DNA from: Porphyromonas cangingivalis
GTDB lineage: Bacteria > Bacteroidota > Bacteroidia > Bacteroidales > Porphyromonadaceae
Direction: 5' to 3'
NCBI RefSeq assembly: GCF_900638305.1
Contig: NZ_LR134506.1
Location: forward strand, 1,426,001-1,490,000
Length of the DNA: 64,000 nt
The notes below the pieces were generated by a model that did not search any database, was not told the DNA's origin, and saw only the letters and a program-made list of their open reading frames with translations. Positions 1 to 64,000 of this stretch are shown here, piece after piece. Within the stretch, counting starts at the first letter, position 1; each line of letters opens with the position of its first letter. A program made the translations under genes and the position numbers.

Positions 1-1604
1 TCTTCTCTCAGCGACACGACACTTTCGTCGGTGTGGGCAAGGATGTATCGGGTGATGAGCGAACGGTTTTGCATATGAGCCTGCTTGAGCGGCTCGCCCT
101 CCTTGAGCCGTGCGAGCTGGACAATAAGGCCATTGGTCATGTATCTGTCGTACTCGGCTTTGTAGGCCTCGGAGCTCGGCAGTATGCCCAAGGCGACCAT
201 CTCGGGATCGGCTATGAAGTAGAGCGCATTGAGGTCAGCCCTTGCCTCCTCGATGGTGGAGTCGTAAGCCCCCAAGGCATCACCAGACACGCCCTCTTCG
301 AGACGCCCCGAACCATGCCCCAGACACTCATGCAGATCCGTGTGTACGACACTTGCAATGCTGCCATACTCATACAACCTGTGGCGGACCTCTTCTCCGA
401 GATAAAAAGCTTCGGTCGCCCCACTCCCCATGCTTGCCTCGTCAAGAGCTTGGGAGATATTGGTCAGAGTGACAGACTTAGAGCCGAAGTCGGCACGGAT
501 GCGTTCGTCATTGGGAAGATTGATACCAAGTGGTGAAGCAGGATAAGAGTCGCCTGCAAGCATGACGACATTGATCGCCGAAGCAGACACCCCTTGAATA
601 TCACCTTTCTTATGTACCTCATCAATGGGCGAACGTGCCTCAAATCTCGAAGCATGCTCCGCAATGAGTGCCGTGCGACGACTCCCTTCGGAGTCTACAA
701 GCTGGACGATTCCTTCCCAGCTACCCTTGAGTCCAAGAGGGTCGGTGTATGTTTCGATGAAACCGTTGATGAAATCTATACCCGAAGGATCATTGTGACC
801 GACCCATCGGATCGAAAACTCGTAGAAATCATCGAGGTCTCCTGTCTCGTAGTAGCGTACGAGATGGTCGATGACTGCGCGCGCCTCATCGGAGGGAGCC
901 TTGTCCGCAGCCTTACGGAGGTGTGCGACGACTTCTTGCAGTGCCTGAGCATACATCCCTGTGGTCGAGGCCGTCTCTTCGACAATACTCCCGGAGGCAT
1001 CCTTGATCAGATGACTATTGAGACCGGGAGCGATGTGATACTTATCGGCTATACTTTCGTAATAGTCATTGGCTTCCCGAGTCGTTACCCCTTGGCCGTA
1101 AAAATTGACCGAAGAGCGTTCGATAAGTGTTTCATCATCCCCATGAGCACGACGGACGGCATCAGCTTGGGGGTCAAAGATGAAGTCAATGAGGGCTTCG
1201 AGTGAAAGTCCGGCTTCGGCAAAAACACCACGAGTGTCAGCCGAGAGTCGACCGACAGCATCGGTAAAGTAAGCCTTCGAGCACTCGGGCACAAACTTAT
1301 CTTCCCCATAATGGTGGTGCACACCGGAAGCAAACCAAACCCTGTAAGCATACGTACAGAGGGCAGGATACTCGGGATGATCGGAGCCTTTCTCATTGAT
1401 GACGAGAGCATCCAAGAGATGACGTATGGGGAGGTTGAAGCGGTGATGCTGGGCAAAGATGATGTCTCGCCCTGCGAGGGCTGCTTCTGAGAGATGATAG
1501 AGGAAGAGCTTCGTGTCCAAGGGCAAGCTATCGAAGCCCTCCACACGGTAGCGCAAGACCTCAATATCTGCAAAGCGGAATGAATATGGTGTTGTAGAAG
1601 TCAT
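1..1604 (-). CDS. Dipeptidyl peptidase III (M49 family), C-terminus cut by window edge
   Basis: This frame stays open from an ATG at 1604 to the left window edge, giving 534 codons without the C-terminus. It carries the M49 zinc motif HECLGH at about residues 425-430, and EEARAD at about 451-456 supplies the third zinc ligand. Enzymes of this family are zinc peptidases that remove dipeptides from the N-terminus of short peptides; Bacteroidota members are about 650-700 residues, so roughly 80% of the gene is here. No signal peptide is visible after the N-terminus MTSTTPYSFRF, so it is probably cytosolic. This fits an asaccharolytic, peptide-using lifestyle. Other open frames in this stretch on both strands are shadows of this gene. 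Confidence 0.93.
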   Translation of the reverse strand, partial: MTSTTPYSFRFADIEVLRYRVEGFDSLPLDTKLFLYHLSEAALAGRDIIFAQHHRFNLPIRHLLDALVINEKGSDHPEYPALCTYAYRVWFASGVHHHYGEDKFVPECSKAYFTDAVGRLSADTRGVFAEAGLSLEALIDFIFDPQADAVRRAHGDDETLIERSSVNFYGQGVTTREANDYYESIADKYHIAPGLNSHLIKDASGSIVEETASTTGMYAQALQEVVAHLRKAADKAPSDEARAVIDHLVRYYETGDLDDFYEFSIRWVGHNDPSGIDFINGFIETYTDPLGLKGSWEGIVQLVDSEGSRRTALIAEHASRFEARSPIDEVHKKGDIQGVSASAINVVMLAGDSYPASPLGINLPNDERIRADFGSKSVTLTNISQALDEASMGSGATEAFYLGEEVRHRLYEYGSIASVVHTDLHECLGHGSGRLEEGVSGDALGAYDSTIEEARADLNALYFIADPEMVALGILPSSEAYKAEYDRYMTNGLIVQLARLKEGEPLKQAHMQNRSLITRYILAHTDESVVSLRE

Positions 1605-1803
1605 AAAAGTCAGAGATATTGGTATGTCCGACACGGACGATTCTGCTCGAAGACAAGCGTCAGAAGGAGCAAAAGCAAGTGACACAACCTTTTTAGATCA
1701 AGCCAAAACCCTTTCTGAAAGGGATAGATTTTGCCCAAAGAATAGGTTTCCCGAAGTCGAAACAATGTGAGTTTTAGAAAGATAAAAAAGAATGGGCTGA
1801 GAC

Positions 1804-2814
1804 TTACTCGACAGGTATAGTCTCTATACCACGTTCGTAGACTTTGAGCTCGCCCCCTTCGCCGGCATAGACAAAGACCACCTTGAGTTCGGGGTGGGTG
1901 TCAAGCACCCGGAGACTCTCCCGGAGCCCAAGAGCCATGAATGTCGTAGCCCAGGCATCAGCAAGGATACAGGTCGGAGCGATGACTGTGGCACTGAGGA
2001 TATCCTGACGTGCAGGATAGCCCGTACGGACATCTATCGTGTGGCTCACCTTTTCCCCTTCGAGATTGTGGTAGTTGCGATAGTCGCCCGAAGAAGCAAG
2101 ACCGGCCTTCTCACACATGGCGACCTTGCTCATGATCTCATTGACGGTCGAAGTGTCATCTTCGATGGGCTTGTTGATCCCTATTTGCCAGCAATCCCCA
2201 TTAGGGTTTAGTCCTTTACAGACGATTTCACCTCCGATCTCGACCATGTAGTCATTGACACCGTGAGCCTCGAGCGTGGCGGCGACAAGGTCGGTGACAT
2301 AACCCTTGGAGAGCGAAGATGGGATGATCGTCATACGAGGGTCAGACTTCTTCACACGGTGAGCGACCTCGTCCACGATGAGTTTGTCATGCCCCACGAA
2401 GGTCATGATGCTGTCGATCTCCGCCTTAGTCGCAGGTCGTGTGACACCTTTCTTCGTACCGAAGCCCCAGATGTTGAAGAGAGGTGCTCCGGTGACATCG
2501 AATGCCCCACCCGAAGCGATGTTCACTTCGCGAGCGACCTTGAGGACATCGATCATCATCTGATCGAGGGAGTCGGTCTCATTCGTGTTGATACGAGAGA
2601 CAAGAGCCGTGGAGTCGAAGGGGTTGAGCGAGGCGTTGAAGGCTGTCATCGTGGAATCAATGGCTGCCGTCAAGGGCTTATCGCTCTTGTAGATGATGTG
2701 ATAAATGGTGTGGAAGCGAGTGCCACTCTCTTTGATGTACTCGGTTTTGTGATCGCCACAAGAGATCACGACAAAAGCCAGGAGAGAGAGGACAAGAGTA
2801 TGGATAGGCTTCAT
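1804..2814 (-). CDS. apbE: ApbE-family FAD:protein FMN transferase, lipoprotein
   Basis: The 336-residue product starts with a lipoprotein signal ending in VISC (Cys19), so the mature protein should be lipid-anchored and exported. The ApbE core is clear: GGEIVCKG in the middle, then HTIDVRTGYPAR and later ADAWATTFMALG, which hold the His, Asp and Thr residues used for Mg-dependent FAD binding. ApbE attaches FMN covalently to Ser/Thr of flavoproteins such as Na+-pumping NQR or RNF subunits; no such target gene lies in the window. It starts 2 nt after the upstream glycosyltransferase stop, so the two are probably cotranscribed. Confidence 0.93.
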   Translation of the reverse strand: MKPIHTLVLSLLAFVVISCGDHKTEYIKESGTRFHTIYHIIYKSDKPLTAAIDSTMTAFNASLNPFDSTALVSRINTNETDSLDQMMIDVLKVAREVNIASGGAFDVTGAPLFNIWGFGTKKGVTRPATKAEIDSIMTFVGHDKLIVDEVAHRVKKSDPRMTIIPSSLSKGYVTDLVAATLEAHGVNDYMVEIGGEIVCKGLNPNGDCWQIGINKPIEDDTSTVNEIMSKVAMCEKAGLASSGDYRNYHNLEGEKVSHTIDVRTGYPARQDILSATVIAPTCILADAWATTFMALGLRESLRVLDTHPELKVVFVYAGEGGELKVYERGIETIPVE

Positions 2815-2816
2815 GC

Positions 2817-3797
2817 TTATATTTTCTTTCGGATGATGTAGTGATTGCGACCGGGCGACTGACGAGAAATGAGTTCGCCGATGAAGCCGGCCAAGAAAAG
2901 TTGGACCCCGAGAAGGATACCGACAAGACAGAAGTAAAAGTACGGAGTGGAGGCGACCAAGGGCGCAGGACGTCCGCTCTTGAGTGCGATGAACTTATCC
3001 ACAAGTATGACACACAGAGCTATGAAACTGACGAAAAACATCACACTACCCCACAGTCCGAAGAAGTGCATCGGTTTACGGCCGAATTTGCCCGTGAACC
3101 AGAGCACCAAGAGGTCGAGATAGCCGTTGACAAAACGACTCATCCCAAACTTCGTGGTGCCAAACTTCCTTGCCCTATGCTCGACGACCTTCTCCCCGAT
3201 ACGTGAAAACCCTGCAAGCTTAGCCATATAAGGCATAAATCGGTGCATATCGTTGTAGACTTCGACATTCTGTGTGACCTCGTGGCGATATGCCTTGAGC
3301 CCACAGTTGAAGTCATGAAGCCGTATACCGGAAAACTGTCGCACAGTGGCATTGAAGAGCTTGGTGGGCAAGGTCTTGGACAGAGGGTCATAACGCTTCT
3401 TTTTCCAGCCGGATACGAGATCGTAGCCCTCATCGACAATCATACGATAGAGCTCGGGGATCTCATCGGGAGAGTCTTGGAGGTCGGCATCCATGGTAAT
3501 GACGACACGCCCTCGGACAGCCTCGAAGCCGACATGGAGAGCCGGAGACTTGCCATAGTTGCGCCCGAAACGTATCCCTCTCACCCTATGATCTTCAGCG
3601 GCGAGCTTCTCTATCACCGTCCACGAAGCATCGGTACTCCCGTCGTCGACAAAGATGATTTCCGTCGAGAGCCCTTCACGATCCACGACACGGCAGATCC
3701 ACGAGTATAGCTCGGGGAGTGACTCTTCTTCATTGTAGAGGGGGACGACTATCGAGAGATCGAGAGTCTCGGTGTGTCTTTCGTCGGGGGTATTCAT
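2817..3797 (-). CDS. Family 2 glycosyltransferase, polyprenyl-phosphate type, membrane-anchored
   Basis: The 326-residue protein has a GT-A domain beginning LSIVVPLYNEEESLPELY, the nucleotide-binding VDDGSTD and the metal-binding DADLQDSPDEIPEL. Two hydrophobic helices near the C-terminus (about residues 240-268 and 280-310) match the DPM1/GtrB/ArnC layout. Such enzymes transfer a sugar from a nucleotide donor to a polyprenyl phosphate on the cytoplasmic side of the inner membrane; the sugar cannot be read from sequence. The gene overlaps the upstream DUF4199 gene by 4 nt and is followed after 2 nt by apbE, which makes a tight three-gene operon. Confidence 0.93.
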   Translation of the reverse strand: MNTPDERHTETLDLSIVVPLYNEEESLPELYSWICRVVDREGLSTEIIFVDDGSTDASWTVIEKLAAEDHRVRGIRFGRNYGKSPALHVGFEAVRGRVVITMDADLQDSPDEIPELYRMIVDEGYDLVSGWKKKRYDPLSKTLPTKLFNATVRQFSGIRLHDFNCGLKAYRHEVTQNVEVYNDMHRFMPYMAKLAGFSRIGEKVVEHRARKFGTTKFGMSRFVNGYLDLLVLWFTGKFGRKPMHFFGLWGSVMFFVSFIALCVILVDKFIALKSGRPAPLVASTPYFYFCLVGILLGVQLFLAGFIGELISRQSPGRNHYIIRKKI

Positions 3798-4342
3798 CTC
3801 GTTTTCTTGACAAAGAATGCAACAATGTAAATATAAACAAACCCTAAGAACATGGCTGTCGTCGCCAACTGTTTGGCCAGTTGTTTGGGAGTCATATAGA
3901 GTATCGAACGTACGATGTCAATTTCCTCGCTCGTAGCCTGCGGAGACTGTCGGATCCAGAGATCGACAAACTGCTCCATGAGCCCCATCCATTCAGGATC
4001 GGCAAGGAGGATGGAAAAGCCCACGTAGTACGCCAAAAAGTTGATGATCATCGCAAAGAGATAGGTGCCCAGCAAGAAGCCTACCGCCTCAAGATAACTC
4101 ATGACATCTCCACGGACATTTCGGCGGAAGTGCCTTGCCAAAACGACAATAAGGACGGGTATCGCCAAAAACATCCCCACATATATCAGCTGTGCAATGA
4201 TGCCGAAGTCATACAGCAACAACGATAAGAACTGCAACGACATAAATAACCCCAACACAAAGCCATAACGCATCATGTGTCGTACATAGAAGCCTATGGA
4301 TAGAGGCTTGGCATCGGGAGTTTCGTTATTGAGAAGAGACAT
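3794..4342 (-). CDS. DUF4199 family integral membrane protein
   Basis: The 182-residue protein has four predicted transmembrane segments (about residues 20-45, 50-70, 85-110 and 155-178). It matches the Bacteroidota DUF4199 family in size, helix layout and position directly before a family 2 glycosyltransferase. Function is unknown. The conserved pairing and 4-nt stop/start overlap suggest it works with the glycosyltransferase, perhaps in moving or presenting a lipid-linked sugar; that is inference. It is the first gene of its operon and starts just downstream of the terminator of the DUF1573 gene. Confidence 0.8.
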   Translation of the reverse strand: MSLLNNETPDAKPLSIGFYVRHMMRYGFVLGLFMSLQFLSLLLYDFGIIAQLIYVGMFLAIPVLIVVLARHFRRNVRGDVMSYLEAVGFLLGTYLFAMIINFLAYYVGFSILLADPEWMGLMEQFVDLWIRQSPQATSEEIDIVRSILYMTPKQLAKQLATTAMFLGFVYIYIVAFFVKKTR

Positions 4343-4377
4343 ATAATGATCTTTCTGAAAGAACAGGTAAAAACAAA

Positions 4378-4415
4378 AGAACCTCCGACCTCCACTGTCG
4401 GAGTCCGGAGGTTCT
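4378..4415 (-). terminator. Rho-independent terminator after the DUF1573 gene
   Basis: On the minus strand AGAACCTCCG pairs perfectly with CGGAGGTTCT across an 18-nt loop and is followed by TTTGTTTTT. It lies between the DUF1573 gene and the DUF4199 operon, so these are separate transcripts. Confidence 0.85.
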
Positions 4416-4457
4416 GTTATGATTCAATAGTGTCAGAGACCCTTTACCGCAGGGATC

Positions 4458-4859
4458 TTATTCTTTGACAACAGTTCCCTTGATCGTAAGGATGAATGGA
4501 CCTTCCTTACCATTGCTGTACACCGAAACGGTCTTCACGAAAGGATAGACACGACCGGCAGGGTTGTAGACCACAGTGATCTTGCCTGTCTTGCCGGGAG
4601 CGATCGGCTCGCGGTTGAACGTAGGTGTGGTACAGCCACACGAAGACATCACACGAGTAATAACGAGAGGAGCATCTCCCGTATTCTTCACTTCAAAGAC
4701 ATGAGTGACAGGACCATCAGCTTCCTTGATCGTACCGAAGTCATGCGTATGCTCGGTCACCTCGATTTTAGCCTTATTCTTATCTTGTGCATTAAGCGTG
4801 TAAGCACCCATAAGTACCACCATCGCAAGGAGTAACGTTGTAAATCTTTTCATATTCAT
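4458..4859 (-). CDS. DUF1573 periplasmic protein
   Basis: From the ATG at 4859 the product is 133 residues: a cleavable signal peptide (MNMKRFTTLLLAMVV... ending LNAQ) and a single Ig-like DUF1573 domain. Family hallmarks are HDFGTI, FEVKNTGDAPLVI, SSCGCTTP and a closing GTV. The SCGC pair of cysteines is conserved in the family; its role is unknown. An upstream in-frame start would extend the protein by 29 residues and destroy the signal peptide, so 4859 was chosen; this also leaves room for the promoter at 4944-4974. It is monocistronic, with a promoter in front and a terminator behind. Confidence 0.9.
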   Translation of the reverse strand: MNMKRFTTLLLAMVVLMGAYTLNAQDKNKAKIEVTEHTHDFGTIKEADGPVTHVFEVKNTGDAPLVITRVMSSCGCTTPTFNREPIAPGKTGKITVVYNPAGRVYPFVKTVSVYSNGKEGPFILTIKGTVVKE

Positions 4860-4943
4860 AGTTATGCTTTTTGATTCAAAATCCAATGGCACACGACAGC
4901 TATCGACCTGAAAATCTGCCAATAGACAAGTGCACCTTTCGTA

Positions 4944-4974
4944 CAAAGATACAAATAACTACCCAATTGACAAA
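4944..4974 (-). promoter_or_regulatory. Bacteroidota-type promoter for the DUF1573 gene
   Basis: Read on the minus strand, TTTG (4974-4971) is followed after exactly 19 nt by TATCTTTG (4951-4944). This is a full match to the TTTG / TAnnTTTG consensus of the primary sigma factor of Bacteroidota. It implies a leader of about 75-80 nt. Confidence 0.75.
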
Positions 4975-5006
4975 AAAAGCTCTATGCCCCAACACGGGCG
5001 GTCGGC

Positions 5007-6110
5007 TCAGACATTGAAGCGGAAGTGCATGATATCGCCATCTTGGACGACATACTCTTTGCCTTCGACTGCCATCTTGCCGGCCTCCTTGACCGCAAGC
5101 TCGGAGCCATAGTGGACGAAGTCCTCATACTTGATCACTTCGGCACGGATGAACCCCTTCTCGAAGTCTGTATGGATCACACCTGCACACTGAGGTGCCT
5201 TACTACCCTTGAGGTAAGTCCATGCTCTGACCTCTTGCACCCCTGCAGTGAAGTAAGTCTCAAGGTTGAGCAGGGCATAAGCAGCACGGATGAGACGAGA
5301 GACACCGGACTCCTTGAGTCCGATCTCTTCGAGGAACATCTGACGCTCCTCATAAGTCTCAAGTTCTGCGATCTCACTCTCAATCTTTGCGGCAACGACA
5401 AGGATGTGCGCACCCTCATCTGCGACAGCCTTACGTACGGCATCGACATGCTCATTGCCTGAGACAGCAGAGCCCTCATCGACGTTACACACATATAGGA
5501 TAGGCTTTGCAGTGAGGAGGAAGAGCTCTCGTGCGGCCTTCTTTTCGTCCGGGGTGTCAAACACGACTGTACGAGCAGACTTACCCTGTTCCAAAGCTTC
5601 CTTATAACGACTGAGGACACCGAAAAGCAATGCAGCCTGCTTGTCTCCTCCCGTCTTGGCCTGCTTCTCGACACGTTGGATGCGAGCCTCAACCGTCTCC
5701 AAGTCTTTGAGCTGTAGCTCAGTATCTATGACACTCTTATCTCTCACAGGATCGACCGATCCATCGACGTGGGTGATGTTGTCGTCCTCGAAGCAACGCA
5801 ACACGTGGATGATGGCATCGGTCTCACGGATGTTTGCCAAGAACTTATTACCAAGCCCTTCGCCACGGCTCGCCCCCTTGACAAGCCCTGCAATATCGAC
5901 GATCTCGACGGTCGTAGGGACGATGCGCTGAGGATTGACGATCTCGGCGAGCCTGTTGAGGCGTTCGTCGGGAACTGTGATGACGCCCACATTGGGCTCT
6001 ATCGTACAGAACGGGAAGTTTGCGGACTGTGCCTTAGCATTCGAAAGGCAGTTAAAAAGTGTCGACTTACCAACATTGGGAAGACCGACGATACCACATT
6101 GTAGTGCCAT
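5007..6110 (-). CDS. ychF: Ribosome-binding ATPase YchF (Obg-like)
   Basis: The 367-residue length and motifs match YchF: P-loop GLPNVGKST at residues 8-16, FPFCTIEPNVG as the switch I region, DIAGLVKGAS as the G3 region, and NVDE in place of the NKxD base-specificity motif, which is why the family prefers ATP. A coiled-coil insertion is followed by a C-terminal TGS domain ending in DGDIMHFRFNV. YchF binds ribosomes and influences translation and stress responses. The gene stands alone, with a 315-nt region in front and the DUF1573 gene behind. Confidence 0.97.
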   Translation of the reverse strand: MALQCGIVGLPNVGKSTLFNCLSNAKAQSANFPFCTIEPNVGVITVPDERLNRLAEIVNPQRIVPTTVEIVDIAGLVKGASRGEGLGNKFLANIRETDAIIHVLRCFEDDNITHVDGSVDPVRDKSVIDTELQLKDLETVEARIQRVEKQAKTGGDKQAALLFGVLSRYKEALEQGKSARTVVFDTPDEKKAARELFLLTAKPILYVCNVDEGSAVSGNEHVDAVRKAVADEGAHILVVAAKIESEIAELETYEERQMFLEEIGLKESGVSRLIRAAYALLNLETYFTAGVQEVRAWTYLKGSKAPQCAGVIHTDFEKGFIRAEVIKYEDFVHYGSELAVKEAGKMAVEGKEYVVQDGDIMHFRFNV

Positions 6111-6425
6111 ATATTATTGTCAGTGTTTTGATTATCTTATGCTGTTCTGAGACTGTCGTACCGCGCTATTTTCCTTTGCCGAACATGGGTTTTGAGAACT
6201 AAGAGGTACCATACTCCTCCCTATCTCTTGATGTCACAGCTATCTACAAAGGCTCAAAAATACGCAGTCTTACAAAAAGACTGTCAAAATAATCCCTTCG
6301 TAAGACCATGCAACGGTCTCTTTTTCAAACCGCAAAGTTACAAATTTATCCACCGACCACAAAGACCTAAAGAGTCAGTGTGTATTTTTAGAAGATCACA
6401 ACGAATGGGGACAAACCAAGTCCGC
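6111..6425. other. Intergenic region between the BACON-like lipoprotein gene and ychF
   Basis: This 315-nt gap must hold the ychF promoter, but I see no clean TTTG/TAnnTTTG pair. A small hairpin with a T-run (AGACC...GGTCT at 6303-6319, then CTTTTTC) points in the plus direction, where there is no gene. Nothing else stands out. Confidence 0.4.
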
Positions 6426-6848
6426 TCACTTGTGTATCACCTTGAGATAGGCAAAGAAATTCCCCTCTTGAAGCACCACATCATATACAACCTGATCATC
6501 CGATGTCTTCGGATTAACCTTGATGTGGAGGATGTTTCCTTGCCTCATCACTTCGCAGAAGTTGCACTTATACCCGATCTGTCTTTTGCTCTCATCCTCT
6601 ATGATAGTGAGATTGTCGTCTTTGGTCAAAGGATGCCCATTTCGAAGCAGACTCTGCACCCGCCATGCATCCGAAGCTGTCTGAAGGTCCAATGTGCCAC
6701 CCGTTTTCTCAAAGAAAACCTCCTTGACACCCAGTTTGATCGTGTCGTCCGAGCGTCCTAAATCTTGTCTATCCTCTGCTTGTTTTTTGCAAGAAAGCAT
6801 AGTGAAGGCTACGATAAAAGCCAAGAGAAGTGTTGTTAATTTGTTCAT
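6426..6848 (-). CDS. Small Cys-lipoprotein, possible BACON-like domain
   Basis: The 140-residue protein opens with a lipoprotein signal ending in MLSC (Cys20). The rest is predicted beta-rich: GGTLDLQTASDAWRVQSLL, then ITIIEDESKR-like strands and a closing VVYDVVLQEGNFFAYLKVI. The pattern of a Trp in 'DAWRV' followed by a short beta sandwich recalls the BACON domains of Bacteroidota lipoproteins, but the match is weak and the true family is not recognised. Two further Cys (in KCNFCEV) form a CxxC that might be a disulfide. It is a single gene, upstream of ychF on the same strand. Confidence 0.75.
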   Translation of the reverse strand: MNKLTTLLLAFIVAFTMLSCKKQAEDRQDLGRSDDTIKLGVKEVFFEKTGGTLDLQTASDAWRVQSLLRNGHPLTKDDNLTIIEDESKRQIGYKCNFCEVMRQGNILHIKVNPKTSDDQVVYDVVLQEGNFFAYLKVIHK

Positions 6849-6974
6849 GATTAGTTATTGCTTTTTGATTTATAGATTTTATGCTTTTCAAATCCTTGGA
6901 GGTTACAAATCTTGCATGCTATTTTCAATTAAATAACACACGGCACATAAAAATTAGTTCATAGAACCTTCGAC

Positions 6975-7035
6975 ATCAAGTCTTACGACTTAATTTCGAA
7001 AGTCGTAAGACTTGATGAAACGAGTCGTAAAACCT
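6975..7035. repeat. Dispersed intergenic palindrome element, copy A
   Basis: ATCAAGTCTTACGACTT (6975-6991) and its perfect reverse complement (7000-7016) flank an 8-nt loop, followed by GATGAAACGAGTCGTAAAACC and a T-run. The element lies in the 509-nt gap between the small lipoprotein gene and cas3, otherwise AT-rich and without a recognisable gene. It shares its AAGTYNNNNRACTT units and GATGA(A/C)A linkers with the elements at 22785, 38268, 39849, 47405 and 63933. Confidence 0.8.
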
Positions 7036-7357
7036 TTTTTGCCCATCATCACCACTTCACCATAAGAGGGACATTCAGTTGGTAATCAAGTCAAAAAAGC
7101 CACACCCCTCAAACTCACGAAAGCAGGATCAAAACATAAACCATTACGATACCTCCGAGGGCTCTGACAACCTTCCCCAAAAGTAAAGTAATGAGCATCC
7201 TTGCAGAAATCAAAATTTATCAATAAAATTGTAAGAGAATAAAAAAACACACCTTGATCTAAACCGGATCACGCATCACGCCGACGGTAAAAACATGATC
7301 AGCACGCAATAATTACTCATTTTACAAATACAATAAAGACATAGGTATTTAGCCCCC

Positions 7358-9661
7358 ATGCTGACCACAGAGCAAAATATCGCCCACATATCACCCGACC
7401 ACCGCATACAATCACTGGAAGAGCATGCGGTGAAAGTCGCTTCACTATGCCGTCAGTTCGCATCAAAGACAGGCGTCCCACAGGCGGATCAGATAGGTTT
7501 TGCTCTAGGGTTACTGCACGACTTCGGAAAGTCTTCGGAAGGATTTCAGACCTATATCATACAATCAGGACTAAAAGGAAAGCCTGCAACAAAGTCTCCA
7601 CACAGCCTCTATGGAGCCGAAGTCGGTTACCGTTATTCCTCAAGCGCAATTATAGGGAAAATACTCGCTTACTGCATCAGTGGGCACCATAGAGGGTTGT
7701 ATGATGAGGATCTGATGGCTAAAAAGATAGAATTAGAAGCCCACAAAATATCTCAGGACACTCAACGCCTGCTAGATGCGTATCCCGAGATGGCAACAGA
7801 ATTCAAGAAGGCGACCGAAGGACTCATGCTAACCCATATGTCATGGGAAGACATCCAACTCCTTGTTCGAATGCTGTTTTCGTGCCTTGTAGATGCGGAC
7901 TCTTTGGACACCGAGGCTTTTTGCAATCCAATGCAATATACAGAGCGAATTGACTCGACCATCCAAATAAACATTGAACTATGGCAGTGTCTTAAACTTC
8001 TGCTGCAAAAAAAGACAGAGACCTTCAGCCAAACAAGTGCGATAAACCAAACTAGAGCCCGCTTCTTGTCTCAATGTATAGAACACGGACAAAAGGCGTC
8101 CAAAGGAATTTACTCTCTATCCCTTCCAACAGGAGCTGGCAAGACCTTGAGTTCCATGGCTTGGGCATTGGAGTGCGCCATCAAGCACCAAGCAAGTCGG
8201 ATTATTATTGTCATTCCATTTACCTCGATTATCACCCAGACTGCAAGCGAACTAAAGAAAGTTTTTGGGGAACATATGGTCTTCGAACACCATTCTGAGG
8301 TCTCGGATCCCTCTGAAAAAGCTAAATACGAGAGTAAAAATGCGGTACTAAAAGCCCTTGCAGAAAACTGGGACGCACCGATTATCGTCACTACAAATGT
8401 CCAATTCTTCGAATCTCTATTCAGCAATAAAAGGGCTCGTTGTCGCAAGCTACACAACATCTGCAACGCAGTTGTGATATTTGATGAGGTGCAAATGTTC
8501 CCCACAAAATTTCTACACCCTATGGTGCGGAGTATTGAGAGTCTCACTCGCATGTTTGGCACACAAATATTATTGTGTACTGCGACACAACCTATTTTCA
8601 ATGAAAAAGTAAGTAATCCAACGTTCTATACCCTCAAACAGAAAGCAGAGGAGGTGATACCATTTGCTCCGGAAACTTTCTCAATTTTTAATAGAGTCGA
8701 ATATAATATAGATAGTTCGGAAACCGATATAGAGAGCTTGGCGCAAAGATTGGCTCAACATCCCTCAGTTCTTTGCATCGTTAACACACGCAAAGATGCT
8801 TTGCAACTAGCACAAGCACTGAAGCAAATCTCAACCGATAAGGAAGGAGTGCTTATACATCTATCTAGGATGATGTGTTCTGTGCACCTCAAAGAGACAA
8901 TTCAAAAAGTAAAGGTACGTCTAGCTAAAGGGCTCCCAACAAGAGTCATCAGTACCCAGCTCATCGAAGCAGGTGTGGATCTAGATTTCCCAATAGTTTA
9001 TCGAGCAAGTGCAGGCTTAGACTCTATCATCCAAGCCGGAGGACGATGCAATAGAGAAGGTAAACTCTCTACCAAGGGACAAGTGTATATCTTCCGACTC
9101 CCAAAATCATATACCCCGACAGAACTACTCCGTAGCCAACAAGCCATGGAGTTGGCCACATACGACACAGAGGGGAAAAGTATCGATCACCCAGATATCA
9201 TTTATAGCTACTTTTCCCATCTGTACGGAGCCAAGATCAACTGTGACACAAACAACATCTCAGACCTCCTATGGGATCAAAGCAAGTGTTGCAAGATAAA
9301 ACTTAATTTCGAGGAGGCTAGCAATAAATTTAAGCTTATAGATAACGGATATATAGACCTCTATGTTCCCTATACTCCGAACCCGGAATATTCAAAACTT
9401 GATGGAGAGGCACTCATTGCAGACCTGACATCCAGAGGAGCGATGAGCACTGAAGAGTTTAGACGATTACAACAATTTAAGGTTGGTCTGCGAGAAAAAG
9501 ATTTCCTCGAATTGTACACACAAGGCATTATCAAGGCTATATATATATGGGGCGAAAGCAACCCTCCCATATATGTCCTCGCATCGAAGCACAACTATTC
9601 AGAAGACTTTGGCATCTTACTTCGAAATTTCTTCATAGAGGAGCCTTTAATATTCTTATAA
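7358..9661 (+). CDS. cas3: CRISPR-associated nuclease/helicase Cas3, type I-C
   Basis: The 767-residue protein fuses an N-terminal HD nuclease (H23, then H54-D55 in LLHDFGK, then SGHHRG) with a superfamily 2 helicase: Walker A LPTGAGKTL at about 256-264, DEVQ as the Walker B box at about 375, CTATQP as motif III, and STQLIEAGVDLDFP with QAGGRCNREG as motifs V and VI. Cas3 is recruited to DNA bound by Cascade and degrades it processively. It is the first gene of a seven-gene plus-strand operon in type I-C order. No catalytic residue appears to be missing. Confidence 0.97.
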   Translation: MLTTEQNIAHISPDHRIQSLEEHAVKVASLCRQFASKTGVPQADQIGFALGLLHDFGKSSEGFQTYIIQSGLKGKPATKSPHSLYGAEVGYRYSSSAIIGKILAYCISGHHRGLYDEDLMAKKIELEAHKISQDTQRLLDAYPEMATEFKKATEGLMLTHMSWEDIQLLVRMLFSCLVDADSLDTEAFCNPMQYTERIDSTIQINIELWQCLKLLLQKKTETFSQTSAINQTRARFLSQCIEHGQKASKGIYSLSLPTGAGKTLSSMAWALECAIKHQASRIIIVIPFTSIITQTASELKKVFGEHMVFEHHSEVSDPSEKAKYESKNAVLKALAENWDAPIIVTTNVQFFESLFSNKRARCRKLHNICNAVVIFDEVQMFPTKFLHPMVRSIESLTRMFGTQILLCTATQPIFNEKVSNPTFYTLKQKAEEVIPFAPETFSIFNRVEYNIDSSETDIESLAQRLAQHPSVLCIVNTRKDALQLAQALKQISTDKEGVLIHLSRMMCSVHLKETIQKVKVRLAKGLPTRVISTQLIEAGVDLDFPIVYRASAGLDSIIQAGGRCNREGKLSTKGQVYIFRLPKSYTPTELLRSQQAMELATYDTEGKSIDHPDIIYSYFSHLYGAKINCDTNNISDLLWDQSKCCKIKLNFEEASNKFKLIDNGYIDLYVPYTPNPEYSKLDGEALIADLTSRGAMSTEEFRRLQQFKVGLREKDFLELYTQGIIKAIYIWGESNPPIYVLASKHNYSEDFGILLRNFFIEEPLIFL

Positions 9662-9674
9662 TATCATTCAAATT

Positions 9675-10442
9675 ATGGACTACTTTGACAAAGAGTATTG
9701 TATAGAAGTCACCGGAGATTACGCTTGTTTCACCCAGCCTGCGTTCAAGGCTGAGCGTTTTTCGTACCCGGCACCTACCCCCTCGGCTATGCGCAACATC
9801 CTTCAATCGATCTTTTGGGTCAAAGGAGCTACCGAATGGGAGATTACCAAAATTGAAGTTCTCAAACCAATCCAATTCGAAGTCATCAAGATGAATGAAG
9901 TTGGGGGGATTCGTAATCTTTCAGGGAGTAAGCTCACCAAACGGGAGCTACAAACACCTGCAGGGAAAGAAATAACAAAGAAGGTCAAACTACCTGATCC
10001 CATATATATCGACAATGATAGACAACAGAGAGTCTCCTGCGTCCTCAAGGATGTGGCTTATCGTATATATGCCAAGCTCGTCTTCATCCCGATACATAAA
10101 CGTTCTCATCAAGATCAAGAGATTACAAAGGCTAAACTTGCCCAAAAGGGGACGAAGGATGAGAACCCCGGAAAATACTACGCAGAGTTTGAGCGGAGGA
10201 TCAAGTCCGGAGGATGTTTTCAGCAACCCTATCTAGGAATAAGAGAGTATAGTTGCTCATTCGAACTTGTGGAACACCCTAAACCTATGGGCATCCCACA
10301 AGACCAAGATCTCGGGATTATGCTCTTTGACTTAGACTTTGAAAGCAATCCGACAAATCCCACCCCACTTTTCTTTCACGCCCGAATGAAGCAGGGAGTA
10401 ATACACATTCCAAATATCAAGAGTAAGGAGATACTACGATGA
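9675..10442 (+). CDS. cas5c: Cas5c (Cas5d), pre-crRNA endonuclease and Cascade subunit
   Basis: The 255-residue protein begins with a Cas5-type RAMP fold (YCIEVTGDYACFTQPAFKAERFSYPAPTPSAMRN). In type I-C systems, which lack Cas6, this subunit cuts the precursor RNA at the base of the repeat stem and stays on the 5' handle. A Lys/His cluster (HKRSH) lies where the catalytic Lys-His of Cas5d enzymes is expected. It starts 13 nt after cas3 and overlaps cas8c by 4 nt (ATGA), which indicates translational coupling. Confidence 0.95.
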   Translation: MDYFDKEYCIEVTGDYACFTQPAFKAERFSYPAPTPSAMRNILQSIFWVKGATEWEITKIEVLKPIQFEVIKMNEVGGIRNLSGSKLTKRELQTPAGKEITKKVKLPDPIYIDNDRQQRVSCVLKDVAYRIYAKLVFIPIHKRSHQDQEITKAKLAQKGTKDENPGKYYAEFERRIKSGGCFQQPYLGIREYSCSFELVEHPKPMGIPQDQDLGIMLFDLDFESNPTNPTPLFFHARMKQGVIHIPNIKSKEILR

Positions 10443-12223
10443 TGCTAAAAGCCTTGGCGGAGTACTACGACCGCCTACCAGAAGAGAAATGCTTGCCTCC
10501 CTATGGACAAGAGAATGTAGGTATTGCCTGGATACTTGCGCTTAGCCAAGAAGGTAAATTTATATCACTACAACCTCAGATTACCTCTAAAAATGACCCG
10601 CTCCCTATCTACCAAGTTTCCACTCGCCCTATTACGACGAGTGGAATAGAATCCCCATATTTTTTTGGTAAGATATCATATGTATTGGGGATTGGAGACA
10701 AGAATGGAAAAAAGAATGCAGACTTTGTAGATACGGTGAACAAAATTGCAAACTTCTTCCGTAATGACACTGATTTTCAAGCGGTACAGCAATTCTACAA
10801 GAGCCCGGAAGACGTCGACAAAGCCAAAAGTGCGTATGAGAGAGAAAAGAAAAATAATTCTTTCATCCAAGAGAATGCACTTGTTGCTTTTTCCATTTAC
10901 AAGCCAGGCAGACATACCCCTCTGGTTGCAGAGAAAGAGGAGCTCATCATCTATCGAAAGCATTTGGACGAACAAGAACAATCTACATTGACACTATGTA
11001 GTATTACGGGAGAGGAGGGGCCTACCACAAGACTCCATCCAAGTGTTGTTGGTAATGCAAAACTTATCAGTTTCCAAGAAAATAGTGTATTCGATTCATA
11101 CGGCAAGACCAAAGGAGATAATGCCCCTATCAATAAAGTCATTGCAGACAAAATTGCAAAGGCTTTCAAACATCTACATACAAGTAAGTACAATCATCAC
11201 AAAGACAACAGATACAAAATCCAGCACATCTACTGGATCAGTCAGTCCAGGGAAGTTAACGATGATATGATCGCAACATTTGTAGATGCCGTATTTGATG
11301 ACCCTCAGGACTCTGCAGAGATCGTAAAAGAGATTCTAAAGTTATCCAATAGTGCTGACTCTTTTCATTCTGACAAGGAATTCCACATTATGTCATATGT
11401 CCCGGGGGAAGGACGTATCGCAGTATACCAATGGAGAACCGGCATAGTTGAAAAGGTTTTTGCCAATATCTGGGAGCATCATCAAAACCTCAATACGATC
11501 AATGCAAAAGGAGAGTTGGATGAAGACTATCCCCCAATCTATTCCCTATCCAGACTATTAACAGCTCTGGAATATGGGAAAAAGGGAGATCAGACACGTC
11601 CCTCCTCAACTTTTATACAACATATATTGGACAGTATTATTTGGAGACGTAAGTATCCACGACTAATACTAATGAGAGCTGTACAAAAGTTATCAAGCAC
11701 TATTCTGAAACTACCGGAATATCATAATAAAAGTAAAGGTAAAGATTATAACGCATCAATAGATATCCTAATCGGGCTTATCAAAGCCTACCATAAACGC
11801 AACTGTAAAATAAGTATACCTATGAAGTTAGATGAAGAATTCAGCGACCAAGCCTATGTCCTCGGTCGACTTATGAGAGTATATCAGGAGACACAAGAGC
11901 GTGCATTAGGCTACGGTCTCAATTCCACGGTATTCGACAAGTTCTACCGCAAAGCTTTGACAGCCCCACAACAAGTCTTTCCACGAAATCTGGAAAGTCT
12001 CTTCTCTGCCCACATCGGGAAAATCCGTCGCAAGAACAGCTATCTGGCAGAGCTCCTTCAGGAGAAGAAAGCCAAGCTGACTGATATGCTACCCAAAGAA
12101 AAACCGTTCCCTGCTCATCTTACAATAGAAGAACGTGGGCGTTTCCTTTGTGGCTACGGTCATCAGTTCCTTCAAGATAAGATGGATCAAAAAGAACAAA
12201 AGAAGAAGAAAAACGAAGATTAA
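10439..12223 (+). CDS. cas8c: Cas8c (Csd1), large subunit of type I-C Cascade
   Basis: The 594-residue protein has the Csd1 size and position, between cas5c and cas7c. It opens with MMLKALAEYYDRLPEEKCLPP, the usual start of the family, and has the family's FHVM-like SFHSDKEFHIMSYVPGEGRIAVYQW block near the middle. Cas8c recognises the protospacer-adjacent motif. In type I-C an internal start inside cas8c commonly yields a separate Cas11c small subunit, so an internal ribosome entry in the last third is expected but I cannot point to it. The C-terminus is very rich in Lys and Glu. Confidence 0.95.
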   Translation: MMLKALAEYYDRLPEEKCLPPYGQENVGIAWILALSQEGKFISLQPQITSKNDPLPIYQVSTRPITTSGIESPYFFGKISYVLGIGDKNGKKNADFVDTVNKIANFFRNDTDFQAVQQFYKSPEDVDKAKSAYEREKKNNSFIQENALVAFSIYKPGRHTPLVAEKEELIIYRKHLDEQEQSTLTLCSITGEEGPTTRLHPSVVGNAKLISFQENSVFDSYGKTKGDNAPINKVIADKIAKAFKHLHTSKYNHHKDNRYKIQHIYWISQSREVNDDMIATFVDAVFDDPQDSAEIVKEILKLSNSADSFHSDKEFHIMSYVPGEGRIAVYQWRTGIVEKVFANIWEHHQNLNTINAKGELDEDYPPIYSLSRLLTALEYGKKGDQTRPSSTFIQHILDSIIWRRKYPRLILMRAVQKLSSTILKLPEYHNKSKGKDYNASIDILIGLIKAYHKRNCKISIPMKLDEEFSDQAYVLGRLMRVYQETQERALGYGLNSTVFDKFYRKALTAPQQVFPRNLESLFSAHIGKIRRKNSYLAELLQEKKAKLTDMLPKEKPFPAHLTIEERGRFLCGYGHQFLQDKMDQKEQKKKKNED

Positions 12224-12242
12224 TTCATAATTTACTCAAGCA

Positions 12243-13247
12243 ATGGAAAAGCAAGCCATCCAAAACCGCTACGACTTCATCATCCTATACGATGTAGTCA
12301 ATGGGAATCCCAACGGAGACCCGGACGCAGGCAATATGCCTCGAACTGATGCCCAAACCGACCATGGTATCGTAAGCCCGCCTTGTCTCAAGCGTAAGAT
12401 CCGCAACTATGTAGATATGATCAGCCCCTACTTTCCTGAGTACGCAAATATATTTGGCAAAGTCCTTGATCCAGATCTCTTCCGTATATATATCCGAGAC
12501 AAAGTCGTCCTCAATCAAGTTCATGGAGCGATGTTTGATGAGGTCGTCGAAGAGCTCAAGTTATCCTCCGAAAAAAAACAGGATGAATGCATCCTCAAGA
12601 CACAACAGGCTATGTGTAAGCACTACTACGATGTACGTACTTTTGGAGCTGTAATGAGTACCAGTGACGATGAAACAAATACAGAGGGAGTAGATGAGGA
12701 AACGAGCAAAAAGAAAAAGTCTGGCACCAAGGGAAAAGGAAAAACAGACAAGCAAGCTGGACAAGTACGAGGGCCAGTACAACTCACTTTCTCCAAATCT
12801 ATTGACCCTGTATCTATAGAGTATCGCTCAGTAGCCCGTATCGCAGTAACTAACAGCAAGGATCAAGCAAAAGAATCTACTTTTGGAAGCCTATATGAGA
12901 TACCATACGCTCTCTACAAAGGGTACGGTTTTGTCTCAGCAATGCTCGCTGAGAAAACGGGGTTTGATGAAGCAGATCTCAAACTTCTATGGCATGCTCT
13001 ACTTAATATGTTCGAACACGATAGAGCAGCGGCTCGAGGGTTGATGTCTATGCGAAAAATCATTGTTTTCAAACATAATACCCGCTTCGGGAATGCACCG
13101 GCACATTCTCTTTTCGACCGAGTCAAGATAAAGCTGAAGGATTCAGTAGAATATCCACGTTCTTTCGAAGACTACGAGATAAGCATTGATGAGGAGAACC
13201 TACCTCAAGGGGTAGAGATAATCGATCCTCAAAATCTATTTCAATAG
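12243..13247 (+). CDS. cas7c: Cas7c (Csd2), crRNA-binding backbone of type I-C Cascade, with an unusual insertion
   Basis: The 334-residue protein has the Csd2 start RYDFIILYDVVNGNPNGDPD and the conserved segments DVRTFGAVMST and AGQVRGPVQLTFSKSIDP. Cas7 copies form the filament that coats the spacer part of the crRNA. In the family these two segments are nearly contiguous; here about 30 charged residues (141-171, acidic then Lys/Gly-rich) are inserted between them. The insertion keeps frame and the gene is otherwise intact. It lies 19 nt after cas8c and 15 nt before cas4. Confidence 0.96.
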   Translation: MEKQAIQNRYDFIILYDVVNGNPNGDPDAGNMPRTDAQTDHGIVSPPCLKRKIRNYVDMISPYFPEYANIFGKVLDPDLFRIYIRDKVVLNQVHGAMFDEVVEELKLSSEKKQDECILKTQQAMCKHYYDVRTFGAVMSTSDDETNTEGVDEETSKKKKSGTKGKGKTDKQAGQVRGPVQLTFSKSIDPVSIEYRSVARIAVTNSKDQAKESTFGSLYEIPYALYKGYGFVSAMLAEKTGFDEADLKLLWHALLNMFEHDRAAARGLMSMRKIIVFKHNTRFGNAPAHSLFDRVKIKLKDSVEYPRSFEDYEISIDEENLPQGVEIIDPQNLFQ

Positions 13248-13262
13248 CATTCTCCTGCCATT

Positions 13263-13934
13263 ATGTACACCGAGGACGAGCTATTAATGCTATCGGGACT
13301 ACAACATTTTAAGTTTTGCCCCAGGCAGTGGTACCTTATCCACATCGAGCAGATATGGCAGGAGAACGAGCTGACCACGCTCGGGCAGATACTGCACGAG
13401 CGTGTGCATCAGCCCGAGCAAAGTCAGCGTAGAGGTACTACCGTTACGCTTCGTTCTGTTCCTTTGGCATCATACCAACTGGGGATATACGGCTTCTCCG
13501 ATGCCATAGAACTACATCCGGCTACGGGAACCGAAGAGGTAGTCTTCACACATCCAAAGTACCCGGGTCGTTGGGAGGCAATTCCGATAGAATACAAACG
13601 AGGACGACCGAAGAGACACAATGCCGATCGTCTCCAACTCTGTGCAGAAGCTATATGCCTAGAGGAAGCTTATGGGATAAGCATTCCTCTGGGTTACCTC
13701 TTCTACGGAGAAGCAAAACATCGAGAGGAAGTAGTATTCTCTCCAGAACTTCGAGAAGAACTTCTTGCAACCGTTGAGGCTATGCACGAAGCCTTCCGGA
13801 GGAAGTCCCCGATACCGGCTGTCTATGCATCGAGGTGCCGTTCGTGTTCGCTCTTCGATCAATGTCTGCCTAAAGCCAATCAGTTTGGCTCTGCTTCCGC
13901 TTACCTTACGAAACACAAGCTATTCGACCTATGA
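13263..13934 (+). CDS. cas4: Cas4, spacer-processing nuclease of the adaptation module
   Basis: The 223-residue protein has a RecB-type nuclease core (GFSDAIEL, then IPIEYKRGR with the catalytic Asp, Glu and Lys) and four Cys for an iron-sulfur cluster: Cys19 in FKFCPRQWY and Cys192, Cys195 and Cys201 in the C-terminal CRSCSLFDQCLP. Cas4 works with Cas1-Cas2 to trim prespacers and enforce the PAM and orientation. The stop overlaps the cas1 start by 4 nt, so the two are translationally coupled. Confidence 0.97.
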   Translation: MYTEDELLMLSGLQHFKFCPRQWYLIHIEQIWQENELTTLGQILHERVHQPEQSQRRGTTVTLRSVPLASYQLGIYGFSDAIELHPATGTEEVVFTHPKYPGRWEAIPIEYKRGRPKRHNADRLQLCAEAICLEEAYGISIPLGYLFYGEAKHREEVVFSPELREELLATVEAMHEAFRRKSPIPAVYASRCRSCSLFDQCLPKANQFGSASAYLTKHKLFDL

Positions 13935-14959
13935 AAAAACTGCTCAACACCCTCTACATCCTTTCTCCCGACGCTTACCTCTGCAAAGACGGAGAGAACC
14001 TTGTCGTGCGCATCGATGACACAGAGGCCATGCGCCTGCCGATACACAACATCGAAGGTGTCCTGTCTTTCTCTCGTACAGGAGCTTCACCGGGTGCTAT
14101 GTATCTATGTGTACAGAATGGAGTGAAGCTGTCATTCCTATCCCCCACAGGGCGATATATCGGCAGCCTCGAAGGCGGGATCAAAGGTAATGTCCTCCTG
14201 CGACGGACTCAGTACAGGCTTGCAGATGACGAACTCGTATCGGCACACATCGCTTCGGTGTTCATAGCCGGTAAGATCTCCAACCACCGAGCCGTACTAT
14301 CCCGACTCCTACGAGATCATACGCATGATGCAGAGGTCGAAAAAAGCATCCAAGAGGTCATTGCCCAGCTGAAACACGAACAGAGACGACTCGGTACACT
14401 CACCTCTCGCAATGCTGTAATGGGCGTGGAGGGGAATGCGGCGAAGCTGTATTTCTCTGTCTTCGAACACCTGATCCTCAACCCTGACTTTCCCTTCTCC
14501 GGAAGGCACAAACGCCCTCCAAAAGATATGGTCAACGCCCTCTTGTCATTCTTTTATACCATCCTGGCTCATGATGTACGTGCTGCACTTGAGAGCGTGG
14601 GATTGGATCCCTTTGTGGGCTTCCTTCACGTGGATCGCCCGGGTCGTCCGAGCTTGGCACTGGATCTGATGGAAGAACTTCGTGCGTACCTTGTAGATCG
14701 ATTTGTCCTTTCGGTCATCAACAAAAGGCAAGTCTCCACAAAAGACTTCCTCGCACAGGGCGAAAATGGCATCATTCTTAAAGAGGATGCACGCAAAAAC
14801 CTACTTGCCCTATGGCAAAAACGAAAAAAGGATGAGATCACCCATCCTTTCCTCAGAGAGAAAATGCCACTGGGGCTCTTACCCTACATCCAAGCCCAAC
14901 TCCTTGCTCGATACCTTCGAGAGGACTTGGACGAATATCCTGTATTTCTCATCCAATGA
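13931..14959 (+). CDS. cas1: Cas1 integrase, type I-C
   Basis: The 342-residue protein has the Cas1 metal-binding residues Glu167 (GVEGNAAK), His233 (FLHVDRPG) and Asp245 with adjacent glutamates (ALDLMEEL). Cas1 with Cas2 inserts new spacers at the leader end of the array. Length and motifs are normal, so adaptation capacity seems intact. The gene overlaps cas4 by 4 nt and is followed after 3 nt by cas2. Confidence 0.98.
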   Translation: MKKLLNTLYILSPDAYLCKDGENLVVRIDDTEAMRLPIHNIEGVLSFSRTGASPGAMYLCVQNGVKLSFLSPTGRYIGSLEGGIKGNVLLRRTQYRLADDELVSAHIASVFIAGKISNHRAVLSRLLRDHTHDAEVEKSIQEVIAQLKHEQRRLGTLTSRNAVMGVEGNAAKLYFSVFEHLILNPDFPFSGRHKRPPKDMVNALLSFFYTILAHDVRAALESVGLDPFVGFLHVDRPGRPSLALDLMEELRAYLVDRFVLSVINKRQVSTKDFLAQGENGIILKEDARKNLLALWQKRKKDEITHPFLREKMPLGLLPYIQAQLLARYLREDLDEYPVFLIQ

Positions 14960-14962
14960 CCT

Positions 14963-15253
14963 ATGTACATACTCATCACCTACGATGTCTCAACTTCTGA
15001 TCCACAGGGAGCAAAGAGACTCAGAAAAGTGGCTCGCATCTGCCAGAACTATGGTCAGCGTGTCCAGAACTCGGTCTTCGAGTGCCTCGTAGATCCGGCT
15101 CAGTTTGCTGTTCTCAAACACCAACTCCTCGACACCATCGATGATGAAGAGGACAGTCTCCGCATCTATCAACTTGGAAAGAACTACCGCTCACATATAG
15201 AGATCTACGGCCGTGCCACATCCTTCGAGATAGAGGGAGAGCTCATCATATAG
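14963..15253 (+). CDS. cas2: Cas2, adaptation complex subunit
   Basis: The 96-residue protein has the Cas2 ferredoxin-like fold start MYILITYDVSTSDPQGAKRL with Asp8 at the end of strand 1, and RVQNSVFECLVD as strand 2. Cas2 dimers bridge two Cas1 dimers during spacer integration. It is the last cas gene and is followed by the leader and the array on the same strand. Confidence 0.97.
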   Translation: MYILITYDVSTSDPQGAKRLRKVARICQNYGQRVQNSVFECLVDPAQFAVLKHQLLDTIDDEEDSLRIYQLGKNYRSHIEIYGRATSFEIEGELII

Positions 15254-15571
15254 CCTCGTACGTCTCCTACGCTCCCCTTAAGATAAACCTCCAACGGTAG
15301 TAAATACATAACAACAAGAGGAATCCCTCAGCATACAGACATATCTTCAGTCTCAACAATCAGATCACCCCACACAAACAAACCAACAACAAAAAGTTCT
15401 CATCTGCGAACCAATAGTGCACAGCAAAAAGCAGGCAAATTCGCACCCACAGATAATCAGGGTCTTAAATTGCTTGTGCATTGTATTTAATCCACTATCG
15501 ACTTCAACGAAAAGCCTCTCGCAAATCAAGCCTTCAGAACCGATATAAAATCTATATCTTTGTGGCATACT
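15254..15571 (+). promoter_or_regulatory. CRISPR leader
   Basis: This 318-nt AT-rich region between cas2 and the first repeat contains no credible gene. At its end TATCTTTG (15555-15562) matches the TAnnTTTG -7 element of Bacteroidota and would start transcription at about the first base of the first repeat (15572). No good TTTG lies at the usual upstream distance. The orientation agrees with the repeat ending GTGAATTGAAAC and with the leader side being next to cas2. Confidence 0.65.
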
Positions 15572-17754
15572 GTCGCAGCCCATCCGGGCTGCGTGAATTG
15601 AAACCTCATCGAAGTCATGCAACTGCACGTACTCGGAGGTCGCAGCCCATCCGGGCTGCGTGAATTGAAACTAGTGTTCTTTGTTGTCATAAATATTAGA
15701 TGGTTGTCGCAGCCCATCCGGGCTGCGTGAATTGAAACCAATCGAGCGTTTGTTGACCTAAAGCATATTCGATGTCGCAGCCCATCCGGGCTGCGTGAAT
15801 TGAAACTCGAATATATCGAACTATTTCAGGGTATTCCAAAAGTCGCAGCCCATCCGGGCTGCGTGAATTGAAACATCGTCGTTAGCCAAGCTCGTGGTCG
15901 TAAGCCCGGGTCGCAGCCCATCCGGGCTGCGTGAATTGAAACCGTTATTTATGTCCGTTAAACTTCCTTGTTGCTTCGTCGCAGCCCATCCGGGCTGCGT
16001 GAATTGAAACGGCAATCATGGAGCCACTTAAGTACATGGATATGTCGCAGCCCATCCGGGCTGCGTGAATTGAAACTTCAGCTCTGCGATAGCCGTCTCC
16101 GAGAGATCGCTGTCGCAGCCCATCCGGGCTGCGTGAATTGAAACATCTCGCAAGAATATAAGGGTGAGCCGATGGGGGTCGCAGCCCATCCGGGCTGCGT
16201 GAATTGAAACGACCTCCACATCTCGGATGCAGTACTCACCAAACAGTGTCGCAGCCCATCCGGGCTGCGTGAATTGAAACAACGAGGAGGCTCTTGAAGT
16301 CTTCGACCTATGCGGTCGCAGCCCATCCGGGCTGCGTGAATTGAAACGTTTTTGGCATTTTGCAAGAGATATTAGACAAGAGTCGCAGCCCATCCGGGCT
16401 GCGTGAATTGAAACAAGGTCAAGAGATGAAATTTTGTCATCGTCATAAGTCGCAGCCCATCCGGGCTGCGTGAATTGAAACAATTTGAGCAGTACCTCGA
16501 ACAAAACGATCATCTTGTCGCAGCCCATCCGGGCTGCGTGAATTGAAACTCTTTAAGCTCATCAAATTGCTCATCAAAACTCAGTCGCAGCCCATCCGGG
16601 CTGCGTGAATTGAAACATATCGACCTTGATAAGCCCAAGCAGAGTCAGAAGTCGCAGCCCATCCGGGCTGCGTGAATTGAAACACACGAGGTCGAAACAA
16701 GGGAGATTTGTCGCTGAGTCGCAGCCCATCCGGGCTGCGTGAATTGAAACCTTGTCGCCCTCCATACGGTTCAGGAGAGCATAGGTCGCAGCCCATCCGG
16801 GCTGCGTGAATTGAAACCTGAAGGTTGGGCGTATCGTGCCATCATCCAAGGGGGTCGCAGCCCATCCGGGCTGCGTGAATTGAAACGCGGATCTTGCTCA
16901 AGTAGGTGTCAAGGGCATAGGTCGCAGCCCATCCGGGCTGCGTGAATTGAAACAAACCGCCCCTTTGCCGGGGCAAAAGTGGTACAAGTCGCAGCCCATC
17001 CGGGCTGCGTGAATTGAAACGGCGGACAAGGCCATGGGGTATCTTGCGGACTACCGTCGCAGCCCATCCGGGCTGCGTGAATTGAAACGCGGATCTTGCT
17101 CAAGTAGGTGTCAAGGGCATAGGTCGCAGCCCATCCGGGCTGCGTGAATTGAAACAAACCGCCCCTTTGCCGGGGCAAAAGTGGTACAAGTCGCAGCCCA
17201 TCCGGGCTGCGTGAATTGAAACGGCGGACAAGGCCATGGGGTATCTTGCGGACTACCGTCGCAGCCCATCCGGGCTGCGTGAATTGAAACGGGTATCCTT
17301 TTTCGTTGCTGAGACACTTGATTGTCGCAGCCCATCCGGGCTGCGTGAATTGAAACAAGAGCAGGCTTTGACGGAACAGAAACGACGTGGTCGCAGCCCA
17401 TCCGGGCTGCGTGAATTGAAACTTGTCTCGGATGAGGCTACAGAAGTACTCGAAAGTCGCAGCCCATCCGGGCTACGTGAATTGAAACATATTGAGGAAA
17501 TTTGTCCATAGTCTATAATCAGTCGCAGCCCATCCGGGCTGCGTGAATTGAAACTTACAAAAAAAAATAAATATGAAAATAACTATAAGTCGCAGCCCAT
17601 CCGGGCTGCGTGAATTGAAACGATCGAGTCGGAGCGATGGGATGAACTTGAGGACGTCGCAGCCCATCCGGGCTGCGTGAATTGAAACGTAGGATGGGAA
17701 TATATAAAACTTTTATTCACGGTCGCAGCCCATCCGGGCTGCGTGAGTTGAAAC
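15572..17754 (+). CRISPR. Type I-C CRISPR array, 33 repeats and 32 spacers
   Basis: The repeat is 33 nt, running GTCGCAGCCC...GTGAATTGAAAC, with a stem CGCAGCCC / GGGCTGCG around an ATCC loop; it has the usual I-C 3' end. Spacers are 33-37 nt, mostly 34. Two repeats are degenerate, both at the distal end: 17456-17488 (G to A in the stem) and the last one, 17722-17754 (A to G in the 3' handle). Spacers 21-23 (16887-17088 with their repeats) recur exactly at 17089-17290, so 29 spacers are distinct. Apparent reading frames with repeated FQFTQPGWAAT or SRSPDGLR peptides here are translations of the repeat. Confidence 0.99.
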
Positions 17755-17781
17755 AAAGTTTTATCGAAAAGGGATAAGTTG

Positions 17782-17819
17782 ATACTATGTCGCGGTCCGA
17801 ATGGACTGCGACATAGTAT
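17782..17819 (+). terminator. Array-end hairpin that resembles a CRISPR repeat
   Basis: Arms of 17 nt (ATACTATGTCGCGGTCC / GGACTGCGACATAGTAT, one G-T wobble) enclose a GAAT loop and are followed by TCTTTTATC. It most simply terminates the pre-crRNA. The inner part begins with GTCGC exactly 34 nt after the last repeat and matches 15 of the first 22 repeat positions, including a compensatory pair change in the stem, so it may be a decayed terminal repeat. Confidence 0.75.
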
Positions 17820-18023
17820 TCTTTTATCTAAAATGCTGAAGCTCGGCGTTGAGAGATCGAACCATAATCTTGTATGACATTCGTCCGAATACAGTAAGAT
17901 GCCTCGAAGGATATCTTGAAAGAGTCCGCATACACAATGAATGACTTTCAGGGGAGTGCCAAGACTTTTGTCTTCGCACTCCCCTGAAGCTGTTTAGAGA
18001 GATGGTTGTCAAGAGAAGAACCG

Positions 18024-19757
18024 TCAGCTAATTTGCCCCTCCAGCATCTTGAGATAAGTAGGTGATGAAGAGCAGAGCTGATCGTCTGTTCCGACAGCTT
18101 CGATGCGGCCGTTATTGAGGAGTATGATCTTGTCCGCACTGCGGATTGTCCTCATACGATGGGCAATGACGATGACGGTCTTGTTGCGGATCAGTTCCGA
18201 GAGAGCATCCTGGATGAGGGTTTCGTTCTCCACATCGAGGGATGCCGTAGCTTCATCCAAGAGGATGATCGGAGCATCCTTGAGGATGGCACGAGCGATG
18301 GATATGCGTTGACGCTCGCCTCCGGAGAGACGTTCACCATTCTCTCCGATGATGGTATCCATCCCCTCCGGCATACGTCGGACGAACTCATCACAACGCG
18401 CGATCTTTGCTGCCCGAAGGATCTCTTCGTCCGAAGCCCCCTTCTTGCCTATGCGGATATTATCCCGGATGGAAGCATTGAAGAGGATCACCTCTTGAAA
18501 GACTATTGCGTAGTGCTTGAGCAAAGTCTCGGGATCGACCTTGGAGATATCCTCTCCCCCGAGGAGTATCTGTCCCCGGGGAATGTCCCAAAATCGAGCC
18601 GCCAGCTTCGTCAGTGTCGTCTTGCCACAGCCCGAAGGTCCGACAAGGGCTGTCACCTCACCCTGTCGTGCGGTGAAGGTCACTCCGTTGATGACCTTAT
18701 GATCCTCATAGCCAAACTCTACATCTCTGAACTCGATGTCATATCCACTGATATTCATCTCGTGCTTACCCTCCTGTATCGGCATCGTCTTGATCTCCTT
18801 GATACGTCCCACGACACTGTCGAGCATGAGGATCATGGTGAGGAAGGACAAAAGACCCTCAATGGGCAGATAGATGCTGGCTGTGAGCATGAGATAGGCG
18901 ATATAGGTAAGGAGGTCGGTCTCTCCTTGGATCAACATATTTGCACCAAAGACGGCAACGGTGACGATACCGAGCTTGAGCAGTATACCGGGGAGGGCAT
19001 TCGCAATGCTTGTAAAGAATTCGGCATTGATCTTCATCTTCGTACTCACTTCGAGTTTGTCAAAGAACTCTCCCAACGCTTTCTCTTCAAGATTGTACGA
19101 CTTGATCTCCCGCACCTGTTCGATCTTCTCTTGCAAGTCATCGAAGACCTCACGATTGGCGATCACCCAGGCATCGACCTGACTTCTCTGTCGTTTTTTG
19201 AAGAAGGAGGAGACAAAGAAGGCCACAGGGATCACCCAGAGTGCGGCCAAGGCCAATCGCCAGTTGTACGCCAAGAGAGACACAGCAATGAGGCTTGTCG
19301 AGATGGCTGTCGAATAGAGCTGTGGCACGGCATGAGAGAATATCTGCTCGTACAGTGTGAGGTCACTCATCATCGTGGCAGACAGATCAGCGAGGTCTCT
19401 CTTTGAGAAGTAGGAGAGAGGTAGTTGTTTGAGACGATTGGCAAGGTCTATACGGAGGTTGGCACTCTCGTTGTAGACATTGTTGTAGAGTCGTGTATAG
19501 TCCCACCTCGCGATGAAGAACATCACCACACACATCACACCAATGATCACAAGATAGTCGAGGAGTCTCAGATCGGCAAAATCCGAAGCCCCCTCTGCAC
19601 CACCAAGGTACTGAAACAAAAACATGAACCCTACCATCGGAGGGAATACCTTTGTGATATTGACCAACGTATGCGAGAGGATCGACTTACGGAGGTTCTG
19701 CGCCCCCTTCTCCGACATCGCATATCTTTTCTTGAAATATTCTGTCATAGTCTTCAT
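18024..19757 (-). CDS. ABC transporter, fused permease and ATPase (second gene of pair)
   Basis: The 577-residue half-transporter has an N-terminal six-helix exporter-type membrane domain and a C-terminal ATPase: Walker A LVGPSGCGKTT, signature LSGGERQRIS, Walker B IILLDEATASLDVENE and the H-loop IAHRM. It overlaps the preceding transporter gene by 4 nt, so the two should form a heterodimer. The second partner's ATAFADPENE box and this fold recall the YbtPQ/IrtAB type of siderophore importer with exporter fold, but drug or peptide export is equally possible. A TetR gene lies upstream on the same strand. Confidence 0.93.
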   Translation of the reverse strand: MKTMTEYFKKRYAMSEKGAQNLRKSILSHTLVNITKVFPPMVGFMFLFQYLGGAEGASDFADLRLLDYLVIIGVMCVVMFFIARWDYTRLYNNVYNESANLRIDLANRLKQLPLSYFSKRDLADLSATMMSDLTLYEQIFSHAVPQLYSTAISTSLIAVSLLAYNWRLALAALWVIPVAFFVSSFFKKRQRSQVDAWVIANREVFDDLQEKIEQVREIKSYNLEEKALGEFFDKLEVSTKMKINAEFFTSIANALPGILLKLGIVTVAVFGANMLIQGETDLLTYIAYLMLTASIYLPIEGLLSFLTMILMLDSVVGRIKEIKTMPIQEGKHEMNISGYDIEFRDVEFGYEDHKVINGVTFTARQGEVTALVGPSGCGKTTLTKLAARFWDIPRGQILLGGEDISKVDPETLLKHYAIVFQEVILFNASIRDNIRIGKKGASDEEILRAAKIARCDEFVRRMPEGMDTIIGENGERLSGGERQRISIARAILKDAPIILLDEATASLDVENETLIQDALSELIRNKTVIVIAHRMRTIRSADKIILLNNGRIEAVGTDDQLCSSSPTYLKMLEGQIS

Positions 19758-21529
19758 CTGTTACCTCCTATCTTCCAGTTGGCGGCACTTTGGTACTGCT
19801 CCCACAATTTATTGTAGACACCGCCTTGGGTTAATAATTCTTGGTGAGTCCCGCTCTCGACGATCCGTCCATTGTCGACGACAAGTATCCTATCCGCACC
19901 GATGACGGTAGAGAGTCGGTGTGCGATGAGGAGGGTCGTCTTGTCCTTAGACAATTCCTTGAACGATGCTTGGATGATGTGCTCATTCTCAGGATCTGCG
20001 AAGGCTGTGGCCTCATCGAGGATGACGAAGTCGGCATCCTTGAGCATCGCTCGAGCTATCGCCAGCCTCTGCACCTCACCACCGGAGAAGTAAGTCCCTT
20101 TCTTGCCATAATAAGTGTCGAGTCCCTCCTCCAAGCGATCGATGATCTCCTCTGAGCGAGAGTGACGGAGCACGCTCCGTATGTCCTCTTCGGAGGCATC
20201 GGGCTTGGCGATGAGGAGGTTCTCACGAAGGGTCATCTTAAAGAGTCGGGAGTTCTGAAACACGAAAGCGATCTTCTTCATCAAAGTCTCCTTCTCACAC
20301 TCCTTGACATTGACGCCACCGATGAGTACCTCACCCTCTTCGGCATCGTAAAAGCGTGCGGCAAGACGAGCGATGGTCGTCTTGCCACCACCCGAGGTGC
20401 CTACCAGTGCGACGGTCTCCCCTTTATTGACCTTGAAGGAGATCCGATCCAGCACCTTCGTTCCCCCATAAGAGAAAGAGACCTCTCTGAACTCGATCCC
20501 TTCGCCTATGGTCGTCGTCTCCCCATACGTAGCATCGCTGTGATCGAGGGTCTCCTCGATCTTGTCCAATGCCATCTCCGCAAAGTAAACGAAGTTGTTT
20601 ATCGAAGCACTACGCATGACAAAGATCCCGAAAGCAGGCCCTATGAGAAGGTATATGACGCTGTTGCCAAGCACCTCACGCATATCTGCGCCCGCAGTGA
20701 TCATGAAAATCGCAAGGGGGACAAGGAAAAAGGCTGTCGACCCCACGACAGTCTCGTAGAGAGACATCTTGTCCCTGAAGCTCATACTCCAACCCAGCAC
20801 CAAGTCCTTCATCCTCATAATGAGGGCATAGAGACGATCAAAGCTCTCGACACTCTGTGCAAAGGTCTTCACCACAGGGATACCTCGTACATACTCGACC
20901 GACTCGGCGGAGAGCTCCGAGAGGCCCTGGTAGTACTCGTCACGCACCTTCTTATTCTTCTCCGTCAGCATCGTACCCATGAGGATCATCCCGATGACGA
21001 TGGGCATGGCACTCATGAGTCCCAAACGCCAGTCAAAAATGAAGAGAAAGGTGAAAAGGACAAACGGGGTGATCACCGTCATCGCAAAGTCGGGCAACTG
21101 ATGTGCAAGCATCGAGTGGGTCTCTGCGGCACCATCGACGATGACCTTACGCAGAGCCCCGCTCTCCCGATGAGCAAAGAATCCGAGAGGCTTGGCCATC
21201 AATCTCTTGACACTGACTTTGACAATGTTCTCTTCGACCTCGAAGGCAAAGAGATGAGAGACGATGAGAGCAATGAAGTACAAAAACATCCCTGCCACGG
21301 CAAATCCTGCTGCCGACATGGCATCGTGACGAATACCGACAGCATCGACCGTACCACTGATGATGATCCCACTCACGATCCTATGGATGTATATCATAGG
21401 CATGAGTATCATGATCCCGGAGAGCGCAGAGAAGAGCATGGCCAGGTAGAGCATATAGCCCCTCTTGCCGGCATAAGACATGAGCCGTCTCAGGATCGAC
21501 TGTTTCTTTTGTTTTTTTTCTTCAGACAT
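19754..21529 (-). CDS. ABC transporter, fused permease and ATPase (first gene of pair)
   Basis: The 591-residue half-transporter has six membrane helices and a C-terminal ATPase with Walker A LVGTSGGGKTT, signature FSGGEVQRLA and Walker B VILDEATAFADPENE, then H-loop IAHRLSTV. The ATAFADPENE box, with Phe-Ala in place of Ser-Leu, is typical of the YbtP/YbtQ/IrtB-like branch. It begins a two-gene unit with the overlapping partner at 18024-19757. A terminator at 21658-21686 separates it from the TetR gene, so it needs its own promoter in the 128 nt upstream of its start. Confidence 0.93.
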   Translation of the reverse strand: MSEEKKQKKQSILRRLMSYAGKRGYMLYLAMLFSALSGIMILMPMIYIHRIVSGIIISGTVDAVGIRHDAMSAAGFAVAGMFLYFIALIVSHLFAFEVEENIVKVSVKRLMAKPLGFFAHRESGALRKVIVDGAAETHSMLAHQLPDFAMTVITPFVLFTFLFIFDWRLGLMSAMPIVIGMILMGTMLTEKNKKVRDEYYQGLSELSAESVEYVRGIPVVKTFAQSVESFDRLYALIMRMKDLVLGWSMSFRDKMSLYETVVGSTAFFLVPLAIFMITAGADMREVLGNSVIYLLIGPAFGIFVMRSASINNFVYFAEMALDKIEETLDHSDATYGETTTIGEGIEFREVSFSYGGTKVLDRISFKVNKGETVALVGTSGGGKTTIARLAARFYDAEEGEVLIGGVNVKECEKETLMKKIAFVFQNSRLFKMTLRENLLIAKPDASEEDIRSVLRHSRSEEIIDRLEEGLDTYYGKKGTYFSGGEVQRLAIARAMLKDADFVILDEATAFADPENEHIIQASFKELSKDKTTLLIAHRLSTVIGADRILVVDNGRIVESGTHQELLTQGGVYNKLWEQYQSAANWKIGGNR

Positions 21530-21657
21530 AAGTCATATTATTTTTGTTGATAAAATGTGTGTGTGTTCTGCCGTAAAAGTATCGGGGTCAGCTCCCCACA
21601 AGAAGCCTCATCAAGGTCCCGAAAAGAGAACAAAAGTCATAATCGTTCTAAAAACAA

Positions 21658-21686
21658 ATCGAGCCACCCTGTTCGGATGGCTCGAT
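21658..21686 (-). terminator. Terminator after the TetR gene
   Basis: ATCGAGCCA pairs with TGGCTCGAT across 11 nt and, on the minus strand, is followed by TTGTTTTTAG. Confidence 0.75.
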
Positions 21687-21729
21687 ATATGAAGCTCTAT
21701 GATAGATATGATACTCGTTGTTGTCATTC

Positions 21730-22389
21730 TTATGATCTTTGGTGAGTTAAGAGGTCGGAGGGGATTGCCTGCTCTGCCCGCAAGAGTTTTCCCCAGCCCC
21801 CTGTGCTGAAGCGTACAAACTCTTCGACAAAATTTTCGACCTCCTTTTTGGTCAGTTCCTCATGACGCACCACCACCCTGAGCATATTGAGCCAGAGGGA
21901 CGATGCAAAGTGCATGAACAGAGGGGATATATCCGTATAGAGTTGAGGATAGTGGGTCTTCATCTCATCCAAACAGATCCGCCCCATCTCCGAGGCTTCA
22001 CTCTCCGCCCATTCCCTCACGTGATGTTGATAGCCCGAGCCCTGCGACTCGAAGAGCAAGAGTTTCAGCTCCCTGCGATAATGAAATACAATCCGCAGGC
22101 TCCGCTCGATCCAGTGTCTCAGCAACTCCTCGGATGTGAAGATCTCCACGGTAAACCTTCCCGGAGCATTGTGCTCCTGCATCATGGACTCGATGTCATC
22201 AAGGAGCGGCTTGAGCACATCGGCCAGCAGACTGTCCTTGTTGGGGTAATAGTTGTAGATGTTGCTCAGCCCCACACCGGACTTCTGAGAGATCTCACGC
22301 ATGGACACAGCCTTGAAGCCTTTCTTGAAGAAAGCCTCCCGAGCGGTGTTGAGCAACTGCAAGCGTGTGTGGTCTTTGATCTTCTGCAT
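21730..22389 (-). CDS. TetR/AcrR-family transcriptional regulator
   Basis: The 219-residue protein has an N-terminal helix-turn-helix (about residues 8-55: LLNTAREAFFKKGFKAVSMR, then SGVGLSNIYNYYPNKDSLL) and a variable all-helical ligand domain. TetR proteins are usually repressors that release DNA on binding a small molecule. It precedes the ABC pair on the same strand, so the likely target is that pair and possibly itself. No clear palindromic operator was found in the 200 nt between it and the transporter, apart from the terminator stem. Confidence 0.92.
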   Translation of the reverse strand: MQKIKDHTRLQLLNTAREAFFKKGFKAVSMREISQKSGVGLSNIYNYYPNKDSLLADVLKPLLDDIESMMQEHNAPGRFTVEIFTSEELLRHWIERSLRIVFHYRRELKLLLFESQGSGYQHHVREWAESEASEMGRICLDEMKTHYPQLYTDISPLFMHFASSLWLNMLRVVVRHEELTKKEVENFVEEFVRFSTGGWGKLLRAEQAIPSDLLTHQRS

Positions 22390-22784
22390 TGTGGTGTGTT
22401 ATTCTGCTTTGTAAAGTTCGGTATTGACGAAAATTCACACAATACCTCGAAATAGTGATTTTTCGTGCCGAAAGCTCCGAAATAGAGCCGTATCAAGGTA
22501 GACTCCCTCACATCCGAATACACTTACACCTATTTTCCCCTCTGAGTCCGCCCAATTCCACCCCCACCCCGTACGATATGTAGAGAAAGACAAAGAGAAG
22601 AAGACAAAAAGCTCGAAAGGCACTTCTCTACAATGAAAGACCTCTGAAGTAAACGGAGCCGAATCCTAAAAGTAAAGCCTTTCCCAAAGAAGGCTCATAC
22701 TCTTTACCTCAAATCACAGCCCAAAGAACACATACTCATTCCCGCTCTTCGAGCTATAGAGGGAGGGTCGGAAGGTCAACAAAA

Positions 22785-22846
22785 AAGTCGTATGACTTGA
22801 TCTAACAAGTTTAACGACTTTCGTCATCAAGTTTAACGACTTGATT
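22785..22846. repeat. Dispersed intergenic palindrome element, copy B
   Basis: The copy contains AAGTCGTATGACTT, then AAGTTTAACGACTT twice, joined by linkers GATCTAAC and TCGTCATC. The units share the AAGTYNNNNRACTT form with the other copies. Confidence 0.75.
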
Positions 22847-23065
22847 TCACCCCTTCATGCATCCACTTTTGTAATGATGAGTGACGGAGCTTAGACTTTC
22901 AAAAACCATACTACGGAGATACCTCAAAAAGAAAGTAGACATCATACACAGATTGAAGAATGAAGAGTCACTTACAAGATCAAACTTCATGTCCTCGGAA
23001 AAAAGACACAGCTCTGAGTAAGACTCTTGGATGCTGTGCTTCGTGTACATCTCGAATACAAAAAA

Positions 23066-23101
23066 GAGGGGTTGCCAAAATATAAATTTTGGCAACCCCT
23101 C
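23066..23101 (-). terminator. Terminator of the OmpA-family porin gene
   Basis: A perfect 16-bp inverted repeat (GAGGGGTTGCCAAAAT and its complement, loop ATAA) is followed on the minus strand by TTTTTTGTATT. Confidence 0.9.
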
Positions 23102-23135
23102 ATATATAAATACTATTTCTACAATAGTAGAGTGA

Positions 23136-24458
23136 TTACTTCACTTCTACACGACGAGCCTTCACAGAAAGAGCAGCCTTACCTGAGAGAGCTTCATCCT
23201 TACCCATACCTCTTGTAGAGAGACGAGCAGCATCGATACCCTTGCTTACGAGGTACTTCTTCACGTTTTCAGCACGCTTGATAGAGAGCTTGTCGTTGAG
23301 AACTTCAGTACCTGTGTGGTCACAGAAACCTACTACATCGACAGAAAGAGTTGGGTTAGCGTTCAAGAACTCTACCATTTCAGCAAGTTCCTTAGCATAC
23401 TTCTTCTTGTTGACGACAGCGCTACCACGTACGAAGTGGATGCTTGGGAGGTTGACTTCCACCTTCTGAGCCTGACGAGCTGCTTCTTCTTCAAGACGAC
23501 GTCTTTCAGCTTCTGCCTTTTCACGAGCGATACGCTCAGCTTCTGCCTTTTCACGAGCAAGTCTTTCGGCTTCCGCCTTCTCCTTAGCGATGCGTTCAGC
23601 TTCGAGACGAGCAGCTACGCGCTCAGCAGCCATCTTGTTGATGGTACGAGCTGTAGGAGCATAGATGATGTTGTCTACCTTGTCGCTGTTACCGATCTTG
23701 TAGATAAGACCAAGACCTACCTGACCTACGACAGCGTGTTTTAGCTTGGTATAAGCCTCGTGGTTGATACCATCGTGGCTTGGGTTGTTAGAGATCCAAG
23801 CCGCACCACCCTTAAGAAGAAGGTCAAGGTGCTTAGAAGCACGGAAACGGATGTCAAGATCACCACCAAAGCTGAAGGTAAGATCTTGACCGATCTTTGG
23901 ATTGCTATAGACAGCCTTGTCAGAGATTTTCTTGAGCTCAGGCATGAACTTCTGTACATACGCAGCAGGGCTGAGGATAACAGCGACCTTACGGTTTGCA
24001 GAGCTGCTGAAGATAGGTGCGATATTGAAGTCAAAGTGTAGACCTGCACTCATGTGAGGGATAGAAGCATACACTTCTGAAAACTTCATAGAGCCATTGG
24101 TGTCGAGAGTGACCATACCGTCAGGCTTTACACGGAAGACATCCTCTCCCTTCTTGTATCCTGCATCACCCTTGCCATACTGACCTGTAAGGCTGATACC
24201 GAAGAATGGATTGAATTGATAGCCAATCTGAAGACCACCTACATAACCGAAGTGAGTCTTTTCGTGACCGAGGGTAGCCATATCTGCACCTTGGTAAAAT
24301 GGAAGACCACCATAGATACCAATCGTCCAGTGAGAGTAATCTTTCTTGATCTCTTGACGGATCTTATCAGCTTCCATCTTGATCTCTTCATTCGTCTGAG
24401 CAAATGCCACAGAAGAGAAAGCAAGAGTTGCAGCCAATGCAAAAACTGTTCTTTTCAT
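23136..24458 (-). CDS. OmpA-family outer-membrane protein
   Basis: From the ATG at 24458 the protein is 440 residues: a signal peptide (MKRTVFALAATLAFSSVAFA), an outer-membrane beta-barrel region (about 30-265), a charged helical linker with EKAEAERxAR repeats (about 275-320) and a C-terminal OmpA domain with FVRGSA, VVGFCDHTGT and the peptidoglycan-binding NDKLSIKRAENVKKYL helix. It should tie the outer membrane to peptidoglycan, like Pgm6/7 of P. gingivalis. An in-frame TTG two codons upstream was not used as start. A promoter -7 box lies at 24497-24504 and a strong terminator follows. Confidence 0.95.
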   Translation of the reverse strand: MKRTVFALAATLAFSSVAFAQTNEEIKMEADKIRQEIKKDYSHWTIGIYGGLPFYQGADMATLGHEKTHFGYVGGLQIGYQFNPFFGISLTGQYGKGDAGYKKGEDVFRVKPDGMVTLDTNGSMKFSEVYASIPHMSAGLHFDFNIAPIFSSSANRKVAVILSPAAYVQKFMPELKKISDKAVYSNPKIGQDLTFSFGGDLDIRFRASKHLDLLLKGGAAWISNNPSHDGINHEAYTKLKHAVVGQVGLGLIYKIGNSDKVDNIIYAPTARTINKMAAERVAARLEAERIAKEKAEAERLAREKAEAERIAREKAEAERRRLEEEAARQAQKVEVNLPSIHFVRGSAVVNKKKYAKELAEMVEFLNANPTLSVDVVGFCDHTGTEVLNDKLSIKRAENVKKYLVSKGIDAARLSTRGMGKDEALSGKAALSVKARRVEVK

Positions 24459-24496
24459 AATCAATAAATTATTAAGTTACTATTCATAGATTATCA

Positions 24497-24504
24497 CAAA
24501 GATA
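24497..24504 (-). promoter_or_regulatory. Promoter -7 element of the OmpA-family gene
   Basis: On the minus strand TATCTTTG is a full match to TAnnTTTG, about 38 nt before the ATG. No convincing TTTG is present at the expected upstream distance. Confidence 0.6.
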
Positions 24505-24538
24505 CAAGTAATAATCCAATTAGTAATCGCTTGATAAA

Positions 24539-24568
24539 AGCAAAGGTGCCCATGTGGACACCTTTGCT
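24539..24568 (-). terminator. Terminator of the large coiled-coil lipoprotein gene
   Basis: AGCAAAGGTG pairs with CACCTTTGCT across a 10-nt loop, followed on the minus strand by TTTATC. It separates the large gene from the porin gene. Confidence 0.8.
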
Positions 24569-24629
24569 ATGGAGTCAGATCATTCGTCAAATACGGTCAG
24601 TATGAAGACGGATGTCTTGTGGTTGTTTA

Positions 24630-27600
24630 TTAGTTATCGTCAGGAGTACCTGGAGCAACCTTGACAAGGATTTCTTGTGGTGACTTGATGACACCCCACT
24701 TGTAAGATGCAGTCACATCCAAGAAGATCTTGTATTCCTTGTTCACCGGTGTACCAGAGTTGTTGTGGTAACGAAGGTGAGTAGGATTGTTAGCAACCTC
24801 TTCAAATTCGTATGGTTTAGAAGCTGTGTTAGTTACCTTAACCTGTTGTAGGATACGTCCTGCAGGAAGGTTACCTTGTTTGTAGTCTTCATCAGTCACA
24901 ATGTTGTTGCCATCGATGTTCTTGATGTTAGTCTTAGCATTGTTGACATCAAAGAACAATGTCTTCACTGCATAGTACTTCCACAATTCCTTGTCGTAAG
25001 ACTTATTATTGTCAGCCACGTTCTGGAAGTTCCAGTCTGTGAATGTGTACTTGTCTGCAAGTCTTCCGGTGAACGAACCACCGATCTGAGCATCAACCAA
25101 ATAACCGAGACTTTGTCCCTTAACCTTGAGAGGATCGATGATCTTCACATCATATCTCTTCACAGGCACCTTGTTCCACTCATTGTATTCAGCAACGATC
25201 ATTACAGGAACAATGTTACCAACAAGCTTGATTGCAGCAGAAGTACCGAGATCCGAAGCTCCGTCACCAATTTCTGTATCAGTTTCGTGGAGACGAATGA
25301 GTGCACGTGCTTCATTTACAGCTCCGTGAGGATTATCGTTCACGATTGCCTCATTGAGCTTGTATGGAAGTGTTGCCTTATCATCGTCATTTGTAGCAGC
25401 ATCAACAGACAAGAAGTTCAAAATAGAAGCAGCATAGTTGTCAAGATTTGGCTGTACAAAATCCTTGTTAGCTGGAGCTACTGCAGGAGCAGCACCATCC
25501 CAAAGTCTTGTAGCATTGTCAGAGACAGTGAAGCCCTTGAGGTGAGCGAACTCACCGAAACGGCTCTCGTCAAATGCAAAGCGAACCTTAGCACACTCAC
25601 GGATATACTGGATGAGTTGGTTTACGTTAGCGACCTTCTTACCCTTGTAGATAAATCCGTTAACAAGGTCTGTCTGGATGTGGCTATCACCGACAACATC
25701 ATAAGGTGTGTGACCATGTACAAAGTAACCATCATTGTAGTCTACATTATCGTAATCAGCTTGATCAGCCTTACGAGTCTTGTCACCTGTAGCAGAGACA
25801 GGAGTATAGACAAGTGGATTAACCTTGAACTCAGTACCCATCTTACCTGCAGACCAGTATGTTTCTTCATAGTTGAAGTTTTGCTCTGGAAGCTTAACGA
25901 CAACTTCGAACTTGTGTGTCAAGTGAAGTCTGTTCAAACGGTCAACAAACTTAAATTCAAGAACGAACGTAGAACCAGCAGGAGCAATTGTACGCATTAC
26001 CTGCGGATACAAGCGCCACAAGATATTGAAAGAGGTGTTACCTGCATTTTGATCAGGAGGAAGTGTAGTAGTAGAGTTACTTTCGGCATGTTCTGGGATG
26101 TAGTATAGAGGAAGTTCTCTGAGCCAGTGTGCACTACCAGTCTCCTCAATAGAAGAAACCTTATAGTTTTCCATACCCTTAGCAATAAACTTACCATCCT
26201 TCACAAGATACTCACCATCCTTAGTAAGATTGAGGACTTGGAGACGAGTATATCTATCAGTGAAGAGAGTCTTAGCGATACCATACTCCTTTTCAACCTT
26301 TCTGTAGATATCTTCGTTCATCTTCTGAGTGTTAAGACGAAGTGTCTCAAACTTACAAGAGACATAGAAGTCATCAAACTTAGAAGTTCCGATAGGCTTA
26401 ACTTCAGCTGTTCTGATCCACTTAACCTTCATATAGCGTTGGTCAACAACAGCCTTTGTCTCAAGATCATAAAGAGTGATACGGATGATAGGCTCACGAC
26501 CGATTGCTGTCTCAGACATGCCAGGAACTGTATAAACCTTGTTAGTCAAGACAGAGCCTTCAAGCTTAGCAAACTGTTGTTGGTCAGTTTGGTTAGTACC
26601 TTGTAGGTACTTAGCTTCTGCAACTTCGAAGTGGAAGCCAAGACCGTGCTTCTTATAATCGAAATCCTCGTGACTTGCTCTTGTAGAAGCAGTAACGTAC
26701 TGCATCAAGTCATACTTTTCATTCCACTCAAGTTCAAGGTCGATAAGTTGATTCTCCTTAGAACGATATAGAAGAGTAGAGTCAGAGAAGTGAGTAGGAC
26801 GACCCCAAGAGAGTTCACCATTGTCCTTCTTGCCATTACCATTAGCATCCCAATAGTGTGTAGGAGACTCGACATCGTCATAAGCATAAGGCTTGTAATC
26901 ACCAAAACACTTAGCATGGTGAGTACCTTGATTCAATTGAGGGCCTACTGCTCCTGGATTAACGGTAATATAACCAACTTCTCTACCCGAAGCAATCTTA
27001 CTCTTGATGACAGGAGCAACATAGATCTCTTCGACTCTGAATCCTTCAGAGATAACAGCCGGCTTTTCAGTAGCAGCTTTTTCTTCTGCAGTCCAATACT
27101 TTTCAGCGATAGGCAAGCTCAATGCGCCCATATAGAACTTTTCGACCTCAGACTCTGTAGTTGGATTATCACACCAAGGGTCTGAAATAAATTGATTCTT
27201 CCAGTGTTCACCTTGATTAAGGGACTCAGAAGAAGTCTTCACAACATCAACGATGAGATGATTCCCTTGGAGTCTGTAAGCCATAGGCTTGAATGGCTTA
27301 TCAACGCCGGTCTCATCTTCGTCAACTCTGAGTCTATTCTTAGACACCCAAGTATTGAAAGATGGGTGAGTGAAAGACGCTTCAGTCACACGACTTGGAC
27401 TGAGACGGAATTCTGCGACACCTTGACTTGGCTTAAGAACCTTGGTTGCGTTAGCGACATCAGTAGTAGTAAAATAGAACGCCTGATGATCCACGTGCTC
27501 CTGAGCCTTGTAAGCAACACCAAGAAGCTCGACAGATGCGATACCGTTGACATGACTTCTTGGAACAAGAGCGATAGAAGTCACACGGTTACCCACGAAC

Positions 27601-28100
27601 TCCTCTACTCTCTTCATGACCTTATCGATCTCAGCCTTAAGTTCCTTCTTAGCATTCTCCAACTCTTGCTTGGTAGCACTATTTCTTTCAAGAGCATCTA
27701 CTCTTTCAACAAGAGCATCAAGTTCCTTTCTAAGCTGATCAGCTTTCTTGTGAGCTTCATCAGCAGTCTTTTGTGCAGCTTCAGCAGCCTTCTGAGCCTT
27801 ATCAGCGAGAGCCTCGAGTTCTGCCTTCAACTTTGCATCTGCAGCAAGAGCATCCTTCAATGCCTTGTCAGCAGCAGCCTTAGCATCATCTGCAGCCTTC
27901 TGAGCAGCAGCAGCCTTAGCCTCAACATCCTTGATAGCAGCGGTAAGATCAGTCTTAGCCTTCGCAAGATCACTCTTGATCCCGGCTGTCTGCTCTCTCA
28001 AGTTGTTGATGTCATCGTCATAGTCCTTACAGCCTGGAGCTGCAACAAGCGCAGCAGCCATTGCCATAGCCATGAACTTTAAAGAAAAATTCTTTTTCAT
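24630..28100 (-). CDS. Large (1156-residue) coiled-coil surface lipoprotein
   Basis: The protein starts with a signal ending in VAAPGC (Cys23), so it is probably a lipoprotein. Residues about 28-165 form a long Ala/Lys/Glu heptad coiled coil (KAAADKALKDALAADAKL, ALADKAQKAAEAAQ and DALVERVDALER). The remaining 1000 residues are beta-rich and match no family I can name; layout and start resemble Bacteroidota proteins with an N-terminal DUF4988-like coiled coil. A cell-envelope stalk or adhesin role is inference. The gene is transcribed alone, with a 750-nt upstream region containing 10-bp tandem units and a terminator behind. It lies upstream of the OmpA-family gene on the same strand. Confidence 0.85.
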   Translation of the reverse strand: MKKNFSLKFMAMAMAAALVAAPGCKDYDDDINNLREQTAGIKSDLAKAKTDLTAAIKDVEAKAAAAQKAADDAKAAADKALKDALAADAKLKAELEALADKAQKAAEAAQKTADEAHKKADQLRKELDALVERVDALERNSATKQELENAKKELKAEIDKVMKRVEEFVGNRVTSIALVPRSHVNGIASVELLGVAYKAQEHVDHQAFYFTTTDVANATKVLKPSQGVAEFRLSPSRVTEASFTHPSFNTWVSKNRLRVDEDETGVDKPFKPMAYRLQGNHLIVDVVKTSSESLNQGEHWKNQFISDPWCDNPTTESEVEKFYMGALSLPIAEKYWTAEEKAATEKPAVISEGFRVEEIYVAPVIKSKIASGREVGYITVNPGAVGPQLNQGTHHAKCFGDYKPYAYDDVESPTHYWDANGNGKKDNGELSWGRPTHFSDSTLLYRSKENQLIDLELEWNEKYDLMQYVTASTRASHEDFDYKKHGLGFHFEVAEAKYLQGTNQTDQQQFAKLEGSVLTNKVYTVPGMSETAIGREPIIRITLYDLETKAVVDQRYMKVKWIRTAEVKPIGTSKFDDFYVSCKFETLRLNTQKMNEDIYRKVEKEYGIAKTLFTDRYTRLQVLNLTKDGEYLVKDGKFIAKGMENYKVSSIEETGSAHWLRELPLYYIPEHAESNSTTTLPPDQNAGNTSFNILWRLYPQVMRTIAPAGSTFVLEFKFVDRLNRLHLTHKFEVVVKLPEQNFNYEETYWSAGKMGTEFKVNPLVYTPVSATGDKTRKADQADYDNVDYNDGYFVHGHTPYDVVGDSHIQTDLVNGFIYKGKKVANVNQLIQYIRECAKVRFAFDESRFGEFAHLKGFTVSDNATRLWDGAAPAVAPANKDFVQPNLDNYAASILNFLSVDAATNDDDKATLPYKLNEAIVNDNPHGAVNEARALIRLHETDTEIGDGASDLGTSAAIKLVGNIVPVMIVAEYNEWNKVPVKRYDVKIIDPLKVKGQSLGYLVDAQIGGSFTGRLADKYTFTDWNFQNVADNNKSYDKELWKYYAVKTLFFDVNNAKTNIKNIDGNNIVTDEDYKQGNLPAGRILQQVKVTNTASKPYEFEEVANNPTHLRYHNNSGTPVNKEYKIFLDVTASYKWGVIKSPQEILVKVAPGTPDDN

Positions 28101-28565
28101 GTGACAAAAATTTAATTGTGAGTAATAGTATTTATTTCAATTGTTATAAACAAAATTTCTTCTCTCAAGGCAAATATCTACCAATCTACGAGGGCAAGGC
28201 AAGCACATTTACCTTACTCTCGACAAGCAAAACTCCACCAAAAAACACAGCAAAACAAAAAACAACCTTAGAAGCGAACACACTAAACGACAAGCAGTTA
28301 ATGACATAAAACAACTTGCAAGAAGTGCTTTTCCTCTGAAATACAGCGTTTCAAGTAGCTATGTTTCATGACAAAGGTATAAATAAATCTTATACTAACA
28401 AACAAAAACTCAACTCGTTTTCAAGAAAAATAACACAGCAATCCGCCTTGACAAGTGGAGATAACGCAGAAAATAGGAAGCAAAATCAAGACAAGAATAC
28501 AAAATCTATAAAAACGTTCACCTCTTTTCGTAAACACACAGCAACCAATCCGCCCCAAGAACCAC

Positions 28566-28625
28566 ACAATCGACGACAATCGACCGAACTCGATCACAAT
28601 CGACTGTAATCGACTGTAACCGACT
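28566..28625. repeat. Six 10-bp tandem units, consensus RYAATCGACN
   Basis: Units read ACAATCGACG, ACAATCGACC, GAACTCGATC, ACAATCGACT, GTAATCGACT, GTAACCGACT without gaps. The 10-bp period equals about one helical turn, so identical bases face the same side of the DNA. It lies about 465 bp upstream of the large lipoprotein gene. Confidence 0.8.
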
Positions 28626-28792
28626 GCACACATATCCATACGAATTACCTTTGCCGACAAGCAAATGCGCTCATAGACATTTTGACAAAAAAAGACATAC
28701 CGAACACGTCGAATGAAAGGAACAAAGACAAGACGATAAACCCACAGAACCGAGCCGGATCTCTCATCGAGAAACACGTAGTGTCACAAAAA

Positions 28793-28821
28793 AAGTTGTG
28801 TCGAACAAATCGACACAACTT
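28793..28821 (-). terminator. Terminator of rny
   Basis: AAGTTGTGTCGA pairs perfectly with TCGACACAACTT around a 5-nt loop and is followed on the minus strand by TTTTTG. Confidence 0.9.
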
Positions 28822-28849
28822 TATATAGATTATTGTATGAGCCACGCTT

Positions 28850-30397
28850 TTACTTCGCAAAAGCAACAGAGCGAGTTTCACGAATAACGGTAATCTTGAC
28901 CTGACCGGGATAAGTCATTTCATCCTGAATCCTCTTGGCGATCTCAGATGAGAGTTGCTCGGTACGGATATCATCCACCTTATCGGCACCGACAATGACA
29001 CGAAGTTCTCGACCCGCCTGGATTGCATAGGTCTTGATAACACCGGGATAAGAGAGTGGAAGCTTTTCGAGCTCATTGAGCCTCTTGATATAAGCTTCGG
29101 CTATCTCCCGACGTGCCCCGGGTCGTGCTCCGGAAATAGCATCACAAACCTGCACGATGGGCGCAATGAGCGTCTCCATCTCAATCTCGTCGTGGTGTGC
29201 CCCGACGGCATTGCAGATATCGGGCTTCTCCTTATACTTCTCACAAAGCTTCATACCAAGAAGTGCGTGTGGCATCTCCGGCTCATCATCAGGCACCTTA
29301 CCTATATCGTGAAGGAGGCCGGCACGCTTGGCTTTCTTAGGATTGAGACCAAGCTCGGCAGCCATGACGGCACAGAGATTGGCTGTCTCGCGAGAGTGCT
29401 GAAGGAGGTTTTGACCGTAGGACGAACGGAACTTCATCTTACCCACGAGACGGATAAGCTCAGGATGCAGGCCGTGTATACCAAGATCGATGACGGTACG
29501 CTTACCGGTCTCTATGATCTCCTCTTCGATCTGCTTGCGCACCTTAGCCACTACCTCCTCGATACGAGCAGGGTGAATACGTCCGTCTTGAACGAGTTGA
29601 TGCAAAACAAGACGAGCAATCTCACGACGCACAGGGTCGAAGCATGACAAAACAATAGCTTCGGGGGTATCATCGACAATGATCTCGACACCGGTAGCTG
29701 CTTCAAGTGCACGGATATTGCGTCCTTCCCGACCGATGATACGACCTTTGATCTCATCAGAGTCGATATGAAAGACAGTCACAGAATTTTCGATGGCTGT
29801 CTCGGTAGCAATACGCTGGAGAGATTTGATGACAAGCTTCTTAGCCTCCATATTGGCAGTAAGTTTGGCTTCGTCCATAATCTCCGCGATATATGCCGAA
29901 GCATCACCACGAGCTTCATCCTTGATGGACTCGATGATGCGCTCTTTGGCCTCGTCGGCAGAGAGACCGGAGATTGTCTCAAGCTCTGCAAGGCCTTTCT
30001 TCTTAAGATCTTCGATCTCACCTTCACGCACCTTGAGACATTCTATCTGGGTCTGAAGATTTTCTCGAATGGCATCATTCTCTTTGAGTTTCTTAGAGAG
30101 TTCATCCTGCTTCTGCTGGAGAGCCTGCTCACGACTCTTGAGCTTGGCTTCGATACCCTGAAGCTTAGACTGTCTCTGGGAAATTTCTTTGTCGAGGTTG
30201 GACTTCTGCTTGATGAACTGCTCTTTGACTTCGAGCATTTTGTTCTTCTTGATCACCTCGATCTCTTCTTTGGCTTTCTGCATGTACTCGTCGGTCTTCT
30301 TGTCGACAGCCTTGTTCATCATCTTCCACATGATGAAGCCAAGAGCGACGAAGATCAAAACGAGCACGATGATCAGCACGTAAAAAAATGTATTCAT
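28850..30397 (-). CDS. rny: Ribonuclease Y
   Basis: The 515-residue protein shows the RNase Y order: one N-terminal transmembrane helix (about residues 5-25), a long coiled coil (about 28-175), a KH RNA-binding domain with the [15 protein letters not shown] signature, and an HD phosphohydrolase domain with LLHDIGK at about 361-367. RNase Y is a membrane-bound endonuclease that starts mRNA decay. It follows zapA and the small coiled-coil gene on the same strand, with 130 nt between zapA and rny, and ends in a strong terminator. Confidence 0.97.
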
Positions 30398-30527
30398 CGT
30401 TGTTGTTCTATGTAATAAAAATAGCGTTAATCTAACTCAAAAAAATAAACAATCATGACGCATACCGGAGGATACGCGACAATCTTTTTTTCATGTAACG
30501 CTTGAGTAAGAAAAGAAGGTCATCAGT

Positions 30528-30884
30528 TCAGTCCTTGGGATGAGGATAAAGCACCTCGTCAAGTTTATCTCGAAGTCGCTCCAAGCGAATCCCGAGAGCC
30601 TGATCTTCGGCCTTGAGACGAGCATCCTCAACAATGGATGCAAAATGTAAGGCTGTGTACCTCAGCAGGTCTGCTTCGGTGGTCTCCGCCTCCCCATACT
30701 TCCTGCGGTACAACTCCAAGACCCTGCTCAACGCAACAGCTCCGGATCGAATCGCACCCTCGTCTTCCCTATCAATCTTGAGGGAAATGACCTCTCCGCC
30801 TACTTTAACGGTTATATCAAGTTTGTTGTAGGGCTTGGGGGTTCTGGGGGTGTTTGAAGTATTTGCACTCACAGCAGAAGCCAA
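30528..30884 (-). CDS. zapA: Cell division protein ZapA
   Basis: The 118-residue protein fits ZapA: an N-terminal beta-strand segment (LDITVKVGGEVISLKIDRED) then a long helix (LLRYTALHFASIVEDARLK) for dimer and tetramer formation. ZapA crosslinks FtsZ protofilaments at the division site. In many Bacteroidota zapA sits beside rny, as here. Upstream by 62 nt is a small coiled-coil gene that may encode its partner. The Ser/Thr/Pro-rich first 18 residues are probably unstructured. Confidence 0.88.
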   Translation of the reverse strand: MASAVSANTSNTPRTPKPYNKLDITVKVGGEVISLKIDREDEGAIRSGAVALSRVLELYRRKYGEAETTEADLLRYTALHFASIVEDARLKAEDQALGIRLERLRDKLDEVLYPHPKD

Positions 30885-30946
30885 TATATCAAGAGGACAT
30901 CACTCAAAGGGCCATGCCCCTCATCGACACGATGTCCTCATCATCG

Positions 30947-31249
30947 TCATACGTTCTTTTCCAAATAAGCGATACAGCCCTCCACCTCTTTCACAACGGC
31001 ATCGATCTCTCGCTTGAATGCCTCCAACTGAAGGTGGGCATCAGGAGACTCTTGCAGTGCCATGGTTGCGACAGAAAGCTGTCGGCTCAGGTCTCGGATC
31101 TGAACGTCCTGCTCCCGGACAATGGAAGCAAGTCGATCCTTTTCGGCAGAGAGTATCCCCAAGTGTTCCGCTTGAGAATGACACAAGCGAATGAGCTGAT
31201 CGAGTCGCTCCTCGACATCCTTTATCAGTCGTTCGTCTGTTCTACTCAT
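30947..31249 (-). CDS. Small coiled-coil protein upstream of zapA (ZapB-like position)
   Basis: From the ATG at 31249 (MSRTDERLIKDVEERLDQL) the product is 100 residues and almost entirely coiled coil. An in-frame longer version would add a hydrophobic, AT-rich N-terminal stretch that looks like untranslated leader, so the shorter start was chosen. Size, coiled coil and position directly before zapA suggest a ZapB-like division factor, but sequence similarity to ZapB is not evident. It is probably cotranscribed with zapA and rny. Confidence 0.7.
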   Translation of the reverse strand: MSRTDERLIKDVEERLDQLIRLCHSQAEHLGILSAEKDRLASIVREQDVQIRDLSRQLSVATMALQESPDAHLQLEAFKREIDAVVKEVEGCIAYLEKNV

Positions 31250-31487
31250 GCCTACGCCTAAAACCTTGGACAAATATATGTAAAAAATAGGAGATTGCAA
31301 AAAAGTAAAAATAAACGCAAAGGTCAAGAACGTGACTCATCTCACCTCAAATTCCGTATTCATTGTAGAGATACAGTGAAGTTGTGAGGCTTTCATCGAA
31401 TCACTTTTCACCGAAGATGAGCCGTGCGGTGTCAACGATTTCGAGACTTTTCGGCAACAATACCTTATTTGTCGTAACTTTGCGCCA

Positions 31488-33407
31488 ATGAGTGAAAGGG
31501 CAGACTTAAAAAGATGGTTGCCCATCTCAAAAAAAGAGATGGATATGCGTGGGTGGGATGAAGTAGATATCATCCTATTCAGCGGTGATGCGTATGTGGA
31601 TCACCCTTCATTTGCAGCGGCAGTCATCGGTCGCACCCTGGAAGATGCCGGCTATCGTGTCGCCGTCGTCCCCCAGCCAAATTGGCGCGACGACCTCCGG
31701 GACTTCAAAAAGCTCGGGAAACCACGCCTGTTTTTCGGTGTCTCTCCGGGAAACATGGACTCCATGGTCAACCACTACACAGCGGCCAAAAGGCTGCGCT
31801 CCGAAGATGCGTACACTCCGGATCGTCGCAGCGATATGCGCCCCGACTATCCGAGCATAGTATACAGCAAGATTCTCCGAGACCTATACCCCGAGACACC
31901 CATCGTGCTTGGAGGGATAGAGGCCTCACTCCGCCGTCTGACACACTACGACTACTGGCAGGACAAACTCTTACCGGGGATGCCGTTCATGAGCCAAGCG
32001 GACATCGTCATCTATGGCATGGGCGAGCTTCCGATCGTAGAGATTGCTCGACGCATAGAACAAGGAGCAAGCATCCGAGATCTCAGGGATATCCCACAGA
32101 TCGCCTTCACGATACCCACCGACGAAGTGGAAGAGAAAGAGGACGACATCCTCCTCAACAGTCATGAGGATTGTCTCCGTGACAAAAAGAAATATGCTTC
32201 CAACTTCCGACACATCGAGGAACAGAGCAATGCCATGCATGCCCACAGACTCCTCCAAAGGATCGAAGATCGAACCATAGTCGTCAACCCTCCTTATCCA
32301 ACCATGACCACGGAGCAGATCGACCGTTCGTTCGACCTGCCATACACCCGAATGCCTCATCCGAGATACAAGGGGAAGGTAATCTCTGCCTACGAGATGA
32401 TCAAGCATTCGGTGAACATGCACCGTGGTTGCTTCGGAGGATGTGCGTTCTGTACAATCTCTGCGCATCAGGGGAAGTTCATCTCCTCTCGTAGCGAACA
32501 CTCGATCATCAAGGAGGTCCAAGAGGTAACAAAAATGGAGGACTTCAAAGGCTACCTGAGCGACCTCGGGGGACCTTCGGCAAACATGTATCGTATGCAG
32601 GGACATCGGCTAAAGGCCTGCGCACGTTGCCTCAGGCCATCGTGCATACATCCGGACATCTGCCCTAACCTCAACGCAGACCACAGCCCTCTGACACAGA
32701 TCTACCGCAAGGTGGATGCCTTGCCGGGAGTCAAAAAGAGTTTTATCGGCAGTGGGATTCGCTATGACCTCCTGATGCATGAGTACAAAGATCCCAAGCT
32801 TGCAAAAGCTACTGAAGAGTATACCGAGGAGGTGGTCTCAAAACATGTATCGGGAAGACTAAAAGTCGCGCCTGAGCACACCTCAGACAGAGTCCTCAAC
32901 CTGATGCGCAAGCCGTCCTTCGAGCTGTTCAAGAAGTTTAAGAAAGCTTTCGATCGAATCAATGAAAAGCATGGTCTCAATCAACAGCTTATCCCTTACT
33001 TCATCTCGTCTCACCCCGGATGCCGAAGCGAAGACATGGCAGAACTTGCACTCCTCACAAAAAAGCTGAACTTCAAGCTCGAACAGGTGCAAGACTTCAC
33101 ACCGACACCGATGACAGTCGCAACGGTCATCTATTACAGTGGCTATCACCCCTACACACTCGAAAAGGTATATACAGCCATCTCAAAGGACGAAAAAGAT
33201 GCTCAACGCCAATACTTCTTCTGGTACAAGCCCGAAGAGCGTCCACACATCATCCGCTCGTTGCAAAAGATCGGACGTCCTGATCTGATCGAAAAGCTCT
33301 TTGGCTCTACCCCACCCGGCTCAGAAAGGAAGTCTCCCACATCAAGAAAAAATCAAGAGAAAAAGGGGACTCCCCACAAGCGGAAGCCCCCTCGATCTGT
33401 GAGGTAG
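31488..33407 (+). CDS. YgiQ family radical SAM protein
   Basis: The 639-residue protein has the radical-SAM triad Cys315-x3-Cys319-x2-Cys322 (MHRGCFGGCAFC) preceded by a B12-binding-like N-terminal region (DIILFSGDAYVDHP). The C-terminal part includes GSGIRYDLL, LKVAPEHTSD and EQVQDFTPTPM, as in the YgiQ/UPF0313 family. The substrate is unknown. The last 40 residues are Lys/Arg/Pro-rich and probably disordered. It is convergent with the acyl-CoA ligase gene, with only 9 nt between the stops. Confidence 0.95.
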   Translation: MSERADLKRWLPISKKEMDMRGWDEVDIILFSGDAYVDHPSFAAAVIGRTLEDAGYRVAVVPQPNWRDDLRDFKKLGKPRLFFGVSPGNMDSMVNHYTAAKRLRSEDAYTPDRRSDMRPDYPSIVYSKILRDLYPETPIVLGGIEASLRRLTHYDYWQDKLLPGMPFMSQADIVIYGMGELPIVEIARRIEQGASIRDLRDIPQIAFTIPTDEVEEKEDDILLNSHEDCLRDKKKYASNFRHIEEQSNAMHAHRLLQRIEDRTIVVNPPYPTMTTEQIDRSFDLPYTRMPHPRYKGKVISAYEMIKHSVNMHRGCFGGCAFCTISAHQGKFISSRSEHSIIKEVQEVTKMEDFKGYLSDLGGPSANMYRMQGHRLKACARCLRPSCIHPDICPNLNADHSPLTQIYRKVDALPGVKKSFIGSGIRYDLLMHEYKDPKLAKATEEYTEEVVSKHVSGRLKVAPEHTSDRVLNLMRKPSFELFKKFKKAFDRINEKHGLNQQLIPYFISSHPGCRSEDMAELALLTKKLNFKLEQVQDFTPTPMTVATVIYYSGYHPYTLEKVYTAISKDEKDAQRQYFFWYKPEERPHIIRSLQKIGRPDLIEKLFGSTPPGSERKSPTSRKNQEKKGTPHKRKPPRSVR

Positions 33408-33416
33408 AACGCACCC

Positions 33417-35309
33417 TTATCGATACATACCCTCTATGAGATCGGCATAGTGTGCCGAGACGACTTTTCGTTTTGTTTTGAGGGTATTGGTAAGCATCCC
33501 ATTTTCGACACTGAAAGGTTCGGTGAGGAGGACGAACTTCTTGACCTTCTCATACGATGCAAGGGTCTTCTGTCCCTCTTCGAGATACCCCTCGATGAGC
33601 GAATACACCTCGGGCATCTTTGCGAGTTCGTCGATGTCATCCGTGTCTATAGCCCTACCTTTGAGCTTCTCACGTACCACATCCCAAGCCGGATAAATGA
33701 GGGCACTGACGAAGTTGCGCTCCTCGGCAATGACCATGGCCTGCTCAATGTACTTGTTGGCAGAGATCAAGCCCTCGATCATCTGTGGCGCAATATACTT
33801 GCCGTTGGCGGTCTTATAGAGGTCTTTGAGACGTTCTTTGAAGAAGAGGTTGCCCTCTCCGTCTATCGTGCAGATGTCTCCCGTACGGAACCATCCGTCA
33901 GTCCCAAAAGCATCAGCAGTCTCCTCCGGCTTATTGAAATATCCTCTGGAGACTGTAGCACCCTTGACCATAAGTTCGCTCGTCTGAGGATCGACCTTGA
34001 CCTCCACACCGGGAAGGACGGTACCGATGGATCCGAAAGCATTCTTCTTCGGACGACAGAAGCACACCGTTGCCGTCGTCTCCGTCAGTCCATAACCCAC
34101 AACGATGGGGATACCCATGGCACTCAGTGCTTCATTGATAGGATCGGCAAGGGCTGCACCGGCAGTGGGGAAAAGCTTCCCTCGCTCGATACCCACATTT
34201 TTCTTCACGAGATCAAAGAGTTTCTTGGCAAAGAACTTGTACTTCATCATCAACCAAAACGGAGCTCTGCGCCCCTTCTGCCTGTACTCGAAGTGGTACT
34301 CCTTGCCGATATCGATGGCACTGCGCATGAGCTTCTGCACCCTGGGAGAGAAGGTCGAGATCTTCTCCTGCACTCCGATGTGGACCTTTTCCCAAAAGCG
34401 AGGCACATTGCACATGAAGTGAGGGCGCACTTCTTTAAGGTTGGTGAGGATCTCCTTGGGGTTCTCGCCTACGGCAACCTTGACCCCTCTCTGGAGGCAG
34501 AGGAAGACCCACATCTTCTCGAAGACATGCGTGAGGGGGAGGAAGTTCATCGAGATGTGTTTGTGCCCCATGTTCGGGATGGCTTCGACATGAGCGACAA
34601 GGGCATTGTAGATGTTACTGTGAGAGATCTCCACGCCCTTGCTCTGCCCGCTGGTGCCCGAAGTGTAAATAAGGCAGGCGATGTCAGAGAGCTCGCTGTT
34701 CGAACGCCGCAACTTCGCCTCGGCCTCCGCCGTGGTCGTGTCACCAAGCTTGAGGAAGTCCTCGTACATCAACGAAGTACGGTCGTCAGGGTGACGAATC
34801 ACCGTGGGATCGAAGATCACGATATGCTCCAGCACTGCGCTCTCCTTCTTCACCTTGTAAGCATTGTTGTACTGAAACTGCGAACCGACAAAGAGGAGCT
34901 TGATCCTCGCATCATTGACGATGTACTCGACCTGTGCGGACGAAGAGGTCGCATAGAGGGGCACAGCGATAGAACCGATGCTGAGGGTTGCCAAGTCACT
35001 GTATATGAACTTGTCCATATTCTCCGAATACATCCCCACACACTCCTGTGATCCCACACCGAATTCGATAAGAGCCTGAGCTGTACGGCGCACATACTCA
35101 TAGACATGGTTCCACGACTGTTTTTCCCAAACTTGTTTTTCTTTATTCTTGACAATGAGGCAGGTATCGTTACCGTTTTTCTTGTTCATCCTGACGGCAA
35201 CCTCTGCCATGTGCGATATCTTGGTCATAGGTTTATTTGTGTTTCTTTTTCTTATATCATGGTAAAGGTACGCATTATTTATCAACCTCTTGACCTCCCC
35301 AAGCTCCAC
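33417..35309 (-). CDS. Long-chain fatty acid--CoA ligase (AMP-forming)
   Basis: The 630-residue protein has the adenylation motif CLIYTSGTSGQSKGVEISH, the central GYGLTETTATVCF and the late GWFRTGDIC followed by KERLKDLYKTANGKYIAP. It activates long-chain fatty acids to acyl-CoA through an acyl-adenylate at the inner membrane. The family is often multi-copy in Porphyromonas and probably serves recycling or uptake of host lipids. Transcribed alone; the KAP NTPase gene begins 131 bp away on the other strand. Confidence 0.95.
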   Translation of the reverse strand: MELGEVKRLINNAYLYHDIRKRNTNKPMTKISHMAEVAVRMNKKNGNDTCLIVKNKEKQVWEKQSWNHVYEYVRRTAQALIEFGVGSQECVGMYSENMDKFIYSDLATLSIGSIAVPLYATSSSAQVEYIVNDARIKLLFVGSQFQYNNAYKVKKESAVLEHIVIFDPTVIRHPDDRTSLMYEDFLKLGDTTTAEAEAKLRRSNSELSDIACLIYTSGTSGQSKGVEISHSNIYNALVAHVEAIPNMGHKHISMNFLPLTHVFEKMWVFLCLQRGVKVAVGENPKEILTNLKEVRPHFMCNVPRFWEKVHIGVQEKISTFSPRVQKLMRSAIDIGKEYHFEYRQKGRRAPFWLMMKYKFFAKKLFDLVKKNVGIERGKLFPTAGAALADPINEALSAMGIPIVVGYGLTETTATVCFCRPKKNAFGSIGTVLPGVEVKVDPQTSELMVKGATVSRGYFNKPEETADAFGTDGWFRTGDICTIDGEGNLFFKERLKDLYKTANGKYIAPQMIEGLISANKYIEQAMVIAEERNFVSALIYPAWDVVREKLKGRAIDTDDIDELAKMPEVYSLIEGYLEEGQKTLASYEKVKKFVLLTEPFSVENGMLTNTLKTKRKVVSAHYADLIEGMYR

Positions 35310-35440
35310 GAATACAGATATTCACGAATTAAAAGCCTCGACACCAAGATTTTTCGCTTTGGGTGAAAAAAGATGACTCTACGACCGAATGTTAATCGCA
35401 GGGTTATTGTTAAGTTTGTATTAAAATATAAAATCTATAT

Positions 35441-38206
35441 ATGAGCGAGAAAAACAATACCAAATCTGAGACCAACTCCAAATTCAGAGAGGGCTTGAAT
35501 GAACTCCTGAAACAAACGAAATCTTTCATCTTTGAAGAAGCCCAAAGTATCATTCTATTCCTTATAGCTCTTCTTCTACTCTTTCTTTTTGAAGATGAGA
35601 CGAAAGCTCTCTTTTACGATAAGGTCTTACCTGTCATGAATAGGATGAATTTTGGGATCGTAAGTTGGAGCATACTTTCTCTATTAGGCATCTTCCATCT
35701 TCACTATGTGTGGCAATGTGTGAAGAATAACTATCGAATTTCTGTATTCTCATTTCTACTTATCACACTTGTTATTATCCTCTTATTCAATGGTCTGCTA
35801 TTAGATTATTCAAGTATAGAGATCCAAATACTCATATTTTTCGTATTAGTTGCCATTCTCTGCTTCTGGATGTTCTCATTCATAAACTTTTTCCCTTGTC
35901 AAAGTGGAACAGAGACACAAGCGGAAGAGGAAAAGCTTTTAAGTATAGACACTCCAATCAAAAATAAGGATGATGATCGCTTAGGCTTCTCCGAAGACAT
36001 CGACCTTTTAATAAGCAAACTGCCTAAAGAGACAGAGCAGGCATACAGTGTAGGGATTGTAGGCTCTTGGGGTAGCGGAAAAACCTCTTACCTAAACCTC
36101 TTAGAAAAGAAGCTGAACAAAGAGCAGTTCATTGTCATCAAGTTTAACCCTCGTCATTCACTCAATGCTTGTACGATCCAAGAGGACTTCTTCCACGAGT
36201 TATTCTCAACATTGAAGAAATATGATTCGAGATTTTCAAGTTCTTTCAAGGATTACCTGAAAGCCATAAATATAATTGGGGAAAACAAGTTTTTATCCTC
36301 TTTCCTATCCATACATCAGCTTTGGAACAGTGGAAGAGAAAAACAAAAAATCAGTGAAGCAATAAAGAGACTCGGCAAAAGAGTGGTTGTGTTCATTGAT
36401 GACTTTGATCGTCTTTTACGAGAAGAGGTCATTGAGGTGTTGAAGCTCATCGATGGCAATGCTTCCTTTTCTAATATGATATTCTTCGCAGCTTACGACA
36501 AGCAATATCTTAATAAAATCCTTGTTTCCGAAAACACCAGTGAAACGAAACTATTTAGTGATAAGTATTTCTCGATAGAGCAATCTATCCCCTTCATCTC
36601 GGAAGAGGCTTTGTGGAATGAGATAACTAAAATACCTTGTATGAACAATAATGATCCATATTTCAAGGAGCTATACGAAAAAGAGTCTATCTTATATTTC
36701 ATCTTAAATCAGATACTACCTACTTTACGAGACCTGAAACGATTTTCAAATTTATTCTTACGATTTGAGAAAATTCAGAACGACGTAAATTTCAGAGACT
36801 ATTTTCTCCTGATGCTCATTAAATACAATTGGGAAAACGAATACTATCGCCTCAAAAAGAAGCAATATCTCAACCCAACTAATAGTGAATGGGAAGTTAT
36901 CAGTGAAAAGGTTGATATTAATGTAGAAAACAGTCATTTACTTAAGAAAATTCTACACCTACTATTTGAAAAGGAGGAAGTTACGATAAGAAAAAGAGGC
37001 CATATTTATAGGATCAAATCTATTCGAAGCATAAGAGCGTTTGAAATATATTTCCAAGAGAGAGTCAATAGCAACCTATCCTTTAACACTTTAGAACATC
37101 TTTTAAAAGAAGACGCTTGCAACTCCCTACCCATCATAGATCTTTGGTTTCAAGAAGGATATGATCGTGACATACTTGAATATTTGAGCTATTATGAAGG
37201 AAAAATCATGGACAAACATGATCTTTCTAAATTTCTATCAGTAGCTATTTATGCGTATGAAAAAGATAAAGAGATCAAATCTAAATCAGAGCAAAACAGT
37301 AAGAGCTTAGAGAAAACAGCACCAGATCAGAGAAAACCTTATACTCATGAATATACCCAATTAAAACCATCTAATTTTGAATGCTTCTCGCACCATTATA
37401 TTTATAAAATATCACCTGCATCTGACCGCCTTTTTGCCTCCAATGAAGAATATAAAATATGGATCAAAGATGAGCTAAAAAAACTACATATACACTTATA
37501 TTGTAGATGCGCCTTAGATATATCCGAACATGCACTTAATGATGATCATCCCTGTATTTCAAAACGCTTATTTAATCTATCTGAAGCTCGTGAGATTGTA
37601 AAAGATTCATTTTTAAACCTTATACATAAAGAACCTGAGATTAAGACCCGTCATATGGACTTATTGGAATCCTACATAAAACCCATGGAGAAAGAGAAAA
37701 CAGAGTTGAACAAAGAGATGTTAGAAGCTGTAATAACATCACTGGACAATTATGGATCTGAAGAGTTCTTCAGGAAACTATTTGTCAAAATTCCACCTAT
37801 GTATGAAGACTGTTTATCTTTTGGATTAACAATTCTTTCTGAGAAAATATTTGGGACAAAAGGGGATTTAGATAAATTCCTCACCGATCGAAAACACAGC
37901 ATAAAAATCCCCGATAAGATCAAGAAATTTTGGAGCCTATACAAAGGAAATAATTATGAAGTGTTTTCCCTTTATGAAGATATCCAATATGATACGGAAT
38001 GGCATCTTAAAACGGCGTGCAATAATTTAGAAAAGGTGTTAGAGATTGAGCACAAATTTGATGAATTAGTCAAGGATGGGAAAATAACATTAAAAAGAGC
38101 AGAGAGTTTATTAGAGACGATAAGAAAATTTCCAGTTAGGGTATCCAAATACCAAGATGTTGTAAACAAAATAAATCAAAAGATAGATGAGCTATCAAAA
38201 AGCTAA
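35441..38206 (+). CDS. KAP family P-loop NTPase with N-terminal membrane helices
   Basis: The 921-residue protein has four hydrophobic helices within residues 35-150 (for example IILFLIALLLLFLF), Walker A GSWGSGKTS at about 208-216 and Walker B VVVFIDDFDRLL at about 313-324, then a long helical C-terminus. This is the KAP group of STAND-like NTPases, some of which act in anti-phage exclusion (PifA) or toxin-like systems. The gene is much more AT-rich than its neighbours and is followed by an insertion sequence between two direct repeats, which suggests horizontal transfer. A defence role is inference; no partner gene is adjacent. Confidence 0.88.
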   Translation: MSEKNNTKSETNSKFREGLNELLKQTKSFIFEEAQSIILFLIALLLLFLFEDETKALFYDKVLPVMNRMNFGIVSWSILSLLGIFHLHYVWQCVKNNYRISVFSFLLITLVIILLFNGLLLDYSSIEIQILIFFVLVAILCFWMFSFINFFPCQSGTETQAEEEKLLSIDTPIKNKDDDRLGFSEDIDLLISKLPKETEQAYSVGIVGSWGSGKTSYLNLLEKKLNKEQFIVIKFNPRHSLNACTIQEDFFHELFSTLKKYDSRFSSSFKDYLKAINIIGENKFLSSFLSIHQLWNSGREKQKISEAIKRLGKRVVVFIDDFDRLLREEVIEVLKLIDGNASFSNMIFFAAYDKQYLNKILVSENTSETKLFSDKYFSIEQSIPFISEEALWNEITKIPCMNNNDPYFKELYEKESILYFILNQILPTLRDLKRFSNLFLRFEKIQNDVNFRDYFLLMLIKYNWENEYYRLKKKQYLNPTNSEWEVISEKVDINVENSHLLKKILHLLFEKEEVTIRKRGHIYRIKSIRSIRAFEIYFQERVNSNLSFNTLEHLLKEDACNSLPIIDLWFQEGYDRDILEYLSYYEGKIMDKHDLSKFLSVAIYAYEKDKEIKSKSEQNSKSLEKTAPDQRKPYTHEYTQLKPSNFECFSHHYIYKISPASDRLFASNEEYKIWIKDELKKLHIHLYCRCALDISEHALNDDHPCISKRLFNLSEAREIVKDSFLNLIHKEPEIKTRHMDLLESYIKPMEKEKTELNKEMLEAVITSLDNYGSEEFFRKLFVKIPPMYEDCLSFGLTILSEKIFGTKGDLDKFLTDRKHSIKIPDKIKKFWSLYKGNNYEVFSLYEDIQYDTEWHLKTACNNLEKVLEIEHKFDELVKDGKITLKRAESLLETIRKFPVRVSKYQDVVNKINQKIDELSKS

Positions 38207-38267
38207 GAAGTAGCATATCAAAAGGATACCGTCTGTCTGTCATTGCGACACTCCTTCCCTCAGTTGA

Positions 38268-38330
38268 AAAAAGTTGTCTAACTTGTTTCGTCACCTTAGA
38301 CGACTTTCGTTATCAAGTTAGACAACCTTT
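38268..38330. repeat. Dispersed intergenic palindrome element, copy C
   Basis: AAAAGTTGTCTAACTTG at the left pairs with CAAGTTAGACAACCTTT at the right around a central CCTTAGACGACTTTCG; linkers are TTTCGTCA and TTCGTTATC. The variable core differs from the other copies but the two arms change together. Confidence 0.75.
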
Positions 38331-38449
38331 TTCGGTGAGTTATATATCTTGTTTTGGGGAGGGTTTGGAGTTGCGTTAGAGCTTGATGCTCAAGTCGCAT
38401 GATTTGAGTGGATTACAACTCTTTCACCTTATGAGGATAGGGGATTAGC

Positions 38450-38488
38450 AAAAAGGCTATGTCACTTGCGTTGTGACATAGCCTTTTT
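38450..38488. terminator. Bidirectional terminator hairpin in left direct repeat
   Basis: AAAAAGGCTATGTCAC pairs perfectly with GTGACATAGCCTTTTT around a 7-nt loop. The T-run on both strands lets it stop the KAP gene transcript and the transposase transcript. Confidence 0.85.
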
Positions 38489-38514
38489 GTTGTATGGATA
38501 GTCTCTTTTTTCGG

Positions 38515-39841
38515 TAGTGTCCGAAAAAGTGTGTAAGGTTAGTTCTCCCTTTTTCCCCTGGGGCATGCCCCAGGGGAAAAACTTTGAGTTTTTCGTGTTA
38601 TTACTCATTACTCATTTATTTGGTACTCCACTCTTGGAAATAGGGTAACCTCCTAGCATAAGTCCTTTCAGTCATTTCTCGGGCTACAGAGCCCAAGAGA
38701 AAGACGACGGCATCAGCCGAGGGTAGAGCCCCACGCATACGCAGCGTACGCTTATAGCTGCGATTGAGACGCTCCACCCAATTCGTCGAGTAAATCATAC
38801 GACGAACACCCTCCGGGAACATCAGGTAAGTGAAGTAGCCTATATTGCGAGGTGCCGACAAGGAGAGCAGGCTCCGGTAGCTTTTCCCCCAACGTTCTGC
38901 AAATGTACACAATTTCTCAAATGCCTTGATGGGTGTAAGACTTGTACCCGAGATCGGAAACAAGTCTTCCAACTCTTGTCTCATCTGATCCTTGTCCCTC
39001 TTCGATACGGCATTAAGTGCGTGACGCTTGAAATGAACGACACACAGCTGATGGGAGGAGTGAGGGAAAGCCGAGGCGATGGCTCGTTCAATCCCCTGTA
39101 AAGCATCTGAGATGATCAGGTCTATACGTTCGACTCCACGTGTTTTGAGGGCTTTCAACTCTGCCTCCCAATTCAACGCTCCCTCCGTGGGATGATTCAC
39201 CACACAAAGCACCTCCCGACTACCGTCAGGAAGCAACCCCAACATCGTGTAATAGGCTTCCTGAGCCACACGATCCTCCCGCCGTGTGTAGGTAAAGGTA
39301 GCATCGATGTACACCGCCAAATAGTGGGGCGACAGTTGGCGTTCCAACCACTTGTAGATCTCCTCTTTACTCGTGTTCGAGAGAAAACTGACTTGCTGCT
39401 TGCTATAGTGATAGCCGTAGATCCGTTCGCACACCGAACCAATGTCTTCGCACGAAAGGCCTCGGGTATAAAGCTCGTGAAACAACAAGGCTCGTTCGCT
39501 CTCTTGGCTGGAAAGGATTCCCAAAATCAGGGGTTGGAAATTGCCCGAACGTGTTCGAGGAATCCGTAATTCAAAGCTACAGCCGTAGCCTCGCCATCGA
39601 CGAGGACGGAAACCATTGCATTGTTCACCCTCATGCTCTTCGACAAAGAGAGCACGTTCTTGCTTCGAGAAGGTGTCCAATAGTACACGGATAAGTTCGT
39701 TAATACCTGCCTCTGATGATAGCATTTCAGAAATAAATGCCGACTTTTGTGTTGTTGTAAGCTCCATTGTTCTTAGGTTTATTTTTTTTCTTACCTCAAA
39801 GTTAAGGACTAATGGGGCTTACACACTTTTTTAGGACAGTA
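38515..39841 (-). mobile_element. IS256-family insertion sequence, about 1327 bp
   Basis: The ends carry imperfect terminal inverted repeats: TAGTGTCC...GTGTGTAAG at 38515 and TACTGTCC...GTGTGTAAG read inward from 39841. One transposase gene fills the element. No matching 8-bp target duplication is visible; instead the element sits between two 252-bp direct repeats. It looks intact and potentially active. Confidence 0.85.
38616..39767 (-). CDS. IS256-family (Mutator-type) transposase
   Basis: The 383-residue transposase has the DDE triad of the family: Asp in VYIDATFTY, Asp in DLIISDALQGIERAI followed by CVVHFKRH, and Glu in STNWVERLNRSYKR. The C(2)H-type HxxCxxHFxRN-like block (HQLCVVHFKRHAL) is also diagnostic. 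Length is near the usual 390-400 and the frame is intact. It catalyses copying or movement of the surrounding element. Confidence 0.95.
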   Translation of the reverse strand: MELTTTQKSAFISEMLSSEAGINELIRVLLDTFSKQERALFVEEHEGEQCNGFRPRRWRGYGCSFELRIPRTRSGNFQPLILGILSSQESERALLFHELYTRGLSCEDIGSVCERIYGYHYSKQQVSFLSNTSKEEIYKWLERQLSPHYLAVYIDATFTYTRREDRVAQEAYYTMLGLLPDGSREVLCVVNHPTEGALNWEAELKALKTRGVERIDLIISDALQGIERAIASAFPHSSHQLCVVHFKRHALNAVSKRDKDQMRQELEDLFPISGTSLTPIKAFEKLCTFAERWGKSYRSLLSLSAPRNIGYFTYLMFPEGVRRMIYSTNWVERLNRSYKRTLRMRGALPSADAVVFLLGSVAREMTERTYARRLPYFQEWSTK

Positions 39842-39843
39842 TC

Positions 39844-40095
39844 GTTGAAAAAAGTTGTCTAACTTGTTTCATCACCTTAGACGACTTTCGTCATCAAGTT
39901 AGACAACCTTTTTCGGTGAGTTATATATCTTGTTTTGGGGAGGGCTTGGAGTTGCGTTAGAGCTTGATGCTCAAGTCGCATGATTTGAGTGGATTACAGC
40001 TCTTTCACCTTATGAGGATAGGGGATTAGCAAAAAGGCTATGTCACTTGCGTTGTGACATAGCCTTTTTGATGTACGGATAGTCTTTTTTCTCAG
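39844..40095. repeat. 252-bp direct repeat, right copy
   Basis: This is the near-identical partner of 38263-38514. It includes its own dispersed palindrome element (39849-39912, copy D, which differs from copy C by two C/T and G/A changes in the linkers) and the hairpin at 40031-40069. Its right end overlaps the last bases of ccsA. Confidence 0.9.
40031..40069 (-). terminator. Terminator after ccsA
   Basis: This is the same 16-bp perfect hairpin (AAAAAGGCTATGTCAC arm) as at 38450-38488, now 23 nt beyond the ccsA stop; on the minus strand the stem ends in a T-run. Confidence 0.85.
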
Positions 40096-40883
40096 TTTGA
40101 ATACATGTGGATGCTGTCAGAGGCGGAGGGGAGGAAGTTGACGCCGTACCAGCACATCTGGAGGAAGAGGAAGCTGACGATGAGGATGATCGCCGACTGC
40201 TTGAAGCGTTTGGGGTGGAAACGGCGGTGGTGGATGTACAGCATATAGGCAGCCATGGTTATCGCCGCCCAAGTCTCTTTGGGATCCCAGCCCCAATAAG
40301 TGCCCCATGCCTGCTTTGCCCAGATCGCCCCGAGGAGGAGTCCGACGATGAGAAAGCCTGTGCCCGTATAGACGAGGTTGTCCGTGACATAGAGGCGGTG
40401 AGGGTCTTTATCCTCCTTTTTGTAGAGCATATAGATCGCCAGCAAGAGGGCTGCGCCGAGCATCCCGTAGGCGAACATGTAGGAGATCACGTGGGGGACG
40501 AAGAAGGGGCTTTCGAGGGCGGGCATCATCGTCTTGGAGTGGATCTCGGGCTTGAAGATATTGATGCAGATAAAGACCGTCGAAAGGACGGTCGAGAAGC
40601 CGAGGATCCAGCGATAACGCCAACGGCTGTAAACGATGAGCCCTGCAATGATGACGAAGAACGAATACCAGAGCCGTGTCTCGCCCATAGTGCGCATCGG
40701 TGGGCGTTCGAGCGAATGCCACATCCCTGCGATGTACACCCCGAAGACGATGAGTGCCAGGACGGTGACGGTGATGGCAGGGGCAAACTTTTCCTTAAAT
40801 CCCAAATAAGCACCCAAGGCACAGATGGCTACGGTCGGGAGGGCGAAGTATATGAAGTCGTGCCAGTCGAGGAGGAAGTTCAT
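40092..40883 (-). CDS. ccsA: Cytochrome c biogenesis protein CcsA (System II)
   Basis: From the ATG at 40883, which overlaps the resB stop (ATGA), the protein is 263 residues with about eight membrane helices. It has the WWD heme-handling motif WGTYWGWDPKETWA and flanking His residues (conserved in VPHVISYM and HHRRFH). CcsA with CcsB exports heme and attaches it to CxxCH sites of periplasmic cytochromes. An in-frame longer start would put a charged 33-residue tail on the protein and was rejected. It is the last gene of the nitrite reductase unit. Confidence 0.93.
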   Translation of the reverse strand: MNFLLDWHDFIYFALPTVAICALGAYLGFKEKFAPAITVTVLALIVFGVYIAGMWHSLERPPMRTMGETRLWYSFFVIIAGLIVYSRWRYRWILGFSTVLSTVFICINIFKPEIHSKTMMPALESPFFVPHVISYMFAYGMLGAALLLAIYMLYKKEDKDPHRLYVTDNLVYTGTGFLIVGLLLGAIWAKQAWGTYWGWDPKETWAAITMAAYMLYIHHRRFHPKRFKQSAIILIVSFLFLQMCWYGVNFLPSASDSIHMYSN

Positions 40884-42142
40884 AGGGCTTCTTTCTTTTT
40901 GTCGTGAGAGATAGGACCGAGAAGGAGGCACAAGGCACCGAGGAGCATCATCGCTATACCGACATAGACGGGGAGGAGCCATGGGTCGTAGACGATCTCA
41001 AGTTCGGACGTCGTGCTCCATCGCCCACGTTCGCGGTCATAACCGAGCTGATAGATGTACCAGTTGCCGTGGCGGAGAGGGTGATTGACACGGATATCGT
41101 ACTTGCCCACGTCTCCAGCCTGAGTGTAGTAGACGATGTGAGAGGTGAATTGCTTGGGCTCACGCTCGGGCATGACGATGGCGAGAGAGTCGGTCAACGA
41201 GAGTGAACGGTAAGGGAATAGATAACTCCCTGAGCTCACCCAACCTTCGTAGGCTTCGTCACCTCTCGTGGCACGCACCCGGACGGATGCCGCACCTCCG
41301 GTGGAACGAAACTCCTTGAACACAATGTCTGTCGCACCGACAAGGGGGGCAGAGAGAGGGAGGTGTTCGAGGATTTCGATCTGCCAGTCGAGAAGTCGGC
41401 CTCGGGTGAGGGTCGAGTCGATGAGGAGATGCTCGGGACGCCCCTTGGGGACGAGTTCGCCCGTGGGGAGGTCGAGCAGCATGAGTTTGGGCGGATATTC
41501 TTGGAGGTCGAAGTGTTTGAGTTCGAGCGCAAGAGGGAGCTCCACCATTGCTCTGGTGAGGTTGTCCGTAGCACGCCACTCGGGTTGGTCACTTTCGCTC
41601 GAAAGCACCATCGTGAACCTCCGCATCTCTGACGAAGAGATGAGCCCGAACAAGAGGAAGAGGTACAGCCCTATATGGTTGAGGGCAAAAGCGACATCCC
41701 TGACACAGAGACTGAACCTCAGCAGACGGTAAGCCGTGGCCGTGGCAAGGACGAGCAAAAAGTAGGCATAGAGCAGGAGGAAGGCTCTCGACTCAAGCAT
41801 GGCACTCAGCCCTATCTTGTGGAACCAACCCGATAGCCCCGCTGCCATGCCTGCAGGGATCTGCTTCGTGAAACCCACGATAAGTGTCAGGACGATGAAG
41901 GCAGTCAGGGCGGAGAGGGTCGCAGGGCCTCCTGCCAAGAAGGGTCTCCGTCCCTTGCGTTTACCCATGAGAGCCACACCCACACCGATGAGAGTGATGG
42001 CTATCCCTGCGATGATATTGGTCGGAAAGGCGAAAGCCGTCCGAGGTGCAGGTCCGAGGATGAGCTGCATGACCCACCCTATGATGATCGGGATACCGAC
42101 GATGGCGAAGGCCTCCTTATAGCCCCATTTATTGTTCCACAT
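40880..42142 (-). CDS. ResB/CcsB-like cytochrome c biogenesis protein
   Basis: The protein (420 residues from the ATG at 42142; a start at 42202 would add 20) has three N-terminal membrane helices, one at about 65-85, a large periplasmic domain and a C-terminal helix (LLPVYVGIAMMLLGALCLLLG). This is the ResB/CcsB partner of CcsA in System II cytochrome c maturation. It is divergent in the periplasmic part. The stop overlaps the ccsA start by 4 nt. The nearby multiheme cytochromes NrfH and NrfA are the likely clients. Confidence 0.88.
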   Translation of the reverse strand: MWNNKWGYKEAFAIVGIPIIIGWVMQLILGPAPRTAFAFPTNIIAGIAITLIGVGVALMGKRKGRRPFLAGGPATLSALTAFIVLTLIVGFTKQIPAGMAAGLSGWFHKIGLSAMLESRAFLLLYAYFLLVLATATAYRLLRFSLCVRDVAFALNHIGLYLFLLFGLISSSEMRRFTMVLSSESDQPEWRATDNLTRAMVELPLALELKHFDLQEYPPKLMLLDLPTGELVPKGRPEHLLIDSTLTRGRLLDWQIEILEHLPLSAPLVGATDIVFKEFRSTGGAASVRVRATRGDEAYEGWVSSGSYLFPYRSLSLTDSLAIVMPEREPKQFTSHIVYYTQAGDVGKYDIRVNHPLRHGNWYIYQLGYDRERGRWSTTSELEIVYDPWLLPVYVGIAMMLLGALCLLLGPISHDKKKEAL

Positions 42143-42327
42143 CTGAATGATCTTTTTTTCTTCAACAAAAGCATCTGCCCGACAAGACTTCCTATCGGTC
42201 ATTTATCTCTAACTACACCTAAAACACTTCGAAGACAAAGGGCTGTATCACTCTCTCGAACACGGAGTACAGCACCGATCGGATGGCGACACACAACGGT
42301 CCTTATTCCCTCACAATACACTACTTC

Positions 42328-42380
42328 CGCACAAAAGCCTGTGATGTTCATAGCCTAATGACACCACAGGCTTTTGTGCG
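42328..42380 (-). other. Strong stem-loop between nrfA and resB
   Basis: A perfect 16-bp inverted repeat (CGCACAAAAGCCTGTG and its complement) encloses a 21-nt loop, 22 nt after the nrfA stop. No T-run follows on the minus strand, so it may act as an mRNA stabiliser or partial terminator rather than a full one. Confidence 0.7.
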
Positions 42381-42401
42381 AAAAGCAGAAGTACATGAAA
42401 C

Positions 42402-43901
42402 TTATTTCTTTGCCATATAGAGACGCCCCTTAGCCTTGGCCTCTTCAAGCCACTTTGGAGCTACGGTCTCCACAAACTCCTTCTTCTTGCGATTAAGTTC
42501 TTTGGGATTAAGCCCGATATACTCCTGAGCCTTCTCCTTGGTCGAGATGTCTGGTAGAGGTACTTCATCCGTATAACCATGTTTCGCCAAGACACGAGCG
42601 ATCGACAGGCGTGCGGCCATCGCCTTCTCGAGACCTGCGCTGAGGATGCGCTGACACTCTTGTGGTGCGTGGAACGATCCCCCATGGCTCGCTACGACAT
42701 AGTCCCATCTCCACTGCGACTGACGGATGAGCTTCAGAGCCGAAGCCATCTCAGCCTCTGTCGCACCCTTCTTCCACGCAAACTCAGCTTCGATGTGAGC
42801 TCGGAGGAGTTCGTTCTCAAGCGTATTACGAGCCTCCATGACCTTATGCTGACGCTCATAGACATTCTGACGAAGGGTCTCTTCACTCTCACGGTGGCAC
42901 ACCTGACAGGTACGATCGATATACCTTAGTGGGCTGGTGATGTGGTGATCGCTGAACTTGATCCCCCCCTCACTCATATAAGGCATATGGCAGTCGGCAC
43001 AAGACACGCCCCTCTGACCGTGGATCCCTTGGGTGAAGAGCTCGAAGTCAGGATGTTGAGCCTTTAGGATGGGAGCCTTGCTCAGCGGATGGATGTAGTC
43101 GTAGTATTCAAGTCCGTCGTAATACTTCTCCGCATCCTCCATGGTCATCCCTTTGTCCCAAGGGAAGGTGAGATACTTGCCATCCGGCTTGAAATAATAC
43201 TCCACGTGGCACTGGGCACAGACGAGAGAACGCATCTCCTGGTGTGTCGCCTTGGTGATGTCTATACCTCTGCGCTCGAAAGCCTCCACGAGGGCAGGAC
43301 GAGAGATATGAAGATCCATTGTCTCCGGGTCGTGACAGTCGGCACAACCGATAGGATTGACGATCTCGCTACCAAGCTCGCTCCACTTCGTCTTGTAGAA
43401 GTTGTCCACCCCCATCGCCTGCATCATACGAGGGACGTCGGGGCTCTTACACACCCAGCAGGTACCGGGCTGAAGATCACCCTCACCATCCACACCCGGA
43501 TTGCCGGTGCGGAGGATGTCGATCATGTCATGGATGGCGTGCATATGCCCCCGAGGCGTGTTGTACTCCCGAGAGAAAGCATAGCCCGCCCAGAAGATCA
43601 CCATCTGAGGACGTTGGGCAAGGACATCGACGGGTTGGCTGCCGTTGTACTCCGAAGTAAATGTGGTATCGGCAGTATTCGTCCAAGTGTCGTACTGTCG
43701 TGGATAATTTTCTCGATAGATGCCATTACGAGACTCAAAAGGCGTGAGCTCCACCTTCTTATTGGCATAGATGGACCGGATCTCTGCTCGTCGCTCGGTC
43801 ACTGAAGCAGCCAGCATACCAAGCAAAAAGACTACGACAACGGCAGCACAGAAAAGCAACCACCCCTGCCAGGATTTAAGTCGTCTTTGATTTTCTTTCA
43901 T
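42402..43901 (-). CDS. nrfA: Ammonia-forming cytochrome c nitrite reductase NrfA
   Basis: The 499-residue protein has an N-terminal anchor or signal helix (about residues 12-32) and five heme sites: the diagnostic active-site CWVCK, then CADCH, CAQCH, CADCH and CQVCH. The Lys-ligated first heme reduces nitrite to ammonium with six electrons in the periplasm. The catalytic His and calcium-site regions (DCHMPYM, KAPILKAQHPDFEL) are in place. It lies 30 nt after nrfH, the usual partner. The unit supports nitrite respiration or detoxification. Confidence 0.97.
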   Translation of the reverse strand: MKENQRRLKSWQGWLLFCAAVVVVFLLGMLAASVTERRAEIRSIYANKKVELTPFESRNGIYRENYPRQYDTWTNTADTTFTSEYNGSQPVDVLAQRPQMVIFWAGYAFSREYNTPRGHMHAIHDMIDILRTGNPGVDGEGDLQPGTCWVCKSPDVPRMMQAMGVDNFYKTKWSELGSEIVNPIGCADCHDPETMDLHISRPALVEAFERRGIDITKATHQEMRSLVCAQCHVEYYFKPDGKYLTFPWDKGMTMEDAEKYYDGLEYYDYIHPLSKAPILKAQHPDFELFTQGIHGQRGVSCADCHMPYMSEGGIKFSDHHITSPLRYIDRTCQVCHRESEETLRQNVYERQHKVMEARNTLENELLRAHIEAEFAWKKGATEAEMASALKLIRQSQWRWDYVVASHGGSFHAPQECQRILSAGLEKAMAARLSIARVLAKHGYTDEVPLPDISTKEKAQEYIGLNPKELNRKKKEFVETVAPKWLEEAKAKGRLYMAKK

Positions 43902-43931
43902 AACTTGTAGTCTTACTTATTGGGTATTATG

Positions 43932-44549
43932 TTATTTCGTATCGTTCTTACGGACTGCCTTACGGAGCCAATCCGGCACAGGAGACTTGGGGAAAGGCAC
44001 CCTTGCCGCAGGAGTGGCCGAAAGCCCTATCTTACCACCATGAGGGACATCCCGATGACAGTCCCAGCAGGCTTGTTCGGAGCCCTCCTTGATCTGTACG
44101 GGGCAGACACGGCCGGAGTGGACGAACTCCTGATTGAGTTGAGAGTGACAGCGTACACAGTTTTGGTAGATGACAGCCTGGCTCTCCGGGATCGCCTGCA
44201 TCGCCTGAGGCTCGCCCCTCATCGTGAAGACATAGGAGTGACGGAGACCGTCCTTGGCCTTGAAGAAGTATTTATGGAAGATCGACGTGTGAGGGACATG
44301 ACAGTCGTTGCAGGTAGCATGGAGGGCGTGCGAACTGTGGTTCCAAGTCGCATAGTAAGGCTCCATGACATGACAGTTGATACACACCGAAGGTTCATCA
44401 CTGAGATAGCTGTATGCCTTCGACATATAGACAAGGTAGACGACCAGTCCCACTACCGTGCCTGCACACAGCACTGCAACTATCTTGGCACGATAGGTAG
44501 GTAAGAAGTAGTCTCTGAGACGTTGCCAACGTGTTTTTATCTTCTTCAT
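43932..44549 (-). CDS. nrfH: NrfH, tetraheme quinol dehydrogenase for NrfA
   Basis: From the ATG at 44549 the protein is 205 residues: one N-terminal membrane helix (about residues 20-42) and four heme sites CINCHVM, CNDCH, CVRCH and CWDCH. The CHVM variant at the first site gives the Met ligand typical of NrfH. NrfH takes electrons from menaquinol and passes them to NrfA. A GTG start 36 nt upstream was considered but lengthens the cytosolic tail without support. The C-terminal end is basic and Pro-rich. First gene of nrfHA-resB-ccsA. Confidence 0.94.
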   Translation of the reverse strand: MKKIKTRWQRLRDYFLPTYRAKIVAVLCAGTVVGLVVYLVYMSKAYSYLSDEPSVCINCHVMEPYYATWNHSSHALHATCNDCHVPHTSIFHKYFFKAKDGLRHSYVFTMRGEPQAMQAIPESQAVIYQNCVRCHSQLNQEFVHSGRVCPVQIKEGSEQACWDCHRDVPHGGKIGLSATPAARVPFPKSPVPDWLRKAVRKNDTK

Positions 44550-44767
44550 AATCGAGTTCTGTGAAGTGAGGGCCTCAACACTCACTCGGGAAGGAGTTTT
44601 TCCTGTGCTTCATCATTACATCCCGAGTCACATCCTAAAGATATAATTTCTTTGCAAGAAAACAAACAACATCGACCTTAAAGCCCTGATTTTAACACCT
44701 CAACGACACAATATAAGGACCTTCCCATACAGAGTTCGACGAAAAAATGCTCATTCAAGAAAAAAAA

Positions 44768-44810
44768 ACAACGCCCTCATCATCCGAGATATGGATGATG
44801 AGGGCGTTGT
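44768..44810 (-). terminator. Terminator of the phosphatase-like gene
   Basis: A perfect 18-bp stem (ACAACGCCCTCATCATCC and complement, loop GAGATAT) is followed on the minus strand by a run of nine T. Confidence 0.95.
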
Positions 44811-44850
44811 ACTTATACCATGTTGTTGCGAGCAGAAGGCTCACGACCTA

Positions 44851-45966
44851 TCACTTCGAGAGGGGCGTCACCTTACCTGTAAAGAGGAGCATCTTTCGAA
44901 GCAACCTCTGCTCAGCCATCCTGACGTCCAACACATCTTCAATGTACTTTGCGATACTGCCATGCCGACGGATGAGCGTCCCCATGACAGCATTGAGATC
45001 ACTCTCACGACAACGGTAGTACTCTGTGAGACTCTCCTGCACCTCACTCGGATAAGTGTAGCCCGAAGGTACCATGCGAGAGGCGGAGAGTACTTGGTTG
45101 GACTCCAAGTACTCATGAATGATGTCGTTGTGGCTGACATCGAGGATGCACTGGATGAGCATGACGAGGAAGCCTACACGATCCTTACCCAGCCTGTCGG
45201 AGATAAGGATGGGATAGTTCTTGTGATCAAGGAAGAAATGCAAAGCCTCGGAGAACTGGGCTTTGTTCTGATAAGCCAGGTCGGTGAGATACTGCACCTG
45301 CATATCCTTGACCATATCCGGCGTGACATCCCCGTCAAGGATATGGCTGAGACGCTTATCGTAGTTACAAGGCACTATCGTGGGGATGATACGTGTCTCC
45401 ACCCCCGGGAGGTCTCCATGATTTTCTTTGTGGTCGACGGATTCGGACAAGATGAGACGAGACTTGATCTTGAAGTTGTCTATCAATGCAGAGTCCCTAT
45501 CGGTCATGCCAAGCAAAGCACCCGAACGAGCGATCATACCCCACCTCACGGGGTATCCGCTGGCGGTGATATAGCCTCCCATGTCACGCATATTGATCGA
45601 GCTGTCGGTGATGGGGAGTCGCGCAGCGGTGATGGCGGCCTGCCTGTCGTTGAAGACAAGGAGGAAAAACTTTCGAGAGACATCATCCGAAGCATCATAG
45701 GTCGCCATCTGATTGGAAATCATCTCGGTCATCATAGGCGAATCCGGGAAGCGGTGCGGGTTATCGGAGACAAAGATATCCACCTTGCCCTCCATCAGGG
45801 GCAAGGTCTCCCAGTGAATGACATAGTCTCCCACCTCGTTTCGCCTGGTATGGGTGTCTATGAAATGGGTTTGGGGTGCACAAGAAGTATGTCCTGATAT
45901 TGCGACGAAAACACAAGACAAAAACAACAATCGATGCCATATCGATTTATATTTTGTTATGCACAT
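44851..45966 (-). CDS. Tyrosine-phosphatase-fold lipoprotein lacking the catalytic Cys
   Basis: The 371-residue protein has an export signal with a Cys (HTSC, Cys29) and the NMRDMGGY motif (residues 125-132) typical of the Y_phosphatase3 family. The P-loop reads ISDRLGKDRVG at 255-265: where the family has HCxAGKDRTG, the catalytic Cys is Asp257 and the preceding His is Ser256, while Lys261, Asp262 and Arg263 remain. So classic phosphatase activity is unlikely; it may bind phospho-ligands or use another chemistry. Single gene with its own terminator, divergent from hemH (238 nt). Confidence 0.85.
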   Translation of the reverse strand: MCITKYKSIWHRLLFLSCVFVAISGHTSCAPQTHFIDTHTRRNEVGDYVIHWETLPLMEGKVDIFVSDNPHRFPDSPMMTEMISNQMATYDASDDVSRKFFLLVFNDRQAAITAARLPITDSSINMRDMGGYITASGYPVRWGMIARSGALLGMTDRDSALIDNFKIKSRLILSESVDHKENHGDLPGVETRIIPTIVPCNYDKRLSHILDGDVTPDMVKDMQVQYLTDLAYQNKAQFSEALHFFLDHKNYPILISDRLGKDRVGFLVMLIQCILDVSHNDIIHEYLESNQVLSASRMVPSGYTYPSEVQESLTEYYRCRESDLNAVMGTLIRRHGSIAKYIEDVLDVRMAEQRLLRKMLLFTGKVTPLSK

Positions 45967-46203
45967 AAAGCCTCCAAATGATCGAAAGTATAACTCTTAG
46001 ATTTGCAGAAAAAAGGTACCTTTGCGAGGATTGTTCATCTCTCTACAAAACCTTCGGGTACAAAGATAATTAGAAGAATGAATTATCATAAACGCTTTGA
46101 GCTTTTTTACATTTATTAGAGATGTAATAGCACTATTTGCCAACCGGAGAATATATTTTGCACCCCCAAATGGGCTTGACAGCTCCCATCAACAAAAAAC
46201 AAT

Positions 46204-47226
46204 ATGCCCCCCACCTCAGATAAATCAAGCGACACAGCCATCGTGCTGATCAATACGGGATCACCCCTCGCACTCACCCTCAAAGAGGTGCGACGCTACC
46301 TCATCAACTTCCTCACGGATCCTCGCATCATAGGGCTCGCTGCTCCGTTGCGTCACGCACTTGTCAGAGGCATCATTGCCCCTCTGAGAGCAAAGAAGTC
46401 CATCAAGAAGTACGAACGTATCTGGACAGACGAAGGACCACTCCTAAGGCTCTACTCCCATCGCCTTGCCAATAGGATGGAGACTCTCTCGGGTATCCCT
46501 GTCCGCTGTGCGATGAGGTACGAGCACAAGACAACAGAGATCATCCTGCGCGAACTCGTCTCGATGGGCAAGCGAGAGATCATCCTCGTACCCCTCTTCC
46601 CTCACTATGCGATGAGCAGTTACGAGACGGCGGTACTCCATGTCAGAGACATTGCACAGAAGTTGGGTGCGGAGCGACTCTCCCTGCGTTGTGTAGCCCC
46701 CTATCATGATCATCCTCTCTATGTCGAGAGTCTGGCTCGAAGCATCGCCACACAGACTCGTCCGGGAGATCACCTACTCTTCTCTTTCCACGGCATCCCA
46801 CTTTATCAGGTGAAGCCCTACGTAGGCCAACCGATGAGAGACTATCCCCGACAGTGTAAGGCAACGGTGCGAGATGTGCTGGAGCACCCTGCCCTCTCCA
46901 CCATCGATGGATTGACACACGAGATCTGCTATCAGTCACGTTTCGGTCATCACGAATGGCTCTCCCCTGCGACGACAGATCGCGTGAAAGCCCTACCCTC
47001 GGAGGGAAAGAAGCGCATCGTCGTGGTCTGCCCCTCCTTCATCTGCGACTGCTTGGAGAGTGTCGACGAGATCGGCTTCGAAGCAAAAGAAGATTACCTC
47101 CATGCCGGGGGCGAGGAATTGGTCTTCATCCCCTGTCTCAACGACAGTGAAGACATCGCCAAAGCCCTCTTGGATGTCGCATCTAATCCCTTATCTCTCT
47201 CCGAAGTCCTCCCGGCGGGTCTCTGA
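46204..47226 (+). CDS. hemH: Ferrochelatase
   Basis: The 340-residue protein fits HemH, with TAIVLINTGSP at the start, the catalytic His in LFSFHGIP (about residue 196) and the late QSRFGHHEWLSPATTD with the conserved Glu. It inserts Fe2+ into protoporphyrin IX in the last step of heme synthesis. Porphyromonads usually lack the full heme pathway and keep hemH to use scavenged porphyrin. No other hem gene is in the window. The products would supply the heme-rich NrfHA system nearby. Transcribed alone on the plus strand. Confidence 0.96.
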   Translation: MPPTSDKSSDTAIVLINTGSPLALTLKEVRRYLINFLTDPRIIGLAAPLRHALVRGIIAPLRAKKSIKKYERIWTDEGPLLRLYSHRLANRMETLSGIPVRCAMRYEHKTTEIILRELVSMGKREIILVPLFPHYAMSSYETAVLHVRDIAQKLGAERLSLRCVAPYHDHPLYVESLARSIATQTRPGDHLLFSFHGIPLYQVKPYVGQPMRDYPRQCKATVRDVLEHPALSTIDGLTHEICYQSRFGHHEWLSPATTDRVKALPSEGKKRIVVVCPSFICDCLESVDEIGFEAKEDYLHAGGEELVFIPCLNDSEDIAKALLDVASNPLSLSEVLPAGL

Positions 47227-47298
47227 CGTCTCGCCCGGAGAAGGGGAGCCCTCTTTCTCACGACCGATAAGTGAACGGCTCTAATTGGTGACAATCAT

Positions 47299-47338
47299 AA
47301 CCCACGGGATAAGAAGTCCACACTTCTTCCCGTGGGTT
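47299..47338 (+). terminator. Terminator of hemH
   Basis: AACCCACGGGA pairs with TCCCGTGGGTT, with a second inner stem AGAAG/CTTCT, and is followed by TTCTGTG. It lies 70 nt after the hemH stop. Confidence 0.8.
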
Positions 47339-47404
47339 TTCTGTGTCTATGAGGCTCGACCCAAAAGCACAATACCCGAAAGCACAACAATATATCCCGA
47401 CAAA

Positions 47405-47473
47405 AAAGTCGTTTGACTTGATGACGAAAGTCGTTTGACTTGTTTCATCAAGTCAAACGACTTAATTTCGACC
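47405..47473. repeat. Dispersed intergenic palindrome element, copy E
   Basis: AAGTCGTTTGACTT occurs twice and is followed by its complement-like partner AAGTCAAACGACTT. The linkers are GATGACGA and GTTTCATC. Three units make this the most complete copy. It lies in the 551-nt convergent gap between hemH and nifJ; a further 'GATGAAACAAGTCATACC' fragment follows at 47512. Confidence 0.8.
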
Positions 47474-47678
47474 CTTCCACAACCTTTTCCGAAAGCCTGA
47501 CACTACTCGATGAAACAAGTCATACCTCTTTGATTGATAAGCCAAAGGCTGTTTGAACTCTGTCGTGGCGAAAAAAGTCTGTAAAGATGGGGACGGGAAC
47601 AAAAAAAAACGCTTTGCCGCCTCCGGCACTTCATTTTGAAATGAGAGGGGATTTGAGGAGCTACCTGCTCCAAAAGGA

Positions 47679-47753
47679 AGAGCCGTCGACTACCACGTAA
47701 TGGGTAGCCGACGGCTCTCGTAAAGGTGGGAGCGGTCGGGGGTCGACCGCTCC
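47679..47753 (-). terminator. Double hairpin terminator region of nifJ
   Basis: Two stems follow the nifJ stop on the minus strand: GGAGCGGTC/GACCGCTCC (47729-47753) and then AGAGCCGTCG...CGACGGCTCT (47679-47718, 15 of 16 paired), followed by TCCTTTTGG. Confidence 0.75.
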
Positions 47754-47777
47754 TTATGTAGTCCGAAAGGATTGCGC

Positions 47778-50700
47778 TTATTCAGCTGTTTGTTCGCCTT
47801 CGTTCCAGTTCATTGCAGCGAGACGCTTGTAAGTTGTATATCTGAACTTAGCGTTTTCTTCTGCAGCCTTGAAGAGTTCTTCTGCTTCGGCAGGGAACTG
47901 CTTGAGGAGTGCGTTGTAACGAACCTCTCCCTTGAGGAAGTCTTGGAAGAGTTCCCACTGTGGTTCCTTCGAGTCGATCTGGAATGGATTCTTACCTTCA
48001 GCTTCGAGCTGTGGGTTGTATCTCCAGAGGTGCCAGTAACCACACTCGACCGCACGCTTGGCTTCATTCTGAGTCTTACCCATACCTGCACGGAGACCGT
48101 GAGAGATACATGGAGAGTAAGCGATGACGATAGATGGTCCGTCGTATGCTTCGGCCTCCTTGATCGCCTTGAGGGTCTGAGCCTGGTTCGCACCCATTGC
48201 GACCTGTGCCACATAAACGTAACCGTAAGTGGTCGCAATGAGACCGAGGTCCTTCTTACGGATGCGCTTACCTGATGCGGCAAACTTAGCGATAGCACCT
48301 ACCGGTGTAGACTTAGAGCTCTGACCACCTGTGTTTGAGTACACCTCGGTGTCGAGGACAAGGATGTTGACGTTCTCACCACTTGCGATGACGTGGTCAA
48401 GACCACCGAAGCCGATATCGTATGCCCAACCGTCACCACCGATGATCCACTGTGAACGCTTCACGAGATACTGTGACAAGTCACGGATGCCCTTGCAGTC
48501 AGGACAGATACCTGCAGCTACGAGCGGACGGATCTTCTCTGCGAGTTCTTGAGTCTTGGTACCGTCATTGCGGTTGTCAAGCCACTCTTGGAGAAGGGTC
48601 TTGAGTTCGGCAGGAGCGTTTTCGTTTTCGATGAGGTTCTTAGCGTGCTCAGCAAGACGATCGCGAAGCTTCTCTGTACCCATGAGCATACCGAGACCAA
48701 ACTCTGCGTTGTCTTCGAAGAGAGAGTTAGCCCATGCAGGACCGTGCCCCTTTTCGTTTACGGTGTATGGAGTAGAAGGTGCCGAACCTGAGTAGATAGA
48801 CGAACAACCTGTCGCGTTCGCTACCATCTGACGGTCACCGAAGAGCTGTGTGATGAGCTTGACGTATGGTGTCTCACCGCAACCTGCACATGCTCCGGAG
48901 AACTCGAACAGAGGCTGAGAGAACTGTGAGTTCTTGACATTAGCCGATACATCGACGAGGTGCGCCTTAGACTTGACAGACTTGACAGAGTAGTCCCAAC
49001 GTGGCACTTCGTTCATCTGGCTTTCGATAGGCATCATTTCGAGGGCCTTACCATTCTTGTTGCCCGGACAGACATCAGCACAGTTGCCACAACCGAGACA
49101 GTCGAGGACATTGACCTGAATACGGAACTGCATATCTGCAAATGGCTTACCGATAGCCTTGAGAGTGTCGTAGCCTTCGGGCTTCTTGCCTTGCTCTGCC
49201 TCGTCGAGGACGAATGGACGGATCGTTGCGTGAGGACAGACGAATGCACACTGGTTACACTGGATACAGTTCTCTGCCTTCCACTCTGGGACGAACGCTG
49301 CCACACCTCTCTTTTCAGAAGCTGCGGTGCCCTGATCCCAAGTACCGTCTTCGCGACCCTTGAATGCCGATACAGGGAGGCTGTCACCTTCTTGTGCATT
49401 GATGGTGCGTACGACATGGTGGATGAACTCTGTATCGCCTTCGTGCATCACCGGAGCTTCGGGCTCAAGTGTAGCCCACTCAGGCTTCACAGGGACTTGG
49501 ATGACTTCTGCACCACGGTCTACCGCAGCGTAGTTCATGTTGACGATGTTTTCACCCTTCTTACCGTAGCTCTTGACGATGAACTTCTTCATCTGTTCGA
49601 CTGCGAGTTCGTAAGGGATGACGTTTGCGATCTTGAAGAACGCAGACTGGAGGATGGTGTTGGTACGGTTACCGAGACCGATCTCTTGTGCGATCTGTGT
49701 CGCATTGATCATATAGAACGAGATATTGTTCTTGGCAAGGTAAGCCTTCACCTTGTTTGGCAAGTGTTCTTCGATCTCATCAAGACCCCAGATGGAGTTG
49801 AGGAGGAACGTACCGTTTTTACGGAGACCCTTGGTCACGTCATAGAGACGAAGGTATGCCGGCACGTGGCAAGCGAGGAAGTGAGGGTTGTTGACAAGAT
49901 ATGTCGAACGGATAGGTGTGTCACCGAAGCGGAGGTGAGAGCAAGTGAAACCACCCGACTTCTTAGAGTCGTAAGCAAAGTATGCCTGGCAGTACTTCTC
50001 TGTGTTGTCACCGATGATCTTGACAGAGTTCTTGTTCGCACCGACGGTACCGTCAGCACCAAGACCGTAGAACTTAGCTTCGAAACCGTTGTCAAACTCC
50101 AACTCCTTCTTGACAGGAAGTGAAGTGAACGTAACGTCATCGACGATACCGATGGTGAAGCGGTTCTTAGGCATATTCATCGCGAGGTTGTCATACACTG
50201 CGAGGATCTGAGCAGGAGTGGTATCCTTGGAAGATAGACCGTAACGACCACCTACGATAAGAGGAGCATCCTTCTTGCCATAGTAGCAGTCCTTGACATC
50301 GAGGTAAAGAGGCTCACCGTTGGCACCGGGTTCCTTTGTACGGTCAAGCACAGCGATGCGCTTCACGCTCTTTGGCATAGCCGCCAAGAAGTGCTTTGCA
50401 GAGAAAGGACGATAGAGGTGAACGCTGAGGAGACCCACCTTGCGACCCTTGGCCATGAGGTAGTCCACTGTCTCGCGGATGGCTTCTGTCACCGAGCCCA
50501 TAGCGATGATGACATCTTCAGCATCCTCTGCACCGTAATAGTCGAAGAGGTGGTACTGACGACCTGTGATCTTTGCGATCTCATCGAGGTACATCTGTAC
50601 AGTCTCCGGTACGGTGTCATAGAATGGGTTGGATGCTTCACGAGCTTGGAAGTAGATGTCGGGGTTCTGAGCAGTACCACGAGCAACAGGTGCTTCGGGG

Positions 50701-51332
50701 TTGAGTGCTCTCTTGCGGAACTTCGCAAGTGCTTCCTGGTCGATCAGTGGAGCTATATCCTCCATGTTCATCGCTTCGATCTTCTGGATCTCGTGTGAGG
50801 TACGGAAGCCGTCGAAGAAGTGGACGAAAGGTACGCTTGTCTTTATGGTTGCCAAGTGTGCGACTCCGGCGATGTCCATCACCTCCTGCACCGAGCCCGA
50901 GCAAAGTTGTGCAAAACCTGTCTGACGCACAGACATCACGTCCTGGTGGTCACCGAAGATAGAAAGGGCTTGAGCAGCGATGGCACGAGCCGATACGTGG
51001 AAGACGCAAGGCAATAGCTGACCTGCGATCTTGTACATATTAGGGATCATCAAGAGAAGACCCTGAGAAGCCGTAAATGTAGTGGTGAGCGCACCTGCTT
51101 GGAGCGAACCGTGAAGGGCACCGGCAGCACCGGCCTCACTCTGCATCTCTTGTACTCGGACGGTCTCTCCGAAGATGTTCTTACGGCCGTATGCAGCCCA
51201 TTCGTCCACATACTCCGCCATTGTTGTCGAAGGTGTGATAGGGTAGATCGCAGCTACTTCGCTGAACATATATGCGATATGCGCAGCAGCCTGATTACCA
51301 TCACAAGTAATAAATGTTTTTCCCTTACTCAT
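47778..51332 (-). CDS. nifJ: Pyruvate:ferredoxin (flavodoxin) oxidoreductase
   Basis: The single 1184-residue chain carries all PFOR domains: YPITPSTTMAE near the N-terminus, two 4Fe-4S clusters in CIQCNQCAFVCP (about residue 687) and CLGCGNCADVCP (about 745), a further Cys in CAGCGETPYV (about 812), and the thiamine diphosphate site GGDGWAYDIG (about 967) with Asn in SNTGGQ. It oxidises pyruvate to acetyl-CoA and CO2 with reduction of ferredoxin, the central step of anaerobic energy metabolism. The codon use is strongly biased, as expected of a highly expressed gene. It is flanked by a AAA ATPase gene and hemH. Confidence 0.98.
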   Translation of the reverse strand: MSKGKTFITCDGNQAAAHIAYMFSEVAAIYPITPSTTMAEYVDEWAAYGRKNIFGETVRVQEMQSEAGAAGALHGSLQAGALTTTFTASQGLLLMIPNMYKIAGQLLPCVFHVSARAIAAQALSIFGDHQDVMSVRQTGFAQLCSGSVQEVMDIAGVAHLATIKTSVPFVHFFDGFRTSHEIQKIEAMNMEDIAPLIDQEALAKFRKRALNPEAPVARGTAQNPDIYFQAREASNPFYDTVPETVQMYLDEIAKITGRQYHLFDYYGAEDAEDVIIAMGSVTEAIRETVDYLMAKGRKVGLLSVHLYRPFSAKHFLAAMPKSVKRIAVLDRTKEPGANGEPLYLDVKDCYYGKKDAPLIVGGRYGLSSKDTTPAQILAVYDNLAMNMPKNRFTIGIVDDVTFTSLPVKKELEFDNGFEAKFYGLGADGTVGANKNSVKIIGDNTEKYCQAYFAYDSKKSGGFTCSHLRFGDTPIRSTYLVNNPHFLACHVPAYLRLYDVTKGLRKNGTFLLNSIWGLDEIEEHLPNKVKAYLAKNNISFYMINATQIAQEIGLGNRTNTILQSAFFKIANVIPYELAVEQMKKFIVKSYGKKGENIVNMNYAAVDRGAEVIQVPVKPEWATLEPEAPVMHEGDTEFIHHVVRTINAQEGDSLPVSAFKGREDGTWDQGTAASEKRGVAAFVPEWKAENCIQCNQCAFVCPHATIRPFVLDEAEQGKKPEGYDTLKAIGKPFADMQFRIQVNVLDCLGCGNCADVCPGNKNGKALEMMPIESQMNEVPRWDYSVKSVKSKAHLVDVSANVKNSQFSQPLFEFSGACAGCGETPYVKLITQLFGDRQMVANATGCSSIYSGSAPSTPYTVNEKGHGPAWANSLFEDNAEFGLGMLMGTEKLRDRLAEHAKNLIENENAPAELKTLLQEWLDNRNDGTKTQELAEKIRPLVAAGICPDCKGIRDLSQYLVKRSQWIIGGDGWAYDIGFGGLDHVIASGENVNILVLDTEVYSNTGGQSSKSTPVGAIAKFAASGKRIRKKDLGLIATTYGYVYVAQVAMGANQAQTLKAIKEAEAYDGPSIVIAYSPCISHGLRAGMGKTQNEAKRAVECGYWHLWRYNPQLEAEGKNPFQIDSKEPQWELFQDFLKGEVRYNALLKQFPAEAEELFKAAEENAKFRYTTYKRLAAMNWNEGEQTAE

Positions 51333-51412
51333 AGCAAAACACTTGTAATTAGTTTATTAAGATTGCAAACCACCGAAATGGTTTAGTTATTGATAAGTCT
51401 GTGAATAAAAAG

Positions 51413-52585
51413 TCAATACAAAAATCCGAAGAGCCACAGCGGTATCTGACGTCCGTGTCCCACGGTAAGGTCATCGACCACAAAGTAAGTGCTCATGTCG
51501 CCACGCTTCCTCATGATGTCCGTCGCCTTGAGTGCATACTGCCCTTCGACAAGGAAGTCGGCGGCATTGCTCTCCGCAGCACATACGTCGTAGTATGGCG
51601 TGAGATGACTGAGGAGGAAGATCTTGCGCAAGTCATCCACCTGCGGTTCGTGCAGAGAGAGGGCTTGAGCGATGTTTGTGTTGTTGAGATAGAGACGATG
51701 TGGTTTCTTTGGGTACTCCTCACCCTGCTTGTAGAGCATGGTGATCATCCCGGCATCGGCGAGGTACTTGAGGTAGTTCATCACCGTGGCGCGCGAAGTC
51801 CCTATCTCCTTGCTCATCGTCGAGACATTTGCGGTATTCGTCGCACTCGAAGCAATGAGATAAAGCAGCTTGCGGAGCTTGTAGAGGTAGGCCGGCTCGA
51901 TCTGATGGATGTATACCACATCGACCTCAAGGGTCATGTTCATCATCTTGACAAGTGTCTCGCCGAACGAAGCCTCATTCTCCTGAAAGAACGGATAGAA
52001 GCCCTGCTTGAGATAGTCGTTGAATGCCTCCGCAGGATGCTGCTCATTCACTATCGTCGACGCAATGTCTTCGTGGTGCATGAGGATATCCTTGAGCGTG
52101 TATGCGGGGTGCTCCACATTGTGCACGAAGCCGTAGTACTCTCTGAACGAAAAACCTCTCAGATCATACACCTTGATGAAGTCCGCTTCCTCCGACAGAC
52201 TCATCACCGACGAAGCAGCCACGATGACCCTCAGAGTCGGGAAGTCTTCGTAACAACGGCGCAGCTCGGCAGACCAGTTAGGATACTTGAAGATCTGATC
52301 CAGAAGAAGGAGCTCCCCTCCCCTCTCAACGAAAGCACGCGCAAAGTCGTACAGCGTATGCTCGGAGAAGTAGAAGTGGTTGAGATTGGCATACAAGCAC
52401 TCACTCGCTACGGGACGATAGTGCTCAGCCACATAATCCAACAGAAAAGACGTCTTACCGATACCTCTGGTACCCCTTACACAGATAAACCTGTGCGTAG
52501 GATCGATCTCATCCATGAGCGTACGTCGCACATGCTTGGAGCGGTGATCCAAAAGTCGTCTGTGTATCTTGTAAAATGCGTCCAT
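51413..52585 (-). CDS. AAA family ATPase, AAA_14/DUF4143 type
   Basis: The 390-residue protein has Walker A GTRGIGKTS at residues 38-46, Walker B ELLLLDQIF in the middle and a C-terminal winged-helix-like block (MSKEIGTSRATVMNYLKYL). The layout is that of the AAA_14 plus DUF4143 proteins, abundant in Bacteroidota and of unknown function; related forms have been suggested to be defence or stress NTPases. It ends 81 nt before the nifJ start on the same strand, so read-through into nifJ is possible. No signal peptide. Confidence 0.88.
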   Translation of the reverse strand: MDAFYKIHRRLLDHRSKHVRRTLMDEIDPTHRFICVRGTRGIGKTSFLLDYVAEHYRPVASECLYANLNHFYFSEHTLYDFARAFVERGGELLLLDQIFKYPNWSAELRRCYEDFPTLRVIVAASSVMSLSEEADFIKVYDLRGFSFREYYGFVHNVEHPAYTLKDILMHHEDIASTIVNEQHPAEAFNDYLKQGFYPFFQENEASFGETLVKMMNMTLEVDVVYIHQIEPAYLYKLRKLLYLIASSATNTANVSTMSKEIGTSRATVMNYLKYLADAGMITMLYKQGEEYPKKPHRLYLNNTNIAQALSLHEPQVDDLRKIFLLSHLTPYYDVCAAESNAADFLVEGQYALKATDIMRKRGDMSTYFVVDDLTVGHGRQIPLWLFGFLY

Positions 52586-52951
52586 TATAGGCTCTCGGTC
52601 CTCTTATGTTTTGGTTACGATTCGTTCATTGTTTCGAGCGAAATATATCCCACCCTAAGTGGTGAGAGCGGGATCTACCTACACCTTCTCAATTTCATCC
52701 CCAAAAGTAGGTATTATTTTTTAATTATGCAATCTCCACGTTACAATTTATCCATCATTTAACTAAACATTAAAACAACGCAACCCACTGATTACAAATT
52801 AATTCTTCAACCCTTTACACATTCCACACAAAGCTGTCTGCACTTAATTTCTACCTAATGGCTACCCTCGCTAACAAGAAGTAGGGATCCGGACACAAAA
52901 AGCGATGAAAGACAATTCGTCTCTACACAAAGATTCTCTTCACTTTTTACG

Positions 52952-53011
52952 ACAGAAAGCATTCTGGCACGGGACAGAAAACATTCTGTCGCATCACAGA
53001 ATACGTTCTGT
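52952..53011. promoter_or_regulatory. Three phased palindromic operators ACAGAA-N4-TTCTG(T/G)
   Basis: ACAGAAAGCATTCTGG (52952-52967), ACAGAAAACATTCTGT (52974-52989) and ACAGAATACGTTCTGT (52996-53011) repeat at exactly 22-bp intervals. The last ends 34 nt before the -33 element of a good promoter. Such phased dyads are usual binding sites for a dimeric regulator. Confidence 0.75.
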
Positions 53012-53045
53012 CCACCTCCGGAATATCAAAACATGTCCGAGGTCC

Positions 53046-53075
53046 TTTGCTCAGTTAAGATTTTTTGTATCTTTG
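53046..53075 (+). promoter_or_regulatory. Bacteroidota-type promoter for the 253-residue lipoprotein
   Basis: TTTG (53046-53049) and TATCTTTG (53068-53075) are separated by 18 nt, close to the TTTG-N19-TAnnTTTG consensus. It predicts a leader of about 215 nt. Confidence 0.7.
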
Positions 53076-53297
53076 CCCACCGAAAACACGCTATCACAGC
53101 TAAGACTTTGGGGAGAGGACTGGGGAAGGGATTTTCAGTTCTTGTGAAGTTTTACCGAATACGTGTAATGCACAGATGTGGATGCTTGCATCCCGGTTTG
53201 GTCGTGGACATATCTCCATGACTGAAGACTGGTGTGTTCTGTGCGTCCGTGACTCGCTCACTTCTTTTATTAACTTTTATAATACAGTAAAACAAAC

Positions 53298-54059
53298 ATG
53301 AAACTGAACAGACTCCACCTTTCGCTACTCTCACTTGCGACTGTGGCATCGTTGGCACTATCTTCTTGCGGTGGCTCAACAACTCCCGACAACGGAAAGA
53401 AACAAACACCCGAAGACACAAAGAAAGAAAACCCCGACAACAATCCAAACACAGGCAACCTCCCTGCCCTTTCGGTAAGCATCGAGGGAGAGATCAACCC
53501 TACCACTTTCGTATCAGGACAGAAGGGATCGGTATCCTTCAACAGATTTCCTGCTTCGGTAGAAGAGTTCAAGCAAGTGCGCAACCAGATCGGCAAGACT
53601 CCTCACGGAGCAGCTGCACTCAACATCATGGCTCTTGAAATGTATCGTCGCAATGCCAACATCGGTATGCAGTGCCTCGAAATCATCGGCACAAAGAACT
53701 ATGTCGCTCCAAAGGGTGCGCTCATGAACAAGCTCAAAGGTGGGGTCAAGAAGCCTTACCAATACGCTGCATACCTCGATGGCGCAAGATATGACAATGG
53801 CTACAAGCCTACCAAGCCTTACACCATCCGTGTCAAGGTGGATGAAGGTCGCCAATACGGAAAATCCGGCAACGACATCATCTACCTCAACCTCTACATC
53901 GTCAACAATGGTAGCGACAAGGATGCAATCATCAAGCTCACAAGACATGACGAAGAAAACATGGATCCAAAGAACGAGTACTTCCTCGTCTACATGTCGG
54001 ATGCTTACTTTAATGTCCGCGACATCAAGTTTGACCAGACATTTGAAGGACTTGACTAA
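53298..54059 (+). CDS. Lipoprotein of unknown family behind an operator array
   Basis: The 253-residue protein has a lipoprotein signal (MKLNRLHLSLLSLATVASLA, then LSSC with Cys24) and a Thr/Pro/Asn/Lys linker of about 35 residues. The folded part starts near residue 55 and includes a segment FNRFPASVEEFKQVRNQIG and a beta-rich end with FLVYMSDAYFNVRDIKF. I do not recognise the family with confidence; the arrangement recalls DUF6935-like proteins. It is monocistronic with promoter and terminator, and an array of three palindromes upstream suggests tight control. Confidence 0.8.
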   Translation: MKLNRLHLSLLSLATVASLALSSCGGSTTPDNGKKQTPEDTKKENPDNNPNTGNLPALSVSIEGEINPTTFVSGQKGSVSFNRFPASVEEFKQVRNQIGKTPHGAAALNIMALEMYRRNANIGMQCLEIIGTKNYVAPKGALMNKLKGGVKKPYQYAAYLDGARYDNGYKPTKPYTIRVKVDEGRQYGKSGNDIIYLNLYIVNNGSDKDAIIKLTRHDEENMDPKNEYFLVYMSDAYFNVRDIKFDQTFEGLD

Positions 54060-54088
54060 TCCCTGAGACAAGGCCACACAAAACATAA

Positions 54089-54140
54089 AAAACTCCCTCT
54101 CGGTATCAGCTGTCAAGCCTCATTACCGAGAGGGAGTTTT
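54089..54140. terminator. Bidirectional terminator between the lipoprotein and the TRIC gene
   Basis: AAAACTCCCTCTCGGTA pairs perfectly over 17 bp with its complement across an 18-nt loop. T-runs on both strands let it serve the convergent genes. Confidence 0.9.
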
Positions 54141-54209
54141 TTATGTTCATCTATCGAGTTGTCTCCTCGAAGCTATATCAAGAAGCATATTTCGGCAAAC
54201 AGAGGAGCG

Positions 54210-54821
54210 TCAGTCTTCGCCCTTGAGTGTGGGAAGCCCGAGGTGGTATTTGACCGCCAAGATACGGCAGAGGATGATACTCACTGCCGAGATGACCTGA
54301 GCCACACCTTGAGTAATACCGAGGTGAAACAACGCCGTGTACACAAGCCCCCCAAAGACACAGGCAAGGGCATAGAGATCTTTACGGAAGATGAGCGGTA
54401 TCTCCTGCAAGAAGATGTCTCTGATCAACCCCCCAAACGATCCCGTGATCACCCCCATGATGATGGCGACCCACTCGGGATAACCTTGCGAAAAGGCCTT
54501 GTCCATACCGACGATGACAAAGAGTCCGAGACCGACGGCATCGAAGATGAACACCGTCGGACTCATACGGATAACGATCTTACGGAAGATGGCGACATAC
54601 AGCAGGGCGATGAAGGTGATGATGACATAAGAAGACTGTGTGAGCCAGAAAGGGGTAAGCCCCAAGAGCAAGTCTCTGATCGTACCTCCGCCCACAGCTG
54701 TCGCAAGGCCGACGACATAAGCACCGAAGAGGTCTATCTTCTTGCTCGAAGCCAATCGGATACCGGAGACAGCAAAAGCAAAAGTCCCGAGATAGTCACA
54801 TAGAGTAACGAAGTCTACCAT
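54210..54821 (-). CDS. TRIC/UPF0126 family membrane protein (YadS-like)
   Basis: The 203-residue protein has about six membrane helices and two internal UPF0126 repeats, each with a Gly-rich signature: FAVSGIRLASSKKIDLFGA followed by TAVGGGTIRDLLLG, and VITGSFGGLIRDIFL. The family is homologous to trimeric intracellular cation channels; bacterial members conduct K+ and have also been linked to glycine transport. It lies 37 nt after panB on the same strand and is probably cotranscribed. Confidence 0.92.
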   Translation of the reverse strand: MVDFVTLCDYLGTFAFAVSGIRLASSKKIDLFGAYVVGLATAVGGGTIRDLLLGLTPFWLTQSSYVIITFIALLYVAIFRKIVIRMSPTVFIFDAVGLGLFVIVGMDKAFSQGYPEWVAIIMGVITGSFGGLIRDIFLQEIPLIFRKDLYALACVFGGLVYTALFHLGITQGVAQVISAVSIILCRILAVKYHLGLPTLKGED

Positions 54822-54858
54822 AATAAAATAATATTGATGAGATCATGATATATGGACA

Positions 54859-55680
54859 TCAGTACTGCTCACTCTCGTTGGGAAAGTCCAGAGTCTTGAC
54901 ATCGGAGACATAGCGGTTGATCGCATCCTTGATCTCCTCACCGAGATTGGCATACCTGCGTAAAAACTTAGGAGAGAAGCCCTGAGTGATCCCGAGCATA
55001 TCCTGAAGGACAAGCACCTGTCCGTCCACCTTCCGGCCTGCACCTATACCGATGACAGGGATGGAGAGGGTCTTGGACACTTCTTCGGCGAGACTTGCAG
55101 GGATCTTCTCGAGCACGAGGGCACAGCAACCCAAGCTCTCCAGCAGGAGGGCATCCTCACGGAGTTTGCGAGCTTCGGCTTCGCCCTGAGCTCGGACGCC
55201 GTAGGAACCAAACTTATTGATCGACTGTGGCGTGAGACCAAGGTGAGCCATCACCGGGATACCGGCACTGAGGATGCGTTCGACAGATTCACGTATCTCT
55301 GCTCCGCCCTCCATCTTGAGACAGTCTGCACCGGTCTCTTTCATCACTCTGACTGCCGACTTGAGTGCCTCGATGGAGTCCCCCTGATATGTCCCGAAAG
55401 GGAGGTCGACCACGACAAAAGCCCTCTGTACACCCCTCACCACACACTGTGCGTGGTAGATCATCTGATCAAGGGTGATCGGTAGTGTTGTGGCATGCCC
55501 CGCCATGACATTGGCTGCCGAGTCTCCCACGAGGATAGCATCGACCATGGCAGCATCTGCCAGCCGAGCCATCGAGAAGTCATACGACGTGATCATCGAG
55601 ATCTTCTCCTCCTTACGCTTCATCTCCAATAGTCTTGCCGTCGTGATCTTACACGTATCGGTACTTAGATAATTGCTCAT
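54859..55680 (-). CDS. panB: 3-methyl-2-oxobutanoate hydroxymethyltransferase
   Basis: The 273-residue protein has PanB motifs: [26 protein letters not shown] (metal-binding Asp), [16 protein letters not shown] and [16 protein letters not shown] with the late HD-like region. It makes ketopantoate from ketoisovalerate and methylene-tetrahydrofolate in pantothenate and CoA synthesis. No panC, panD or panE lies in the window. It starts a small two-gene unit with the TRIC-type gene. Confidence 0.97.
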
Positions 55681-55859
55681 TGTATTGTGTATAAGTGTTG
55701 TAAGTCATCAAAAAAACTCCCTAAGAGAGGACAAATATACGAAGACTATTACGAATGGGCAATGAGTAAAAACCCTGTCCTCCTAACCGCCACCCTCACA
55801 TCACCTCCCTTACGATACGATGCACCGAAAGAGAAGACTAAGAGGCCTCAAAAAAGAAA

Positions 55860-55898
55860 AAGGGTCAGTATCCGAAATCAAGTCCGATACTGACCCTT
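55860..55898 (-). terminator. Terminator of the uppS-bamA-skp operon
   Basis: AAGGGTCAGTATC(C)G pairs with CGATACTGACCCTT and is followed on the minus strand by TTTTTCTTTTTTG. Confidence 0.9.
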
Positions 55899-55921
55899 CT
55901 GTATGAGGCACGGAGGAAGGA

Positions 55922-56434
55922 TTACTTCTTCAAGCCAAGCTTGTTGCGTACGAGATCGGTAGCATCGATACCGGCTGAGCCGACATAAAGCATTGCTTGT
56001 GCATCAAGGATGTAAGCGAAACCATTTTCAGCACCGACCTTGTTGATGGCATCCTTGATCTTCTGTTGGATAGGAGCCATGAGCTTTTGGCTCTTGCTCT
56101 GAAGGTCTTCTTCCGCCACACGCAAAGTGTCTTGGATGCGCTGGTTGATGTCTTGGATCTCCTTTTGCTTAGCTGCCTTGATGGTCTCGATGTAAGTGTC
56201 TTGCTTCGCAACGTAGTCTTCATACTTCTTTTGGAGCTCTTGCTTCATGAGTTCGATAGACTCTTCGTACGTCTTTTGGAGCTTTTCGAGCTCTTTCTGC
56301 ATTGCCTTTGTGTCCGGCATTTCGGCGAAGATCATCTGTGTGTTGACGACTGCCACCTTCTGTGCTTCTTGCGCGAAGACAAACGATGGAAGGATGAGGA
56401 GTACGAGTGCTAATAGATACTTTTTCATTTTCAA
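55922..56434 (-). CDS. OmpH/Skp-family periplasmic chaperone (second copy)
   Basis: The 170-residue protein has a signal peptide (MKMKKYLLALVLLILPSFVFA) and the Skp layout: an N-terminal strand VAVVNTQMIF, a long coiled-coil arm (about residues 40-125) rich in Lys, Gln and Glu, and a C-terminal strand GFAYILDAQAMLYVG. Skp trimers hold unfolded outer-membrane proteins in the periplasm for the BAM complex. It follows a paralogue by 40 nt and lies at the end of the bamA operon. Confidence 0.94.
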   Translation of the reverse strand: MKMKKYLLALVLLILPSFVFAQEAQKVAVVNTQMIFAEMPDTKAMQKELEKLQKTYEESIELMKQELQKKYEDYVAKQDTYIETIKAAKQKEIQDINQRIQDTLRVAEEDLQSKSQKLMAPIQQKIKDAINKVGAENGFAYILDAQAMLYVGSAGIDATDLVRNKLGLKK

Positions 56435-56474
56435 TTCTTGTTTTTATTTGTGTTGTTAGTTAATTCTGTGTTGT

Positions 56475-56999
56475 TTATTCTCTGTAACCCAGCACGGCGA
56501 GGACATCATTGCTGATGTCGGCCTTGGGATCTGCGAAGATAATACCTGTGACGGAAGCTCTATCGAGCACCATGAGGTAACCTCTCCTTGCTGATATGAG
56601 CTTGACAGCCTCGTAGATATTGTCTTGGATGGGTTTGATAAGCTCTTCCTGCTTCTTGGCAAGTTCACCCTTGGGACCGAAGTACTTTTGCTGAAGCTGA
56701 CGTACACGCTCTTCGACATTGACGATGGCATCCTCACGCTCGACCTTTGCCTGAGAGGAGAGGCGAGCCATGTCCTTCTGATAGCTGATGTACATCTTCT
56801 TCGCCTCTTCGCGGTAAGCGTTAATCTCCTTCTCCCACTTCTCAGTCATCTCCTTGAGTTGTTCGGTAGCCTTCTTGTAAGCCGGGAGCTTCGAAGAGAG
56901 ATATTGCATATCTATGAGTGCGTAGTTGGCATTCTGTGCTTGGGCGACACCGAAGAGGGAGCCCATAAGTAGTGTGATAGTCAGTAGTAATCGTTTCAT
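56475..56999 (-). CDS. OmpH/Skp-family periplasmic chaperone (first copy)
   Basis: The 174-residue protein has a signal peptide (MKRLLLTITLLMGSLFGVAQA), a strand ANYALIDMQYL, a long charged coiled coil (about residues 45-130) and a closing strand GYLMVLDRASVTGIIFAD. It is a paralogue of the next gene with low identity in the coiled coil, so the two copies may have different clients. It lies 80 nt after bamA in the order known from Porphyromonas gingivalis, where two ompH genes follow the Omp85 gene. Confidence 0.94.
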   Translation of the reverse strand: MKRLLLTITLLMGSLFGVAQAQNANYALIDMQYLSSKLPAYKKATEQLKEMTEKWEKEINAYREEAKKMYISYQKDMARLSSQAKVEREDAIVNVEERVRQLQQKYFGPKGELAKKQEELIKPIQDNIYEAVKLISARRGYLMVLDRASVTGIIFADPKADISNDVLAVLGYRE

Positions 57000-57079
57000 A
57001 ATGACACTATGTTTTAGTTAGTTTGCACTGACCAAACGTAGCCGTTTGGCAACTATTATATCACTTGGTATCTTGTGTG

Positions 57080-59839
57080 TTAGAACTCTTGACCGATGAC
57101 AAAGTGGAGGTTGCTACCACCTCTTTCGAAACCGTTGTTGGGCACATCAAAACCGTAACCCCAGTCGATACCCATGAGTCCGATCATCGGAAGGATGATA
57201 CGCGCACCGACACCGACAGAGCGTTTGAGTTGGAATGGGTTGAAGTCTTTCAGGCGTGTCCAAGCATTACCGGCTTCGGCAAAGCCGAGAATCCAAATGG
57301 TAGTGCTATTTTCGAACACGAGAGGGTATCTCAACTCCATGCTGAGACGAGTGTACGAGTAAGCGGAGCCGGCGATGCTACCGTTCTTGTAACCACGGAG
57401 CCCGATGGTCTCATTGAGGTAACCTGACCCGTAGTAACCCGAAGTACCGTCGCCCCCGACAAAGAATGTACCGAACGGTGACTGCTTATTGGGATTGTAT
57501 GACCCGATAAATCCGGCTTCTGCTCTTGTCATGAGCACCGGCACACGCTTATAAGTACGCTCGTCGATGAGTGGCAAGAAGGTCTGTCCTTTCACCTTGA
57601 TCTTGTAGTACTCGATGAACCTGTTGCGCTTCTCGGGTGAGACGGTAGGATCGGAGTAGTCGATCTTATCGAAGAGTGAGTAAGGGGGGGTCGCTGCGAG
57701 GTTGAGCGAGAAGTTTGACCCACGACGAGTGTAGACGGGGTTGTCGATGGAGACACGAGCAATGTTGAAAGAGAGGTTGAGGTCGTTGGAGATACCGTTC
57801 TCAAGACCGAAGTTGAGGTAAGGCTGGTTCCAGTTTCTCATCCTGTAAACGGTATAGTTGAGACCGAGTTGAACCTGGAAGTTATCATCGGGCCACATGA
57901 GTCGCTTACCATAAGCGATGTTACCACCAAAGATATCGAGTGTACGATCGGGGTCGTAAGCACTCTCCAAGAGGGCCGAAGCATCGTAGCCATAACCGTA
58001 CCCTCCATAGTTGTAACCACCGTACCCTCCATAACCATAAGCTCCCGGATAGCCTCCGTAGCCGTAACCGGGATACCCCCCATAGCCGTATCCTCCATAC
58101 ATCGGATCATAAGGAAGATTTTGGAGCTGAGACTGATAGAACTTATAGTTGATCTGGGTCTGGCGTGACCACCATGCAGAGATGCTGAACATATTGGGTC
58201 GCTTACCGCCGAACCATGGATCCATGAACTGAATACTATACGACTGGTAGTAGCGAGCATTGGTCTGCGCACTGAGTGTGAGAGTCTGCCCTTCACCCTG
58301 TGGAATGATCCCCTTGTAGGTCTTGGGGTTGAAGAGGTTCTTCATCGAGAAGTTGGTAAACTTCAATGCCGCACGGCCGATGAGACCGGTCTGGCTCCAG
58401 CCAAGAGAAAGCTCTACCTGGTCGTTACTCTTTGAGACAAGATCCCATTCGATGTCCACAGTACCGTTCTCTTGATTTGGGATGGGGTTAGGCACGATCT
58501 TTTCGTTGTCGAAGTGCTGCATCTGTGCCAACTGACGTATCGAACGAATGATATAATCCTTGCTGAAGAGCATACCGGGCTTGGTATAGAGTTCGCGACG
58601 GACGACATCTTCGTAAAGGCGATCACTACCATTGATGATGACCTTGTTGATCGTTGCAGGCTTGCCTTCGAATATGCGTATGTCAAGGGTGACCGAGTCG
58701 CCTGCGACCTCTGTCTCTATCGGTTGCATATTTGCAAAGAGATAGCCGTTGTTGGTATAGAGGTTACTGATCGCATCTTCATCCATATTGAGACGCGCCT
58801 CAAGCTTCTTCTGGTCGTAGACATCTCCACGCTTCATCCCGAAGAGGCGTTCGAGGGTCTCGGTGGTGTACTTCGTATTACCGACGAAGTTGATGTCTTT
58901 GATGTAATATCTCTTTCCCTCATCGATGGTGATGTCGATGTTGTATCTCTTGTCGTTGTGACGGTAAACGGTATCAGCAATGATCTCGGCATCCCTATAA
59001 CCGTGCTGGTGATAGAGCGACAAAATGTTGTTCAGATCCTCCTGATAGTCTTTTTGGACAAACTTGCTCGAATTGAAGATCTCCAAGATACTGTTCCAGG
59101 GGTTACGCACAAGCGAAAAACGCTCGTTGGTCTTCTTCATCGCCTTGTGTAGCTGGAAGTCCGTAACATTTTTGTTGCCGATGAAGTTGATCTGATGCAC
59201 CTTGGTCTTCGTATTCTTCTGCACGTCAAAGTCCAAGAGCACATACCCCTCACGGCTCGGATCGGGCGTCTCACGTGTATCGATCTTCACATTGCCGAAT
59301 CCCTTCTCGTCGAAAAACCTTGAGATGACGATCTTAGCTCTGTCGATGATGTTTGGTGTGATGTGTGCACCTTGAGAGAGAGAAGCGAGTTGATTTTTCA
59401 TCAAAGACTCTGCTTCACCCTTCTTCACCCCATTGATACGGAGTTCAGAGAGACGTGGACGCTCGACGATGTTGATGACGAGCCAAACATTGTCGCCTTC
59501 GATACGGCTTGCCTCTATACTCACTTCAGAGAAGAGTCCGTTGCGATTGTAATTATGTACCGCATTGGTGATCGCATCCCCGGGGATGTCGACACGCTGT
59601 CCTACTGCAAGACCCGACACGCTGATGACTATGGGGGCATCGTAGCTCTTGTTGCCTCGGACCTCGATACCCGCGATCATCTTATTGACAGGGTGAGCGT
59701 AAGAGATAGTCGGCACCTCTTTGGAAGGGGGCACGGTGTCCTTTGGAGCCTCTTGGGCCCACGCTGTTGTTGCCACAGTGCAGCAGAGCAACGCTCCCCA
59801 TATCTTGCCGATCCCGGATGTATAATTACGTATCTTCAT
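57080..59839 (-). CDS. bamA: BamA/Omp85 outer-membrane assembly protein with a Gly/Tyr-rich insertion
   Basis: The 919-residue protein has a signal peptide (ending TTAWAQ), five POTRA-like domains to about residue 480 (for example IEVRGNKSYDAPIVISVSGL, INFIGNKNVTDFQLHKAMK) and a C-terminal 16-strand barrel with the lid-loop block near the end (GLRGYKNGSI, a VRGF-like site) and a terminal aromatic residue (FVIGQEF). It inserts beta-barrel proteins into the outer membrane. A 40-residue Gly/Tyr-rich tract (about 580-619) is inserted in the first part of the barrel. Operon: DUF6242 lipoprotein, uppS, bamA, skp, skp. Confidence 0.97.
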   Translation of the reverse strand: MKIRNYTSGIGKIWGALLCCTVATTAWAQEAPKDTVPPSKEVPTISYAHPVNKMIAGIEVRGNKSYDAPIVISVSGLAVGQRVDIPGDAITNAVHNYNRNGLFSEVSIEASRIEGDNVWLVINIVERPRLSELRINGVKKGEAESLMKNQLASLSQGAHITPNIIDRAKIVISRFFDEKGFGNVKIDTRETPDPSREGYVLLDFDVQKNTKTKVHQINFIGNKNVTDFQLHKAMKKTNERFSLVRNPWNSILEIFNSSKFVQKDYQEDLNNILSLYHQHGYRDAEIIADTVYRHNDKRYNIDITIDEGKRYYIKDINFVGNTKYTTETLERLFGMKRGDVYDQKKLEARLNMDEDAISNLYTNNGYLFANMQPIETEVAGDSVTLDIRIFEGKPATINKVIINGSDRLYEDVVRRELYTKPGMLFSKDYIIRSIRQLAQMQHFDNEKIVPNPIPNQENGTVDIEWDLVSKSNDQVELSLGWSQTGLIGRAALKFTNFSMKNLFNPKTYKGIIPQGEGQTLTLSAQTNARYYQSYSIQFMDPWFGGKRPNMFSISAWWSRQTQINYKFYQSQLQNLPYDPMYGGYGYGGYPGYGYGGYPGAYGYGGYGGYNYGGYGYGYDASALLESAYDPDRTLDIFGGNIAYGKRLMWPDDNFQVQLGLNYTVYRMRNWNQPYLNFGLENGISNDLNLSFNIARVSIDNPVYTRRGSNFSLNLAATPPYSLFDKIDYSDPTVSPEKRNRFIEYYKIKVKGQTFLPLIDERTYKRVPVLMTRAEAGFIGSYNPNKQSPFGTFFVGGDGTSGYYGSGYLNETIGLRGYKNGSIAGSAYSYTRLSMELRYPLVFENSTTIWILGFAEAGNAWTRLKDFNPFQLKRSVGVGARIILPMIGLMGIDWGYGFDVPNNGFERGGSNLHFVIGQEF

Positions 59840-59874
59840 ATTCTCTGTTTATTCTGATATCTGTTTCAGTTGTC

Positions 59875-60663
59875 TTATCTTTTGTCCGAACACTCCTCTC
59901 CGCAATAGTCTGCAGAAGCCATGACTTGCTCGCCTGTCTTGCCAAATCGACGCTGCCTGTGTCCATAATCCTCCAAAGCCTCCAAAAACTCGGTCTCCCC
60001 AAAGTCCGGCCAAAACACATCACAGAAATACAACTCCGTGTATGCGATCTGCCAAAGAAGGAAGTTGCTGATGCGACACTCTCCACCTGTGCGGATGAGC
60101 AGGTCAGGAGGAGGCAGATGAGCCGTGTACAGATGCGAAGAGATGAGGGTCTCATCTATATCATCGATGGCCAAAGTCCCATCAACCACTGCCTTTGTGA
60201 TGCTCTGCACAGCCGAAGTGATCTCCGTGCGGCTCGAATAACTCAGTGCCAGCACGACAGTAAGTTTCGTGTTGTGCTTCGTCGCGTCTATCGCCTCTCG
60301 GAGCGTACCGAGTGCAAGTGGGGGCAGTTTGTCCAAGGCTCCTATCGCTTGCAAGCGTACACCATTGGCAGAGAGCTCCTCGACTTCATTTTTGATCGAA
60401 GTGATAAGGAGTGACATGAGTGCGTCGACCTCCTCCTGGGGTCTGTGCCAGTTCTCTTCCGAGAAGGTGTACAGAGTCAATACCTCTATCCCCTCTCGCA
60501 CAGCGGTCTTGATGACCTTGCGCACGGGCTCGATGCCATGGATATGGCCATAGGCACGCTCTTTGGACTTCGATTGAGCCCAACGACCGTTTCCGTCCAT
60601 GATGATCGCCACGTGACGAGGCACGAGGCTGAGGGATGCATCGGCAATCTGAGACATAGGCAT
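59875..60663 (-). CDS. uppS: Undecaprenyl diphosphate synthase (isoprenyl transferase)
   Basis: The 262-residue protein has the catalytic Asp23 in IIMDGNGRWAQ, then LTLYTFSEENWHRP, ALSYSSRTEI and the closing LLIRTGGECRISNFLLWQ with YTELYF. It makes C55 undecaprenyl diphosphate from farnesyl and isopentenyl diphosphate for cell-wall carriers. It lies 35 nt before bamA and 9 nt after the DUF6242 lipoprotein gene. A start two codons later (60657) is equally possible. Confidence 0.97.
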   Translation of the reverse strand: MPMSQIADASLSLVPRHVAIIMDGNGRWAQSKSKERAYGHIHGIEPVRKVIKTAVREGIEVLTLYTFSEENWHRPQEEVDALMSLLITSIKNEVEELSANGVRLQAIGALDKLPPLALGTLREAIDATKHNTKLTVVLALSYSSRTEITSAVQSITKAVVDGTLAIDDIDETLISSHLYTAHLPPPDLLIRTGGECRISNFLLWQIAYTELYFCDVFWPDFGETEFLEALEDYGHRQRRFGKTGEQVMASADYCGEECSDKR

Positions 60664-60672
60664 TCTCGGCGG

Positions 60673-62061
60673 TTATTCTGTGATCGAGTTGATGATACCA
60701 CCCGTGGTATCCAAAAATCCTTGCCAGAGATCCTTCGTAGGCACTCCGTCCACGACCCCACCGAGGAGGTAAAACTTAGGAGCTTTCTCAGTCCCTTCAA
60801 GGATACCCGACACCCCTACACGAGGCTTGAACTCCTGCCCGGGGTCTTGCTCCTTCGAGAGTTCTACCCATGTGAGACCTCTGTCCAAACTCTTGTACAT
60901 CTTGCTTTGGACACCGACCTTGTCGTACTTACCACCTACGATGAAGATGCTGTTACCCTGCCTCAAGTAGAGTGCACCTTCCATAGGTGTACTGAATCCC
61001 TTGCCCGAGTAAGGCATCTTGCCCCATCTCAAACCATCGGAAGTAAAATAATTGGCATTCACGGCATTCCCGAGCTTATTCACACCACCGATGATGTTTG
61101 CATTGGTCTGTCCTGCCGTCTCATATAGATATATGTATGAGTTGCGCACAGGCATGGGAGGATCAAGCTCGCTGATTGCTTCGACCTTACCCCGAGAGAC
61201 CTTGTATGTATGATACACATCAGGCGTATCAAGCGAATGCCCGATGGCTGCAAGGACAGTCCTCATATCATCTTCGGTCGAAATATCATAAAGAAGACCT
61301 GTGAGACGGACAGAGCCGGTCTCGATCTTCGCCCAATTGGCTATGCTGCTCTCTGCATGATGTAGAAAGCCCTCATCGTCGAGAGCCCAAAACTTACCCT
61401 GCTTGTCCTTGACGAGAGTCTTTGGGCGCAAACCCTCGGGATAGACACCCCTCATGAGCAAAAATTCCCCCTTGTCGAGGTCTTTCACCTGATAGAGATT
61501 TACCTTCTTGCCAAGTCGTGTCATCCAGCACTTTTCCCCTTCGATCGAGAAGATATGGCCATCCTCACTGGCTATCGGAAGCCCCGAAGCGACCTTCTTC
61601 CAAGTCAGCTTGTCAGGATTGTAACCATAGATCTGAAGACGCATCTTGTACACAATCGGATTGTAGCCCTTGCGTGAGACCTCGACAAGTAGTTTACCTC
61701 CAGACACATCTATCTTACCGGTGTCACGCACAGACCAGTCTATCGACTTCTTCGTGAGCTCATTGGTGATCCTCACCTTACTCTCGGTAGAGACTGCCAT
61801 GTTGAGGTACGCAGAGTCGAATTTCGATTGATATGGATAAGGTCTCTCGTTGTATATGAGCTTCCTGATGTTGTCGATGTTGTAGGTCTCTGTGGGCAAC
61901 TTTGAACCCTTGGGAAACCTGATCGATACCAATCCGGGGGTATGAAAGTCCGTCAAAGAAGGAGGCGCGGATATCGAACCACGATTCTCATTACAAGAAG
62001 TAAAAAGGGTGACAAAGCCGATGGCCGACGCCAAGAGTGTATATAGTTTATTCTTTATCAT
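60673..62061 (-). CDS. DUF6242-like lipoprotein
   Basis: The 462-residue protein has a lipoprotein signal with FTSC (Cys23), then a beta-rich region of about 100 residues and a C-terminal six- or seven-bladed beta-propeller-like part (repeated FWALDDEGFLHH, YKSLDRGLTWVELS, LLGGVVDGVPTKD). This fits the DUF6242 architecture of Bacteroidota. The function is unknown; it is probably at the cell surface. It is the first gene of the uppS-bamA operon, 9 nt before uppS, so a role in envelope assembly is possible by context only. Confidence 0.85.
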   Translation of the reverse strand: MIKNKLYTLLASAIGFVTLFTSCNENRGSISAPPSLTDFHTPGLVSIRFPKGSKLPTETYNIDNIRKLIYNERPYPYQSKFDSAYLNMAVSTESKVRITNELTKKSIDWSVRDTGKIDVSGGKLLVEVSRKGYNPIVYKMRLQIYGYNPDKLTWKKVASGLPIASEDGHIFSIEGEKCWMTRLGKKVNLYQVKDLDKGEFLLMRGVYPEGLRPKTLVKDKQGKFWALDDEGFLHHAESSIANWAKIETGSVRLTGLLYDISTEDDMRTVLAAIGHSLDTPDVYHTYKVSRGKVEAISELDPPMPVRNSYIYLYETAGQTNANIIGGVNKLGNAVNANYFTSDGLRWGKMPYSGKGFSTPMEGALYLRQGNSIFIVGGKYDKVGVQSKMYKSLDRGLTWVELSKEQDPGQEFKPRVGVSGILEGTEKAPKFYLLGGVVDGVPTKDLWQGFLDTTGGIINSITE

Positions 62062-62091
62062 ACATTACGTCCAAATTACACTACAATATCA

Positions 62092-62099
62092 CAAATGTA
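62092..62099 (-). promoter_or_regulatory. Promoter -7 element before the DUF6242/uppS/bamA operon
   Basis: On the minus strand TACATTTG is a full TAnnTTTG match, about 30 nt before the start codon at 62061. A clear -33 TTTG is not present at normal spacing. The rest of the 398-nt gap to 62459 holds an AT-rich stretch and the terminator at 62393-62425. Confidence 0.5.
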
Positions 62100-62392
62100 C
62101 ACTTTTTTCACCGCTTATCGGCCGGTCTACCAAACAAAAACACTTTTTTGTTCTTTTTTGAATTTACAAAACAAGTAAAAACCACCCCTCAAATCCCTTT
62201 TCAGCCTTACTCAGAGCCCTATATACCTCCTCGAAACGGCCCAAAAGTCCCCACCCTGACATCGGCAGTCGTGGGTCCCCCCCCAAAAAAACATCTGACC
62301 TATCACATCATTTTGGATAGATCGACACATTTCCCCACATCATTACAAGAAGGCTGCCCATGAAGCATCTACAGCCTGACACAAACAACAAA

Positions 62393-62425
62393 GTCCCCGA
62401 TAGGCAGTTCGCATCTATCGGAGAC
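62393..62425 (-). terminator. Terminator after the metallo-hydrolase pair
   Basis: GTCCCCGATAG pairs with CTATCGGAGAC (10 of 11) around an 11-nt loop and is followed on the minus strand by TTTGTTGTTTG. Confidence 0.75.
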
Positions 62426-62459
62426 GTTGTCATTTTTTTCAAAGAAGCGAGCAGGACGG

Positions 62460-63209
62460 CTAAACTTCAGCGGTAAATGAATACTTGATACCCTCTCGGA
62501 AGGGGAAGAGGAGGGTTATCCCATGTCGATCGCAAAGGGCGTCGAGTCGCTCATCTTCTCGTGGCGAACCATTGAGATGCATGGGAGCGACATAACGACA
62601 TGAGGTGATCTCCAAAAATTGGCTCAAGCCTTTGAGATAATCTTTCCCGAGACGGTAGTCTGTCGGGAACATCACAAGGTCGGGAGCTATCGGGAACTCT
62701 CCGAAAAGCTTGAGCTCATCGGCATAAGCACCTTCATACAGACCGATATAGTGAGCATCGGCCTCTTCGTTCCAGTGCCAGTTGTTGAGATCGCCGGCAT
62801 GGAAGAGTTTGACGGGACGAGGTGCCGAAGGATCTTTGACTTCGACATAAAACGACCCTCCGATATCGGTGGATCCGTAAGCCCGACCGCTCACTCGCTC
62901 ATCGATTTCGAAGTGCTCGGCAGTACTCACGAAGAGGACATCTTCAAGGTGTTCGTCGGGGACGACCGAAGCAACCTCGGTGTGGAATATATACTTCACC
63001 CTACGCCCACGTATGGGGAGGTCGAAGACCTTGTGCGAGTAGTGATCGCCATGCGAATGGGTACATACGATATAGAGCGGATCACCGTCCCTCTCCAGCA
63101 GGGAGGCGACCGGCGGACAGCCTGCGAAGTCTTTGTAGTAGTCAAAGAGGAGATAGCTCTCCCCTGTATCTACAAGGTAGGTGCTGTGCCCCAAGAATGT
63201 AAGTGTCAT
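62460..63209 (-). CDS. MBL-fold metallo-hydrolase, UlaG-like
   Basis: The 249-residue protein opens with LTFLGHSTYLVDTG and has the zinc motif THSHGDH (about residues 51-57) and a second His/Asp set in FHAGDLNNWHW. The short form without extra domains resembles the UlaG/L-ascorbate-6-phosphate lactonase branch and uncharacterised MBL proteins. The substrate is not known. It lies 12 nt after a gene for a 207-residue protein, so the two form an operon closed by a terminator. Confidence 0.9.
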   Translation of the reverse strand: MTLTFLGHSTYLVDTGESYLLFDYYKDFAGCPPVASLLERDGDPLYIVCTHSHGDHYSHKVFDLPIRGRRVKYIFHTEVASVVPDEHLEDVLFVSTAEHFEIDERVSGRAYGSTDIGGSFYVEVKDPSAPRPVKLFHAGDLNNWHWNEEADAHYIGLYEGAYADELKLFGEFPIAPDLVMFPTDYRLGKDYLKGLSQFLEITSCRYVAPMHLNGSPREDERLDALCDRHGITLLFPFREGIKYSFTAEV

Positions 63210-63221
63210 ATCTCTTTCGGC

Positions 63222-63845
63222 TCAAGCTATACGGTTGATGATGCACTTCTGACACAAGGGGGTCTTCTCCACGACAAGTCGGATGGCTGCTTTCATCGCT
63301 TCGTAGGAGTCACCATAGAAGTACAGCGAGGTGTAGTACTCACCGTTGTAAAAGCCGTAGTAGAAGCCTTTGCCGTTCATGGCCTTTTCGAGAGCCTCAG
63401 CGACCTTCGTAATGTCCGAGCTCTTGTACACCTCTTGGGGCAGATCCACCGCATTAAGCGCGATCTCAAGCCCTTCGGCCTCACCGATTTCGATGACTTT
63501 ATCGGCATCGGGGGTCGCACCGTGGTGGACGATCTTTGAGCCCTTGGGGAGGATGAGTTGCTCGGCAACGTACTTCAACAATCGCTCGGGAGCTTTCTTC
63601 TCCTTGGCAAATAGTGCAATGTCTATACTGCACGTCTCCACCGAACCATCCTTGGCAAGGGTATAAGTCCCGCTGTCCCCGACAAATCCGAGACGCTCCT
63701 CCTCGAGCATCATGTCGATGACATCCTCCACAGCGGCACGGGTCTCATCATCGAGTTTGGCATTGAGGATGAGGGTATGGAGGGTGTATTCCTCATCGGT
63801 GATTGCGTTGGTATTCAGGTCTTTTTCGGGAATCATTGTAGTCAT
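63222..63845 (-). CDS. Conserved hypothetical protein, operon partner of the MBL hydrolase
   Basis: The 207-residue protein has no signal peptide or membrane helix. It is mixed alpha/beta, with an acidic N-terminal half (ITDEEYTLHTLILNAKLDDE) and a C-terminal segment FYYGFYNGEYYTSLYFYGDS that ends in a CxxC (CQKC). I do not recognise the family. It lies 12 nt upstream of the MBL gene on the same strand. An in-frame ATG three codons later (63836) is an alternative start. Confidence 0.75.
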   Translation of the reverse strand: MTTMIPEKDLNTNAITDEEYTLHTLILNAKLDDETRAAVEDVIDMMLEEERLGFVGDSGTYTLAKDGSVETCSIDIALFAKEKKAPERLLKYVAEQLILPKGSKIVHHGATPDADKVIEIGEAEGLEIALNAVDLPQEVYKSSDITKVAEALEKAMNGKGFYYGFYNGEYYTSLYFYGDSYEAMKAAIRLVVEKTPLCQKCIINRIA

Positions 63846-63932
63846 GCGTGAGTGTGGTCTAACGGTTTGTTCGGTGTGTCAGTCCGAGGACAATCCTCGA
63901 ACCTGAGTCATACAACCGCCAAAATTACGCTT

Positions 63933-63985
63933 AATAACTCGTTTCATCAAATCAGGCAACCTTCGTTATCAAGTTATATGACTTT
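63933..63985. repeat. Dispersed intergenic palindrome element, copy F (partial)
   Basis: The copy holds AAGTTATATGACTT at its right end, the linker GTTTCATC and a TTCGTTATC linker, with a decayed left unit. It lies upstream of the last gene and close to the window edge. Confidence 0.65.
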
Positions 63986-64000
63986 TTCACGGACTGCGTG

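Follow-up and report, generated by a model that had tools for sequence, protein, structure and literature searches.

Intergenic palindrome arrays with a fixed 22-bp pitch and species-specific cores in Porphyromonas cangingivalis and related genomes

Introduction

Dispersed palindromes in bacterial genomes are usually explained by the activity of RAYT transposases or as transcription terminators. The BOX elements of Streptococcus pneumoniae are modular intergenic hairpins whose inner modules vary in number, and we know of no 22-bp phased palindromes among them. REP sequences and BIMEs are short intergenic palindromes, often found in inverted pairs, which may form larger hairpins; the part of the source available to us also describes CGTC repeats from Bacteroidetes, with stems of 8-9 bp and no known transposase (PMC3733652). 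The BrickBuilt MITEs of Porphyromonas gingivalis are intergenic tandem arrays of a 23-nt unit, AGAYCATARTATCCTCTCRTRTG, with leader and tail flanks, and the available text on them mentions 22-nt tandem repeats in strain W83 (PMC4596501). Finally, the DUS of Neisseriaceae occur as dialects, i.e. species-specific versions of one dispersed signal, in thousands of copies, common in genes and sometimes inverted and associated with terminators (PMC3630211, as far as the accessible part goes).

Here, we analyse a window of 64 kb, i.e. the whole stretch of DNA under study, from the genome of Porphyromonas cangingivalis (G000; 2,404,857 bp in one contig). A first-pass annotation had pointed out six related intergenic elements in it and had listed a REP-like element, a protein-binding site or an RNA structure as candidates. 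We show that these elements belong to a family with a constant geometry and a sequence that varies among species, with no RAYT-type gene in the four AAGT-type genomes searched.

A genome-wide family of palindromes

The repeat unit is the 14-bp palindrome AAGT-N6-ACTT followed by an 8-nt linker, which makes a pitch of 22 bp. The six places are real and stand where the first-pass annotation put them (Table 1): allowing up to 2 mismatches, the two-unit pattern AAGTY/RACTT matches 9 times in the window, against 0.00 expected from 100 shuffles, and none of the elements overlaps a gene called by our home-made ORF caller. The first-pass annotation had made its claim depend on a genome-wide search, and copies are found throughout G000, where the same pattern and threshold give 109 unit pairs, against 0 for the reversed control pattern. 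The stretches round 102 of these 109 places (100 and 2 more), together with the window, resolve into 63 elements of 2-9 units each. Congener G001 has at least 42 elements, from stretches round places among the matches listed (174 places counted). The six elements of the window are part of a genome-wide family, larger than the window alone could show. The annotation was right about the family and the palindromes, yet it missed that the regular feature is AAGT-N6-ACTT at a fixed 22-bp pitch, that the cores are species-specific, and that elements 3 and 4 have a common origin. These two are not independent, because both sit in a 253-bp direct repeat, and element 6 is degraded.

Table 1. Array elements of the window and their neighbourhood (positions in the window)
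Element	Coordinates	Strand	Structure	Neighbours
1	6975..7040	.	three units 6978, 7000, 7022; T-run at right end	ORF 6426-6848 (-) and cas3-like gene 7358-9661 (+)
2	22781..22846	.	three units 22785, 22807, 22829; A-run at left end	TetR-like gene 21730-22389 (-) and OmpA-like gene 23136-24458 (-)
3	38266..38333	.	units 38271, 38293, 38315; core type of congener G001; within 253-bp repeat copy 1	
4	39847..39914	.	copy of element 3; units 39852, 39874, 39896; within 253-bp repeat copy 2	
5	47402..47488	.	A-run from 47402; units 47406, 47428, 47450, then a degraded one at the end; T-run 47485-47488	convergent gap, hemH and pyruvate:ferredoxin oxidoreductase gene
6	63949..63987	.	degraded; two units 63949, 63971 (2 mismatches); near window edge	

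Rfam gave 0 matches at gathering score in the window. We reject carriage by phages, as two exact core patterns matched 0 viral contigs, and plasmids gave no match in a megablast with 6.7 kb from the window. Literature searches with the core sequences gave, among the matches listed, papers unrelated by title and none with a 14-mer; among those listed in searches for Porphyromonas repeats that are palindromic or 22 bp long, none describes the AAGT family in its title or the opening of its abstract.

The BOX elements share with the AAGT arrays the modular intergenic hairpin; module lengths and sequences differ. REP sequences and BIMEs are similarly short, intergenic and palindromic, but the AAGT palindromes form arrays of as many as 9 units at a fixed 22-bp pitch and have no clear gene-end bias. 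In counts made on the linkers, the REP tags GTAG/CTAC occur in 0 of 205 and CGTC/GACG in 46 of 205, and by reading the single-unit stem measures 5 bp, shorter than in the CGTC class. On the tag, as counted in linkers, and on the stem, the arrays do not fit GTAG- or CGTC-tagged REPs. The check for a RAYT gene proposed in the first-pass annotation came out negative: among 27 genomes searched for the Y1 tyrosine transposase PF01797, there were 0 matches in G000, G001, G012 and G015, and 2 in G013, a genome with a second sequence type (see below). On the first four of these array-bearing genomes a RAYT-linked REP is rejected. BrickBuilt resembles the AAGT arrays in being intergenic, in having tandem units of similar length and, we infer, in coming from the same family of bacteria. 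Yet its unit is another sequence, with 0 matches in the genus and, allowing up to 3 mismatches, 0 in G000. Among the 38 genomes of the family it matches only G023 and G022, and we therefore take G023 to be P. gingivalis and the family to be Porphyromonadaceae. G023 has 0 AAGT pairs and 1 pair of the reversed pattern; the W83 repeat, which shares the family and the 22-nt unit length, was compared by its description.

Anatomy, folding and covariation of the arms

The orientation of a unit is set by its core, CGTTAG and its kin being forward in G000. Left ends are often AAAAAAGTCGT and right ends often ACGACTTTTTT. Many ends are capped by runs of A, or of T on the opposite side. At 61 of the 126 ends of the 63 elements AA lies directly outside the outer unit, mostly continuing with more A (33 others have TC and 32 something else), which agrees with the earlier statement that no T-run is common to all copies. 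Both ends are run-capped in 25 of 62 elements. The first unit is forward in 35 of 60 elements and the last reverse in 35 of 60. The elements of G001 are polar, with a forward-reverse hairpin beside an A/T-run and then units with CATTCATC-type linkers. Neighbouring units resemble each other: within an element, 58 of 120 pairs are perfect in either direct or inverted order, compared with 12.7% for units of different elements (this count and that of orientations cover 60 of the 63 elements, excluding 2305614, 1781825 and 1465852).

The elements of G000 fold better than shuffled sequences, with a mean z of -4.0 and 68% of 124 strands below -2 (62 of the 63 elements, excluding 2305614). The perfect 17-bp arm pair mentioned in the first-pass annotation joins 6975-6991 to 7000-7016 in element 1. 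The claim that structure is kept through co-varying arms also held. In 22 of the 23 forward-reverse pairs of G000 (the duplicate element 4 being excluded), the covariation score was reached by 0 of 500 shuffles, and both sides of a pair had changed in 27 cells, against a shuffled mean of 16.1. Base pairs with double-sided change numbered 8, against 5.9 in shuffles (reached by 17 of 500), and further pair types numbered 15, no more than in shuffles (mean 15.8). This covariation supports pairing of the arms. It cannot tell selection apart from template switching, because the latter homogenises inverted repeats without selection: in the accessible part of a yeast study, it is described as homogenising the arms and inverting the spacer (PMC8604942).

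A fixed pitch with changing sequences

Four genomes were scanned with linkers of 2-16 nt allowed and only perfect half-sites counted. Of the 49 exact pairs, 48 had the 8-nt linker, i.e. the 22-bp pitch: 23/23 in G000 (7 of them from one 9-unit array), 18/19 in G001, 5/5 in G012 and 2/2 in G046. In stretches that were themselves located by a 22-bp pattern, successive units at most 60 bp apart are separated by 22 or 44 bp in 67/77 cases in G000, 53/60 in G001, 66/67 in G012 with G015, 11/12 in G046 and 15/17 in G045 with G049, and by 22 bp in 47/54 in the G053 set. The pitch is kept by arrays with other units and linkers, in G045, G046, G049, G053 and G013, again located via the 22-bp pattern. 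Generic dyads recur at lags of 22 and 33 in G012/G015, G001 and the G053 set; their signal is weak in G000 (4 at lag 22 and 6 at lag 33, against 0-4 at other lags) and absent in G024.

Arrays at this pitch, of one of two sequence types, occur in 12 of the 38 genomes of the family. With at most 1 mismatch, eight genomes have at least four AAGT-type pairs (G000 47, G001 75, G012 26, G046 15, G015 14, G045 5, G049 5 and G024 4), and G010 and G013 have 1 each. The second type, AGTTTCA-N6-TGAAACT, also spaced by 22 bp, emerged from the reversed control pattern, with 34 pairs in G053, 13 in G051, 12 in G013 and 6 in G021. Among 393 sampled genomes of the order, those outside the family have AAGT-type counts of 4 at most. 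The reversed pattern TTCA-N6-TGAA at 22 bp was seen 76 times in G193 and 15 times in G136, which belong to other families of the order. We also observed in G046 similar arrays within repeated DNA (L266-L269; 296 and 309 bp, 96% and 90% identity), where L266 and L267 match over 1000 bp at 91%, perhaps as a mobile unit carrying an array.

The cores are specific to the species. With five cores as references for G000 and one, in both orientations, for G001, and excluding element 2305614, 173 of 186 units of G000 are nearer to their own core types and 12 to that of G001, and 121 of 124 units of G001 have their own core type. This change of core can be followed at one position. The element at 1377418, between two ABC-transporter-type genes, and its G001 counterpart both have three forward units between an A-run and a T-run, and unit positions 5, 8 and 9 differ between the species identically across all three units. 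Of 77 sides of orthologous genes, 7 have an element in both species (deriving from 5 elements of G001), 4 in G000 only, 12 in G001 only and 54 in neither (p 0.004). Among sides with gaps of at least 60, 150, 200 and 250 bp in both species, p becomes 0.06, 0.23, 0.40 and 0.30. Hence, after control for gap length the sharing of array positions is overall only suggestive; to us it is convincing at 1377418 and beside the probable origin of replication, where the flanking DNA aligns well. A comparison of five gaps with G001 for empty sites gave no clean ends, as the intergenic DNA is too diverged. At four places in G001 (L200, L204, L205 and L257), the orthologs of the flanking genes are far apart in G000, as if rearrangements ended at the elements.

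Two explanations for the arrays

We rank first, tentatively, the possibility that the elements are short arrays of recognition sites for a putative dimeric DNA-binding protein. One dimer would occupy each 14-bp palindrome. As 22 bp is about two helical turns, neighbouring dimers would face the same side of the helix and could bind together, and the protein would co-evolve with its sites, leaving each species with its own core. A palindromic site repeated at a pitch in apparent phase with the helix is what such an array should look like. We infer the binding, its cooperativity and the co-evolution of sites and protein from these regularities. If such binding occurs, it may organise the chromosome, regulate genes or serve to move the repeat; one might guess at a role in chromosome architecture, because the elements favour no one gene context strongly. 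Of ten proteins encoded beside arrays, none is a likely candidate: nine fall into ordinary families, one of them a DUF, and the tenth matches no family.

Close behind comes a selfish hairpin repeat, akin to REP or BOX, which is also a possible account. It would have been spread by some enzyme, its arms homogenised by template switching within hairpins and its pitch inherited, and no bound protein would be needed after insertion. The likeness of neighbouring units within an element, the presence of units in both orientations, the long hairpins, some with A/T-run ends, and a distribution close to that of intergenic length are all expected of it, and homogenisation of arms with inversion of the spacer is on record in the yeast work cited above. 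Many elements also fold strongly as single strands, which a site in duplex DNA does not need. The protein array is further at odds with the scarcity of arrays in the family: 26 of the 38 genomes have at most one match to either pattern, and 300 kb of congener G007 give no 22-bp dyad signal. The weak generic dyad signal of G000 and its absence from G024 also count against it.

The hairpin repeat has difficulties of its own. The four genomes named above lack the PF01797 transposase, and in 25 two-ended elements at most 2 bases match outside the runs (0-2 in all 25). There is thus no target-site duplication in these elements, which also leads us to reject a MITE with target duplication. Some positions are common to both species despite changed cores, a point weakened by the gap-length control. 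Between neighbouring units of G012, identity is 0.83 for cores and only 0.43 for linkers (0.62 and 0.38 in G015, 0.76 and 0.50 in G046, 0.73 and 0.53 in G000), yet the linkers remain 8 nt long. Binding of proteins on the same face would require such a constant length, whereas a pitch merely inherited with a hairpin would be expected to collect indels. But in the G053 set the linkers are more alike (0.84) than the cores (0.70), and in G000 26 of 123 linkers are of the GATGACGA type. Common descent could thus explain part of the fixed pitch. If a protein does read the arrays, they would form a new chromosome-wide site system; if none does, they would offer a natural example of how arms are homogenised in dispersed hairpins. 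A wider version of the protein array, which we regard as rather unlikely, is a site system of the whole Porphyromonadaceae, in which a dimeric protein would read palindromes two helical turns apart, some sites would keep their positions through speciation, including at the probable origin edge, and protein and sites would switch dialect together.

Placement in the genome and transcription termination

The elements are almost all intergenic: 60 of 63 are wholly so with both neighbours seen, 2 lie over weak ORF calls and 1 is at an edge. Random placement would put 51.9 of 61 elements in genes (excluding 2305614 and 1781825; 60 of the 61 are in gaps). By intergenic length, one expects 10.3 elements in convergent, 16.2 in divergent and 33.5 in co-directional gaps, and we observed 15, 13 and 32 (p 0.24). 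Element-free gaps of at least 100 bp are 13 convergent, 28 divergent and 85 co-directional, which is why an enrichment in convergent gaps appears only if length is ignored. The distribution is roughly proportional to intergenic length, and gene ends are not strongly favoured. In co-directional gaps no element comes closer than 47 bp to a start codon, and in divergent gaps none comes closer than 114 bp.

These data allow one to weigh a third explanation, that the arrays are intrinsic transcription terminators at gene ends, in part acting both ways. In G000 (excluding 2305614, 1781825 and 1465852 from T-run counts), T-runs at both ends concentrate in convergent gaps (6/15, against 3/44 elsewhere with the edge element excluded; p 0.006). 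In co-directional gaps the T-run follows transcription in 24 cases and opposes it in 13 (p 0.10; 15/7 in G000 and 9/6 in G001). Measured from the upstream stop, the median element lies at 0.35 of its gap (p 0.04). Some copies may thus also end transcription. Yet two-ended T-runs are rare everywhere in G001 (1/7 convergent, 2/35 others), and those arrays of G053, G012 and G024 that we read through have no closing T-run. Furthermore, 11 of the 13 elements in divergent gaps of G000 carry a T-run, and a terminator needs neither an exact 22-bp pitch nor up to 9 units. As a general explanation termination is therefore improbable. Plain terminators, RAYT-linked REPs, BrickBuilt and classical MITEs all fit poorly. 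The shortlist of the first-pass annotation was the right one. A RAYT link is not supported, and neither is RNA structure as the sole role, because divergent gaps hold 13 of 60 elements where their length predicts 16.2.

The least probable explanation, which we consider very doubtful, is a DNA-uptake-like signal with one dialect per species kept by within-species transformation: it would suit species-specific cores found genome-wide and has a parallel in the Neisseriaceae dialects, but there are about a hundred unit pairs instead of thousands of copies, with almost none in genes (of the 63 elements, 2 overlap called ORFs), and the accessible part of PMC3630211 mentions no phased arrays or strict multi-unit pitch for DUS.

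Relative to replication, the elements have no clear axis, with 19, 17, 9 and 15 of 60 in successive quarters of the arm by distance from the probable origin. The latter was placed where DnaA-box-like sites cluster at 1745.1-1745.6 kb of G000 (L171), near a sign change of GC skew in the stretches analysed. An array lies beside it in both G000 and G001.

Elements 3 and 4 and other features of the window

The 253-bp direct repeats (38263-38515 and 39844-40096, 96% identical) flank an IS256-family transposase gene (38616-39767). This gene has 15 copies in G000, only 2 of which adjoin listed array elements, and we therefore reject mobilisation of the family by an adjoining IS256-family element. The core comparison assigns elements 3 and 4 to the G001 type. 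Element 3 comes next to a gene for a KAP P-loop NTPase (35441-38206), whose codon use is at percentile 0 of the genes compared and for which a search of genome contigs found no relatives. An acquisition from a relative would fit the G001-type cores, the repeat flanking the IS256-family gene and the adjacent NTPase gene of odd codon use. It does not fit the third element of this type in G000, at 911891, whose neighbours have ordinary codon use (percentiles 23 to 93). The same region also holds a perfect 16-bp palindrome (38550-38581), near the IS256-family gene, and a perfect 17-bp stem-loop (38449-38489), repeated at 40030-40070.

Downstream of hemH, where element 5 lies, G001 likewise has an array. 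The oxidoreductase on the other side of element 5 has relatives in Bacteroidales and at more distant loci, with a best identity of 75%. Immediately to the right of element 1, the cas3-like gene is accompanied by one for Cas8c (type I-C), the two spanning 7358-12223.
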